Below the pieces are notes generated by a model. It was not told the origin of the DNA. It saw only the letters and a program-made list of their open reading frames with translations, and did no database searches. DNA of 64,000 nucleotides from Taiwanofungus camphoratus. Its lineage: Eukaryota > Basidiomycota > Agaricomycetes > Polyporales > Taiwanofungaceae. Location of the stretch: positions 1,798,001 through 1,862,000 of the forward strand of contig CP021225.1 in the NCBI GenBank assembly GCA_003999685.1, written 5' to 3'. This document shows, piece after piece, positions 1 to 64,000 of this stretch. Position 1 is the first letter of the stretch, and each line of letters opens with the position of its first letter. A program made the translations under genes and the position numbers.

Positions 1-2723
1 GTGAGTTCTCTGTCGACTACTACCATGAGCGCATTGAAGCCCTGTGACTCTGATAGATCAGTGATGAAGTCTACCAATATGTGAGAGAATGGCCTTGAAT
101 TTGGTTCTGTGGGGATGGCCATCAGGGGGGGTTTCGTGGGGTGTGTGTTGATCTTGCTCTCCTGGCATTTGGCGCACCCCTCAACATATTTCTCGATGAA
201 TGAAGACATTCCATGCCAGAACCAGTCCCTTCGGGCAATGGCCATTGTACCTTGTGCCCCTGGGTGTGCCATTGCTGGTGTGTCATGACAGAGTTGAATG
301 ACTTCTCGGCGCAGATTATCATCAGGGGGTACATAAACTCAGTTTTTGTATAAAATTAGTCCCTCCTGAATGTCCCAGTCTGCCAGCTTTGTGTGCGCAA
401 AGCCTGTGCCCTTGAATGGCGGTACCTTCCCCCGTTTTAAAGCGTCAATTGTCTCGATGACCATCCTGTCATGAGTACGACATTCACGTATCTTTTCAAT
501 GATTGCAGTGTTGGTGGCGTTGACAAAGAGGTCTGTTGGTAGCAGGATGACATCTTCGTTGTCATGTTTCCCTCCTGGGTGGTCAGGTCACCGGGAGAGT
601 GCATCGGTGACTATGAGTCGAATGCCTTTTTTGTTTAATAGTTGCAGGTCAAATTGTGACAGGAATAACTGCCATCGGGCCTGGCATCGGTTGAGTCGTT
701 GTGCTTCTCAGAAATAGGTGAGGTTCTTGTGGTCGGTGATCATCGTGACCGGGTGTCCACTTCCCTCAAGGTGGTGGCGCCATTCCTCAAGTGCTCGGAC
801 AATGGCCAGCAGCTCTCTGTCATATACTTGATAATTCCGCTCTGCTTCTTTCAGGCTCTTCGAGAGGAAAGCTATAGGGTGTAGCCGCCCTTCCTCATCA
901 AGTTGTTGAAGCACTGCACCAGTGGCTACCAGAGAGGCGTCGGCCTCAATGGTGAATGGTTTGGACGGGTCGGGCATGCGGAGGATAGGCATGCTCTGGA
1001 AACACCGTTTGAGCTCATCAAAGGCCTCCTGGCAGGCTTTGGTCCAGTTCCACTCCGCGCGCTTCTTCTTGATGACATTCAAGGGGTGAGCGATGTGGGA
1101 GAAGTTGTGGATGAAGCATCAGTAGTAGTTGGCGAGACCCATGAATCGTTCTACATCCTTGACCCTAGTAGGAATGGGCCAATCTGCGATTCCTGTCAGT
1201 TTGTCCTTGTCCATGTGCATCTGTCCAGGTGAGATGGTCATTCCCAAGAAGTCAACTTCGACGACATCAAATGCGCATTTCTCTGGCTTTACAAATAGGT
1301 CCCGTTCCTGCAGCCATTGTAGGACACATCTGGTTCGTTCTCGGTGGGCTTCCATATTGTCAGAGAAAATGAGGATGTCGTCCATATAGATCGCGATCCA
1401 CCCCTCGGTCAGCATGTCCTGGAATGCGTCATTCATCATTCGCTGAAACGTGGCCGGCGAGTTGCACATCTCAAAGAACATGACAGTGGGTTCGATGATC
1501 TTGTCCTGATTTCTATGTTTGACCATGAATGCTCCTTTCCATTGGTCGCCCTCTCTGATCCGGATGTTGTTGTACCCATTTCGGAGGTCTAATTTAGTGA
1601 ACACAGTGGCCCTTTGGAGCCTGTCGATTAGCTCTCCTATGAGGGGTAAGGGGTAGGCATCTTTGATTGTGCCCTTGTTCAGGTATCGGTAGTCCTGGCA
1701 CGGGCACAAGGTACCATCCTTTTTTTTGACAAAAAAGGCTGGTGACACCATTGGTGAGTTCGATTCCCAGAGATAGCCCTTGGCCAGGTTCTCTTCCAGA
1801 AATTTGTCCATCGCCACCTGTTCATTTGGAGACAAAGAAATTACGGCACATTTCCTGGGGACAAAGTCTGGCCTTAATTCAATGGCATGGTCCCAGGGCT
1901 TGGATTCTGGGAACCGGTTGGCGGCCTCCTTTTCAAACAGCCGTTTATAGTCCCACAGGTATTCTGGGACGAGGTCTTCTACGGATGGGGGTGGGTCCTT
2001 GGGGATCACCAATTCCGTGAGCTCTGGGGCATTCCATACCATACGTGGGGAGTCAGAGAAGTGTGTTAGTCGATTGAGCCCTACTTGTGGGGGCTTTAGG
2101 GCCTGCAGTAGCCTGTCTTCACATGTGAGCGGCTGCTCTTTCTGTTGGAAAATCCCCAGAACCCCTTCTCCTTGTGTGTAAGCACACATTATGTCCGAAA
2201 GCTCCTCATCGTCTTCATGAATGGAAGCTCGACACAGGGGAATTCCGTCTGTCGTGGGTTGGCTCATGACCCAGGCATAGTATCCTTGCCATTCTGTGAG
2301 TCGAGCTTGGTCAATCTCGAGCGTCCCTTCTACCCAGTCAATGCGTGGGTTGACTTGTGCGAGCCAGGGGTTGCCGAGTACTACATCGAGCATTTCAATG
2401 TTTGAGACGTAAAAGTTGGTTGGGATGTCGTTCCCCTCTAATCGTATACTCCCTTCGACTCTGTGGGTAATCAGTCCCCCTTTGTTTGTAGAGCCATCAA
2501 TGGTGGTTGAGGTTACTGTCCTGGGAAGCGGTCGAGTGGGGAGTCCCCACTTCCTTACAAAGTCGGGGTGAATTAGGTTGGCGTCAGCCCCACTATCCAA
2601 TAAGGGGCATGCAGCGACGGCTTTCTCTCCTACTACGATGTATCCTGGTAGATAAAGTGTATTGCGCTTGCGCGTTCCGGTAATTACATTTCGTACAGAG
2701 AGTTTAGGCGACTCGTGCGTCAC
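1..2723 (-). pseudogene. pol: Element A pol: protease, RT, RNase H, partial integrase, broken by stops
   Basis: Visible motifs, in order: the protease [10 protein letters not shown] motif; an RT with [14 protein letters not shown] and YMDD; RNase H with [25 protein letters not shown] and TDHKNL; and the HHCC zinc-binding region of integrase. In-frame TGA codons lie at 1119-1121, 708-710, 588-590 and 339-341. At the first and third, element B has CGA. At the second B has CGG, and at the fourth AGA. The copy therefore cannot make a full polyprotein. The core of integrase continues beyond the window start. Length and order match a normal chromovirus pol. Confidence 0.9.
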
Positions 2724-2759
2724 GTCGGGTCGCCTTACAGAAAATCCGCAAAGCCGTGG

Positions 2760-3549
2760 TGCTGAGAGAAGTGGGGGAATCTGACTCCTTTCGTTTCTTG
2801 CCCCTGCTCCTCCTGTTCAGAGGCTTCATCATCCGCCTCGTTTTTATCTTTCATGTTGGCCCTTCGGTTTGGGGGTCCGGTTCCCCGACCTGAGGTTCAC
2901 TCTGGACAGTCTTTGGCCAGGTGCCCCTTATTGTGGCATTTGTAACAGAAGCCCATCCTTCGGTCTTGCAAGCGCTGATGGTCTGGCTTCCCACTGTCAA
3001 ATGCCCTTGTTGCGACTCGTGGAGGGGTTTTCAAAGTTCTTTGAGTGGCATCGATGGCCTTGTTGTTTCGATAGGCCCGGTCCCGTTGGGCAGCAGCTTC
3101 CTTCCATCCTTCTAGGGTTGTGGGGGCTACATCTCGTTCCATGATTCGGACTCGCATGGTGCTGGGTAGTTTTTCTCGATACCAGGCCATAAGGGCACTC
3201 TCTTCGGTGATTTCTGCCCTGCGGGCCAGTCGGTCGAACTCCTCGTTGAAATCGGCAATGGGTTTGTCGTAGGTGTAGACCAAGTTCCGTAGTCCGATGG
3301 CTGCAGAGACCTCCTCCTCTATTACCCCGAACCTTTTGATGAACTCGAGAGCGACATTCCTGAAAGTGCCGTACCCCCAGCTCGCTCCTCGGATGAGGGG
3401 ATGGGGTTCGAGTGCCTTTTCGGTAAGAGTATCGGCCCAAGCACCGGCATGGCCTTCGAGGTGGCCAAGGAAATTGCCGACCTTTTCTCGTTCAGAAGCG
3501 GAGGCCCATCGCTCGGTGTCGAATCTTCAGGCAAATTGGATGAGGAAGT
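2760..3549 (-). pseudogene. gag: Element A gag, C-terminal two thirds, interrupted by element B
   Basis: On the minus strand this encodes the capsid part of gag and a CCHC zinc knuckle ([14 protein letters not shown]). TGA stops at 3527-3529 and 2897-2899 stand where element B has CGA arginine codons. The N-terminal part of the same gag is at 11,368-11,763. The two join exactly at the GTCAG duplicated on both sides of element B, so one gag gene was split by the insertion. Confidence 0.9.
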
Positions 3550-3554
3550 GTCAG
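3550..3554. repeat. Target-site duplication of element B (left copy)
   Basis: GTCAG directly precedes the 5' LTR of B and is repeated at 11,367-11,371 directly after the 3' LTR. A 5-bp duplication is usual for Ty3/gypsy integrases. Removing B and one GTCAG restores a continuous gag sequence in element A. Confidence 0.93.
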
Positions 3555-4055
3555 TGTTACTGTCGGATAGGACCAGAGACGCGTTCGTTCATTTTTTCCC
3601 TTTGTTTGTCACACCATGGACACGTGGCACCCCTTCCACACCTTATTTACCCAGATTGACTGACGGGCCGACCGTCCCCGCTTACGCCATGGTAGTTATG
3701 TACTTTCGGGCCGCTGACTCCTCTCACCTTATGCAGTCACTGGGGGGCTGCTAGTATACCTGGGGGTTGACGGTGGCAGTATAAAGGGGGGTCCCACTGT
3801 TGGAGGTTCCCCTAGTCGTATTCTCTTCGTTCATTCTTTCCTGAAGTGTACTACGCATTAGTACCAATACACGCTAGTCTTCACACATCTCCTTGCATCT
3901 CAAGAAGCCCGTAAAAGACTATCACGACTACATAGGGCTTGTAGTTGAAGACTACCGAGGATTGTGACTTGTCGTCACCGTCGCTCCTCTTCGACCCTTC
4001 GCTGCACACCGCTCCAAGCTTCTGCAGCATTATCAGGGTGAACCCCCCGGTAACA
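3555..4055 (+). repeat. 5' LTR of element B
   Basis: The repeat begins TGTTAC and ends GTAACA, giving 6-bp inverted termini. It differs from the 3' LTR at 10,866-11,366 in four places by my reading. It contains a TATA box (3780-3786), and about 34 bases after the start of that box the sequence AGTCGTATTCT, which is complementary to the region just after the LTR. Confidence 0.95.
3780..3786 (+). promoter_or_regulatory. TATA box of element B 5' LTR
   Basis: TATAAAG lies 34 bp before AGTCGTATTCT, the distance expected from TATA box to transcription start. The same arrangement is present in the 3' LTR and in the LTR of element A. The start site is inferred, not seen. Confidence 0.6.
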
Positions 4056-4057
4056 CT

Positions 4058-4068
4058 AGAATACGACT
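4058..4068 (+). other. Putative self-priming primer-binding site
   Basis: AGAATACGACT starts two bases after the 5' LTR and is the exact reverse complement of AGTCGTATTCT at 3814-3824, near the predicted transcript start. No match to a tRNA 3' end (TGG start) is seen here. In the Tf1/sushi group the first 11 nt of the mRNA fold back on such a site and are cleaved to prime reverse transcription. Both halves are conserved in element A. Confidence 0.65.
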
Positions 4069-4950
4069 CCACAAACCCGAACCCGTCCAGGTTCGAGAGG
4101 TCACAAGAAGACAGTGCCTAAAAGACCCGTATCGGTCTCGAAGAAGGCGAGGTCAGCGTACTCATAGGATTAGTACTGATCACCACGGATTATCAACGAC
4201 CTTTTGATATCGACTACGAACAAGAAGAAGAGCTGGATCACGCAGCATTTGACCCTACTCTCCCGACTTTAGAAGAGGTCCTGGATCGAGCTGAGCGCAA
4301 CCTCAGAGCCATTCTCCACGCCGATAGTTCCACCAGTTTCCTCCCAGCTGAACAGAGGGAGCTGATCCTTTACACCCGCTCCCGCATCTCCAGAGCCAGC
4401 GACGCTTGGCAAGCTGTATTAGAAAATCACGACAGGCTGGCAAGTAGGGAAGGGAGCCGACCGCTACCTCCCACTCCCTCTGAAGATTTTGACGAAGTCC
4501 TTGACCACCATATCCTCACTGCTCAGAAGGTGCTCTCAAACCCACGTTTCTCATTTCAGTTGGCCGTTCCCATAATCGTGAACCTATATCAAAGGTTACT
4601 GAGCGCCCGAGATTTCTATCGCCGGTGGCAAGCTGGATCCATCCTCCAAAACGAGGCGGAGGTCGACCCTGACGTGCGCCGGGAAGGCTCATCGCTATCA
4701 AGCGGAGAACAATCGGGACGTACACCGACATTACACGAAGACTTCTAACTGGAGGGTCTGCTCAACGCAACCGTGCCCTCACCGCTACGACTCTGCACTC
4801 TACAGGGGAAGTGATTTCGAACCTTGTACTCCAACCAATCGTGCCCTCATCCAGGCCCGCTGGACAACCGTTGACGAAACCAACCCACCCTCCGACGAAG
4901 GCTCCAGCTCAGAACTGACCGATCCTGACATTGAACGGACAGAACGACAA
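4069..4950 (+). other. Element B leader with an open frame lacking an ATG
   Basis: Between the LTR and the gag ATG one frame is open from about 4121 to 4748 without a usable ATG. It has protein-like composition, rich in acidic residues and leucine. Past it, the gag frame itself is open from about 4602, again with no ATG before 4951. The corresponding leader of A (11,764-12,658) has the same layout. It may be an upstream extension of gag made by splicing or frameshifting, a decayed coding region, or just untranslated leader. Confidence 0.45.
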
Positions 4951-6252
4951 ATGGAGACTGAAGGGACAGGAAAAACATCCCCTTCCACCCCGGAAACACC
5001 CCGTGGCTTGAGCTCTTTCCGATCAGGAATAGGGGAATCAGGGCCACCGCCTGACGATGGGCTGGGGGAAGAAGGCCCCCTCGAGGGAGGACCACCTTAT
5101 GATGAGAGTGGAGGACCCCCAGGAGGACCACCTGGTGGAGGAGGACCACCTGGCGGAGGAGGACCACCTGGTGGAGGAGGACCACCTGGCGGAGGAGGAC
5201 CACCTGGCGGAGGAGGACCACCCGGCGGAGGAGGAACACCTGGCGGAGGAGTGCCCGGTGGAGGAGGACTACCCGGTAGAGGAGGACCACCTGGGGGAGG
5301 AGGACCCCCCGGGGGAGGACCTCCTGGATGGGGGCAGCCTTCTGGAGGAACGCCCCTCCCACAGGGAGCTGCACGGGTACCAGACCGAAAAGAGCCAGAA
5401 ATTACTAAGTTCTCTGGAAAGCGAGAGGATGCCCGACACTTCCTCATCCAATTTGCCCGAAGATTCGACACCGAGCGATGGGCCTCTGCTTCCGAACGAG
5501 AAAAGGTCGGCAATTTCCTTGGCCACCTCGAAGGCCATGCTGGTGCCTGGGCCGATACTCTTACCGAAAGGGCACTCGAACCCCACCCCCTCATCCGAGG
5601 GGTGAGCCGGGGGTACGGCACTTTCAGGAATGTCGCTCTCGAGTTCATCAAAAGGTTCGGGGTAATAGAGGAGGAGGTCTCTGCAGCCATCGGACTATGG
5701 AACTTGGTCTACACCTACGACAAACCCATTGCCGACTTCAATGAGGAGTTCGACCGACTGGCCCACAGGGCAGAAATCACCGAGGAGAGTGCCCTCATGG
5801 TCTGGTATCGAGAAAAACTACCCAGCACCATGCGAGTCCGAATCATGGAACGAGATGTAGCCCCCACAACCCTAGAAGGATGGAAGGAAGCTGCTGCCCA
5901 ACGGGACCGGGCCTATCGAAACAACAAGGCCATCGATGCCGCTCAAAGAACTTCGAAAACCCCTCCACGAGTCGCAGCAAGGGCATTTGACAGTGGGAAG
6001 CCAGACCATCAGCGCTTGCAAGACCGAAGGACGGGCTCCTGCTACAAATGCCACAATAAGGGGCACCTGGCCAAAGACTGCCCAGAACGAACCTCAGGTC
6101 GGGGAACAGGACCCCCAAACCGAAGGGCCAACATGAAAGATGAAAACGAGGCGGATGATGAAGCCTCTGAGCAGGAGGAGCAGGGGCAAGAAACGAAAGG
6201 AGTCAGATTCCCCCACTTCTCTCAGCACCACGACTTTGCGGATTTTCTGTAA
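4951..6252 (+). CDS. gag: Element B Gag polyprotein
   Basis: Gag forms the particle that packages element RNA. The 433-residue frame starts at the first ATG in its frame. It begins with a Ser/Thr/Pro-rich segment, followed by a low-complexity run built on PPGGGG units (about residues 50-130). The capsid-like region starts near [20 protein letters not shown], and a CCHC zinc knuckle ([14 protein letters not shown], about residues 363-376) lies before an acidic tail. It ends with TAA, and pol follows in the -1 frame. The PPGGGG array is longer here than in element A. The true start may lie further upstream, since the frame is open before the ATG. Confidence 0.88.
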
Positions 6253-6263
6253 GGCGACCCGAC

Positions 6264-7448
6264 GTGACGCACGAGTCGCCTAAACTCTCTGTACGAAATG
6301 TAATTACCGGAACGCGCAAGCGCAATACACTTTATCTACCAGGATACATCGTAGTAGGAGAGAAAGCCGTCGCTGCATGCCCCTTATTGGATAGTGGGGC
6401 TGACGCCAACCTAATTCACCCCGACTTTGTAAGGAAGTGGGGACTCCCCACTCGACCGCTTCCCAGGACAGTAACCTCAACCACCATTGATGGCTCTACA
6501 AACAAAGGGGGACTGATTACCCACAGAGTCGAAGGGAGTATACGATTAGAGGGGAATGACATCCCAACCAACTTTTATGTCTCAAACATTGGAACGCTCG
6601 ATGTAGTACTCGGCAACCCCTGGCTCGCACAAGTCAACCCACGCATTGACTGGGTAGAAGGAACGCTCGAGATTGACCAAGCTCGACTCACAGAATGGCA
6701 AGGATACTATGCCTGGATCATGAGCCAACCCACGACAGACGGAATTCCCCTGTGTCGAGCTTCCATTCATGAAGACGATGAGGAGCTTTCGGACATAATG
6801 TGTGCTTACACACAAGGAGAAGGGGTTCTGGGGATCTTCCAACAGAAAGGGCAGCCGCTCATACGTGAAGACGGGCTACTGCAGGCCCTAAAGCCCACAC
6901 AAGTAGGGCTCAATCGACTAACACACTTCTCTGACTCCCCACGTATGGTATGGGATACCCCAGAGCTCACAGAATTGGTGATCCCCAAGGACCCACCCCC
7001 ATCCGTAGAAGACCTTGTCCCAGAATACCTGTGGGACTATAAACGGTTGTTTGAAAAGGAGGCTGCCAACCGGTTCCCAGAATCCAAGCCCTGGGACCAT
7101 GCCATCGAATTAAGGCCAGACTTTGTCCCCAGAAAATGTGCCGTAATTCCTTTGTCTCCAAATGAACAGGCAGCGATGGACCAATTTTTGGAAGAAAACC
7201 TGGCCAAGGGCTATCTCCGAGAATCGAACTCACCAATGGCGTCACCGGCCTTTTTTGTCAAAAAAAAGGATGGTACCCTGCGCCCGTGCCAGGACTACCG
7301 ATACCTGAACAAGGGCACAATCAAAGATGCCTACCCCTTACCCCTCATAGGAGAGCTAATCGACAGGCTCCAAAGGGCCACTGTGTTCACTAAATTAGAC
7401 CTCCGAAACGGGTACAACAACATCCGGATCAGAGAGGGCGATCAATAG
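6264..7448 (+). pseudogene. pol: Element B pol, part 1: protease and RT fingers/palm, stopped by TAG
   Basis: The frame is -1 relative to gag, with no clear ATG of its own, as expected for a product made by frameshifting. It encodes the aspartic protease ([10 protein letters not shown]) and the first half of reverse transcriptase ([33 protein letters not shown]). At 7446-7448 TAG replaces the TGG tryptophan codon present in element A (GDQWKGAF), and the frame continues open on the other side. This is one G-to-A change. Unless read through, it separates protease from the RT active site. Confidence 0.88.
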
Positions 7449-9071
7449 AAAGGAGCATTCATGGTCAAACATGGGAATCAGGACAAGATCGTCGAACCCA
7501 CTGTCATGTTCTTTGGGATGTGCAACTCGCCGGCCACGTTTCAGCGAATGATGAATGACGCGTTCCAGGACATGCTGGCCGAGGGGTGGATCGCGATCTA
7601 TATGGACGACATCCTCATTTTCTCCGACAATGTGGAAGCCCACCGAGAACGAACCAGACGCGTCCTACAACGACTGCAGGAATGGGATCTATTTGTGAAG
7701 CCAGAGAAATGCGCGTTCGATGTCGTCGAAGTTGACTTCTTGGGAATGACCATCTCACCGGGACAGGTGCACATGGACAAGGACAAACTGGCAGGAATCG
7801 CAGATTGGCCCATTCCTACTAGGGTCAAGGATGTGGAACGATTCATGGGTCTCGCCAACTACTACCGACGCTTCATCCACAACTTCTCCCACATCGCTCA
7901 CCCCTTGAATGTCATCAAGAAGAAGCGCGCGGAGTGGAACTGGACCAAAGCCTGCCAGGAGGCCTTTGACGAGCTCAAACGGTGTTTCCAGAGCATGCCT
8001 ATCCTTCGCATGCCCGACCCATCCAAACCATTCACCATTGAGGCCGACGCCTCTCTGGTAGCCACTGGTGCAGTGCTTCAACAACTTGATGAAGAAGGGC
8101 GGCTACACCCTATAGCTTTCCTCTCGAAGAGCCTGAAAGAAGCGGAGCGGAATTATCAAGTATATGACAGAGAGCTGCTGGCCATTGTCCGAGCACTTGA
8201 GGAATGGCGCCACCACCTTGAGGGAAGTGGACACCCAGTCACAGTGATCACCGACCACAAGAACCTCACCTATTTCCGGGAAGCACAACGACTCAACCGA
8301 CGCCAGGCCCGATGGCAGTTATTCCTGTCACAATTTGACCTGCAACTATTAAACAAAAAAGGCAGTCGACTCATAGTCGCCGATGCACTCTCCCGGCGAC
8401 CTGACCACCCAGGAGGGAAACATGACAACGAAGATGTCATCCTGTTACCAACAGACCTCTTTGTCAACGCCACCAACACTGCAATCATCGAAAAGATACG
8501 TGAATGTCGTACTCATGACAGGATGGTCATCGAGATGATTGACGCTTTAAAACGGGGGAAGGTACCGCCATTCAAGGGCACAGGCTTTGCGCACACAAAG
8601 CTGGCAGACTGGGACATTCAGGAGGGACTAATTTTATACAAAAACAGAGTTTACGTACCCCCTGATGATGATCTGCGCCGAGAAGTCATTCAACTCTGTC
8701 ATGACACACCAGCAATGGCACACCCAGGGGCACAAGGTACAATGGCCATTGCCCGAAGGGACTGGTTCTGGCATGGAATGTCTTCATTCATCGAGAAATA
8801 TGTTGAGGGGTGCGCCAAATGCCAGGAGAGCAAGATCAACACACACCCCACGAAACCCCCCCTGATGGCCATCCCCACAGAACCGAACTCAAGGCCATTC
8901 TCGCACATATCGGTAGACTTCATCACTGATCTACCAGAGTCACAGGGCTTCAATGCGCTCATGGTAGTGGTTGATAGAGAACTCACCAAGGGCATTGTGC
9001 TCATACCCTGCACCAAGAACATAGATGCGGTGGGGACGGCAGAGGCCCTACACCTCAATGTATACAGGTGA
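7449..9071 (+). pseudogene. pol: Element B pol, part 2: RT palm, RNase H, integrase N-terminus
   Basis: Same frame as part 1. It holds the RT YMDD box (IAIYMDDILIFS); RNase H with its acidic residues ([34 protein letters not shown]); the HHCC zinc-binding domain of integrase (H and H near LCHDTPAMAHPG, then CAKC); and the first catalytic Asp of integrase (VDFITDLP). A TGA at 9069-9071 interrupts between VYR and YGLPDRMISD, where families of this type usually have a tryptophan. That suggests a second TGG change, here to TGA. Confidence 0.88.
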
Positions 9072-10382
9072 TATGGCCTACCTGACCGGATGATATCCGA
9101 CCGAGGGCCACAGTTCGCAGCGGCTGCATTTCGAGAATGGTGTAAGCTGACAGGAGTCAAGGCGGCAATGTCCACCGCCTACCACCCCCAATCAGATGGG
9201 AGTACAGAACGGGTCAACCAGGAACTGGAGGCGGCCTGGAGAATCCTATGCGCAAATAACCCCCACACCTGGGTCAAACACATCCCCGAGTTTGAATTCG
9301 CACACAACCAGGTGCCACATGCTGGAAGGAAGGAATCGCCATTCAAGCTCACCATGGGGTACGACCCGAAGGCCATCGGATCTCCACGACCCTCCAACAA
9401 ATACCCCACGCTCCAAGACCGCCTGACCCAGATCTCTGAATCCCGCAAAGAGGCTCTTGCAGCGCAAGAGCTAGCCCAGAAGCTGATGGAGGAACGAACC
9501 CCTTTTCCCTGGAAACCTTTCCAGGAAGGTGACAAGGTTTGGCTAGAAGCCACAAACCTCTGGCTAAGGACAATAAGTCGGAAATTTGACCCAAAGCGGC
9601 TTGGGCCCTTCAAGATCATGGAAGCCAAGGGGCCACTGACGTACAAGCTACAGCTCCCGAGAACCTGGAAGATTCACCCGGTGTTCCATGCATCGCTGCT
9701 CACCCCATACAGGGAAACAGCAGAACACGGACCCAACTTTCTGAAACCACCACCTGATCTGGTCGAGGGGGAAGAAGAGTACGAAGTCGAGGCCCTCCGT
9801 GGGCATCGTGCCCGATGTGGGAAATGGGAGTTTCTCATCAAATGGAAGGGATGGCCGGTCTCTGCCAGCACCTGGCAGAAGGAAGATGATCTACGGCATT
9901 CCCCTGACCTGCTGAGGCGTTATAAGAAGGCAAACCACCTAGGCATCAACCCAGTCGACAACCGTTCAACTGCCCTGCAAGGAGCCATTCTGCAGCACTT
10001 CAAAGCCGCCTCACACCATGTCCCATCGAACCAACGCCGCCCGAGCCCGCCTTGCCGCCTCCATCCTCACCGCAGGGAATGCTCGCACACTGAACCCCTT
10101 TCTTCGAGGACCGCAGAACCTCCCCAACTTCGCCGAGGGGATTGTTGTCCCCCTACCTCGCCAAGCAACATCTGGCCTCGCCGCCGACTTTCTGACCCCC
10201 GCCGACCGTCTCGGATGGGTGCTGGCCAACGAACGACTACGTCCGGCGGTGGACACCGCCCTCGTTGTCTGGCCCGATCTTGCGGCCCAGGTTGCCATTT
10301 TTCGACATCAGGCCGAGGTCGTCTTACACCTCGATCAGGTAATAAGGGGGTACAGAGGGGAGAGGGAGAAGGGAGAGCATGA
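9072..10382 (+). pseudogene. pol: Element B pol, part 3: integrase core and chromodomain
   Basis: Continues pol in frame after the TGA. The second and third integrase catalytic residues are present (MISDRGPQF and the Glu in STERVNQELE), so the DDE triad is intact. A GPFKI...HPVFHASLL segment follows, then a chromodomain (YEVEALRGHR...KWEFLIKWKGWP...STWQKEDDL), which in chromoviruses directs integration to marked chromatin. The frame runs on to 10,382, overlapping the start of ORF3. The functional end is probably near 9,950, soon after the chromodomain. Confidence 0.88.
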
Positions 10383-10824
10383 CGAAGCCAAGTGGTGGGC
10401 CAGCCCCATCCGGGAAATTGGTATATCGTACTGGCAGGCCTGTAATGCAACGCGCTCCCATCTAAATTTCCTCCTTCGCACCGACGTCGTCTCCGCCCTC
10501 GAGCATCTCCTACCACCCTCCTCCGTCATCACCCGCCCAGCCCCCTCCACGCAGGACGAGTGGACAGTTTGTCTCCACCCCGAGTGCCGCCCCCTGAACC
10601 GATGGGCTGGGGCCTGTGAGTTCTGCATGGGCCTCGATCACGTTGCTGCTGACTGCATCCACCGGCCACGACTGGGGGAGCCGGCTGTTGAGCCCTTCGT
10701 CCCGCCTCGCTGTCTGGATTGTTTCGCCGACGATCACGACACCGACCAATGCCCCAAGGCAGGGGCCGCCTGGTCGGAAATCAGTGGGTCGAAGCAGCCT
10801 GACGAGGAAGCTACCAGGTCATGA
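10018..10824 (+). CDS. Element B accessory ORF3, two CCHC zinc knuckles
   Basis: A 268-residue ORF with its own ATG lies between the integrase and the 3' LTR, in the +1 frame relative to pol, and overlaps the end of the pol frame. The N-terminal two thirds show no motif I recognise. The C-terminal part holds two perfect C-x2-C-x4-H-x4-C knuckles: CEFCMGLDHVAADC (about residues 201-214) and CLDCFADDHDTDQC (about 231-244). No signal peptide or membrane segment is seen, so it is not an envelope gene. It may be a second nucleic-acid-binding, Gag-like protein, or a captured host fragment. It ends with TGA 40 bp before the 3' LTR. The role is unknown. Confidence 0.75.
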   Translation: MSHRTNAARARLAASILTAGNARTLNPFLRGPQNLPNFAEGIVVPLPRQATSGLAADFLTPADRLGWVLANERLRPAVDTALVVWPDLAAQVAIFRHQAEVVLHLDQVIRGYRGEREKGEHDEAKWWASPIREIGISYWQACNATRSHLNFLLRTDVVSALEHLLPPSSVITRPAPSTQDEWTVCLHPECRPLNRWAGACEFCMGLDHVAADCIHRPRLGEPAVEPFVPPRCLDCFADDHDTDQCPKAGAAWSEISGSKQPDEEATRS

Positions 10825-10848
10825 AGGTAGGTGTCGGGGCGACACCTG

Positions 10849-10865
10849 AGAGGAGACGGGGGTAG
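10849..10865 (+). other. Polypurine tract of element B
   Basis: A purine-rich stretch (gagaggagacgggggtag) ends directly before the 3' LTR. This is where plus-strand DNA synthesis starts in LTR elements. Confidence 0.7.
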
Positions 10866-11366
10866 TGTTACTGTCGGATAGGACCAGAGACGCGTTCGTT
10901 CATTTTTTCCCTTTGTTTGTCACACCATGGACACGCGGCACCCCTTCCACACCTTATTTACCCAGATTGACTGACGGGCCGACCGTCCCCGCTTACGCCA
11001 TGGTAGTTATGTACTTTCGGGCCGCTGACTCCTCTCACCTTATGCGGTCACTGGGGGGCTGCTAGTATACCTGGGGGTTGACGGTGGCAGTATAAAGGGG
11101 GGTCCCACTGTTGGAGGTTCCCCTAGTCGTATTCTCTTCGTTCATCCTTTCCTGAAGTGTACTACACATTAGTACCAATACACGCTAGTCTTCACACATC
11201 TCCTTGCATCTCAAGAAGCCCGTAAAAGACTATCACGACTACATAGGGCTTGTAGTTGAAGACTACCGAGGATTGTGACTTGTCGTCACCGTCGCTCCTC
11301 TTCGACCCTTCGCTGCACACCGCTCCAAGCTTCTGCAGCATTATCAGGGTGAACCCCCCGGTAACA
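10866..11366 (+). repeat. 3' LTR of element B
   Basis: The 501-bp copy matches the 5' LTR except for four transitions that I could count. It ends with GTAACA and is followed by the GTCAG target duplication. Confidence 0.95.
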
Positions 11367-11367
11367 G

Positions 11368-11763
11368 TCAGGCATCTTCTCGTTTTCCAGAGAACTTAGT
11401 AATTTCTGGCTCTTTTTGGTCTGGTACCCGTGCAGCTCCCTGTGGGAGGGGCGTTCCTCCAGAAGGCTGCCCCCATCCAGGAGGTCCTCCCCCAGGGGGT
11501 CCTCCTCCCCCAGGTGATCCTCCTCTACCGGGTAGTCCTCCTCCACCGGGCACTCCTTCGCCAGGTGGTCCTCCTCCACCAGGTGGTCCTCCTGAGGGTC
11601 CTCCGCTTTCATCATAAGGTGGCCCTCCCTTGAGGGGGCCTTCTTCCCCCAGCCCATCGTTGGGCGGTGGCCCTGATTCCCCTACTCCTGATCGAAAAGA
11701 GCTCAAGCCACGGGGCGTTTCTGGGGTGGAAGGGGATGTTTTTCCTGTCCCTTCAGTCTCCAT
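11368..11763 (-). pseudogene. gag: Element A gag, N-terminal part
   Basis: Starts with the same [20 protein letters not shown] sequence as B gag and ends at KREDA, where B was inserted. The Pro/Gly array is much shorter than in B: B carries a run of uninterrupted PPGGGG units, whereas A has only scattered ones. The copy cannot be expressed whole, because its remainder lies 7.8 kb away. Confidence 0.9.
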
Positions 11764-12658
11764 TTGTCGTTCTGTCCGTTCAATGTCAGGATCGGTCAGT
11801 TCTGAGCTGGAGCCTTCATCAGAGGGTGGGTCGGTTTCGTCAAAGGTTGTCCAGCGGGCCTGGATGAGGGCATGATTGGTTGGAGTACAAGGTTCGAAAT
11901 CACTTCCCCTGTAGAGTGCAGAGTCGTAGCGGTGAGGGCACGGTTGCGTTGAGCAGACCCTTCAGTTAGAAGTCTTCGTGTAATGTCGGTGTACGTCCCG
12001 ATTGTTCTCTGCTTGATAACGATGAGCCTTCCCGGTGCACGTCAGGGTCGACCTCCGCCTCGTTTTGGAGGATGGATCCAGCTTGCCACCGGCGATAGAA
12101 ATCTCAGGCGCTCAGTAGCCTTTGATATAGGTTCACGATTATGGGAACGGCCAACTGAAATGAGAAACGTGGGTTTGAGAGCACCTTCTGAGCAGTGAGG
12201 ATATGGTGGTCAAGGACTTCGTCAAAATCTTCAGAGGGAGTGGGAGGTAGAGGTCGGCTCCCTTCCCTACTTGCCAGCCTGTCGTGATTTTCTAATACAG
12301 CTTGCCAAGCGTCGCTGGCTCTGGAGATGTGGGAGCGGGTGTAAAGAATCAGCTCCCTCTGTTCAGCTGGGAGGAAACTGGTGGAACTATCGGCGTGGAG
12401 AATGGCTCTGAGGTTGCGCTCAGCTCGATCCAGGACCTCTTCTAAAGCCAGAAGAGTAGGGTCAAACGCTGCGTGATCCAGCTCTTCTTCTTGTTCGTAG
12501 TCGATATCAAAAGGTCGTTGATAATCCGTGGTGATCAGTACTAATCCTATGAGTACACTGACCTCGCCTTCTTCGAGACCGATACGGGTCTTTTAGGCAC
12601 TGTCTTCTTGTGACCTCTCGAACCTGGACGGGTTTGGGTTTGTTGAGTCGTATTCTAG
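11764..12658 (-). other. Element A leader region
   Basis: This is the equivalent of 4,056-4,950 in element B, with the same ATG-less open frame and the same post-LTR sequence AGAATACGACT. I see no other gene. Confidence 0.7.
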
Positions 12659-13158
12659 TGTTACCGGGGGGTTCACCCTGGTAATGCTGCAGAAGCTTGG
12701 AGTGGTGTGCAGCGAAGGGTCGAAGAGGAGCGATGGTGACGACGAGTCACGATCCTCGGTAGTCTTCAACTACAAGCCCTATGTAGTCGCGATAGTCTTT
12801 ACGGGCTTCTTGAGATGCGAGAAGATGTGTAAAGACTAGCGTGTATTGGTACTAATGCGTAGTACACTTTAGAAAAGGATGAACGAAGAGAATACGACTA
12901 GGGGAACCTCCAACAGTGGGACCCCCCTTTATACTGCCACCGCCAACCCCCAGGTATACTAGCAGCCCCCCAGAGACTGCATAAGGCGAGAGGAGTCAGC
13001 GGCCTAAAAGTACATAACTACCATGGCGTAAGCGGGGACGGTCAGCCCGTCAGTCAATCTGGGTAAGTAAGGTGTGAAAGAGATGCCGTGCATCCATGGT
13101 GTGACAAACAAAGGGAAAGAAAAAATGAACACATCTCTAGTCCTACCCGACGGTAACA
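12659..13158 (-). repeat. 5' LTR of element A
   Basis: 500 bp with TGTTAC/GTAACA ends, homologous to the LTRs of B but clearly more diverged from them than they are from each other. The first bases outside it are GCGAG, probably one copy of the target duplication; the partner copy is outside the window. Confidence 0.9.
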
Positions 13159-14632
13159 GCGAGACCAATGGTTGAGCCAGATGCGAGAAGCTCTTTATGA
13201 ACCGGCGGTAGAAGTTCCCGAAATCAACGAACGACCGAACCTCCCTGAGGTTCTTAGGTATCAGCCAGTCCTTGATGCTGGCTACCTTGATGGGGTCCAT
13301 GGCGAGCTGTCCAGGTCTGATGATCATGCCTAAGAATTTGACTTCTTGCATGTCGAATTTGCATTTCTCTGGTTTGAGATACAGGTCAGTATCTCTAAGT
13401 TGCTCGATAACTCGCCATGTTCGTTTTTTATGCTCCTCAGGGTCTGTCGAGTAGATAAGGATGTCATCCATATAGATTGCCAACCATCCTTCCTTGAGCA
13501 TGTCTGCGAAGACCGTGTTCATCATCCGTTGGAACGTTGCCGGTGAGTTGCACATTCCGAAGAACATTACCAGGGGTTCGTAGAATGAGGGAGGTCCTTC
13601 TCCCACTGCTGGAACACCAAAAGCCGCTTTCCATTTGTCTCCTTCCTTGATGCGAAGGTTGTTGTATCCCTGATGAAGGTCCATCTTGGTGAAGATCGTG
13701 ATGTTATTGAGGCGTTTCAGAAGCTCTGTTACGAGGGGGAGGGGATATCTGTCCTTGATTGTCCCCTCGTTGAGTTCCCTGTAGTCCTGGCATGGTCGGT
13801 ATCCGCTGTCCTTCTTATCCACAAAGAAGAACGGGCTTGCGAGTGGCGATTTGGATGGTCGGATGTACCCTTTCTCTATGTTTTCTTCAAGGAACTTGTC
13901 CAGTTCTGCTTGTTGATCCCGGTTAAGAGAGTATGTCGTCTGTTTGAAGTCCTTAAAATCCGGCTTGAGATTTATCTCATGGTCGAACTCCGAATGCTGG
14001 GGAAGCCTTGCTGCTTTGGCTTTGTCGAACACCGGGAGGAGATCATGGAGGTACTCGGGGACGAGTTCCGTGACTGGTTTCTCCTTCTTCTTAGCGTGTT
14101 CCTTGATAGCGAGTTCCGTGGACGTGGTGAGTCGACCAATGTCGTGTGTGACCTGCCAGATGAGACCGTTTCTGGGACGACGATAGGTTCCGTCGAGAGG
14201 GTACTCTTTCTCTGTGAGTGGGGTGTCTTGATACGCCAGGTATGAGTCCTGTCCGTATGTCGTGATTTGATCATCTCCTTCAATGAACGCTATGATCAGT
14301 TCATCATCGTCGATCATTTCCATCGCCTGATCCAACGTGATACTGTTGACTGATTCTTCTACCAGGGGTGCGACTGGGATGTTGCGGTGTGCTGTCTGCC
14401 TAGACATGTCTGTTGTCGGTAAGACAGGAGACATGGTGTCGATCACCTCAAAGTCTCCTTCGTCCTCTACCTCCTCAATGGTGGGCTGCCATTGTTGCTT
14501 GAGGCATCTATCTCGTTTGGCGAGAAATGCCGCTACCTGTGGACAAGGGGGTGCTGACCAGTCTACCTCATAGTCTAGCATGGGATCCAGGGCTTCTTCC
14601 TGTTCTCGTTCAGCTAGTTTCTTCAGCTCCAA
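13159..14632 (-). pseudogene. pol: Element C reverse transcriptase, truncated by element A LTR
   Basis: On the minus strand this gives a standard gypsy RT: FFVDKKDSGYRPCQDYRELN, TKMDLHQGYNNLRIKEGD and the YMDD box (AIYMDDILIYS), then the thumb up to YRRFIKSFSHLAQPLVSLL. There the reading frame runs into the A LTR; residues after this point belong to the LTR. A TGA at 14,643 separates it from the protease frame and probably arose from CGA (Arg). Confidence 0.88.
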
Positions 14633-15060
14633 TCGCGCTACTCATTGCATGATGATCCCCTTCTTCCACTCTCGAGACTCTTGTAGGGTCATGCAGTGCT
14701 TCAGTTCCACACGACCCCCTTTCCAGTCGATACTGGGGTTCTCGAGTTTGAGCCAGGTGTGTCCAAAGATGATGTCTTTGTTTCCTATGCTGGCCACATA
14801 TGCTTTGACAAACCAGAGCTCGTTCCCGATTTTGTACGATAGCAAGGCTCGCTTGTGGATGAGCGCTTGCTTGTTGGCAGTGCCGTCCACGTTGAACACC
14901 GGTATAGGGCATGGTAGCACCTCCGTTCGTAACTTATGCTCTTTAACAAATCGTGGATGCATGAATATTCCCGATGCGCCACTATCGATGAAGGCGCGGG
15001 CTTCGACGGCTTTTCGTCCCACAGTAATCGGAATGTGCAGAGCTCTGTCATTCTGGACTA
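14633..15060 (-). pseudogene. pol: Element C aspartic protease
   Basis: This short frame contains the retropepsin motif ARAFIDSGASGIFMHP and the usual downstream spacing. It is continuous in frame with the RT except for the single TGA (VARLELKKL follows it). It encodes the enzyme that would cut the polyprotein. It lies just after gag on the minus strand. Confidence 0.8.
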
Positions 15061-15123
15061 CAAGTACAACACGGGACAGTGAAATGGATATGGGCAGTGG
15101 TTGCGTCGGCTCACCCTGCCCTT

Positions 15124-16430
15124 TTAAAAATCCTCCGTTCCTAACTCCTCGAACATCGCCCTCTTCTCATCCAATGAGAGTGTCTTGATGTACGAGCGGA
15201 AATCCATGGGGGATCGCGCCTCGGGTTCCTTTGAGGTATTCCTTTGGCCTAGTTTGGCCGTCTTCTTCAGACACTTGCGCACCGCATGTCCTCCCTTGTG
15301 GCAGTAGAAACACAGACGATTGTCCATGTGGTACTTCCTTTCCTTCTTGCTGAGGCTGCATCCATCCTCCCACTTCTTGGTGAATGGCGTGGGACGTGGG
15401 GTAACGAGTGCATCCACCTCCATGGGTTCACCATAGTCGACGTCAGTGGTGATGGAGAGGGTTTGGTTGATCCCTCTGTAGACGGCGTCGAGGTGGAGAA
15501 CGTCGGCGTACCATTTTTCCATGGAGTTGGGTCATTTCGTATTGGTGCGGCCCGTGAGTGTCGTGTAGATCTGGCGGTCCAGACCTTTGATGAAGATCGC
15601 CCTCAGCATGGGGTAATCATTCTCGGTGCGTTGGCCTTGGAGGCCCGTGAAGGCATCTTTTAACTTGGCCTTCTCTGCCAGGAGTCAGAACCTTTCCACG
15701 TACATCTTTGTACTGACCCTGGTCTTCTTGTTTAGTTGCTTGGCCGGCAACTCCATTAGCACCTGGTGAGCCCTCTGGACTCCTTCGTGCTCAGGGAACG
15801 CGAGTCGCAAGCTCGCCTTGAATACATCCCAGCTAGCGTAGGGAGCCTGCCCTCCTGCGGCCCGTTCGTAAAACGTATCGCGCCAGATACGTGCGTCCTG
15901 CCCTCCTTTCATGAGAGCGACTGTGTAAGTGATCTTTGCATCATCACTTAACCCTTGGTTGTTGGTGGCAGTGAGGTAGTGCTCCACCCGCTGGAGGAAA
16001 CGCTCCAGATCTTCTCCTTGCCCAGTGAACGGCTCCGGTGCAGAAATGTCGAGCTTAAGGGGTCGACTCCCCTGTTGCTGTTGCGCCGAAAGGTGCACTA
16101 TGAGCGCTTCGAGCTCCGCCCTGGTCATTGTTGCGATAGTAGCCATTGTGGTAGGGGTGATAGGTGTTACAGGCATGGAAGGAAGTGATGGGAACGTGGG
16201 AGTGGTCAGAGTGGCTATCAACGGTGTCGAAGGTATCGACGCGGGAAAGAAACCAGCTGGGTCTCTTCCATCTGGCAGAGGGTTATGTCTGAAATAGGAG
16301 GCTAATTTCTCCTGTGCTCGTTGACTCGAAATTGTCCCTGCCCACGCAAGTGGGGAGTTCGGGTAGATCAGATCGAGGTTCTGGTCAACGAAAGTCCAAC
16401 GAAGGTGATCGTACAGAAGCGGCGCGTCGT
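15124..16430 (-). pseudogene. gag: Element C gag, with in-frame TGA stops
   Basis: The frame is open from about 16,430. It has a Pro/Thr-rich N-terminus, then a coiled-coil-like start (TRAELEALIVHLSAQQQQ), a retrotransposon gag domain (LERFLQRVEHYL...ARIWRDTFYERA), and a CCHC knuckle (CFYCHKGGHAVRKC). TGA codons at 15,683-15,685 and about 15,526 stand where arginine is expected and probably derive from CGA. No ATG is found at the upstream end of the frame, and the first internal ATG is near 16,146. The upstream start may have been lost. Confidence 0.8.
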
Positions 16431-16436
16431 TTACTT

Positions 16437-17068
16437 AAGTCAGCAATCCCCAAGCGGTGGGGTCGACTGTCTTGATGGTAGACGTGGTGTCTAGCGGTTA
16501 GCCCTACTAGATAAGACTAGGGGCGACTTAGCGTAAGTTCGATCTTTTGATACAAGCTGGTATCAACGACCGGAAAGCCTCGAATGTGAGGACCTGGCTA
16601 CTAGAGATAGTAGTGAGGCTTTATGGACACTGCGTATGTCCTCCTGGGCGAAGTCGATAGTGTCGAGCGAGTACTCAGGTACGAAGTGAGAGGTCACAAG
16701 ATACGAGTATAAGATTGCTAGTGGTAACTAGCTACTTGGTAACCAGATCGAACTTGAGGTCCGACCTACAAAGTACAGGGCCTTATATACGTATTCTACT
16801 CTGCGCACGGACTATGGCACGTGGTCTAAGAATCAGCATGAGTAAGTGTAAGTAAGGCGATATGAGTCATCGGGCCGTATTAGCAATCAGTAAACGTAAG
16901 ACGGAATGTGTAAGCGGGGCCCGATATGAGTCAACGTCCATGAGTAACCAGGGCCCGTACTGTAAGCAGCGATGAGTCAAGATGCTGCGCAAAGAAGCTG
17001 GGCCTACCCAAGGCCCGTCCTAGAAGCGAAAGGTCATGGGACCGATCCGAGGTCCAACCAATAAGACA
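16437..17068 (-). repeat. Probable LTR and leader of element C
   Basis: A gene-free stretch of repeated short motifs (gggccc/gggcccg with ATGAGT or GTAAG steps) between C gag and element D. It is expected to hold the 5' LTR and primer site of C. The left limit of the LTR cannot be fixed without the 3' copy. A tRNA-like string near 16,480-16,545 is noted among the rejected items. Confidence 0.5.
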
Positions 17069-17069
17069 T

Positions 17070-17585
17070 GCAATAAAAGAAATTATATCAATCATCCCCG
17101 ACCCCTATGAAACCTATCTCAAGCACATCCCGCATGGCGAACATCCCGCTGATCTCACGGTTGCCTGCGACTCGAACACTATCCGTTCGATCTACGCGCT
17201 CGTTGACAATAAAGAGCAGATCAAATGCATCGTAGATCCAGGCTCACAAATCGTAGCAATGTCAGAGGAAGTCTGTTTAGGTCTGAAGCTTCTCTTCAAC
17301 CCTATGATACAGTTAAACATGCAGTCCACCAACGGTGAAGTAGACCGATCTCTAGGGCTCATACGCAACGTACCCTTCCAGATTGGTGAGGTAGTGTTAT
17401 ATCTTCAGGCTCACGTCATTCGAAACGCAGCATACGACATTCTTCTCGAATGACCCTTCGATGTCCTTACGCAAAGCATCGTAAAGAACTTCGCAAACGA
17501 AGAACAAACCATCACAATAGTATGTCCCAACTCTGGCGAAACCCTCACAATTCCTATATATCCGTGCAGAAAACCATGCTTTTGA
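17070..17585 (+). pseudogene. Element D protease-like segment
   Basis: The frame starts within coding sequence at the C/D junction (IIPDPYETYLKHIPHGEHP) and contains the retropepsin-like motif CIVDPGSQIVAMSEEV, in which the usual DTG/DSG is DPG. A TGA at 17,451 interrupts AYDILLE from PFDVLTQSIVKNFANEEQTI. This is a typical pol N-terminal region for this family. Confidence 0.75.
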
Positions 17586-17635
17586 CCACAACATCATAGA
17601 AGCTGTCCACATACGGGTTTTCACGCTTTGAGGAT

Positions 17636-19495
17636 TTGATACCCCATCATCAAGGAGAAGCAGCCCTAGTCATCGACTATGATAGGGCAAAGCCAAGTAT
17701 TTCTTTTGTCGCTCCGATAAATTCTTCGATCTCCAGCACAGTCCAGTCTCTTTACCTCTCTGCTTGTTCTTCAGTCTTCTCACATTTACAGTCCCTCTAT
17801 ACCGCAGACACAAAAGCATCCAGTACAGCCATGTCGAACGCTTCGATGTGGGCTTCGACACTTCTATTTTCAGCCCCCCTCGCTTCACTTACTGCTCTGT
17901 CCTCTTCGAACTCTTTGACTCGCACTTCGACCTCTCAGCTTCTTAATTCCATTCATCTGACATCTTCTACGTCGACTCACAAAACCTATGCAGCTACTAA
18001 GAAAAAGTACAAGCCAGTCACACTCAAGACTTGTCCCATCCTAGAAGCAGTCCCCAAGCAGTTTCAAATAATTCAAGATATCAAGGGCGACCCCCTATCT
18101 ATTATGCCAGTACTCTCAGCAGACCCTCTGCCCTTCGAACCTACTGGCTGTTATACGCGTGAACACTTCGAAATTACGGAGAAGCTTCACGATGGCACCT
18201 TCCTGCTCCCCGACGAGCGTCGAGTCCTCCATCACTTCATGTGCTTGCACAACGAAGCCTTCGCATGGACCAATGAAGAAAGGGGATGCTTCAAACCAGA
18301 GTACTTCCCTCCCATAGATTTCCCTGTCATACCACATACGCCCTGGGTGCAGAAAAATATCCCAATTCCACCCAGGATCTACAATCAAGTTTGCACAATA
18401 ATCAAGCAAAAGATCGACACAGGTATCTATGAGCCTTTGAACTCGTCGTACCGATCACGTTGGTTCTGCGTAGTAAAGAAGGACAGGAAATCTCTTCGAC
18501 TCATACACTCCCTCGAGCCCCTTAACACAGTTACTATACAGCACTCCGGCGTACCACCAACATCAGAATATCTCGCAGAACAGTTTGGAGGAAGACCGTA
18601 TGGTGGCATGCTCGACCTCTATGTAGGCTACGATGAACGACTCATTGCAGAGTCTTCGAGAGACCTTACGACATTCCAAACTCCCTACGGTGCCATGCGA
18701 CTCGTCACCCTTCTGATGGGTTGGATGAACTCAGTCCCTATATTCCACAATGACGTCACGTACATTCTACAACCCGAAATCCCACACTCTACAGTCCTCT
18801 ACATCGACGATGTTCCAGTCAAAGGCCCCGTATCTGACTACAATGACGAGCGGCTACCTTCGAACTCTGGAATTTGAAGATTTGTGTGGGAACACTTCGA
18901 AAACTTGAATTGAATCGTTACTCGAATGTGCTACGCAGGAGGGACCTTTTTCAGTGTAAAGAGTGTTCTAATCTCGCACAAAATCATGGTCATAGGACAC
19001 CGGTGTACTCCTGAAGGACAATTGCACGACGACTCTCGAGTCTCAGCAATACGCAACTGGGGCCCCTGTGCTACGCTCTCCGATGTTCGAGTGTTCCTAG
19101 GAACCATCAGAGTTGTTCGAATCTTCATATGCAACTTCACCCATCGTGCCAATGCCCTCGTACGCCTTACGAGGAAGAACATAGAGTTCGAATTCAGTCC
19201 TGAGCAAATTGTAGCACAAGAAGACCTCAAGGACGCTCTACTCTCCTCCTCCGCACTACGAGCTATCAACTACGATTCCCCGTCCCCTGTAATCCTCACA
19301 GTCGACACTTCATTCATTGCAGTTGGGTACCACCTTTGTCAGTGCGATGAAGCCAACACTCGAATCCGCTACTACAACTGCTTTGGCTCTATCACACTGA
19401 ACGATCGCGAGCGAAGGTTCTCTCAACCTAAACTCGAGATCTACGGTCTATTCCGTGCCCTTCGATCCCTTCAACTTTACCTTATCAGCGTTTGA
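17636..19495 (+). pseudogene. pol: Element D reverse transcriptase and RNase H
   Basis: The RT has the active-site region LDLYVGYDERLI and YIDD (VLYIDDVPVKG), and the RNase H has VDTSFIAVGYHL and KLEIYGLFRALRSL. TGA stops lie at about 18,875 and 18,913 and at 19,493-19,495, each readable as CGA (Arg) changed to TGA. Just after the third stop, a conserved Asp expected in RNase H (VDARYIKG) reads Asn (VNARYIKG), so the enzyme would also be inactive. Confidence 0.82.
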
Positions 19496-21250
19496 AACCT
19501 CATAGAAGTCAATGCTCGCTACATCAAAGGCATGCTCAAGAACCCAGATATTGCCCCCAGCGCAAGCATCAACTGCTGGATAGTAGCCATCCTCACATTC
19601 CACTTCACAATAGTACATGTTCCCGGTACAATGCATGGCCCCGATGGTCTCTCTTGACATACACCACAGCCAGGCGACGCTGTCGTAGAAGAAATTGACG
19701 AAGACTTTGACGACTGGATTGATCACATGCACTCCTTGGTACATCAGATACTACCCCCCCCTCCTGCCCCTACAATGGCCGTTCTAACCAATGCAGAAGC
19801 CGAGGACGGCTCCAATTTCAAAAAGGAGGAGGATAGCTACGAAATCATCCTGTGTTCAGAGCAAGCGCAGCTCGCAGATGCAAGACTCGATGAGGTCCTC
19901 GAGTTTCATCAAATGCTTTTGAAGCCAGAAGGCATTTTGGACGGCGAATACAAAGGGTTTCTCAAGTACTGCGTGCTGTTCTTTCTGGATAACAACACTC
20001 TATGGCAAAAAGACAACCACGGCGTGCACAAGTTGGTCATCAAGCCTGGTGATCGACTTTGAATCCTTCGAGAATGTCATGACCGCACCACTCATTGGGG
20101 CATCTACACAACGAAAGTCTTCATCAACGAACAATTTTGGTGGCCGTTCTACTACACAGATATAGCATGGTTCATTCAAACGTGCCATCTATGCCAGTCT
20201 CGTCAAATTCAGCAAATCCTTATTCCCCCTACTGTTGCAATGCCCGCTCCTATCTTTGCAAAGATACATATTGATACGATGTATATGCCCATATCAGGTG
20301 GATACAAGTACCTTGTACAAGGAAGATGCTCTCTCACGACGTACCCAGAGTTTCAAATGCTTCGAAAAGAAACAGCATCAGTGCTCACCAACTGGATCTT
20401 TGAAGACATCCTCTGTCGATGGGGCGCGCTCAGCGAGATCGTTACGAACAATGGAGCAGCGTTTATCAAAGCGGCAGACTATCTGTTGAAGAAATACCAC
20501 ATCAACCACATTTGAATCAGCGGCTACAACTCTAGAGCGAATGGACTCATTGAACGACCACACTTCAGTACGAGACAAGCCTTGTTCAAAACCGCTGACG
20601 GAGACGAGAAGAAATGGTCTCGCATGGCGTACTTCATATTCTGGTCTGAATGCATTATGACTCGACGACGCATGGGGTGCTCACCATACTTTGCGGTCAC
20701 GGGCACTCACCCCCTCATCCCTCTTGACATCGTAGAAGCCATGTACCTTCAGCCCCCTCCCACTTCAATTCTTTCTACGACAGATCTCATCACACGCAGA
20801 GCAATCGCACTCCAGAAGCGCGTAGAGCAAGTAGCCGAACTCAGCTCGAAGGTCTACAAAGCCTGTCGAACAGCAGCACTGCGCTTCGAAAAGGAGCACG
20901 ATCACTCAATCAAGGACTTTGATTTCAAACGTGGAGACTTAGTGCTTGTACGAAACACGAAGATCGAGAAGTCCCTGAATAGCAAGATGCGCTCCTGCTA
21001 CCTAGGCCCCCTCATCGTTGTCTTGCGCAACAAGGGTGGTGCGTACATCGTCTGCAAACTGGACGGCACAGTCCTCGACAGGCTCATCGCAGCATTCCGA
21101 GTCATTCCCTACTTCGCTCGACAATCCATCCCCATCCCAGACAACCTAGAAGACGTCTCAACAGAGCATCTTCGAGAACTTGAACGATCCAATTCGCTTG
21201 GCGATGACGATGACGACATCATCAAAGACGTTGAAGAAAGCGACCACTAG
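19496..21250 (+). pseudogene. pol: Element D RNase H end and integrase
   Basis: Contains the linker NPDIAPSASINCWI, the zinc-binding region (HDRTTHWGIYTTK, CHLCQ), the catalytic core (HIDTMYMPISGG, then VTNNGAAF where TDNG is expected, then NGLIERPHF), and the C-terminal KRGDLVLVRNT...YLGPLIVV region. TGA stops lie near 19,660, 20,060 and 20,513. The second catalytic Asp is Asn. The final frame ends naturally at 21,250 after an acidic tail. Confidence 0.82.
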
Positions 21251-21642
21251 AAGCCCCCATCCCCCTATTTGTACTACTACGATGCGTACTTTCTACTATC
21301 TCTTTCTCTTACCATATGCTTGATTTCATCTTTTTTTCTATTTGAGCTAGCGTCATTCTACTTGTACCATACACGATTCAACTCAACTAAGTCGCGATAT
21401 CGCTTCGACGTTCTACGAACGCTTCAATTTGAATGTTGTGTGGAGGCTCACATTCTACGAGTCCTCCTAGGCAGTGATGACAAACTGAGCCTACCAACGC
21501 TACCATTTTTCTTACCAAGTCCTTCGATATGTTCTTCTTCTTTGAATGCTTCTATTTGCTTCTATCACACTTTTTCACATTGGGATGAAGAACTTTTTAA
21601 TTTTCTAATACAAGAAAGCCACGACCCGCCACAAGACAACGA
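21251..21642 (+). other. AT-rich tail after element D
   Basis: A pyrimidine-rich stretch encoding only short hydrophobic frames; it may be the 3' untranslated end of D. No gene or clear LTR end is seen. Confidence 0.4.
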
Positions 21643-22941
21643 CTACTCCTTGTCGCCCGACTCTGGCTCAACTATGAAGCCATCACCCACAATCGCCTCC
21701 TGTTCCATGCGAATCAGCTCCAGGTTAAGGTCGTGGAGCATGGCACGGTGAAACACTAGGTTCACGCACTCCGCCCGAATCATGCGGATGGCAGCACAGG
21801 ACTGCTCATCGAGGTCGAGCGAGTCCAGGTTGTCCTGCTCGAGGTTCAGGTGACTACCGCCATCCAGGGGGACCTTGACAGCGGGATGATGTGGCTGCAT
21901 CATCCGACAACGCTTCGATCCACTGGCCTCCCCTGTTGAAGGTCCAGTGGAAGGGGCGAGTGCTGCAAAAAGAAGTGTTAGAAACACGACGTACAAACCG
22001 AGAAGTACTTACCTTGCTTCTTTGCGCCGCTGCGCATCTTCTTCGTCTTCCCCAAGACTGAGATGCCACCAAAGTAGCACCCCTGTGCCACCTGTATGCA
22101 GCAGTTGCATGCCGTAGCACCCTCCGACCAGGTGCACTCGACGGTCTGGGTACAGGTGCAACATTGATCGCACTATGAAAGAAGCGTTAGCCAAGTCGAA
22201 GACTTACAAACAAATGCGTACCTTCTCCCCCACCTGCTGCTTCCGCCGCGCAACTTGTGCCCAGTCAATCTTGGGTGCCATCGAGCCGTCACGATCGCCC
22301 TTTGACACCTTTTCACAAATCAGTAGAAAGATAGGAGGACCAAGCCACTTACAGCTGCATTGACCCCCTCATCCTCCCAAGCCCACTTCTTACCTTTCAA
22401 AGGAGCAGTGGCTCCTTCGAAGAGCTCCTCGGCCTCTTGCGCAAGACGAATGGCCGCTTCCTTCTCTCTAGCCAATCACTTGGCCACCTCTTGTTGGCAA
22501 CGCTCCTCCTCCAAGCGACGGACTTTGGCGGCGGCAGCGCACGCCTCTTCTTCCAAATGCCGCTCCTCCTCTGCACGGTGCACAATGGCGATGTTGATGG
22601 CCACGGAAAGCGCAGGCCACTCATCGCAGGCCCAGTGGACCCATGACTCAGCTGCACACTCAGTGAGGTCCTCGACGAGCATGACGATGTGTCCCTTGAC
22701 CTCAGGATCTTCAATGGCACCTTGGACCTTACGATACATACTCTACAATGAGATCAGCAGTGGTATAATAAGGAAGGACTAAGTCACTTACCAGGAGGCC
22801 CGCAACCTCCTGAGCCCACTCCTCCACCTCTCCGACAGAGGCAGACGCATCACAAGGCGTGTCAAGCGTGGCGATGAGGTGGCTGCGAGCACGTTGTGCG
22901 TGCAATAAGGCAAGAACGGGTGTCACAGAGCGGGCTGACAT
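21643..22941 (-). pseudogene. Cys-rich Zn2Cys6-like unknown protein, five exons, one TGA
   Basis: Splicing at GT-AG sites gives exons 22941-22792, 22742-22353, 22308-22222, 22172-22013 and 21962-21643, all in phase, for about 368 residues. The N-terminal half is helical and Glu/Ala/Arg-rich (coiled-coil-like). Exons 3-4 carry a cysteine cluster of the form CDQC...C...CNxC...GC, similar to a binuclear zinc cluster with widened spacing. The tail is acidic. A TGA at 22,476-22,478 interrupts AK and LAREKEAAIRLAQEAEEL and would be CGA (Arg) in an intact copy. Two extra cysteines in the cluster look like Arg-to-Cys (CGC to TGC) changes. The role is unknown. Its position beside retroelements and its decay suggest a repeat-associated family. 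Confidence 0.6.
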
Positions 22942-23541
22942 TGTGAAGCAGGAAGAAAATATGAAGCAGTTTAGAACGAAGAGGGGGGAGCGTGTCGAAT
23001 GTGGAACGACGAGCGAAGAAAAACAGCTAAGTCGCACTGGCTTAAATCCTCTTTGACGGCACGTGATCGGCATGAGTCACGAGAAGGTCAGAACTGCGCA
23101 GGTCCCCATAAAGCTTCGATCCAGTCACATCCATCAAGCTTCTAGGCGTCACGAGTGGATCGAGGACAGTCCAAATTCCAAAAAGGAGGAGATGATAGGT
23201 GCCAGGCCCTTCTAGGCCCCATGGAGTGCCCTCACTCGACCCTAGGACCTTAGTCATACCTTTGATGCCACTCAATGTGTCCGATACAGCCCAAAAAGCC
23301 ACCGCAGGACTCTCTGATGGCTTTGAATCACGCCACCGCCACTCCGCCAGTTCCGGTCCGATGTTCTGGTGTACCGTTCTCTCTATGCATAATACACCAC
23401 ATGCAGTTGCCACTCAATGTCCTCACACGTGACCGGTCTCGCCACTCCGATATTGCTTGATCTGCTATGATACGCCACTCGATGTACTCGATAATGCTAT
23501 GGCCCCAGGTCTTGTCTTAGTATATTTCATGCCACTCCATA
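22942..23541. repeat. Gene-free stretch with recurring GCCACTC motifs
   Basis: From about 23,270 to 23,600 the string GCCACTC recurs roughly every 30-70 bp, often followed by AATGT/GATGT-like bases (for example near 23,268, 23,335, 23,408, 23,447, 23,476, 23,531, 23,572 and 23,585). It looks like a degenerate minisatellite. No convincing gene is seen. Confidence 0.45.
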
Positions 23542-24164
23542 GTCCATAGTACACAAGTAGTTAGGATGCCACTCATACTATGCCACTCCCGATGCACCTT
23601 ACATTATAGTATAGTAGTATAAACACGATGTATGGTGTCTCGGAACAACAGAGAAGTTTTCCCCCATCCTGCAGAGCTCAAGAAGAGCACCTTTGATTCA
23701 GTCTCCTTTTGTGTTCTATTGTGTCCTTCCGTCTTTGATTATGTCCGAAGAGTTGCGTCTACCATCTGCCTTCTACAGTATTTTGAAGGGTTGCCTCTCG
23801 TCCGTCTTCAACACCCATCGAAGGGTTGCGTTCAGTCTTACATCCACCTTCAAGCCACATTGAAGGGTTGCGCTAGCATCTCGTCTCTAACACAAGTCCG
23901 CCTTCTACAGCAATTGAAGGGCTGCGTATCAGCTAAGTCCACATGTCTTGCCTCTCCTTAGTACAGCATAGTAGCGCATCGAAGCTACGTCGAGCAGTCA
24001 CGACACACGTCGTAGGTCATCGAAGGCCTTCATAGACATCTCTTGACCCATTTGAGACCAGGAACCCTTTGCTGCTGACTCTCCCCTCAACACTAACTAG
24101 TTCTATAGCTTTCCAGCTTCTCTAGGTCATATCCAGTTGGGGTTGGAGTGTTATAGAGTGCATC
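23542..24164 (+). repeat. Left arm of a large inverted repeat
   Basis: This 623-bp arm pairs with 25,684-26,338 in reverse complement. Shared landmarks include the outer end (CATAGTAC...AGTTAG.ATGCCACTC), the GATGCACCTTACATTATAGTA segment and the GTTGGAGTGTTATAG inner end. Between about 23,750 and 23,935 it contains about five units of a ~45-bp repeat marked by GAAGGGTTGCG. No coding capacity is recognised. Confidence 0.75.
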
Positions 24165-25031
24165 ATCGGAGCTACAGGGGAACTTGTATTCCAAAGGGAG
24201 AAGCGTGCACTGAGGGGTCTCTCTTCTACATAGTAAACTACCTCTGACTAAATAGGGGAGCGTGAGGTGAACTATTCTTGTGCGAAGTGATCCTTACGAG
24301 TTCAAAATGTGTACTAAAGCGCATGGGCTCCGAAGTGAACACGAGGAGGATAGAAACTAAATAGGAACTGAAACAGGGGAACTACGTATGATAGAAAGGT
24401 GACCAAGTCCATCCATGAGGGCGGGATGACTATCCGAGAGCAATCATGCACCGTGATCAACTGTTTTAGTGGGCTAAGAGCATACAAAGTTTCTAGCAGC
24501 GGGACTTGGCCTAATCAGGGTAGGAGGTGTTCTAAATGGGTAGGGGATTATATGGATGCACCATAGAAGGACCTTATGGCATAGGATCGAGACCCAGGGG
24601 GTGTGCAAGGCTTCCTAAGTCCAGCCTTTAGAGCTTCAGATCGTTTTCAAGCCTATCAGAGATGGCTGCAATCACAAGAGCTAGGAGAGACTTAGCTAAG
24701 ACTTCTCAGCTAAACCTGAAATGAGTGATGTAGTAGCTGGGGCCTAGATCCAATAGAACAGTATGAGAGGGCCGGCAGTGTCCGATAGTGGACTTAGCAA
24801 GAGTTAGGGACTTCGTGGCTAGCGTTCAAAACCTCGTAGCACCTCGTGCAACTTTGCAGGACTTCGTAAAGTGTTAGAAGGGTTTAGGAAGCAAAGGAGG
24901 TGTTAGAAACATTATAGGAACCTATTCCACCTGTTGTAGGCTGTAGAAGAGTCATAGGATGGTCTGTTAGAGGATCAGAAAGCTCCTAAAATCACGATTC
25001 AGGGCCCAAGAGGCTACAGGACTCATCAACA
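24165..25031 (+). repeat. 866-bp direct repeat, copy 1
   Basis: From ATCGGAGCTACAGGGGAACTT to GGACTCATCAACA this stretch recurs at 27,239-28,104 in the same orientation and nearly the same length. It begins exactly where the left foldback arm ends. No ORF or terminal inverted repeat is recognised. Confidence 0.75.
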
Positions 25032-25039
25032 TCATACTG

Positions 25040-25190
25040 TAGGTCATCAAAGACCTTCAAAGACATCTCTCAACCAATTTGAGATCGGGAACTCTTTGCT
25101 GCTGACTCTCCTTGCATACTAACTAGTTCTATAGCTTTTCAGCTTCTCTAGATCATACCCAGTAGGGGTTGGAGTGTTATAGAGCGTATC
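25040..25190 (+). repeat. Extra direct copy of the inner end of the left arm
   Basis: About 150 bp repeats 24,012-24,164 (TAGGTCATC.AAG.CCTTCA to GGTTGGAGTGTTATAGAG). Together with the arm end it flanks the 866-bp repeat on both sides. Confidence 0.7.
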
Positions 25191-25683
25191 AATGTGCCAG
25201 AACCCAGAGCGACCACTGGACCATTCCACCAGGGACTGATGGAGCGCTTCACCCCTCCACCCATTGTACCACCTCCCCCTGCTGCCCAACCCTGCTCTCC
25301 ACCTCTCTCCTACCACTGCAAATGGTTTGACCAACACACCAACTCACGCCTCAATGATAATGACTGGGATGATGATGTCCTGGAACTATACAGTGATGGT
25401 GAGCAATAAGGGACTTGCTTACCAGAGGTGGTGGCTGCAACCTTGCTGGGTCCTTACCCAGAGGCCACATGCTTGCATGGTACACAATGAAACACTCACA
25501 TTTAAAAGTTCAAGATAAAACACCCTCAATATTGCTTATCTGATGACACCAGCAGTCTAAAGCAACCAGTCAGAGATACTTGAAAATAAGCAGCTGATGC
25601 ATTTTTGCTGACTCACCACTAGCATTTGTACATCATACAATCACAATAACCTTAAGGGTCTTGAGACAATACAATGATATGAT
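25191..25683. other. Spacer of the foldback structure
   Basis: Unique AT-rich sequence between the copied arm end and the right arm. Only short frames are seen, with no recognisable protein. Confidence 0.4.
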
Positions 25684-26338
25684 GATATGCACTATAACAC
25701 TCCAACCCCAACTGGGTACAACCTAGAGAAGCTGGAAGGCTATAGAACAATTAGTGTGCAAGGGGAGAGTCAGCAGCAAAGGGTTCCTGATCTCAAATTG
25801 GTTGAGAGATGTCTATGAAGGTCTTTTGATGACCTACGACATGTGCCACAGCTGCTCAACATAGCTTTGATGTGCTACTATGCTATACTGTACTATAGAG
25901 AGATTGGATTAGAGACAAGATGCTAGTGCAACTCTTCAATGTGACTCGAAGACAGATGTAAAACTGGGGTACTGAACGCAACTCTTCGACAGATGTCAAG
26001 GACAGATAAAATGCAACCCTCTGACATGAGTCAAAGATGAACTGAAATGCAACCCTTCGATGGATGTCGAAGACAGACTAGATGCAACCCTTCAAGATAC
26101 TGTAGAAGGCAGATAGTAGATGCAACTCTTCGAACATAATTGAAGATGGAGAGATGCAGTAGAATGCAGTAGAAGACTGAATTAAAGGGGCTCTTCTTGA
26201 GCTCTGCAGGATGGAGGAAAACTTCTCTGTTGTTTCAAGACACCATACATCACATTTATACTACTGTACTATAATGTAAGGTGCATCGGGAGTGACATAG
26301 TACGAGTGGCATTCTAACTAATTGCGTACTATGAACTA
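25684..26338 (-). repeat. Right arm of the large inverted repeat
   Basis: The reverse complement of 23,542-24,164, including the five GCAACCCTTC-type units (25,925-26,150) and the outer AGTGGCATTCTAACTA end. The arms differ by scattered substitutions and small gaps, so the structure is not recent. Confidence 0.75.
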
Positions 26339-27238
26339 CGGTGATACAACCTAGGGGACCCTGGTATCTAGGAGTGCTCCATAACGTGGCTAAGAAGTAC
26401 TAGAGGGACTGTGGGGATGTGAGAAGAGAAGCCACAACCTGTATGATACCGGGAGACCTGTATGTCTTGTTTTATATAAGCAAGAGAGTAAGGGGTCAAG
26501 GGTCCTGTGCAACAGGATCTTGCTCCTATGTGCTAGACAATCCCGAAGACCTTACAAGACCCTCTAAAGTGTGTGACGTCCTTTGAAGTTCTGCGAAGTC
26601 CTTTGAAGTTTTTGCTAACATGCACTATCTGACTTTGTGGGCTGCGTAGAGTTAGGGAACAATAAGTCAATGGAATATGGGTTCAACTAATCAGCAAAGA
26701 ATATGAGACTGCTCTGAAGTCTTTAACCAAAGTTAGCTAAAGGGTGTAATGCTTCAAAGTTTGTTAGAGCGAGGTGTGCGAGATTTGACTAGCGTAGGAG
26801 ATCTGTAGAAGAGGTCAGATGGTTCAGGGAGTCAATATTTGGAATAGAGATGGGAGAATGAGGTCGCTGAAAGTTCTGAAATGTCTGTTGACTTCGAGGT
26901 GTAGGTCAGGGAGTTTAAAGGCATAGAGGGATGTACTATGACCTGAAATGGAGGCCATAGGAGAGTTATAGTGCTATCGTGGGACATAAGGATGGCGCAA
27001 TGTAAGCCTTTGGGTATAACTAAGGCAGAGGCCCACCAGATAGGTGCTATAGGATGTACTGAAGAGTGTGAAGTCACATCAACTTCGTGGATCGTAGTGC
27101 GCAGTTCGAGGAGTGTAGACGTACTTTATAGATATATTGTGAGTGTAGACATAGTTTTAGGGATACTGAAACGGAGCTAGGGTGGAGACTTAGGGGCTTA
27201 GGACTGTTTCTAAGGCTGCACTCGTGACACTCTCTGAG
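26339..27238. other. AT-rich gene-free spacer
   Basis: No recognisable coding sequence. Short recurring strings such as CTTTGAAGT and GAGTGTAGAC occur, but there is no clear repeat unit. Confidence 0.4.
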
Positions 27239-28104
27239 ATCGGAGCTACAGGGGAACTTGTATTCCAAAGGGAGAAGCGTGCACTGAGGGGTCTCTCTCG
27301 TACATGGTAAACTACCACTGACTAAATAGGAGAGAGTGAGGTGAACTATTCTTGTGCGAAGTGATCCTTACGAGTCCGAAATGTGTACTAAAGTGCATGG
27401 GCTCTGAAGTGAACACAAGGAGGATAGGAACTAAATAGGAACTGAAACAGGGGAACTACGTATGGTAGAAAGGTGACCAAGTTCACCTATAAGGGCAGGA
27501 TGACTATCTGAGAGTGGCATGCGCCATGATCAATTGTCTTAGTGGGCTAAGAGCATATGAAGTTTCTAGCAGCAGGACTTGTCCTAATCAGGGTAGGAGA
27601 TGCCCTAAATAGGTAGAGGATTATATGGATGTGTCGTAGAAGGACCTTATGGCATAGGATTGAGACCCAAAGGGTGTGCAAGGCTTCCTAAGTCCAGCCT
27701 TTGGAATTTCAGACTGTTTCAGAGACTATTGGAGGTGCCTACAGTCACAAGAGATCAGAGAGACTTGGCTAAGCTTTCCTAGCTAGGCCCAGAATGGATG
27801 ACATAGGAGCTGGGACCTGGACCCAATAAAACAATATAGGAGGGCCAGCAGTGTCCGATAGTGGACTTAGCAGGAGTTAGAAACTTCATACCTAGCGTTC
27901 AAAACTTTGTAGCACTTCACACAGCCTCACAGGACTTTATAAAGTGTTAGAAGGGTTTAGGATGCGAAGGATGCATTAGAAATGGCTTAGAAGCCTATCC
28001 CAGATGTCATAGGTTATAGAAGAGCTGTAGAATGGTCTGTGAGAGGATTAGGAAGCTCCTAAAATCATGATTTGAAGCCCAGGAGGCCATAGGACTCATC
28101 AACA
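27239..28104 (+). repeat. 866-bp direct repeat, copy 2
   Basis: The second copy of 24,165-25,031, collinear over its whole length with scattered substitutions. Its flanks are unrelated to those of copy 1. Confidence 0.75.
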
Positions 28105-28479
28105 AGATCTCATTGAGCACAATATCAAGCAAGTTTTCTGCTGTCTTTGGTTGTGCCAATATATCATAAGTGTTCAGCAAGTGTGCCTGAAGTTTGTCAG
28201 TCAATGTTCACATTAAAAGTCACACAGATATACTTCATACTCAACATTGATCATGGATGCAATCAATGCTGTTTTTGTCACATTTTTTCATTCATCACAT
28301 TCCAAATTTTGCTTTGCACATTCTTGACCATATTGCTCATCACCCTGTCCACTTCACCATCAAGTATTCACCCTGAAAGCTCCCTCCTATCTGACATTAA
28401 GGTCTCAGGTAATCATTTTTGGAAGAAAATGTGCCAGTAAGATTGCTCAACAAACAGCCATATTACAGACAACCATTAG

Positions 28480-28848
28480 TCAGCACAGGTCAGCTGCAAA
28501 TTCAGCCTGCTTTGAGTCTGGCCATTGTCCTGTAAGAGCTTCCATTATGCCATAAAAGGCCTCTGAATCTGACTCCAAAGCCTCTGAATTTGGACCTATT
28601 GTGTGTAATCGCTTCACCTGTGGTTCATTTATGTTCACTACATCAGAGTGTGATGAAGTTGCAGACAAAGAAATGATAGCAATGTAGGCATGCTCCTTGT
28701 TTGCCTTTGTCCATTTGCATGTGACCATTGTCTGATTTGCTGACTGTTGTACATCCAGTGGTGCATATGGACATCCTTTCACAAGATGCTTATAAAGCCC
28801 ATCAACCTTCCCAAAGTGAGCTGTAAAGCTTGCAATTACTAGTAACAA
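28480..28848 (-). pseudogene. Possible hAT/BED-finger transposase fragment
   Basis: This 122-codon frame contains HFGKVDGLYKHLVKGCPYAP, which resembles the segment after the cysteine pair in BED-type fingers at the N-terminus of hAT-like proteins of agaricomycetes. The cysteine pair itself and any catalytic domain are not seen. It is a fragment at best and could be chance. Confidence 0.3.
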
Positions 28849-30147
28849 GGTTAGTGAAGCTCTTCTGAATGGGACATTTGTAGTACCTTCTCACTGAATA
28901 TCCTTTTCTTCACATGCTGAGACAAAAGTCCCCTCTTCAGCAAAACAAAGCTCATTGACATGGATCTCTCAAACTTTTGCACTGGCACAGAATTCGCACT
29001 GTGCTTCCCAGTGACTGTGATCTGTTTTATAATGCCTGTCCCCCTTGTAAAAATGCTGCCAGACTAGATCAGAGGCCATGCAAGATAAAGTTATAGGAGT
29101 GATCCTCAATCATGTTGTGACAAGCCACAAGTATATATGTATTTTTTTGCCCTGGATATCAGTAACTATACACTAGAGCCTTAATTATGGTGAAACATAC
29201 TAGTGTAGCAGCAGCCCAAAGCTAGAGTATGTTTAACTGCACATGACCTATGTGCACCATGCTTGTCATGTGCTGACCTTTTGACCCATGGGTCTGACTG
29301 TGACAGGGGTCATGACCTGTCAAAAGTCCGGAGGTCAAGCTTGACCCTGCCAACACTGCATCACTGTAACCCCCGTACCATTAGCAGGTAACCTGAGGAC
29401 GACTTGTCGACCGTCAGGACCAGCACCTACGAGGTGCAACGCTCCCTCAAAAAAAAAGTGTCAACTTTCTATGACTAAGTGTGACTGTCAGATGACTTTA
29501 GATGACTATGTTTTTTTACAGAGTGTCACCCATGTCACCAACCCAGACATCAGAGGCAAAGCCACCAGACATTCAGAAGCATCCGTTCGCCAGAAAGTTC
29601 AGCTCCGAACGGCTGGTTCTGAGACTAGCCGACTAGTTGCGAACTGGCACAACACTGGCTGGCAGAATTGCCAGGGCAATTGCAGAATTCCGATGTGCAT
29701 TTATCAATCATCAAAGCACTGTAATATCTACGGTAATACATGATACAGAGCACGGAGCTAATAATACATGATCTTACCGGATCAACGACAGACCAAGAAC
29801 ATGGACAGGAAAGGCATACACGAGCGCAAAGCGCAATAATCAGACGCGTGTATAAGACGGATACTATCATATGAGAATCGCGACACACGCTCAACGCCTC
29901 CGCAACATGCACTGCATTTATAGTCCGCACGTCGCGTCGCACATCGTCGCCATTAGGAAGAGGTTCGTAAAAATAGAAAAAGCTCGTAGTCGGAAAACAC
30001 CTCTGCCAACGTATCACATCATCGTCGCAGTGAGAACGGCGGCACCTATTACAATGCGCGTGCGAGCCCGACCTGCCCTCATCTGCGTGTCGCGCCCGCA
30101 GGCAGGCCTGCCCTCAGCAGCAAAAGGTCCATCCTCTCCACACCGAC
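28849..30147. other. Gene-free border between repeat island and host genes
   Basis: AT-rich to about 29,400, with several TGACC/GGTCA half-sites and the palindrome GGTCATGACC inside TGACAG...CTGTCA at 29,301-29,322. From about 29,750 base composition shifts towards that of the host genes. The last few hundred bases are the expected 3' region of the minus-strand regulator gene. Confidence 0.5.
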
Positions 30148-33121
30148 TTACAGCGGCACGCCCGCACCCGCCGCGCTCGAGCCCGGCACGCCGCCCGCGA
30201 CCGTCGTCGGGCAGCTCATCCTGCGATGGCGATCGGTCAATCCGACGATCGGGCGGTTCGCGATCTTGCCCGCGAGATTTGCATCCTCGTCCGCGCCCGT
30301 CGACACCGACCGCGGCTTCGCCGCCAGCTCCCCGTCCCCGTCCTCCTCGTCATCGTCACCGTCGCCGTCGCCCTCGTCCACGGCGTCCTCGTCCCATCCC
30401 GCGGGCCCAAGTAGCGCGCGCTTCGAGTGCTCCGGCCCGAGCGTCTGCGACGCAAGGCGCTTGAAAGACGGCCGGTACGACGACGCGTCCGAGTCGGTCC
30501 CGCAGTCGCTTCCCACCGCCGTGCTCGACGCCGCAGAGCCCGGGCGCATGCTCTGCTGACCGCAGCTGGACGAGCCCCGCGACGGGTGCTGCTGGTGCCC
30601 TGCGTGCGCCTTGCCCGCATTTTCCGAGCCAAACACATACGCGAGCGAGGACGTCGATGCCGTGGACGACGGCCGGTTCAGGAGGTCTGTGATTCTGTTG
30701 CCCATCGCTGGGGGAGGCGGGAGGTGCGTCGCCACCGGGCTACCATTTTTGCTGCCGCCCGCATCATGCGCATGCGTCTGCTGTTGTTGCGAGCCGGCAG
30801 CATGGGGGTTTGTGCTCCCTGACGGGAGCGTCGCCTTGCGCTTCGGGACGAGGTTGAGCGTCATGGGCGCCTTGCGCGCGAGGACCGCCTGTTCGTAGCT
30901 CTTCAGGTCCTCCGTATCATGCAGCGTCGTGCGCATCGACGAGAACGTGCCCGTGCCCGCGCCACCCTGGCCACGCGCCTGATCCGCACGCTGCTGCTGC
31001 TGCTGTTGCTGCTGCGGACCCGGATGCGGGTGCGGATTTTCGTGCTCCCCGCGCCGCGCGTGGTCCAGCGTGAGGTTGAAGCGGCTCAGCGGCGGGAACG
31101 CGCTGACCGGGTCGGCGTGCAGCGGCGGCGTCTTCATGCTCGGCAGCGATGCGACGCGCGAGTGCCTCCTCGTTGGCGACGGGCGCCCGCTCCCGAGCAT
31201 CTGGGCCATGCCCGTGCCCGTGCCCGTGCCCGTGGGCGTGGCGAGCGCGAGCGCGGATGCACCCCCGGGGCCGCTGAGCGGCGTGCGCATGTACATCTTC
31301 CAAAAGTCCCTTAGCTCCTTCGCGTCCGCATCGCCGCGGCCCGTCTTGAGCGCGGCGATGAGGTCCTGCGTGGGCGTGAGCATGCTCGCGCCGTTGCTGC
31401 TGTTGCCACTTCCGCCGCCGTGCTCTGCGCCAAGGCCGGAGAAGAATGGGGCCGAGTCTGCGGAAAGACCCGCAAGGACGTTTGGGTCATCGAGGGACAT
31501 CAGCCCGAACGCGGACGAGAATCCGCCCTCGCCCTGGACGTCGCCGGCGCCGCGGCCATACTCGTGCTTGCTCGCATTATCGTGCGCGTCATCAACAGTG
31601 GGAAAGCCCTGCATGGCGTACGCCTGCTGGTGCCGTGCGTGCGGGTGCTGGTCCGTCGGGGGCAGATGCACGGTGCTCGAGTTGGCGCTGCCGGGGACCG
31701 AGCGGGCGCCGTCGCTGCCGAAATCGTCGTTCAATTCTTCCGCGCGGTGGCGAAAGGCAAGCCCGGGCGCATGTGGGTGTGGGTGGTACCCATTCCCGTC
31801 TGGGGCGGATAGGGGTGGAAACGCATGTCCGCCTCCGCCTCCGTGCGCGGGCGGATGGGTCTGAAGCGCCGATTCCCCGGCGGCGACGGCGTCTTCTCTT
31901 CCGCCACCGGGAAAGGACTGGCGCGGCTGGGCATACGGCTCGCCGTGCGCGCGGTCCTGTCGGTGACCGTCGACCGGAAAGGACTGCTGGTGTTGCTGCT
32001 GGTGCGGATGCGCCCACCCGGACGACGTGGGGACGGGCAGGGTGTACCGATTGAACTGCGTCTGCGGCTGAGGGTCGCCGTACAGGCCCGGCACGACGCC
32101 GTCGCCCGGCGGAGGGATATTGCTATTCATGGCGAGCGAGCCGTTGGGAAGGACACCCGCGCGGCTGAGGAGCTCGGCCTGGGCGCGATAGCGGGCCATC
32201 AGTTCGGGCGAGCCGTCGAGGGAGGTGGACGGCGACGCGCGGGCGCCGTAGCTCTGCGCATAGACGGACGACGACGCCTGGGGGAGGCCAAAGTCGGCGC
32301 TGGGGTTGGCGCCGGGGCCCGAGTAGACGTTTGGAAAGCCAAAAGAGGTAGGCGCGGGGGGTGCGAGCATAAAGTCGTCGGGGAGGAGGGCGTGGCGGGG
32401 GGGCTGCTGGGATTGGTTGGGGACGGGGTGGCCGGGGCCCTGTGGTGCTGTCTGACGGTGGAATTTGACGTAGGTGCAGCGGCACTTGCGTTGGACGCAT
32501 TTGGCTATGGGGTACAAAGGGGATGATGTCAGCGGCGGGGGGGAAGAAGGAGGAGGAAAAGGAGGGGCATACAACAGGGGTTGGCGCCATCGCAGGGGAG
32601 GCTGGACTGGACGCACTGGTCACAGGCCTGCTTTGAGGTGGTAGCGCGGGAGGCGGCGGCAGCGCCTTTGCGCCTGTTGGGCGCGGTGGTTGTTGGTGGT
32701 TTTTCAGAGGCGTGACACTTGTTTACGTGACGCGAAAGGAGGTCGCTGGGGGCCAAGTGAATAAATATGCATGGCGAGAGCGAGAGATGGTGTGTACCTT
32801 CTGGCGAACTGGTCGCCGCAGTGCTGGCATTTATATGGGCGATCGCCGGTGTCTGGGGAGAAGAAAGAGGGGTGAGCAGAGTGGGGGGAGGAGGGGCGGG
32901 GCTGGTGCTCCACGAAGAGGGAGAGGGCGGGGCCGGGCGGGGGGAGGGGCGCGGGAAGAGAAAAGAGGCGGGCTTACGGGAGCGCATGTGTCTGGCGACA
33001 TGCTGCGGACGGGTGAAGGTGGACTGGCAGACGGGACACTGGACAAGGGCGGGTGGATGGTCAGCTCGGGGGACGACGAGGAGGAGGAGGAGAGGGAGCG
33101 TACTTTGTGATCGCCGGCCAT
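30148..33121 (-). CDS. Transcription factor with two C2H2 fingers and a Zn2Cys6 cluster
   Basis: A nuclear DNA-binding regulator by its domains. Exons 33121-33104, 33038-32978, 32852-32798, 32745-32573 and 32504-30148 join in phase to 887 residues, with GT-AG introns of 65, 125, 52 and 68 bp. Residues 7-56 form two C2H2 fingers (CPVCQSTFTRPQHVARHMRS, then CQHCGDQFARSDLLSRHVNKCH), and residues 86-112 a Zn2Cys6 cluster with C-x2-C-x6-C-x5-C-x2-C-x6-C spacing. The remaining ~770 residues are low-complexity (Ser, Pro, Gly, His and a poly-Gln run near 31,000) with an acidic stretch near the end. No fungal-specific regulatory (MHR) domain was recognised. The start is fixed by the short first exon MAGDHK. 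Targets are unknown. It lies 340 bp downstream of the uricase stop, on the same strand. Confidence 0.82.
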
Positions 33122-33459
33122 GTTGCTGTCGAGGGTGTTGGTGGAGAAAGGGAAAGAGAAACGGTGGAGAGTGGCTGGGAGAGGGCGATATAGACGCCGC
33201 CGGCGCACAACTGGGCCCATCCCATGCCACACCGTGACGTCATCCGCCCTCGTTCCGCCGCCCGACGCGTGACTCTGGCGGGCGTCTGTGTCTACTATGT
33301 TCCAATTCTTTGTTTGATTGACGAGACACACGGTAGATACAGACACGCGACGAGAGAACTACAGGAATCCGCTAGCAACCGCCGCCGCCTGCGACAGCCA
33401 CACCAGCGCTGGCAGCGAGTGCGTGCGCCGGTGCTGCGGAGCGTCGTGGAGCGGTGACG
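33122..33459. promoter_or_regulatory. Intergenic region between uricase and the regulator
   Basis: 338 bp holding the uricase 3' end and the promoter of the regulator. No clear TATA box was seen. TGACGTCA-like strings occur at 33,235-33,242 (TGACGTCA) and 33,456-33,462 (TGACGTC), matching the CRE consensus bound by bZIP factors. Confidence 0.4.
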
Positions 33460-35235
33460 TCATTTGCGGGAGATGGTGGCTGAGATCAGTCCGCTGCCAA
33501 ACCGCACCCACGCCGTCAGCGCATCGCCCAGATCGTCGCCAGAGCGGGAGAGCCCGTACCTTGGCGCCGCGAGGGGCACAAACACGTCGGCCTTGGCCCT
33601 GTCCACCGACGTCAGCATCCGCGCATACACCCCGCACAAGCACGGACCCGGGACCCGGCGCGTCGTCACGGCCAAGACTCTACGCACGCGACGCGTCCAG
33701 TCTTCTATCGCTCCCGCATCGCCCTCCCCCACGATAACCATCGCCATGCCCTCCCAACCGTCACCCATGACGACGCCATCCACCCCTTCTCGCTGCGCAT
33801 CGCAGAACCCGCGAGCACGTGCAGCCATCACCCCGCCTCCGACATCACGGAACGCACCAACAGCAGCAAACACGGAATGCACGCACGGAGTCAGGTTGTC
33901 CACGCCAATGTAGCCCATGTCCACCGGCACATAGTGCTTGTTCGGCAGCGTGTACGTCACGCTCTCCACCCGCCCGTTCTCCTTCACGATCCGCTCGGCC
34001 ATCTTGTACAGCGTCGCCTATAACCCCCGCCGTCAGCACACACACCACACCAGAAAACACGCGCACCCGACGCACCTGCACGCTCGCGCTCTCGTCCACC
34101 GCAAACACCTCCAGCGTCGCCGCCCTCGCCCGCGCCGCCACCGCGTCCCCGTCCCACGGCGTGCCCCCCCGCTCCCCCTCCCCCGCCTCCATCTCGAGCA
34201 CCAGCCGCCCCTCGTCCTGCCGCGCACGCACCGCCACCGGCGCAAACGTGTACGCGAGGTCCACCGACGTCGACAAGATGCGGTCGTCCACCTCCGCGAG
34301 CGTCGTGTACTCGTCCCGCACGAACCCCTCAAACGCCGAGCCCGTCGTCTTCAGCACTGCGCGTGCCCGGCGCACATGGGCACACCGCAGACAAAGCCAG
34401 CCAGCCAGCCAGCCAGTCAGTCAGCATTCACCCCAGCCACTCACGGCGACACGCACGCACCGAGCAAGTCCGTGATCCCCGACGTGACCCTGGCGACAAT
34501 CCGGTCCTTCCCTGCCGTCGCGTCGATCTGCCGCGCACCCACAACACCCCCAAAACGTCAGCCCGCGCGCCGCCCCCGCGCACACACGCACACACGCACC
34601 TCGACGCGCGTGAAGCGCTTGTCCTCGCCGTCCCGGAAGAACGCGTGCGGGTGCGCGCCCTCCTGCCCGCCCGCGCCCACGGGGATGCGCCGCCACCGCA
34701 GCTGCTCCAGCGTGACGAGCGCCCGGTGCATGTGCGCGTACCTGGACACGAGGTGCGTGCCGAGGTGCATCGCGAAGCGCTCCGGGTGCAGCACGTGCGG
34801 GGACGTCTTTGCGAGGTCTGCGCGCGCGCGGGGTCAGCGCGGGCGCGAGGACGGAGGGAGGGAGGGAAGGAGGGAGGGGTGAGGACGCACAGTAGGTGAT
34901 GTTCTTGACTGCGGGCGCAGGCGTAAGCGGCCAGAGCAACGAGCGAGACACGGCGGATACGCACTAGAGTCGGTCGCGACGACGACCGAGTTGTCCGCCT
35001 GCGTGTAGCTGCACAACGAGGAGCCCATCCGTGAGCACCGTGCACGGCCCGCGGCGGCACGGCACGCGAGCACTCACCTGGCATCGATGTCGCCCTCGAG
35101 CAGCGCGGTGACGTTGTACTCGACGACGTGGTGCCACGCGCCCTCGCGCACCACGCGGAAGACGCGCACCTTGTCCTTGCCGTAGCGCGCGTGCGCCAGG
35201 AACGTCTCTGCAGACTCGCGGGCGGGAGCAGACAT
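33460..35235 (-). CDS. uox: Urate oxidase (uricase), peroxisomal, nine exons
   Basis: Uricase oxidises urate to 5-hydroxyisourate in purine breakdown. Exons 35235-35078, 35008-34965, 34908-34891, 34817-34600, 34527-34461, 34356-34076, 34017-33887, 33598-33560 and 33493-33460 join in phase to 329 residues, close to the family length. Conserved features are the catalytic dyad (Lys20 in RYGKDKVR, Thr55 in YTQADNSVVVATDS), PHVLHPERFAMHLGTHLVSRYAHMH (uricase core), VRDEYTTLAEVDDRILSTSV, His290 in LPNKHY, and the C-terminal SRK peroxisome signal. Intron 7 is long (288 bp). Intron 5 holds a CCAG/TCAG microsatellite. Two GATAAG sites about 260 bp upstream fit nitrogen control. Confidence 0.95.
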
Positions 35236-35248
35236 GGTCAGTGTGCAG

Positions 35249-35279
35249 GTAACAGGAAACAGGAAACAGGAAACAGGAA
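35249..35279. repeat. ACAGGAA short tandem repeat
   Basis: About four units of ACAGGAA just upstream of the uricase ATG, in its expected 5' untranslated region (TTCCTGT on the coding strand). Confidence 0.6.
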
Positions 35280-35495
35280 CTGGCAGCAAGGGTGCGTGTG
35301 CGTGCTGTGTGCAGGCAGGAAGCAAGAAATGGGCGAGCGAGGACGTGTGGACAGATTATGTACGGACGAGCTCGCGATTCACCCGGCTGCGGCGTGGGTG
35401 CGGGGATCTCGAGCTGCCTGGATCCAGATTGTTTTTGGCAGTGACTCGAGCGGCGTGCCACAGGACCGCAGAACGGGCAGGATCGATAGCGCAGC

Positions 35496-35522
35496 GATAA
35501 GTAATCAAGCTAAGATGATAAG
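35496..35522 (-). promoter_or_regulatory. Pair of GATAAG sites upstream of uricase
   Basis: GATAAG at 35,496-35,501 and 35,517-35,522, about 260-290 bp before the uricase ATG. GATA factors of the AreA/Nit2 type bind such sites, and fungal purine-breakdown genes are commonly under nitrogen control. Functional use here is inferred. Confidence 0.45.
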
Positions 35523-36473
35523 ATTAGATGAACGCTCACGAGGCCCCAAGCGAGATTCTCCCGCGGGGCAGGATTTTCTGCTAAATCCTCCGAGTCGAAC
35601 GTCCGCTTCGCAAGTTCGTGCAGTACTTTACTCAGCCAGTCACCCACCGCTTTCAGATCCACTCTCCTTGCCCCTAATTCTGAGTCACGTGGTATAATAC
35701 TTACATTGCTTAGGATCGGCATATGCTCGTATTTCAGCCATTATCGTATACTTTCTGGCTCCGTAACGCCCCACGAGACATTTCGATTCATCATCTTGAC
35801 CTCCGTCAGCTCAGATTCGCCGCCTGCGCAGACGGGGCCGCACTATAAAAGCATGCTTCGGTTTTCAGTGGCTCATGAAATCACGGCACATTTACGATTC
35901 CACGCCTCTGTGGCATGCGTGATGTATACTACTAGTTTACAATCGGCTCCCCCCTCCCTCCTTGAATCCCAGGTTTATGCTGCATGCATCTCGCTTCAAC
36001 GAGACGGAGTGACGACATGGGAGCATTCATGTAGTCGCTGACGAATCGAAAGGCACCACAGGGAGACGCAAGAGGCAGAGCAGGATACAATTCTAGCAAA
36101 AGAAATACACAGCATCGAACACAAGACAGTGAGATCCAAAGCCAGTCCAAGCGCTGGTACAACAGATAACGGTGCAACAGATAAAGGTCCAAATAGGAGA
36201 CAAGAGTTCGCAACAGTCCAGTAGTGGTCCAAGAGCACAACAATCAAGAGGAGTCGTCCAGATCAAGGTCCAAGTCCGAGCAAAACCGGCAGTCCATGTC
36301 CAATTTCTCATCTCGAATATTTGAAGACAAAAGCGACGTCCGGAGGATTCCAGCAGTGAAGTTCGAGCCGCGGTTCTGGGGCCAACGCGTTCAATCTGTG
36401 TTTCAGTCATTCACGATCAGTAGGAATGCTCACCCAAGCGCACTTGCATCTATTATAGCCCTCCCCCCCCCCC

Positions 36474-36553
36474 GGTCACCAGTGAAGAAGAGGAGTGACT
36501 GATCGAGAGCGGCCGTTCCCCCGGTCATCCACCCATCCTCGCCCCTGGTGACC
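36474..36553. other. Candidate structured element, copy 1
   Basis: GGTCACCAG (36,474-36,482) pairs with CTGGTGACC (36,545-36,553), enclosing CGAGAGCGGCCGTTC (36,504-36,518). It is preceded by a C tract and followed by a C-rich stretch. The same layout recurs at 37,619-37,694. Confidence 0.4.
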
Positions 36554-37618
36554 CCCTCCACCTCTACTAATATGTGCGGCTACACCTTGGCGGAAACCTT
36601 TGTGCCATTCGACTTTGCGCGTTGTGCGTTGGCGAAAGTAGACTACTAGCTTCTTCTGAGAACCCATAATTGTATTTTTTTCGACTCACGAGTACGAGCA
36701 GCGCTCTTTGCCGCTGACTCATTCAGTCAGCGCCGATCCTTTTTGAGACTTCATCGTCGTTCGTGATCCAGATGCGCGCTTGCATTCAAATCTGGAGTGG
36801 AAAATCTGTTCCCATTTTCTCGCTTCTGCCTATTAAACAGAGTCAGCATCCAACGAGGATAAGCGAGTGAAACTTACTTTCGAAAGGACCAAATATTGTT
36901 GCGGCATAATTCGCTTTTTCAGGTATGCGCACGGCGCAATTTTAAGACAACAGTTGACCCTTATCCAGAACCCGTTTCTGTCGACACTGCCCAAGTGTCC
37001 CGCAATCGCTAACCCAAATGCCCAAATAGACCCCAAGTGAAGAAGGAAGCCGAATGGCCGTGATTTTGATATGGTAGTTCTTGGTGTTTTTGCTTCGAAG
37101 AGAAGTTCGAATATATAAGCAATCGGAAGAAGTGTTCTGATCAAATGCAAACGAACGCAAAGTTAGAAGGCTGAGAGAAACCGCGATAATCAGGTGAACT
37201 TACCGTAGTCTTATAGAGGAGCGCAATCGGTTCTAATAAATAAGAATAAATAGATAGGAAGTCACTATTGCAAGACGTGGTGAATGAGCGAGGAATATTG
37301 AGCTGAGAAGACGAATTACAGAAAGTCGGCGTCGATGTGCGGCAATGTGGCGGTCTCTGTAAATTCGTTCTTGCTGATGTTGGTCGATTCGAAGGTCTTG
37401 AGTCACGGGAAATAATTCCTAGCGATATAATTCGGTCAGTCACAGCGTCGTGAGATTAAAAAAGAGATTACTTATCTTTTGCGCACGCAACCCCCTCCAC
37501 CCTTCCCCGCTTTCCCATGATTCTACGCGGTTAGTCAAGCCCAGCTGATAGAGAAAGTACGGTGCTTATCGCCAACGGCGTGACAAGATGTATACCCTTC
37601 CAACCCCCTCCCCCCCAC

Positions 37619-37694
37619 GACACCAATAATGAGAAGAAATGCCCAGCGAGAGCGGCCGTTCTCCCACTGCGCATGCCGCCTCACCACTGGTGTC
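37619..37694. other. Candidate structured element, copy 2
   Basis: GACACCA (37,619-37,625) pairs with TGGTGTC (37,688-37,694). The same 15-mer CGAGAGCGGCCGTTC is at 37,647-37,661, with spacings of 28 and 27 bases compared with 30 and 27 in copy 1. One stem pair is changed on both sides relative to copy 1. Confidence 0.4.
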
Positions 37695-38365
37695 TCTACC
37701 CCCCCTCCCTCCTCGTGCGAAACGATTTGACCGAAAGTCTGATTGGAAAGGGATAAAAGATTGACATTTAGCATCCGTCGTGATCCGCAGAAGAAGAAAG
37801 TAGCTGAAGTTATCGACTTCACCTCTCCGGATCATAAAACATGGACCGCATTTGAACGTCAGTCAGTCGCTCGCCACTGTAGAACATGTCTTGGGATGAA
37901 GTTAGCCTTTTTTGAACGCTGCTGGCAGAAGTCAGCACAGCCGCGAAGGTGGAACTCACCCGAAAATCCAGGTCGCGTTCGGGCTATGATAGTCGATAAA
38001 GAATCTGTCTCAAATCACAAAAGATTAGTAGGCTAATGTAATATAATAAAAAGCAAAGTGAAAAAAAGTCTCGAGAACCGGTCGCAATACCGAGATCATT
38101 GGGTCATGACTCCCTCTCGCGATGCTACGACGGCGCCGTCGACTTTACCTCATATTATTATGGACCTCCTAGTTGTTCGATCTTGTGATCTTGAAACTGC
38201 GCAACGCGACCGTCCTCCCCGAGTCATTTGAAGACCTGTAAATTCTAAGAGCAGATATATATCAGTGCAGCATGTGGATCGAGGGTGAGATAGGCGACGA
38301 TGTGGATGGGGAATGTGGAAGACTGTCCAAGAGGAAGGAGTAGGAGAAAATGACGGAGGCGAAGA

Positions 38366-38466
38366 ATTTTTTTTTTGCTTTTCCGTTTTCGATTTTGTTT
38401 TTGCTTTTCCGTTTTCTATTTTGTTTTTGTTTTTCTGTTTTCTAATTTTTTTGTTCTTTTGTTTTT
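38366..38466. repeat. T-rich tandem repeat
   Basis: About three units of a 28-30 bp T-rich motif (TTTTGCTTTTCCGTTTTC type) giving a strongly one-sided strand composition. It is downstream of the small minus-strand gene at 38,658. Confidence 0.65.
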
Positions 38467-38657
38467 GAGAAATGAAAGAGGAAGATAAAGCAGAAAAATG
38501 AAACAGAAATAAGATGATAAATGCGACAAGAAATAGGAAGACGTCACATCACAGCTTCAGCAAAAAGGATCATTCCCGAGACAGTCGGGGCGTCCACCCA
38601 AGGCCTAGGATACTTGAATGAACGTCTCGACGCAAGGGTCACCCCCGCATCCGCCTT

Positions 38658-39236
38658 TTAGCACGCCCGTTGCCGGGCATGCTGATTTAAATCATCGGGG
38701 GACGCACGATCACAGATGTCCTCGTCCTCCTGAGCAACGGCCACGTCCACAAGCAGATACTCGTTCGGCTTGAATCCGGGGACGTAGAACGAGTCGCATT
38801 TGACGCATTTCACAGAGGTGACGATCAGCTTGGGCATTTTTTTCTTGGGAACGACGCGCGAGGAGTGCTTGCCCGAGCTACTGCGATGTACGAGGGCCGA
38901 CGGCGGGGGGCTGGGAGCCCTGAGCGGCCTGGAAGAGCTACTGCGGGAGGGCTTGGAGGGCGGTGACCTCTGCACGCGGCGTTTGATCTTGGGAACGATG
39001 CGCGAGGAGTGTTTTCCCGGGCTACTGCGATGTGCAAGGGCCGATGGCGGGGGGGCGGGATCCCTGAGTAGCCTGGAAGAGCTACGGCAGGAGGGCTCGG
39101 GGGGCGGCGACCTCTGCACGCGGCATTCAGCTGGAACAGTGTGGAGGGTGCTCGGACTGAAGTGAACTCGGGGAGAAGATCTAAGCTCTTCCTCGGTAGG
39201 AACGTGGGGAGTAGCAGAAGGGATGTGAAAGGCCAT
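38658..39236 (-). CDS. Small Ser/Pro-rich protein with an internal duplication, unknown
   Basis: A single-exon frame of 192 residues from the ATG at 39,236. Residues 39-85 and 87-133 are two copies of the same basic, Ser/Pro-rich block (RVQRSPP...PSALxHRSSxGKHSSRxVPK). A short ordered segment follows (LIVTSVKCVKCDSFYVPGF) with one CxxC pair at about 144-147, and then an acidic end. The duplication is visible in the DNA as well. I recognise no family, and it may be a fast-evolving lineage-specific gene or not a gene. No introns are needed. Confidence 0.45.
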   Translation of the reverse strand: MAFHIPSATPHVPTEEELRSSPRVHFSPSTLHTVPAECRVQRSPPPEPSCRSSSRLLRDPAPPPSALAHRSSPGKHSSRIVPKIKRRVQRSPPSKPSRSSSSRPLRAPSPPPSALVHRSSSGKHSSRVVPKKKMPKLIVTSVKCVKCDSFYVPGFKPNEYLLVDVAVAQEDEDICDRASPDDLNQHARQRAC

Positions 39237-39372
39237 ATTCAATATAGCTTAGTGAGGGAGAACAAGTATAAACTCAGTGGGCAGGATGGGTGCAGGAAGA
39301 AAGATAGTATTGCGTGTTTGACATTCGAACCTGGCATTTTATATACGTGCCACTGTCGTCTAAATCGCAAGT

Positions 39373-39413
39373 ATTCAGACTGGAGGTTGGGATTCAAATC
39401 CTACAGTCTGAAT
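39373..39413. other. Hairpin with 9-bp perfect stem
   Basis: ATTCAGACT (39,373-39,381) and AGTCTGAAT (39,405-39,413) are exact inverted repeats around a 23-base loop containing GGATTCAAATCC, which resembles a tRNA B box. The following bases (GTTACCTTACC.., about 39,424-39,490) recur near 61,860-61,945. It may be a short dispersed element. Confidence 0.4.
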
Positions 39414-39792
39414 CCGACCTACATGTTACCTTACCAAATATGGAAGCATACCGAGATATGTCGTTGCTGGAGAGCTCTAAATTCAGAAAACAGGCCTGGT
39501 TGACTGCGGGTCGTATTCCTTGGTTAGAGTGTCTAAATCATATATAGTTGTACCATACTGAAACTAATCGAACACTTGAAAAAAAACCTCACTGACTGGT
39601 AACACTCCCCGCCGCGCCCCGCCGGACGGCCTCGAACGGCCGGCGCCCCTCCGTCTACTCCCGGCGTGACCAACAATTTCTCGCCAAGTCGCTGCCAGTA
39701 GTGCTCGTCACTACCGTCGTCGTCCTCGCCTTGTCGTTCCCGCCCCTCCATACCCCTCATAGCCCCTTCTCGGCGCGCAACTCACTCAGAGC

Positions 39793-40532
39793 ATGGTGCG
39801 CCCGCTCCGTCTCTCTCAGTCCATGCGGCCCCGCCGCACCTCGCAACCCCACCGTTTGCGCCAGACCCAGACGCGCTTCGCCTCGACGACGCCCGGGAGC
39901 AGCAGCGGTGCGTCCGAGGTACAGAAAAAAGCACAGGATGTGCTCGCAGCCACCCAGAAGCGTCTGGGTGAAGCCTTCGAGGCGGGCAAGAAGTTTATGG
40001 GCCCCGTAAGCGAGAAAGCCGGGAGCATGCTCGGATGTGAGTCCCCTGCCTCTCGCTGTGCTTTGCATTGTCATGCGCATGTCGTTCCCCACAATTCGTG
40101 ACACCCGGCCTCGCGTACTTGGCTGTGTGCGCTCACTACTTGACTAACGCGCCCCGACAGCATATCGCCAGCCGATAATGTACAATCTGTCCGTCGCACG
40201 CGAGTTTCTCAAGCAGGTGTACGTCGCGGAACGCCTACAGCCGCCAAGTTCGCTGCCTGCCATGACCAGCGTGTACTCGACCCTCTGGGCGCGCGCGACC
40301 AACCCAGCGTACTGGCGCGAGCTCGTGCGGTCAGGCGACTGGGCCAAGGTCAGTGTGTACGCCGTTGAGGCGTACGGTATATTCAAGGTGCGTCTGTACT
40401 GCTCCGCACACAAGTGTATGCGCTTGCTGACGGATCTTTCTTATTGCTATCCTTTCGGCTGTGTGAACGGGGGACATGTAGATTGGAGAGATCATCGGCC
40501 GGAGGAGTCTGATTGGGTACAACGTGCAATAG
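39793..40532 (+). CDS. ATP20: ATP synthase subunit g, mitochondrial
   Basis: A small inner-membrane subunit of the F1Fo ATP synthase that helps dimers form and shape cristae. Exons 39793-40036, 40161-40387 and 40482-40532 join in phase to 173 residues. The N-terminus is Arg/Ser-rich without acids, as in mitochondrial import signals. The family core follows: YNLSVAREFLKQVYVAERLQPP, VYSTLWARATNPAYWRELVRSGDWAKVSVYAVEAYGIFK and the conserved end IGEIIGRRSLIGYNVQ, with a membrane-spanning segment carrying a GxxxG-like GEIIG. Introns are 124 and 94 bp. It lies 280 bp before the Slm1-like gene, on the same strand. Confidence 0.93.
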
Positions 40533-40744
40533 ACGCTACTGTGCTACTATCGTAATTCCCTGACATGTAGACTTGCCCTGCGCGGGCGTGAATCTTGCAT
40601 GCTAGTCTTCCAAGTATTTATGACACGGATAATATGTTCTGTGGAGAGATGCCAAAGTAGGCAAGCCGAATGACGTCAACATCCGAGTGGACTCTTTCCT
40701 GTTTGATACACGCCCACTGCAAGCCGCCGCTGGGAGCCGCCTCA

Positions 40745-40750
40745 TATAAT
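40745..40750 (+). promoter_or_regulatory. TATA-like box of the Slm1-like gene
   Basis: TATAAT 62 bp before the ATG at 40,812, followed by a pyrimidine-rich stretch (CTCATCTCCTCCTCCTC), the usual look of an agaricomycete promoter start region. Confidence 0.5.
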
Positions 40751-40811
40751 ACGGCGCGACTCTCATCTCCTCCTCCTCAATCTTTACCTCCCCGCCCCTG
40801 CCCTCCTCACC

Positions 40812-42771
40812 ATGAACGAAACTGTCTCTCTATCCCGTGCAACCTCGCTCTCGCGCGCAAGCAAGCACGGCTCGACCGTCTCGCGCAGCCAGTCGCTCAT
40901 CAAAAAGAACATCGCGCCGCACGATCTTCGCCCGTCCGATATCCTCATCGAGCGCTTCACCGCGTGGAAGGTGATCGTCAAGCAGCTCATCGCGTACTTT
41001 GAGGGCATCGCCGACATCGAGAACAACGTCGCGCGCGAGATGACCAAGCTCGCCGCCGTCATCCAGGTACCCTTCCGCTCCGGCAACCAATTCCTCGGTG
41101 AGGGCGGCTTGCAGGTGTGTGCTCCCGTATACGAGGTCCATGTTATGGCGAATCTCTGATGCTGTTCTATAGGATATCTACTACGGCATCCGAGACAAGA
41201 CCCGCGCGATTGCAGACCAGCATGCAAACCTTGGCCGTACCGTTGATGGCTCCATTGTGCAGCACCTACAGAAGTTGCGGGTGGAGATCAAGGCTCATAT
41301 TAAAGTCTGTCATGCTCAGTCGATTCCCCCTTGCTCGCCTACATCTTACATCCTTTAGAACATTCAAAATGATACCGGGAAGTTGGCAACAGCCGTGGCG
41401 AAGGAACGGGAGCTTTCCGCGAAATTCATTGGCGACCTGGGCACCAACATCTCGATCCTCAAGAACACGCCGCTGAGTGTCACAGCCAAGTCAGATCCGT
41501 ATGTCGCCAATCAAGCTGTGGCGCGGCAGCTCGTCAAGCAAGTCCATACCGAGAATGCACTGCAAAAATCGCTTCTCCTCACCCAGTCTTCCTCCGCGGT
41601 CTTCGAGGCATCGTTAATTCAGGCACTGCAGTCGGCTTGGTCCACATTCTCCGAGTGGCGCACAAGGATGGATGCGAGCGTCCGCGAGACTTGGAACACG
41701 CTGGAGCGCGACATGTCGAGTCTCCCGCCTGACCGCGAGTGGATCTCGTTCGCCGCTCGCGAGGACCACCTCGTTGACCCCGAGACGCCGCTGCGGGATC
41801 CCGAGAACATCCACTACCCGAGCAAGGAGGACCCGAGCGTGATCCCCGTGCACACCGGGCTGCTCGAGCGCAAGAAGCGGTACACGCGCACGTACCGCGA
41901 GGCGTACTACGTGCTCACGCCCGCGGGCTTCCTGCACGAGTACGCGTCGTCCGACCCCGCGCTCGCAGACAAGCCGCTCTTCAGCCTCTTCCTCCCGATG
42001 TGCACGCTCGGCCCGGCGTCTGCGCCGTCCGCGAAGAGCCACAAGTTCCACATCGAGGAGCGCAAGGACGGCATGGGCTCGACGCGCACTGGATCTTTCC
42101 GCGAGCTCACACACTCGATCACCGGGCGCGGTAGCGGCAGCGGCCGTGCGTGGGCGTTCCGTGGGCGCTCGCACGACGACATGATGGAGTGGTGGAACGA
42201 CGTCCGCATGCTTTGCGCAAGGTATCTCGTCGCCAGTGAGCAGATGGAGCGCAGCGGGCCCGTTGCTGCAGCGGTCCGCGCGGTCGGGTACGTCAGCGAG
42301 GAAGAGATGGAAGATGAGGAAGAAGAGGGGTCAAGTGTGGAGGAGGAGAGGGATGCCGACGACGACGAAGTCTACGAACCTGCGAGGGGAGACTTAGACG
42401 GCGCAGAGGACGATGCCGGTCCGCCTGAATACTCTCATCACCCTACTCCTCGGGACATGGAGTTTGGGGCAAATGGCTATCCGGTGCGTATTTATGCTCA
42501 TTTCTGTTATTATGTTCCAACGTCGCGATTCCTTTGTCGAACCTGTTAGGTTGACAAGAAGCCTCGGGCTGGTGGCGCTGGGAACGAGGCCGGGGCGAGT
42601 GTCTCGCGCAGACCGAGCAAGCGCCAGCAGGAGAAGGCACCTGAAGGCCGTCCTCCCCATGTCGTAGCAGACGAGGATGAAGCTGCAGCTGGTCCCGCGG
42701 AGAATGAGCAAGAGACCCATGCCTCGCCAGGTCCAGCTCCTGCAGAGAGCCGGTTCACTGAAGGTTTGTAA
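40812..42771 (+). CDS. SLM1: Slm1/Slm2-like F-BAR and PH domain protein
   Basis: Slm proteins bind PI(4,5)P2 at eisosomes in the plasma membrane and recruit TORC2 signalling and calcineurin. Exons 40812-41114, 41173-41304, 41359-42483 and 42550-42771 join in phase to 593 residues. Residues ~35-290 are a long helical F-BAR-like region (DILIERFTAWKVIVKQLIAYFEGIADIE, YYGIRDKTRAIADQHANLG, LATAVAKERELSAKFIGDLG). Residues ~308-430 form a PH domain (HTGLLERKKRYTRTYREAYYV ... MMEWWNDVRML). The tail is acidic and low-complexity. Introns are 58, 54 and 66 bp. Confidence 0.9.
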
Positions 42772-43203
42772 ACAGGGCAAGATATAAATCTTCGATCAAT
42801 TGCCCCATCGCGGGAGGAACTTTGTGATTTGCAAATGTCTCTTTATTACTCTACCCCGTGTCTATGTTGTTTGTGGGGTTCGTCTGTATGCTTTACCCTT
42901 GTGTATAGTAGTGCCTGATACCCTATAATCTGTTCACGTTACTGGGACTTACACCCATAGTACCGCCCCAGCGCCTGAGTAATAGAGGTTGACACAGCGG
43001 GAGGGGTCACCGAGGAACGGGGTGATCTACAACGCCTTCCTAATTCAGAGCGGTACACTGGCTGCTGACACGTCACACTCGAGATACGGTTTTCTAGCGC
43101 AGCGCGTGTGCGTCCTGCTAGTTTTACCCACTTACGCCTACGCGTCCCATCCACCCGCCTGCCCTCCTGTCCTTTGTACTTCTTCCCCTTTCCTGGATTC
43201 AAG

Positions 43204-44240
43204 ATGAGCGCAGCAGCATCTAACCTCGTGATATCCCTGTTGGCGATGCAAGGTTCTTTATTCTCGGCGTCATCTTTCCCGCCACCACTCATTTGAGCGA
43301 AATCTTGCAGCCGCCAGGAAGATTCCCTTTGACGATCCGGAGGTACTCAACTACGTTCGCATGGCATATGTGACCAGTCAGGTCATCATTCTTTCTGTAT
43401 ACTACTATGTCTCCATGAAGGTTTGTCCGAGGTCGTCTGCCCTCGTCCGTTAGACTTTGCTAAGGTGGTCGCACGGCTGGCCCCACAGATCAAGCAGAAG
43501 AATGACATGACAGTACTCAAATATGGTAAGCGTTTTGCTTTCCCCCCCTTCTCTGCAGTCTTACTCCTACGTACACAGTCGAGCCCGCAAATCCAATGGT
43601 CAGTTCCTGCTGATATCGGAATCATGCACCCAATCATGACCCTTGCACTTCACCAGACAAAAGAAGGGGGCACCCTTGTCACGACAACAATACGTGACTA
43701 CGATTTGGCGGAGACATCCAAGCTCGTCCGCGGTGCATATGTCGGAATTGCGATGATGGTGTTCCTGCACGGTTATCTCAAGTGCGTAACCTCAGAAATT
43801 CCTAAGCGCTCCCGGTCCCCACGTTTCCACGAAGCGCAGCTGACACCACTTGCATCATGACTACCATTCACGGACTCTGCTGACTGAACACCGTGTTTTT
43901 TCACATCATAGGTATACTCAGCCCCTCTTCATCCAGGCGCTCATGGGCATCAAGAACCTTTATGATGCAAAACCCGTTGCGATCTACGTCTTCGGCAAGC
44001 CTGCAGAAGGCGACCTCAAGCGACCGTTCAAGATTGCTGGCATGTTTGCAGGTGAGTGGTTATTTCATTTTCCACTACCGATATATTGAAGTTGTCGCCT
44101 GTACTCTTCTTCCCTCCCTACGTCCCTTCCAAATTGTTACTCATTGACTTGTTTTATCGTCAGCTGCTGCCAACCCACAGACGGATAAGGCCGCTATCGA
44201 CGAGGCGGAGAAGAAGGCGGGCTCAAAGAAGGAAGATTAG
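43204..44240 (+). CDS. PHO88: Pho88/Snd3 family ER membrane protein, seven exons
   Basis: Pho88 (Snd3) is an ER membrane protein of the SRP-independent targeting route, first linked to phosphate transport. Exons 43204-43252, 43311-43420, 43489-43525, 43579-43598, 43657-43781, 43912-44051 and 44164-44240 join in phase to 185 residues, the normal length. Recognisable parts are ARKIPFDDPEVLNYVRMAYV, a transmembrane segment QVIILSVYYYVSMKIKQKND, VTTTIRDYDLAETSKLVRG, YTQPLFIQALMGIKNLYDAKP and GKPAEGDLKRPFK, with a lysine-rich C-terminus. Exon 4 is only 20 nt, fixed by reading phase on both sides. Confidence 0.93.
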
Positions 44241-45098
44241 GGCGCTTCATCATGCTTGAGTTTGTTCAAAATCCTTGAATGCATATTCGGCTCCTGCATC
44301 TTCGCGAGTCTCGAAGTAATGTAGGCGACTGCAGCAGGGTCTATTGGTTACAAGGGGTTTAGTAGATAGAGTACACACCGTAATGAATTATCTCTATGAT
44401 AGACCTTTCTGTAAGCACTCCCTCAGCCTAGAATATGATTTTTTCAAGACAAGTGAAGTTCATAAGGAACGACCATCGCTAGAGAGCAGTTAAGACGGGT
44501 ACCTATCCTTAAGTTCTTTCCAAGTATTCGGCAGGTCCCCCTAAGCCTCATGATTCTTACCTTCACTACACTCAAATCTCTTCGTTCTTTTTATGTACAT
44601 ATACTCTTATATACCTACTATCATGTCGAGCTTCAGTGATAGTAAAAGTGGTTGAAGAGTTCCTTTTTCTCGGGTAGGAGTAGGTGCTATCACACCTTGG
44701 GATCACGCACGCCAGTATGCTGTTGACGACAAAGCCCGTCCATCTCCCGACTAAGTATGCATTCACATGATTTGTGACAGTCCCGTTACTGCCGACTTCG
44801 GGAACCTGCCAAATATGTGTTCGGGACAGTATGCGATGATTGAGCACTATTTTACTGTGAGCTGAACAGTATGACAGGTGCTCTGCATGGCAAGCCGACT
44901 GGCATACGGGCCCTCGAATCGTTGATCGATCTGACGGTGCCAGAGCGGGGATGTATGTTGTGATTGCGAGGTAGGATAGACAATGCGCACAGAATATGAT
45001 GGAATAATTAGCTGTTAATATGATGCAGATGATAGCAGACTTTTTGTAGACCCGATGACCGCCCATACACGTCATCCAACCCATGAGCCCGACATACC
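44241..45098. other. Convergent 3' region of Pho88 and Hsp10
   Basis: About 860 bp between the two stop codons, holding both 3' ends. No gene is recognised; frames seen here are run-on through Hsp10 introns. Confidence 0.5.
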
Positions 45099-45692
45099 TC
45101 ACTCCTGGATCTTGGCGAGGATTTCCGAGTCTCTGAACAGGAAATACTCCTGTGAAGCACAACCAGAAGTTGTCAGGCTGAGTGTCATGGTACATTCCCG
45201 AGGGATGCGATCCTACCTCTTCACCGACCTTTATTGAGTTGCCACCCCATCCAGGTAGTAACACACGGTCACCCGCCTTGACGATCGTAGGAACAACTTG
45301 CCCATCCTTGTTCGGGGCTCCTGGGCCCGTAGCAATCACAGTCGCCTCAGGGAGCGGACTGCTGGTGGCAGAAGAAGGCAAGAAGATACCGGTCGCGGTT
45401 TTCTGAAAAATGACGTGGCAGTTTATGTGAGCACACAATCAGTTGAGCGAAGGGATCTCGGGACGCACAGTCTCGGGCTTAAACTTTTGTACCAGAACAC
45501 GGTCAAGAAGAGGCATAACGGCCTTGATGGATTTGAACGTCGCCTGAGCAGCCTAGAGAATGGGGGTCAGACTAGTAAGTAATCTCGGGTGAAAGACATA
45601 TCCAACCATTAGAGTAACAGTGAAATCAACTAAGAGGACACTGAGAGATGTGTGTGAGACTCGGTGAAGAGACTTGACTGACGCGCTGCCAT
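45099..45692 (-). CDS. HSP10: Mitochondrial Hsp10 (GroES-type co-chaperonin)
   Basis: Caps Hsp60 during protein folding in the mitochondrial matrix. Clear exons are 45552-45469, 45402-45217 and 45149-45099, all in phase, giving 106 residues: QATFKSIKAVMPLLDRVLVQKFKPE, TATGIFLPSSATSS, the VIATGPG...GDRVLLPGWGG mobile-loop/roof region, and EYFLFRDSEILAKIQE at the end. Exon 2 needs a phase-0 donor upstream. The ATG at 45,692 (ATGGCAGC) is well placed, but the obvious donor there (GTCAGT) is in phase 1, so the first exon boundary is unresolved. A GC donor or another first exon is possible. An HSE-like motif lies at 45,727-45,739. Confidence 0.88.
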
Positions 45693-45726
45693 TTTCTTCG
45701 GCGTTGTTTGGCTCGGACAAACAATG

Positions 45727-45739
45727 GAAGGCTCTCGAA
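45727..45739 (-). promoter_or_regulatory. Heat-shock-element-like motif
   Basis: TTCGAGAGCCTTC on the coding strand, that is, TTC-nn-GAG-nn-TTC, one base from the three-unit heat shock factor site, about 35 bp before the Hsp10 ATG. It fits the expected heat control of this gene, but close spacing to the ATG and the mismatch lower confidence. Confidence 0.3.
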
Positions 45740-46001
45740 ACCGCGCAGAAAAGTCAAAATATTGGTATTGCGGTAGTGTGTATATGACTTGTAAGTGCTG
45801 TAACTACATTGCAGATAGGGAAAAAACAATGCGGATGGGAGAATGAAAGGACCAGGTCAGGTAAGGTGAAATCTACTAGCAGCAGTAGGCCGAGAGGGAC
45901 AAGACTACAGAGAACAAGGGATGGCCGAACGATCAGTCCTCGTTGCTGGAAGACGAGTAGAAGATGAATAAGTTGGACAGTAGCCCATGTCCAAGCCCAA
46001 T

Positions 46002-48872
46002 TCATCCGATTATCATGTCGTCCCCGGACCCTGTCACCTCTCCCCTTCCCCCGAGAGGGAAAATGTCTGAATGTTCGCTCCTATCCACATTCTCCTCGGG
46101 AGGTTGCGCCCGTCTGGGAGTAGGATGAGCAGCTGGTGATGGCGGCACATTCAGTGTAGCAAGCGTGGCGTTCGGGTTGAGGCTTATGGCCGAGACAGCA
46201 GTGCGAATTGCGTTCACCGGTGGTCTTATAGCACCCGACTGCTCTACTAGCCGTGCTTCTGCAGCCAACGCCCGTGCTTGTCGTTCCCGCTCACGTTCAG
46301 CTCGGCGTTCAGCACGTCCTATCACAGAGCCGCCTGAGGTCCCTACCGCTGAGGCAGCACCTCCCGCGCCCACAGTTGCACGGGATGAGCTTTCGCCGTG
46401 TCCATGATGGTGTTCCGTATCCTCGTCAGGATCTTTTGCACTGCACCAGAAACGGTGGCCTTCACTCCACGCCGTACTCTGGCATTCCTTGCCGCAGTAC
46501 TTAGCTTTTCTGCACCGTCGACATTTTGCAAATTCTCTTGGGAATGACTCCCAACGACCGCATAGCACTGTAAAGTTTTTAAAAAAAGGTCATGAACAGG
46601 CACTTGTAGAGTAGATAAAAACAACTCACTGTTAGCACATTGCCGGATCCCTCCTCGGCTTTCGTCCTTCCTGCACGCGTTTCGCATGATGACACCTGCC
46701 CAGTACTGGATCTCTGGTGGAAGAGTGGGCGGCGGGTTGGGTGAATCCAAATCAGATGAGCTATGTCTGAACGTAAACCTTTCCACCAAAGAGAACACGT
46801 TCGTCATACGTGGAGGGTTAGCAGCCGCAGCAGCGGCGGTTGATGAGATCAAATCGGATCCTGCGGCCATTGAGGCCTTTTCCTTCTCCTTTCCGCGCCC
46901 AGTTGCAGACGCAAATGCTTTCATGAATGTGTTTGGCTCTTTTACCGGCGGTGGCGATGCCAATGTATTGTTCGCAGCAGTGACCCTACTTCCACTCCCG
47001 CTTGGACCAGCAGCGGGCTGAGCATATCTACCATCGCTAGATGCAAGTTGGGCGGTGGCAGGGTGGAACGTTGTGCGTGGTTTGTAAAATGCTTGTCGGA
47101 CATGTGGATACTTGCTGAGATACGCAAGCAGTTGTAGCCCGAGGAGCACGTCTTCGTCTCGGTACGGTCCCATAGAATCAGATTCGCGATTATGGTGTGG
47201 GTGGCCAGACCCTCCCGCCCCACCATTCGTAGGTGCGGCCGCTGCTGTGTTGGTGCCACGGCTGGTATGTGTGGTTCCAGCCCGTGCACCGCCAGCGTCA
47301 CCGTTCCCTGTAACACGTAAAACAGTATTTGGCACAGGTGGGACGTTGATAGGCACCACATGTGGTAGGTTTGTGGTTCCCGCTCTTGGTGTCCTCTCCC
47401 CATGGGTATCTTGTACGCCTCTTGCTGGCGGTCCATCAATCGCTCCTGGTGCACCAGGTGGTGCACCCATCGCGAAGTCATCGTTAGTCTCCAAAGACAC
47501 AATCCCGTCCTCCACGCCCATACCATCAACAGCAACGCCCTGATCATTGATGATGATATGGGCATCAGTGTTCATCTCCAACGACGTGCCAGTTGCTGCA
47601 TTCGGTGTCGTATCAGAGACGATGCCCACAGCCCTCCGCGGACGCGTTGCTGATGCTCGCACAGTTGCTGTATCTGCGGAGTGATCACGCCGCTCTGGAG
47701 AGGGTGAGCCAGATTCAGAAGGAGCATCACCCTCACGGCTACTCTCCCTGTCCATGTCGACGTCGCCGTCGTCCTCGGTTTCAGTTTCGGGTCTAGAATT
47801 AGCAGCGGACGTTGAGGTCGAAGCGCCTTCTGAATTTGCAGCAACAGCCTGCCTCGACCGATGGCTGCGACGATGGTGAATGGTGGTATTGTTCGGCGCT
47901 TGATGATCCCAGATAGGCCGTCCAATAACGGTTCCGCTACGATCTCGGCTCGGCACTATGACCGCCCCAGTAGGCGTGCCGGATCTCAGGGGAGTCGCAT
48001 TTGACGAGGTATCGGTCGACGTATCCGTTTCTTGCGCGTTGAACCGAGGAGCGCTATCCGCATTCGCCCCCTCCATATCCATCGAATCATCCTGTAGGAA
48101 TAAACCCGTCAGTAAAAGATCACAAACCGTAGCGCAGGGTGCGCACCTCTGGATCGCGGCCCTCCGCAGCGGCAGCAGAGCGCTCGAGCATGATCCGTTC
48201 CTCCCTCGCCAGTGCCCTCGCCAGCGCCTCGGCCTGTTCGCGCTGCCTCTGCTCCAGCTGAGCCTGTCTCCTCGCCAGCCGCTGCTCCCTCGTCTCCCTC
48301 GGCATCCCGCTCGCACTCACGCCGGGGCCCACGGCGAACCCCCTGCCAGCCAGCCACGCCTCGAGGACGCACCCCACGACCTCGAGGGTGCCTGCCTGCA
48401 CGACGCGGCTGCGGATGTTCTCGCTGCCGCGCACGCCGATGTTCACGACGCACTGGAAGGCGAGGGAGAAGCGGTACTGCGCATGCTTGTCCCACGACTT
48501 GGGGTTCAGGGTTGGCGTCAGCTTTGGTGGGTGGGACGATGGCGGCGAGAGGCCGTAAAAAATGGCGGGGTTCTCGGGCGGCGGCGGACACATGCAGAAC
48601 TCGTGGATGATGCGCACCAGGCGTTCGAGCCCGCCGTCCATGGTCATGATCTCGCGGATGCGTGGGGAAGTGGAGGTGAGGTAGGTGAGGTGGGTGAGAG
48701 AATTAAGGAGTGGCAGAGGCGAGTTCGTGTCGAGTGCTATGTACACAGAGCCCCATTAGCGAGATTTTCGACGCCGTCTGAGCCGACACCTACCTCTTCT
48801 GTCGTATAGCTGCGACGAAATGCAAACGCAAGCCCGATTCTGGGCCGGAAAAGCAAAGTTGGATTCCCGCAT
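46002..48872 (-). CDS. samB: SamB/Mub1 family MYND zinc-finger protein
   Basis: Mub1 works with the ubiquitin ligase Ubr2 in yeast, and SamB controls growth polarity and development in Aspergillus. Exons 48872-48794, 48736-48147, 48091-46630 and 46567-46002 join in phase to 898 residues. The ATG is chosen because MRESNF...LYDRRALDTNSPLPLLNSLTHLTYL aligns with the family N-terminus. The armadillo-like N-terminal region (IREIMTMDGGLERLVRIIHEF, AFQCVVNIGVRG) is followed by a long disordered Ser/Thr/Asp-rich insertion. The MYND domain (about 708-752, CANMLCGRWESFPREFAKCRRCRKAKYC...C...HRFWC) starts across the last intron. The C-terminus is low-complexity. Confidence 0.9.
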
Positions 48873-49369
48873 GGCGCGTAACGAGTGAGTGAAAAAAGGT
48901 GCCGATGGTAAGCTAGGAACCTGGACAACACGTTGAGGGCAATTGTGAGCGTCGTCGAGGACGCGGTCGTCGTTGTTGTCGTCGTCGTCGATGGATGTTG
49001 TTGTGAGCGGTCGTCTGCCACCCCAGGCGGTGCGATCTGACTGATAGTATGGCTCTGTTTGGCTGTGGCTGCCAGGTACCCTCTCCTTCCTTTTATGGGC
49101 TGCCCAGTTCCCGTCCTCTAACCAATCGCGGAGCCAAGATCTCGTGTTCTTCCATAACCACAGGCTGCATTATGCACGCTCGCAGATGCATGCTGCCAGG
49201 CATTTCTGAATTCTGCTTCATTCAACGGACAGTCTATAACGGAGGTTTTTCATTCAGTGCATATGTCGCGATTTCGATGCTGCTTGATATCAACTACACA
49301 CACGGCGAGCCAGGACATCACGAGCACAGCGGGAGATATCCGCTTGGGTTTCGCACGACAGCCTGAGCA
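48873..49369. other. Intergenic, promoter side of the SamB gene
   Basis: About 500 bp including the 5' region of SamB, with a short GTCGTC/GTTGTT trinucleotide stretch at 48,967-48,993. No separate gene is seen. Confidence 0.4.
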
Positions 49370-49976
49370 TCAGAACGCCCCGACGTCCTCATCGTTGCCC
49401 TTGGCCGCGCCACTCTCAAACTGGTTCATCCTCTGATCGCTGTACCCCGAGGCCAGAAACCCCGCCGCCTCCGCCTTACTGTCCACATTGCGCCCATATG
49501 GGTTGAGCCCCTGCGCGCCCTGACCAAAGTCCCTCCCCGCCTCGTGCGCAAACTGCCTCCGTGCCCGATCGTCCTGCCCCTGCTGCGCGTCCTGCATCTC
49601 CTGCCCGAGGGATCCCCCGCTCGGCGACTGGTCCACGAGGTTTGTGCGCGGGCTCCCGCGGACGTCGGGATGGCCGCGCTGCGCGGTATTCGACCAGGCG
49701 TCCTGCGCCCGCGCGCCATACCCTCCGGACGAAGTGGCTAAATTTGGGTTTTCATTTGCGATGAGATATCTGCCAGATGTCGAGAGCATATGCGTGCTTA
49801 CTGTCATCTGGAGGAGGGTAGTTCCTCGTCTCATAGCTCGTGTTTCCTGGACCCTGGCCCTGAGCGGCTGCGAATCGAGCGGGATCCTTCAGCACACGAC
49901 AAGGCAGACGGTTGATTTACTAACACTTATTTACAAGAGACGCCTTGACTTGAGAGCTTGTGTACTCGTCGCTCAT
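49370..49976 (-). CDS. Small hydrophilic Gly/Gln-rich protein, unknown
   Basis: Splicing gives exons 49976-49950, 49886-49802 and 49737-49370, all in phase, for 159 residues starting MSDEYTSSQDPARFAAAQG. The first intron joins a 9-residue first exon to an otherwise ATG-less frame. Composition is rich in Gly, Gln, Asp, Asn and Ser, with no membrane segment or signal peptide. Regular motifs include SGGYGARAQDAW, ARRQFAHEAGRDFG and AQGLNPYGRNVD. It looks intrinsically disordered, like stress-type hydrophilins, but I recognise no family. It is about 500 bp downstream of the SamB start, on the same strand. Confidence 0.6.
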
Positions 49977-50380
49977 CTTGCAGGCTTTCAGATGATATGT
50001 GATGATTGTAGTTCAGAGAGGGGGAGAATGTACGGGTCTCCTATTGGGGGAACTCTGCTAAGGAGGGTGTCATGATGTCATCGGAGCCGCGAACAAGCTG
50101 GGAGATCACAGATGTCAGAGCTATCACAACCGTGACTGTAATGGAGCAGCAGTCGCTCAACCTAAAGCCGTTTGCCAGTGGCTGTGAAATCATCCAAAGC
50201 TCTTGGTCGCGGCGGCAGTCGGGTGGAAGCCAAAACACTGGAGATGTTGTTGTAGATGCAAGTGGTCAGCTAAACAGAGTGCTATCCGATGCTGCGTGCC
50301 TCTGTCAACTGGCCGAATCCACTTGGGAAACTGGCATGGTGTGTTTTCACCTTGAAGCATATATTTTTTGTACAAAAGTA

Positions 50381-50451
50381 CACTGTGGGACTTTCCCTCT
50401 TGTGTCATGTGAAAAGTCACTTTCACTGAATTTCGTGATGGGTGAAAATTA
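50381..50451 (-). repeat. Dispersed repeat R2, copy 1, left piece
   Basis: Matches the reverse complement of about 62,610-62,677 (CTCTTGTGTCA...AAAAG...CTTTCACT...GTGATGGGT). It is interrupted by the mariner-type element at a TA. Confidence 0.6.
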
Positions 50452-51819
50452 CAGTTGATTCGGAAATTCTTGGGAGACGCGTCTCGGCAGCGTTCATAAA
50501 TACGAATAAATCAAATAAATCAGAATAATCGTAAAATCATTTCTTGTACACACATTCACTTCTACAGTCTATCTTCTACAGTATATACTGTTGTTTAATG
50601 TCGCAAGCATCTCCCAAAACCTCAGAGCAGCACGATCACTTCAAAGTGCCTGATGCCATGACTTGGTTGAGATGCAGCAAGCCATAGATGCAACAAATGA
50701 GGCACTTTTACCAGCCAGAACAACACCTGTCAATCGTCATGCAGACTGGATGAAGGTGAGGAGACTGAAGAGGAGGGGGGAGATGAAGATGAAGTGATCT
50801 CTCAGGCAGCAATTGCAGATGACAAAGATAACAAGAGTAAGTACATCTGAATATGTGGAGGAGAATATGATAGAAGCCTCTGAAGGTGAGTATCAGGAAT
50901 CCTTTACCAAGGTATGAACCTGTACTTACTATTCTTATAGCTTCACCCCACTGCGGTCACACAAAGCTCCGGATCCACTCAAGAGATGGTCCCCCTGGTC
51001 CCAGCTTGAGAGACTTTCATTACCTTCATCAGTAATCTTATAGCATCTAAGTCTCTGCTCATATCATTCTACTTATTGATGGTATACGTGTGACACCCGT
51101 ATTTGCACAATGTTCAATTATAGTACAGCCATTTAATATGACTTGTCTTTTCAGGAGTATCTACTATGTGTGACCCAACCCCTTACCTTTGGAGAATTGA
51201 CAGCAGGCAAGCATCCCTCCATCAATGCAATCTCCAGAACCTCAGCCTCTTGTAGTTTCTCCTAATTTTGGTACATAGAGTAGTGGACTAGCCCTTCATC
51301 AGATATCCAAGCACTGTATAGACATGGAGGAAGGTCAAAAAACATACCAGATCATTAACTACCCAATCATAGAACTCTTCTCCATCTATTGAACCTTCAA
51401 CGACACAAAGCGCAATGTATCCAACCAAGGAGAGAGCGGGTAGAATGCTATAATGAACCCCTCAATCAAGTGGCATCGTTTGTGACGCACACTCTCCTGC
51501 AGGTGCTCGTCCATATCGGCAGAAGACAGTTCGCCCATCCTTGCTGGACATGCCCATGCTGTTGATAATTGTCGACCCACTGGCTCACACTCTGCGGCGA
51601 GACGTTCAATGCTTCTGCGATATGTAGGAGTTCCCAGCCTTCCTGGAGGAGCTCTAAACATCGCTGCTTCATCCCTTCGCTTATCTGTCGACAGACCATA
51701 GCAAAGTAGAGCAGTTTACCAAGAGGAGAGGTCATAGATGATTTTACAATTATTCTGATTTATTTGATTTATTCGTATTTACCGAGACGCGTCTCCCAAG
51801 AATTTCTGAATCAACTGTA
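50450..51819 (-). mobile_element. Tc1/mariner-type element remnant with TA duplication
   Basis: The ends are inverted repeats of about 90 bp, starting TACAGTTGATTC and ending GAATCAACTGTA, with GAGACGCGTCTC inside both. The element lies between TA dinucleotides, the usual target of this superfamily. An empty version of the flanking repeat lies near 62,590. A remnant transposase N-terminus is on the minus strand at the right end. At 1,370 bp the size is normal, but the transposase is broken. Confidence 0.82.
51386..51735 (-). pseudogene. Tc1/mariner transposase, N-terminal HTH remnant
   Basis: The frame contains CRQISEGMKQRCLELLQEGW and HIAEALNVSPQSVSQWVDNY, a helix-turn-helix typical of the DNA-binding end of fungal mariner transposases. 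After about 55 residues the frame drifts and no DDE catalytic motif was found in the rest of the element, so it is decayed. Confidence 0.6.
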
Positions 51820-52345
51820 TAGGAATTTTCACTTGGGCAAGCTTACTCAGTACCCATGTGCATCAGAAAAATCAGAAATCCACTGAGGGGCCTTTGTCAG
51901 TGATTTCAGAGGCCTCAGAAGCCTTCAGTAGCTGTTGGAAGCAATCAGTTGATCAACTATCAGAACTTGAAATTTTCAGAGATTTTCAGTGCTCAGATTT
52001 CTCAAAACCTGAGCTTTCAATCTCACACTGTGCGACTTTCTGGACACATATCATAGTAGAACTGATATCAAATGTTTCAATAGTATAAAAAATATATTAT
52101 TACAGTAGCAGTAATAAAAACACTGAGATGTGCTGATGTGGGAGCCAAAAAAGTATATTTTGATCAGAACTTTAGATGATCAGATAATCAGCAATTTTCA
52201 CTTTTTCCAATGTGATGGTTGAAATATGTCCATCTGTAGATGAAACATGTCACTTTTCAAGTAAAAATATCTCATTTATGGTCACCTGAGGATTGACTTG
52301 ATAATAGTGAAATCTCCTTCATAAATGAGTTGTGTTCATACAGCA
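51820..52345 (-). repeat. Dispersed repeat R2, copy 1, right pieces with an insertion
   Basis: 51,820-51,855 and 52,205-52,345 match successive parts of the inverted copy at 62,439-62,680 (GGAATTTTCACTTG..., then TGGTTGAAATAT...CATTTATGGTCACCTG). The 350 bp between them has no counterpart there and is probably another insertion, AT-rich and without a recognised ORF. Confidence 0.55.
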
Positions 52346-52691
52346 GATGACTTTTTATAAAGATTTAGAACCAATAGTTGAGCTCTAAATGTTACCTCAT
52401 GAAGCTTGAACTGATTTATAGACCTATGCTGTAAACCATAAGCTCATTTAGAATATGATAATGCTGTTGCTGTTGCTGCTATACACTGATCATCACTTTT
52501 GTTGTCATTCAACTCTGATGCTGGGTCCTTTCAACAATATAAAATATGAACAAGAAGATAATGAATATCTTCAGCAAGTTGCACTTGCTTAACCTTAGAT
52601 GCTCAAGAAGCACAAAAAGTCAAAGAGTCATGTCATCAGTGAACACAAGAAATGTTGCAGTCTCACAGGAGAACACCTGCAAGTCGGGACT
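52346..52691. other. AT-rich gene-free stretch
   Basis: No recognisable coding sequence or repeat unit. Confidence 0.4.
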
Positions 52692-54192
52692 TTAGAGAAT
52701 GCAATGACTGTGGGACACAACATAGACAACATCGCAAGGAACCAAATCGAAACTCATGCTGAAGGTCCTAAGTGAAAGGAAAAATGAGGACTCACTGACC
52801 TCAGCACAGTCTTCCACCCATGCACCCCACCTTCTGCCTTGCAAAACATGCACATGATGGGCATTCTTCACAAAGGGATTCACCTCCTCTTCATCCACCT
52901 CCTTTGCTAGGTCAGGGAATGACTTGACAAGGAGGTCTTTAAAGTGAGCCTGTGTACGTGAGTAGAGGTCAATTTAGCACGTTTGTACAGGGGGTGAGAC
53001 GAGGGCATATCAAGGACAGAAGGGGCCCTCACCTTCTCGACCGCTGCCCACTTGCGATACATTGTCTGCAGCTTGACGTAACTCGCTGTGTCTGTCCGGA
53101 TGTCGGGCAGCATCGCGTTGAGTGGGAGACATCCCAGCCCGCCTGGGCTCGCTACGAACACGGTGAGTGTGCGGAGTAGCGCGTGGAAGGCCTTCGGGCT
53201 TGCGTTGGGGGTCATGCTGGAGGCAGAAAGCAGCGGAAGGGCAAAGAGAGCTGATACGTCGGAGGGCACCTAAAGTCGGGATAAGTGAGCGTGCGGTGAT
53301 AGAAGGAAAAAAAAACGTACGGCAGGCTCCGCCCAGCCACGCCTGCACTTCGGCCTCATTGAAATTTTCTTCATCGGGTTTCCTGCGCAGGGAGCCGCAC
53401 AGCCGCCTTGAATGCCTGCTTCTCATCAGATGTCTGTGGCAGTGCACCGTCGTGCTGGAATACGATGTGGTATGTCAGTCCAGCACCAATGCGACAGGGC
53501 GGATAGGCAGAAGGCACGGATGAGGACACGCACGGCTCTGCGCCAGTTGTCAACCGCACGGACGAGGATGACGACGAACGGGATGTGCCCGTGGTCAGTG
53601 GGGTCCATGGCGTCAAAGTCGAGGCTGCGCGCCCACTCGAGGAGCACGGGGAACGGGCGCGCGATGCAGAGTGAGGGCAGGGTCTCGTCCGTGTGTGGTT
53701 GCGAGACTATACAGAAATTCAGTTTGTTAACTTGTCAGCCATGCATGGCTGCGTACCGCAGTGTTCGTGGAATTGAATGAAGAACTCGGCTAGGAAGCCG
53801 GCGGAGCGGACGACAATGAGTGGCGGGATCTGCCTGTAGTAATCGTGCAAGATCATCTAGAGTATCCTTTTGCAGATTATGTGCGATGACTAGTGGGAAC
53901 GATCGTATGTAGTCCCACCCCTCCTCCGTCACCAATAGGACCTTGCACGTTGTCGTTGAGCTCCCTCAGTAAAGGAACCGCCTCTTGCGTGCGAGGCTTG
54001 CCAACGCTATCTAGGCCTTCGAGGAAGAAGTTATTTCAGGTGTGGGCAGGGGATGTAATGGCACCGTCAAGGAGGATGTAATGACCAATGCTGGGAAGTA
54101 CAAGATTCTTGAGGATAGTAGTTGAGGTTGCTGAAGATTGAACGAGAACGCGAGAGGATTCTAATGTGGGCTGGCCTGATGTGGCCCAGAGT
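52692..54192 (-). pseudogene. ULA1: Decayed NEDD8-activating enzyme E1 regulatory subunit (ULA1/NAE1)
   Basis: Ula1 pairs with Uba3 to activate NEDD8/Rub1. Pieces in order on the minus strand: LWATSGQPTLESSRVLV with ATSTTILKNLVLPSIG (the E1 N-terminal fold); FFLEGLDSVGKPRTQEAVPLLRELN; VIAHNLQKDTLDDLARLL; RSAGFLAEFFIQFHEH in a shifted frame; HGHIPFVVILVRAVDNWRRA; DEENFNEAEVQAW, also frame-shifted; VPSDVSALFALPLLSASS; and FVKNAHHVHVLQGR. Breaks: a TGA after SPAHT (near 54,035), a frame change near 53,838, another near 53,406, no recognisable first exon (YDRQLR), and no C-terminal domain after 52,692. It is a pseudogene truncated at both ends, so an intact copy should exist elsewhere. Confidence 0.8.
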
Positions 54193-55840
54193 CTGCAGCA
54201 GAGTCAGTAAGAACATGCCTATGTACGGACCTCGGTGTGCACCGTAGGTGGCGGTTGTAACGGTGAGTCTTTTGGTCAGGTCAGGAACCCTGCGGAGACA
54301 ATATTATAGTATAGTCGTGCATAAAATAAAATAAACGTACTGAATGGCGGTTGTCGCCTGCCTGTGATTCCATCATGCTCATGGTCACCTGCACTGCGTT
54401 TGACCATGACTGTGCTCAAACACTCACCTATCTACTGAATGTGAGTCACACGACATCGCCAATCATCTACAGGCACATCTAGTGGGGCAGCAGAGTGCCC
54501 ACATATGATGTGCAGTTCCGATTGGGTGTGCCACCAGCGTTGGAGGATAACTCCATCCCACATGCCACACGTCTGGAGCGACAGTGTCCCAAGACAGTTT
54601 GTTATCCTCATCTGGTGCATATGCAAATCAACGTCATGAATCAGAGCATATTCGCAACCCATTCATACTGGTTTAGGATAAATGGCATAAGAGGTCTGTC
54701 TAGATGATGTGTTAGTGGCACTAGTCCTGTTCGTTCCCCTTGTAGACTTGAGGACCGATGTGGGTGTTCCACTCCAACCTGACATCGTGAATACAGAACG
54801 TGCCCCACAGACGCATTGGACTTTCCAATTTGGAGTCACTTGTAATTACGCTTTCTTGAGCCCGTGAATCATCCGCAGACTTGCGTGAGCATTGACACCC
54901 ACCCTTCCAACCTCTCAGAGATGTATCCTGCTGGTCATGAAAAATTTGCGTCCTTTGCTGAACGTGCGTATTGATTCCAGGGTCTCCCATACGACAAACT
55001 ACCATTAGCCCTGGTGACACTATCGAGTGAATAACCTGAGAGTGTTGCCGCGACAGCAACTGCATAGAGGCGCTCTGCATCTAAAAGCCAAGAGGCAGCA
55101 GAGCTATGATCGGATTTGTACCTCTGTGCTGCTGGGGCAACCTCAAATCAATGCACAACTAGTACCACAAGTCCACGAATGCAGGCTTCCGCCTTGGTTC
55201 GAGGCGGGACCGGGCGCCCGGAAGAGGCTAGCGGCAGACGGTATTTTGACTCGGTGCCGAAGTGGCGCTCACTACGTGAAATAAGATTTTGGAATTTGAT
55301 GTCTGCTGCGCAGCGCCCAGTATGGCAGAATGGCAGGGAGTCTTCAGTCAGGCCACCACCCCAGAAGTGATGCTGACCGAGCGACAGCAGGTCAGTAGCA
55401 TTGAGTTTGTTAGCGCATGCTTATCGGCACACGATCGACAAAGGAGGATGACGGCGATGACGAGGCCGACTAGTGATATTCATCATCCGTCAGGCCATTT
55501 CTTATGGAAGCTGCTGAAATATGGCCAGTCACAATCAGTCGGAGGCATGGATTGCAACGCGAGAGCTACTGGTGGTGGGAGGGCAAAGTTGATCCGGAGA
55601 GGACACCGCCGCCGGCACGTCGTCGTGTGCACGTGGCATGAATGAATAATATTCAATAGTCCGTTAGCATGCACACGCCATATATGCCTGATCCAGATCA
55701 TGACCAACCCCCGCCCTCTGCTCTCTCTCTCCCCACCATCCACGCAGCCGTCCCCGCTGCTTCCAGGCTGACCGCCAGGTCTCGAATACTCGCCGGTGGA
55801 CACACATTTCATCTCACTCGTAACTCGCAGGCACTCAAAC
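54193..55840. other. Gene-free region before the MFS gene
   Basis: 1.6 kb with only short unconvincing frames. The last 180 bp form the MFS promoter, with TATATG near 55,680 and a CT-rich tract at 55,710-55,740. Confidence 0.5.
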
Positions 55841-58396
55841 ATGGCGACACCAGGCCCATCAAGGCAGCCCTCCATCCACGACGCCCACCAGTCCCCCCGC
55901 CCCCAGCCTCACGACCTCGAGAAGAACGAGTCCGAAATGGCCTCCCAGCCTGCGCCCCTCCAGATGAGCAAGGCACAGGCCATCGGTCTCATCTCTACCT
56001 GCACCATGGCCATGATCCTCAACGTGCGCGTTTCTTGCTGCCACATCCCCCACTTTTAATCTCACTTTTGGGACACTCCTAGTCCGCGAACAACACCGCC
56101 GTGGCCATCTCGCTCCCCACCATAGGTAGAGACCTCAACATCCCCGAGTACCGTCTCCAGTGGATCATCTCCGCCTACTCTCTCAGTTCGGTTCGTCACC
56201 AACCTCGTCTATCACTTACGCTCTTACCTCATATCGATCGTCCAGGGCTGCCTCCTCCTTTTCTTTGGCCGTCTCGCCGATCTCTACGGCCGCAAACGCG
56301 CGTTCTTGCTAGGCACTCTATTCCTCTGCTTCTTCGGTCTAGGCTGCGGCTTTGCACAAAGTGAGTGTCCCATTGTACCAAACAATATTCACCCGGCACC
56401 TCGCGCCATGACCACGCCCTGACTCCTTCCCCCCAGCCGAGATCACCATCGACATCCTGCGCGGCTTTCAGGGTATCGGCGCCGCAGCGTGCATACCTGC
56501 ATCGGTGCGCTACGTGTCCGCCCTCCTTACCTCCGAGTCCTGACGCGTCTTCCTCGCTACCTTTTCCCCTCCGTACGAAGCTCGGCATCCTCGCACACGC
56601 GTTCCCCCCGTCGCGCATCCGTTCGATCGCGTTCGCCACCTTCGCCGCGGGCGCTCCCGTCGGCGCGGCCGTCGGGAGTTCCATCGGCGGCGTCCTTACG
56701 CAGCTCACGGAGTGCGTGCCTTTTCCATTTTCATTTCATTTCCAAGACATTCCCTACGTTCTCTCAACCCCATCCCTCTCATCACCCCATTACCCCACCG
56801 TTCCGCTATCCATCTGATTTAAATTCGCGCCGCTACGTGCGTATTTATGCACACACTGGGCTGACGCGCAAAATGTAGGAAGACGTGGCGTTCGACGTTC
56901 TACTTCATGGCCGGCCTCAGCGCGCTCTGCTTCGTCGGCGGTGCACTCAGCTTTGACAAGGACCTGCCCTCCACCGAGACCGACCGGTGCGTCTTCCACC
57001 AACCCACCACCACATTCCCTACCTGCTACCGTCCATATAATAACCGCGCCGCGTTCTTGTTTTTCTCAGACGGATAGACTGGCTGGGCGCGTTCCTCGTG
57101 ACCGCCGGGCTCGTCCTAATTGTGTTCACCCTGAGCGACGGCACCATCGCACCGAACGGGTGGAAGACACCGTGTACGTCCCCCTCCCCTGCCCACCGAT
57201 CCCTTTCTCCCATCGCCCGATCTCCCGCTCACCCCGACACCCCAGACATCATTGCGCTGCTCATCCTCGGCGTGCTCCTGCTCCTCGCGTACATCGCATG
57301 GGAGCACTTCCTCGAGCGCGCACAGGAACGCAAGAGCACCACGCGGTGGACGCCGCCGCCGGTCATGCGCGTCTCGCTCTGGGGGCGTGGGCGAGGCATG
57401 CTCGCGGTCATCCTCTGCCTCGCATTCCTCGAGTACGGTGGGTTCCTCAACTTCAGCTTCTGGATTCAGGTGCGCGCGCCGCGCTTTCACGAGAGTACGG
57501 GTTGTTGACCGGGATGCGGCAGCTGTATTACCAGAACTACGAGTACTTGTCGCCCGTGCTCACGATGGTACGCCTGCTGCCCATGTTCGTGACGGGCGTC
57601 CTCTGCAACGTAATCGTCGCGCTCGTCGTCGGCCGTGTCCCCGTTGTCTTCCTCATCAGTGAGCGGCCCTCTTCCCCCTCTCCATCAACCGACTCACCGC
57701 GCCCTTCCTTGCAGCGATGGGCATGGCGCTGACCGCCACCGCGAACCTGCTCTTCGCGGTGATCAACCCTGCCGCGCCGTACTGGGCCTTCGGCTTCCCC
57801 GCCGCGATCGTCTCCGTGTTCGGCGCAGACTTCGTGTTCGCGTCCGGCACGCTCTTCGTCGCCAAGATGTGCCTCCCGCACGAGCAGAGCGTGGGCGGCG
57901 CGCTGTTCCAGACTATGACACAGGTGCGCCCCGCCTTCCCACTCCCTCTCCGCCGCGCCCATGGCAGACGCTGACCCGCACGCAGCTCGGCGCGGCGTTC
58001 GGCCTCGCGATCAGCACCATCGTGTACGACTCGACGCTCGCGAAGGCGTCGCGCGCGTACGGCGTCGTCGTGAACAAGGACGGGACGAACGCGCCCGCGC
58101 CCGCGCAGCTCACGGCGTACAAGGACGCGTTCTGGTCCGGCTTCGCCTTTGGCGCGTTCGGTGCGTCGCGCGCAAGTGTTCCTCGGTGCGCGGGCTCGTG
58201 TGTGCTGACGCTGATGATCACAGGCGCGCTGATGGCCGTCGTCTTCCTGCGCCACGCCGGGATCGTCGGGCACCGGAGTGGGGGCAGCGACGCGGAGAGC
58301 GTCACGAAGGCCACCAGCGATACCATACAGGAGGAAAAGATGCAGCCCGACAGCCCGCAACTCGATGGCGCCCCGCAGGTCGCCGAAGAGCGATGA
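55841..58396 (+). CDS. Major facilitator superfamily transporter (DHA2-like), twelve exons
   Basis: A membrane carrier of the drug:H+ antiporter type, related to yeast Atr1. The substrate is unknown. Exons: 55841-56023, 56083-56190, 56246-56360, 56437-56504, 56581-56711, 56879-56986, 57070-57173, 57246-57469, 57523-57658, 57715-57923, 57986-58160 and 58224-58396, in phase, 577 residues. Residues 1-45 are hydrophilic cytosolic. Motif A is present (GRLADLYGRKRAFLLG), as are SANNTAVAISLPTIGRDL at helix 1, RGFQGIGAAACIPAS and FAAGAPVGAAVGSSIGG (motif C-like), and about 14 hydrophobic segments by eye. It ends in an acidic tail. Introns are 53-167 bp. Confidence 0.9.
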
Positions 58397-58834
58397 CGAG
58401 AGATGATCAAAATTCATTCAATTGATGCCTATATACTACGACACGATACCCTATGGAATAATGCTCGCGACGCCCCTCACGTCCATGCATGCATTCACAC
58501 ACCTAGACATTCAACTGCATACTCATTCACCCGTCTTGGCCTCCCCTGCATTGCAGCCTTAATATGATCTTAGCAATTTAATGCGACGGACCTAGGAGCG
58601 GCGAGAGTGTCGCTTTTAGCATCGCCAGGCCTACTGTAAGTAGTATCACATAATGTAGATGATGGGAGATTGTCCGGAGGTATAAGGAGGGCGCGAATAT
58701 GTGAGGAATACAAACAAGAAAAGGAAAGTGCACGATGCGCTATTATTTACAATCAGCCGGTCCCGGTACTGTACACGACCGCACATATCTCATTTCTGCA
58801 ATGAAGTGGCCGGTCCTAAACATTCATTCATACT
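58397..58834. other. Convergent 3' region of MFS and Tvp38-like genes
   Basis: About 440 bp with the 3' ends of both genes; no other gene is seen. Confidence 0.5.
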
Positions 58835-61492
58835 CTATCGCAAAGACACGTTGGAGTAGCTAGGAGGCGGTGTGCCTGCCTGCGATTGCACAGACGTGGT
58901 ACTCTCGTATGCCGTATATGCCTGCGGCACGCTGTTCGGCGGTGCACGCGAGTACCCACTTTGCGCAGAGTACAATGCGGCAGCGCTAGGCTCGGGCGCA
59001 TGCGATGGGTCGGAAAACGGGTCGGAGTATGGGTTCGGCATGGGCAAGGCCGGAGCACCAGCATCCTGGCCGTCTGGGTACGCCGCGAATTGGGCGTGCG
59101 CGACGGGTGGGGGGCTGAACGCGGCCGGGGCCATCGTCGGGGTACGCTGAGACGGGGACTGAGGGTGCGGCTGGGGAGGCGGAGGTATGGGAGGCGGGGT
59201 CGAGTACGTAGCCTGCACGGGCGCCGCTGTGTACCTCGGGACCGGTGCGGCATCTGGGTGCGGGAGCGCCGTGGCCGGCCTGCTATCCTGCGCTGCGGCG
59301 AAGGGGCTTGCAGATTGAGAAACCGGTGCGGTCATCGGGTATGCAGAGCCTGTCTGTGTATGCTCCTGAGGACGATGCATAGGAGCGGTCATCGGTGGGC
59401 GCGACGGCGCCCGTCGAGGCTGCGGCATGTACAGGTTCGGATCGGGCGCATAGCCTACCGCTCGCCCGTTCTCATCCCACTGCTGGTATGCAGACGCCCC
59501 CGAGTTGGTTGGGTTGAGCGGAATCTCCGAGTCCGACGGATTAGGGTTGAATGTCACTGAACCCGTAGAGTCGAGCACAGCGCCACCGTTGGCGTAGGGC
59601 AGAGACATGCTTGATCCCGCAAGTTTGTTCTTCCTACGAAATAACAGGCATGTGATGAGGCTATATTTACGGCAAGGTGGCCAATGCTAAGCAAGACTCG
59701 TACCGTGCTCTCCGCCTATCATAGATAATCTGAGGCTTAATTTTGTTCATCTTGCTGTAGATATACCACATCGCTGCAAACGTGATAATGGTTGTCAACA
59801 CTATACCAACGTCCTTGACAATGTTGTCAGCTCGAGACCCGCCACCTGTACGTGCACAATCATTAGGCACAATACTAACTTCAAAGGTGCAGTGCGGGCT
59901 TACCGTTGTCGGATTGTTCGAGTGCGACTCCGAGATAAACAGTTATGAACTGCTTCGGCAATGAGAGAAAAGCAGCGGCGCAGAATGTCCAGACCCCCAT
60001 GCCACATGTCGAGAACACCGCAGTGGTGACTGCAAATGATCCAGAATCAGAAATGGGCAAACGACGAAACAACGATAAGACGTACAATGCCCGGGAATGG
60101 CGCTGAACCGCGCGATCAGCGCAACTTTGAAGCCACCTTCGCGTACGACTCTTGCCAAACATGCATACGAGATTTCCGAGCGCTCTAATTTCTCGCCACG
60201 AGCGGCACAACAGTATTTGAACGCACTAGTAAGGTACAGTCAGGAACCATTGCGTCGAGCGGAGATGTGATGATCCATGATGAAATGAAACACATACTAA
60301 AAGTTTGCCAGTTCACCCAAGAATGTGCCAGCAGCGACAATCCCAAATCCAGCCCAGAGACCCCAGACGAGACCACATAAAATTGCAACGATCTCATGAC
60401 CAAAAAGCTAATTCAAGTCGTACTGAGTATGATTACCATATTACAATGCGTACTTCCAACTCACAGGAGGGAATGAGATGACGAAAAAGATTGCGATAGG
60501 TATGAGCCAACCTGCAGGCAAACTGTATAAATGAAGGCATTGTTAGTACCATGGATTCTTTGCGAGTGGACGTGTCGGGTAAGAGATTGCAAGGGATTTC
60601 CTTGAATAAACGGCTCGCTATTATTCAGAAGAGAGACTTAGGGTTGTGGGTAGCATGAGTAGGCGAGCCGGACCAGCTTGTTCAATGGGTCAGCGCCCCG
60701 CAATAGATTGCTGCGGCGGGGGATATAAATGCAAACGAAGGTGGAGATATGGTCCTCTTCCTTCTGGACGCATTAGACACCCAAAACTCTATCTGAAGTT
60801 TTCTCTTTCCGGCCCCATGAAGCGTGTAATCACAATTCCGGCCGCAGCACCAAAACCTTGTCTTCTTACATCAGGCGCTCAACGAATGACAAGCACACGA
60901 CGGTCGCATATCGGTAGTAGCATCAGAATGCATACATAGCATTTGCCGAAGGATCAAGGATAACTAGATAGGGACGCAGGCATGAAGGAAACAAGGGGAT
61001 AGCTTACCTGTGCATCCAGTTCGCGGCAGGCTGAAGCCAATTGACTATTTGTTTGTGGAATGCTGTGATGAGGATGACTACCACCAGGGCAATAGCGAAG
61101 GCCACATAGTACCCTAGGTTCCCGAACGGTCGTTTTGATTTCAATGAAGGGTCAGCATAAAGAAGGCGAAGATACGCACATGTCCACTCCTTCCTGAACC
61201 AGAACTTCCGGTTCTTCATTGCCTGGAAGTCGATGACAGACGTCTTTTTAAGCTCCGCATCTTCACTTGGGGTGGGACTTGGTGTCCGGATGTCTCGCAT
61301 GTTGACTATAACATCGGTGCTCTTCTTGAATGTAGAATCACGTTCGGGGCTCTCATCGCTGAGCGAAGTAGAGCTAGCATTGTAGCGGGAGGTTTGAGGA
61401 GGGTAAGGGTGTACAGCATTTGGATTGGCATTAGCGTAAGGGTCATTAGAGAGCGGTGCTTGACTGTTGCCGTATGCCGGATACGAGGCCAT
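58835..61492 (-). CDS. TVP38: Tvp38/TMEM64 (DedA/VTT domain) Golgi membrane protein
   Basis: Tvp38 is a late-Golgi vesicle membrane protein with a VTT/DedA domain; related proteins move lipids across membranes. Exons: 61492-61180, 61113-61008, 60522-60465, 60407-60298, 60225-60086, 60029-59904, 59845-59704 and 59633-58835, in phase, 597 residues. The N-terminal ~100 residues are disordered. Core: YYVAFAIALVVVILITAF, GWLIPIAIFFVISFPPLFGHEI, GLWAGFGIVAAGTFLGELANF, ACLARVVREGGFKVALIARFSAIPGH, TTAVFSTCGMGVWTFCAAAFL and PKQFITVYLGVAL. A last membrane segment follows (VGIVLTTIITFAAMWYIY), then a Pro/Gln/Ala-rich cytosolic tail of ~250 residues. Intron 2 is unusually long (485 bp). Confidence 0.93.
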
Positions 61493-62438
61493 GACGAGCT
61501 ACTACCGCCCAAGTAATACGGTACAGGTTGTCCCAGACAGTTGCAGAGGAGACAATGGAAGCGAATTGGTGTATAAACCAGTAGATTGTGCTCTACACTT
61601 GCCTGTATATCAGAGTCGTGAGCCAAGTCGTACTATAGGTCGTGGTCGCCTAGCTGTTTGGGGCGCAGGCTCTCGTTGCACAGCTATTTGTCACGTGCCT
61701 CTGACGGTCGGTTTCACTTGGCACCGCCAAGGGAAATCCCCCGCGGTATTTCTCACGCACCAAATATGAAAGGTATTTCCATAATGGGATGTATAGTTGC
61801 GGGTGTGCGTTGGTTGTCACGTGACTAGTGTCACTAGCAAGTCACAGTGTAACACTAGGAGTTACCTTACCATATATGGCAGCATACCGGCATGTGATCA
61901 GTATGGTCAATGGAGAGCTCAAAATTCAGGTAGGAGGCCTAGTTACCGTATATATCACCTATTTCTATATCCACATTATGGCTTATTTAACACTAGAAGA
62001 AAATTCCACTAGCCAATAAAAGATCCTACCCTGTGTCTCGGCATCTGCCGGTGCATACCCCTTGCCAGGCATCGCCCTTGTTGCCTCCGCTGGACCCCCT
62101 CGACATTATGTCATCCACATCTTGTCGAATAGAGTCTGACAACCATCTCTGGGTTTCCCGGTGCAAACCTCTACTGGCGTCCGCAGTCCTGATCATGCGC
62201 CTCCGAGTTGTTCGGAATTGCGCGACTAGCCGTACTGTGGCAGTGCTTCAAGCTTTGCTTTTGTATAGACAAGGTCTAAGTATGGTGTTCAGTGCGATAA
62301 AGCTTATCTTTTATGGGCGGCACGACAACTATGCACGCCTGCGCACCTTTTTTTGTCTCACACTGCATGACACTTGTCAGGGAGGTATGTAGCTCGCAGT
62401 GGCTTAATTTCATCTGGCACGCCAGCCGGAGGCTGTGT
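61493..62438. other. Intergenic region upstream of the Tvp38-like gene
   Basis: No gene recognised. 61,860-61,945 resembles 39,424-39,490 (GTTACCTTACCA.ATATGG.AGCATACCG...GGAGAGCTC.AAATTCAG). Confidence 0.45.
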
Positions 62439-62680
62439 GTACACAACTGTTTGCGAGGGAAATTTCACTACTATCAAGTCAATTCTCCAGGTGACCATAA
62501 ACAATGTATTTTCCCTCGACAAATGATGCATTTCACCTACAGATGGGGTACATTTCAACCACTACATGAGTGAGCTCGCGCAGGTGAAAATTCCTATAAC
62601 TCTAACCCATCACAGAATTCACTCAGTGTATGAGTGAAAGCAGCTTTTTACTTGACACAAGAGAGAAAGTTCACTGCACG
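62439..62680 (+). repeat. Dispersed repeat R2, copy 2 (empty site)
   Basis: The reverse complement of the repeat pieces at 50,381-50,451, 51,820-51,855 and 52,205-52,345, here uninterrupted. It shows the pre-insertion state at the TA where the mariner element sits in copy 1, and also lacks the 350-bp insertion. Confidence 0.6.
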
Positions 62681-64000
62681 CACCTCCACAGTAATATCCC
62701 TAATCTCTTTGATTTTCTGAATATGGCCACTAGGCATTGTTCTCATAACTTCGGAATGAACGAATGTTAATTGCCTCCAATTATCGCATGATCCGAGTTA
62801 CAGCTTTCTTGTTTTATGTCATCTCCTGCCCTCCCTTTCCTACTCACAAGACCAGAATTGGCTAACTGACAAAGTGGGATCCCTTGCTCTCAATCAGTTC
62901 TGCTGTGCTGTGATGGAGAGCACTCCAAAGGCATCTCTTGTTTACAAGTTGAAGACACGAGGAGAATGTTGGGAGTTGAAATATAGAGTCTAAGGTGATG
63001 AAGATGCTTACCAACCTGGAGGCACTTGAAATCTCAAGCTGTGACAAATTTATATGATCCGGCTACTGGAAGGGTGCATATTCTAGCTGTGAGTCCTCAA
63101 GGTTTCTTTCAAATTCTCAGTTGTGTTACTGTGGAGCCAGCCAGACGAGCAGGAGGTGATTTATCAACCTTTGTGAAGATGGGGTTGCCTGGAACATGAT
63201 GAGTGGACGGTCATCTGGTCCAAGGAACAACAAGAGTCCCGATGGACAGAAACCGAAACGTGAGATTGGACATGCAGCCGGTCCGGACGCAAACAAGCAA
63301 GGCTTGACCGCAGGTGACAAAATGTACTCCGCCTTTGTGGCTTGACGATTGTTGCCACCGGAACTTGCGAGCTAATATGACTGTGCATTGTCAGTGAGCA
63401 CAAACGCCATACACCGTCAAACAAGCCAGGGCCTACGATTGACCAGCACTGAAGTGATTTGCTGTCCGTTACGTAGAAGAGCCACCAGTTAGTTTGAGCT
63501 ATGCAATGATATAGGGTTAGCCTGAGGCCCAGAACAACTTGAAGTTGTGATGCCCGTCGAAGCCAGTCGGTCTATCTGTGTTTTGGAACAAGGGCCAATC
63601 CTGGCCGGGAATGGAGTGAGAAAGAAACATCCGATAGACGCTTTCGATCCAGGCTTCCAACGATATTGACAATTCGCAGAGCGAAGTGTCGCGAGCCTGC
63701 GCCGCTAATAGTCGGTCATGTGGAATTGACAATATACTAAGTATGCCTACTGGTAGAGTCGGCACACTCCCTCAATCGGCACTTAGGGTCTCGACCAATA
63801 TCTTCGGTATTTGTGAAAGCCATCAAAAAAGATTAGCTTTTGACCAATCAGAAGCAATTGCCGACTGAGTCAGGGTACCGACCCCATACGTAGGCATAGT
63901 ATCGTACAGAAAACCGGTGTTCCGACAGGAGGCCTTGCCCGGAAGACATCTACCTATCTACATGAGTTGAATGCCGCCAGAAAAATGTCAGATTCAAGAC
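62681..64000. other. Gene-free end of window
   Basis: Only short frames without recognisable family. A gene could begin outside the window. Confidence 0.4.

What the first reader, a model, noticed from the sequence alone, without database searches (positions are those of the whole stretch)
10018..10824. Third ORF with two zinc knuckles after the integrase
A 268-residue ORF with its own ATG sits between integrase and the 3' LTR in another frame. It has two perfect C-x2-C-x4-H-x4-C knuckles and no membrane segment. Standard chromoviruses end after the chromodomain. A second nucleic-acid-binding protein made from the 3' end could be a packaging factor, a silencing counter-measure or a captured gene. 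This is the best candidate in the window for an undescribed component.
Basis: partly seen in the sequence, partly recalled or inferred. Interest (0 to 1): 0.75.

Follow-up and report, generated by a model that had tools for sequence, protein, structure and literature searches.

The report
Third zinc-knuckle gene in fungal chromoviruses
The retrotransposon carries a real, selectively preserved third gene for a zinc-knuckle protein between its integrase and its end, and nearly all related elements examined in this fungus have such a gene in the same place, which points to an overlooked working part of these elements.

Summary
The ORF is real (10018-10824, 268 codons, two CX2CX4HX4C knuckles) and sits in a complete nested chromovirus (LTRs 3555-4055 and 10866-11366, target duplication GTCAG). 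It is under purifying selection: dN/dS 0.17 against a 69%-identical relative (bootstrap 0.11-0.25), close to gag (0.15). Where it overlaps the pol tail, its own frame gives 0.13 and the pol frame 2.5. Against 27 close copies, 62 synonymous and 28 nonsynonymous differences were seen (30 and 58 expected without selection). It is not peculiar to this family: a sister family (26% identity, one knuckle) and two further families have a third ORF at the same place, and 148 of 150 scored chromodomains are followed within 233 bases by a third-ORF match. The N-terminal part has no relative found in Pfam, the PDB or gag; only the knuckle resembles nucleocapsid. Most likely it is a separate nucleic-acid-binding accessory protein acting on element RNA or cDNA (inferred); an anti-silencing role is the main rival. 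How it is translated is unsolved. No other fungal genome and no structure prediction were available. A 2010 survey already noted an unexplained 'additional ORF' in a figure legend.

The parts
10018..10824 (+). ORF3: 268-aa third gene of the chromovirus (called family A here)
   Evidence: ORF; purifying selection; copies
10069..10551 (+). N-terminal domain shared with family B ORF3 (about residues 18-178); no known relative found
   Evidence: blastp A vs B, E 2e-12; no match; only the knuckle
10615..10656 (+). zinc knuckle 1, CEFCMGLDHVAADC; its C, C, H and C are invariant in the seven ORF3s of alignment A1
10711..10752 (+). zinc knuckle 2, CLDCFADDHDTDQC; present in the A-lineage ORF3s aligned except one decayed copy (L013), absent in B
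9780..9929 (+). chromodomain at the end of pol, directly upstream of ORF3
   Evidence: PF00385, E 1.8e-11
6267..10382 (+). pol frame (RT, RNase H, integrase, chromodomain), broken here by TAG 7446 and TGA 9069; the tail after the chromodomain overlaps ORF3 and shows no constraint of its own
4951..6252 (+). gag with Retrotrans_gag domain and its own single knuckle CYKCHNKGHLAKDC
4122..4748 (+). open frame upstream of gag (called ORF0 here), about 74% identical in three A1 relatives
3555..4055 (+). 5' LTR
   Evidence: 4 differences of 501 from the 3' LTR
10866..11366 (+). 3' LTR; the element is flanked by GTCAG on both sides

Best explanation
ORF3 is a genuine third gene of this fungal Ty3/Gypsy chromovirus lineage, encoding a separate CCHC-knuckle protein with a lineage-specific N-terminal domain (shown: open frame, selection, conserved place). 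Most likely it works as an accessory, nucleocapsid-like protein: the knuckles bind element RNA or cDNA while the N-terminal domain binds a partner (Gag, integrase or a host factor), helping packaging, reverse transcription or delivery of the cDNA (inferred). It is probably made from its own ATG on a separate, perhaps spliced, message, because in families A and B the ATG lies upstream of the pol-frame stop in another frame (inferred).
For: Purifying selection between families and within family A, at a level near gag (0.171 against 0.154). The ORF3 frame, not the pol frame, is constrained in the overlap (0.126 against 2.47). The first knuckle is invariant in the seven A and B ORF3s aligned although A and B share only 26%. 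A third ORF with knuckles follows the chromodomain in four families and a third-ORF match follows 148 of 150 scored chromodomains. A profile search of the PDB returns retroviral nucleocapsids first, weakly (E 0.058-0.23).
Against: The PDB match is weak and knuckle-only, and the fourth match is a helicase-like protein. Gag already has a knuckle in A, and the ORF upstream of pol in C has one too, so a second nucleocapsid is not obviously needed. Family A ORF3 is acidic (pI 5.9; A1 5.1), unlike typical nucleocapsids, though B, C and D are basic. No RNA, protein or structure data. Splice sites were not demonstrated.
Confidence: 0.5

Rival explanations
1. ORF3 is a counter-defence or regulatory protein: the knuckles bind element DNA or RNA in the nucleus or cytoplasm and block silencing or repeat-directed mutation.
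For: ORF3 changes much faster than pol between sister families (26% identity, against about 70% for pol); many older copies carry TGA stops, as expected of C-to-T mutation of repeats; family A protein is acidic.
Against: Whole-gene averages show purifying selection in every pair and within family A; site-wise positive selection was not tested; no Pfam match.
Confidence: 0.27
2. ORF3 is a relocated or duplicated Gag: its N-terminal domain is a diverged capsid and the knuckle its nucleocapsid. In family B, which shows no capsid domain upstream, it could be the only capsid.
For: Domain order (domain then knuckle) is Gag-like; family B has only about 100 aa before its first knuckle, and the same N-terminal part is found in relatives at 54-59% (L012, L017, L019).
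Against: hhalign and blastp find essentially only the knuckle in common with gag. A has an ordinary gag as well, and C has a gag-like ORF (weak DUF4939 match and a knuckle). D ORF3 (98 aa) has no room for a capsid.
Confidence: 0.12
3. ORF3 is a host gene captured by the element.
For: No relative of the N-terminal domain in Pfam.
Against: The listed matches in the genome fall in multi-copy sets, although flanks were read only for those fetched; two N-terminal types without detectable relation share the same place. Other fungal genomes could not be searched.
Confidence: 0.07
4. Chance open frame, or a by-product of the pol tail.
For: The frame overlaps pol for 121 codons.
Against: dN/dS 0.126 in ORF3 frame and 2.47 in pol frame over that overlap; over the first 540 nt, 87 third-position substitutions against 29 and 23 at the first and second.
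Confidence: 0.02
5. Envelope-like or membrane protein, as in many third ORFs.
For: Position between pol and 3' LTR.
Against: No hydrophobic segment of membrane type in the A, A1, B, C and D sequences tested (highest mean 1.76 in A1); knuckles are not an envelope feature (recalled).
Confidence: 0.02

Closest known systems
Fungal chromoviruses (Ty3/Gypsy with chromodomain; Novikova et al. 2010, PMC2864245, passages and a figure legend seen)
   Same: LTRs, gag, pol with RT, RNase H, integrase and chromodomain. The legend of its Figure 3 lists 'add. [quoted passage not shown]
   Different: Its text says the majority of full-length elements had one or two ORFs. The figure and tables were not visible to me, so whether its additional ORF is this one is unknown; the passages seen ascribe no knuckles to it.
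Retand elements with TRP28 ORF (Vicient 2025, PMC11963269, abstract and outline seen)
   Same: Conserved extra ORF between pol and 3' LTR, thought able to bind DNA, function unknown.
   Different: Plant, non-chromovirus, and the extra ORF is antisense; here it is sense, with CCHC knuckles.
Bdelloid rotifer LTR elements with ORF3 (Rodriguez et al. 2017, PMC5408684, passages seen)
   Same: Varied non-envelope third ORFs after pol, shared by lineages.
   Different: Those are esterase, exonuclease, coiled-coil, membrane or envelope types; none is a knuckle protein in the passages seen.
Retroviral nucleocapsid (for example 1a6b and 1u6p, returned)
   Same: CX2CX4HX4C knuckle.
   Different: Nucleocapsid is cleaved from Gag (recalled); ORF3 is a separate gene with an unrelated N-terminal domain, acidic in family A.

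Membership tests
Chromovirus (the host element) | LTRs with target duplication | tested here: met
   501-bp LTRs, 4 differences, GTCAG on both sides
Chromovirus (the host element) | RT, RNase H, integrase and C-terminal chromodomain in pol | tested here: met
   the copy in the window is broken by two stops
Gag protein | capsid domain | tested here: not met
   by sequence only: no Pfam gag match; hhalign and blastp to gag find essentially the knuckle only
Gag protein | CCHC knuckle | tested here: met
Nucleocapsid protein | strong sequence relation to known nucleocapsids | tested here: inconclusive
   E 0.058 at best, knuckle only; LIN28 knuckles, E 3.5 at best
Nucleocapsid protein | nucleic-acid binding and chaperone activity | not testable with these tools
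   needs purified protein
Envelope-like ORF3 | membrane segment | tested here: not met
Retand TRP28 extra ORF | antisense orientation | tested here: not met
   ORF3 is on the same strand as pol; orientation of TRP28 from the abstract of PMC11963269
Ty3/Gypsy capsid fold | N-terminal domain folds like capsid | not tested

The most novel reading that the evidence does not exclude
In this fungus essentially every chromodomain retrotransposon lineage carries a third gene, just behind the chromodomain, for a free-standing knuckle protein. Two N-terminal types (A/B and C/D) with no detectable sequence relation occupy the same place, so the gene is a standing, replaceable module of these elements, comparable in role to the accessory genes of complex retroviruses. 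Family B, which shows no capsid domain, may use it to parasitise capsids of other families.
Probability: 0.3. Interest if true: 0.75.

Novelty: new variant of a known kind. Interest (0 to 1): 0.55.

Why it matters
Chromoviruses are usually described as gag plus pol. A selected third gene, matched behind nearly all scored chromodomains of one genome, means that a component of their life cycle has been passed over, at least in this fungus. It makes a direct question testable: does a retrotransposon without an envelope need a second, separate knuckle protein, and for what. The sister families A and B, alike in pol and strongly different in ORF3, give a ready comparison.

Tried and rejected
Translational coupling: the two family D copies first read (L070, L073) have an ATGA stop-start overlap between pol and ORF3, and a 21-base pattern search found 71 places with up to 3 mismatches, 0 for the control pattern. 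So this start is not reliable and reinitiation is not claimed. In family C the ORF3 ATG follows the pol stop TAA by about 42 nt in the same frame, which differs from A and B.

Common origin of all third ORFs: A and B are homologous (E 2e-12) and C and D are homologous over the double knuckle (E 3e-13), but A/B against C/D gives only the first knuckle, and the N-terminal parts alone give hhalign probability 0.1%.

Relatives elsewhere: IMG/VR scans with two alignments found none; no other fungal genome is held. The Retrotrans_gag search of the genome gave only 6 matches and none at this window's own gag, so it says nothing about gag in the other families. One pol comparison ('pol seg2') was out of frame and was dropped; it was redone (0.05). 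The A/B, B/B1 and B/B2 dS values are saturated (above 1.6), so those ratios are rough. Script one search failed on a missing import.

Full report
Observation. The ORF at 10018-10824 is present as described: 268 codons, ATG start, sense strand, in another frame than integrase and overlapping its ORF (which ends at 10382) by about 365 nt. It has two perfect CX2CX4HX4C knuckles at residues 200 and 232; in 20000 shuffles of the same residues one motif or more appeared 6 times and two never. No membrane segment was found. The element has LTRs at 3555-4055 and 10866-11366, which differ at 4 of 501 positions, and GTCAG on both sides. It is nested in an inverted copy of the same family. Its pol frame has two stops, TAG 7446 and TGA 9069, while gag (4951-6252) and ORF3 are open.

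Copies. A protein search of the window's own genome (33.2 Mb, 15 contigs) gave 126 matches, a lower bound. Of 51 matches that cover all 268 residues (79% identity or more), 29 have no stop, and most stops in the other 22 are TGA, as expected from C-to-T change of repeats (my count from the table). More distant relatives at 60-71% follow, and a second family at about 26%. The second family (B) has 41 matches over its full 251 residues at 88% or more, 29 of them stop-free (my count).

Selection. Between the window ORF3 and a relative with 69% identity (A1, L009) dN/dS by Nei-Gojobori is 0.171, bootstrap 0.109-0.246. Gag of the same pair gives 0.154 and pol 0.05-0.06. The other pairs give 0.15-0.22 (several are saturated or involve copies with stops). 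In the 363 nt that overlap the pol tail, the ORF3 frame gives 0.126 and the pol frame 2.47, so ORF3 and not the pol tail is the coding frame there. Third positions lead for transversions as well as transitions (56 of 113 and 73 of 117), so repeat-directed C-to-T mutation alone does not explain the pattern. Within family A, I held 28 loci (the best 28 of the 51 full-length matches); one of them, L001, is the window copy itself, so 27 others were compared with it. They show 92 distinct differences: 62 synonymous, 28 nonsynonymous, 2 stops, against 29.9, 58.5 and 3.6 expected from the same mutation spectrum without selection.

Generality. Family B has the same layout: the ORF3 match begins 98 nt after the chromodomain match, ORF3 overlaps the pol tail and, in L016, where LTRs were located, ends just before the 3' LTR. 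Its ORF3 has one knuckle, aligned with knuckle 1 of A, whose C, C, H and C are invariant in the seven ORF3s aligned. Exceptions occur in decayed relatives: one B relative (L019) has a stop within knuckle 1, and one A relative (L013) has lost a cysteine of knuckle 2 and has no ATG at the start. Four stretches taken behind other chromodomains gave two more families: C with a 469-aa ORF3 in L071 (450 aa in L072) and D with 98 aa (L070, L073), both with a CX2CX4HX4C knuckle followed by a second one that I read by eye as CX2CX6HX4C. Third-ORF dN/dS is 0.11-0.28 for C (three copies) and 0.22 for D (one pair, 17 differences, so weak). C has 37 full-length matches, 23 stop-free (my count). A search for chromodomains scored 150 of 271 candidates. 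Using third-ORF places (for family A 6 of its places; for B, C and D most of them), 148 of the 150 have a third-ORF match, whole or partial, starting 12-233 nt downstream on the same strand: D 67, C 44, B 33, A 4; two have none.

What the protein is. Pfam has no match for A ORF3; B shows knuckle matches below the curated cut-offs and C a clear one (E 6e-8). The PDB search with the window sequence gave only LIN28 knuckles, E 3.5 at best, and with the A/B profile retroviral nucleocapsids at E 0.058-0.23. Profile comparison with gag finds the knuckle alone; pairwise blastp at E up to 10 adds, apart from matches at the knuckles, only scattered short matches of E above 0.3. A and B are homologous over residues 18-215 (E 2e-12); C and D over the double knuckle (E 3e-13); the two types share only the knuckle. 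Pol of A and B is about 70% identical and ORF3 26%, so ORF3 diverges much faster. Charge differs: pI 5.9 in A and 5.1 in A1, 8.6-9.7 in B, C and D. Gag in the other families: an open ORF just upstream of pol in one C element (L076) has a knuckle and a DUF4939 match under the cut-off (E 1.8e-5); I take it as gag by place and because DUF4939 is, as I recall, gag-related. D was not examined for gag.

Mechanism. Shown: a selected third protein with knuckles at a fixed place. Inferred: the knuckles bind element RNA or cDNA, and the N-terminal domain gives partner specificity; the protein supports packaging, reverse transcription or cDNA delivery. A counter-defence role explains the fast divergence equally well and is kept as the main rival. 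Expression is open: in A and B the ATG (contexts CACACCATGT and CACTACGATGT) lies upstream of the pol-frame stop in another frame, which argues against simple reinitiation and for a separate or spliced message. CAG sites that could serve as splice acceptors lie 22 nt (A), 15 nt (A1) and 41 and 18 nt (B) upstream of the ATG, which by chance is not unusual. A reinitiation reading based on ATGA in family D failed its frame test.

Known work. Nine searches of the paper library gave no description of a knuckle-bearing third ORF in fungal chromoviruses among the listings and the passages I saw; most subscription papers are not held. [quoted passage not shown] PMC2774666 (passages) says that a clade of fungal chromoviruses carries additional genes, one of its two references there being a dUTPase paper. 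PMC3248453 (passages), PMC5408684 (passages), PMC11963269 (abstract and outline), PMC12440569 (passages), and PMC3441728, PMC12477816, PMC4469406 and PMC5870257 (passages) were also consulted. Hence 'new variant of a known kind'.

Organism. Not tested. Size and contig number resemble Heterobasidion irregulare TC32-1 (15 scaffolds, 33.6 Mb, as given in a passage of PMC5870257); this is only a guess.

Limits. One genome; no transcript, protein or structure data. dS is high in several pairs. The counts of stop-free copies are read from the tables, not by a script.

Noticed in passing
L016:1748-8319 (family B), also L015, L018: Family B chromovirus has a long open pol frame and, in L016, 571-bp LTRs 99.8% identical, but only about 100 aa before its first knuckle and no capsid domain in Pfam. 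Relatives at 54-59% (L012, L017, L019) have the same N-terminal part, and A gag gave no capsid match in them: a capsid-less lineage may have persisted by using capsids of others.
   Followed up: partly
4122-4748: An open frame of 208 codons upstream of gag, in another frame, about 74% identical in A1 relatives: the gag region may be expressed by splicing or frameshift.
   Followed up: partly
7446 and 9069: The window copy has in-frame TAG and TGA in pol; copies without the second stop exist. LTRs are 99% identical, so it is a recent insertion of a pol-defective copy or was mutated after insertion.
   Followed up: partly
G000:C5:1.55-1.83 Mb and C9:1.16-1.34 Mb: Many of the divergent relatives of A and B ORF3 (about 53-70%) lie in these two regions (others on C8, C11 and C13), perhaps centromeres or other heterochromatin.
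   Followed up: no
2000-3554 and 11367-13165: Flanks are an inverted older copy of the same family; an ORF3 copy with one TGA lies on the minus strand just outside the window (C6:1796166-1796969) and probably belongs to it.
   Followed up: no
25191-25406: Fragment about 54% identical to the C-terminal part of family C ORF3 (C6:1823191-1823406).
   Followed up: no
G000:C4:472990-473280: A family D third-ORF match lies in an open frame of 476 aa, much longer than usual.
   Followed up: no
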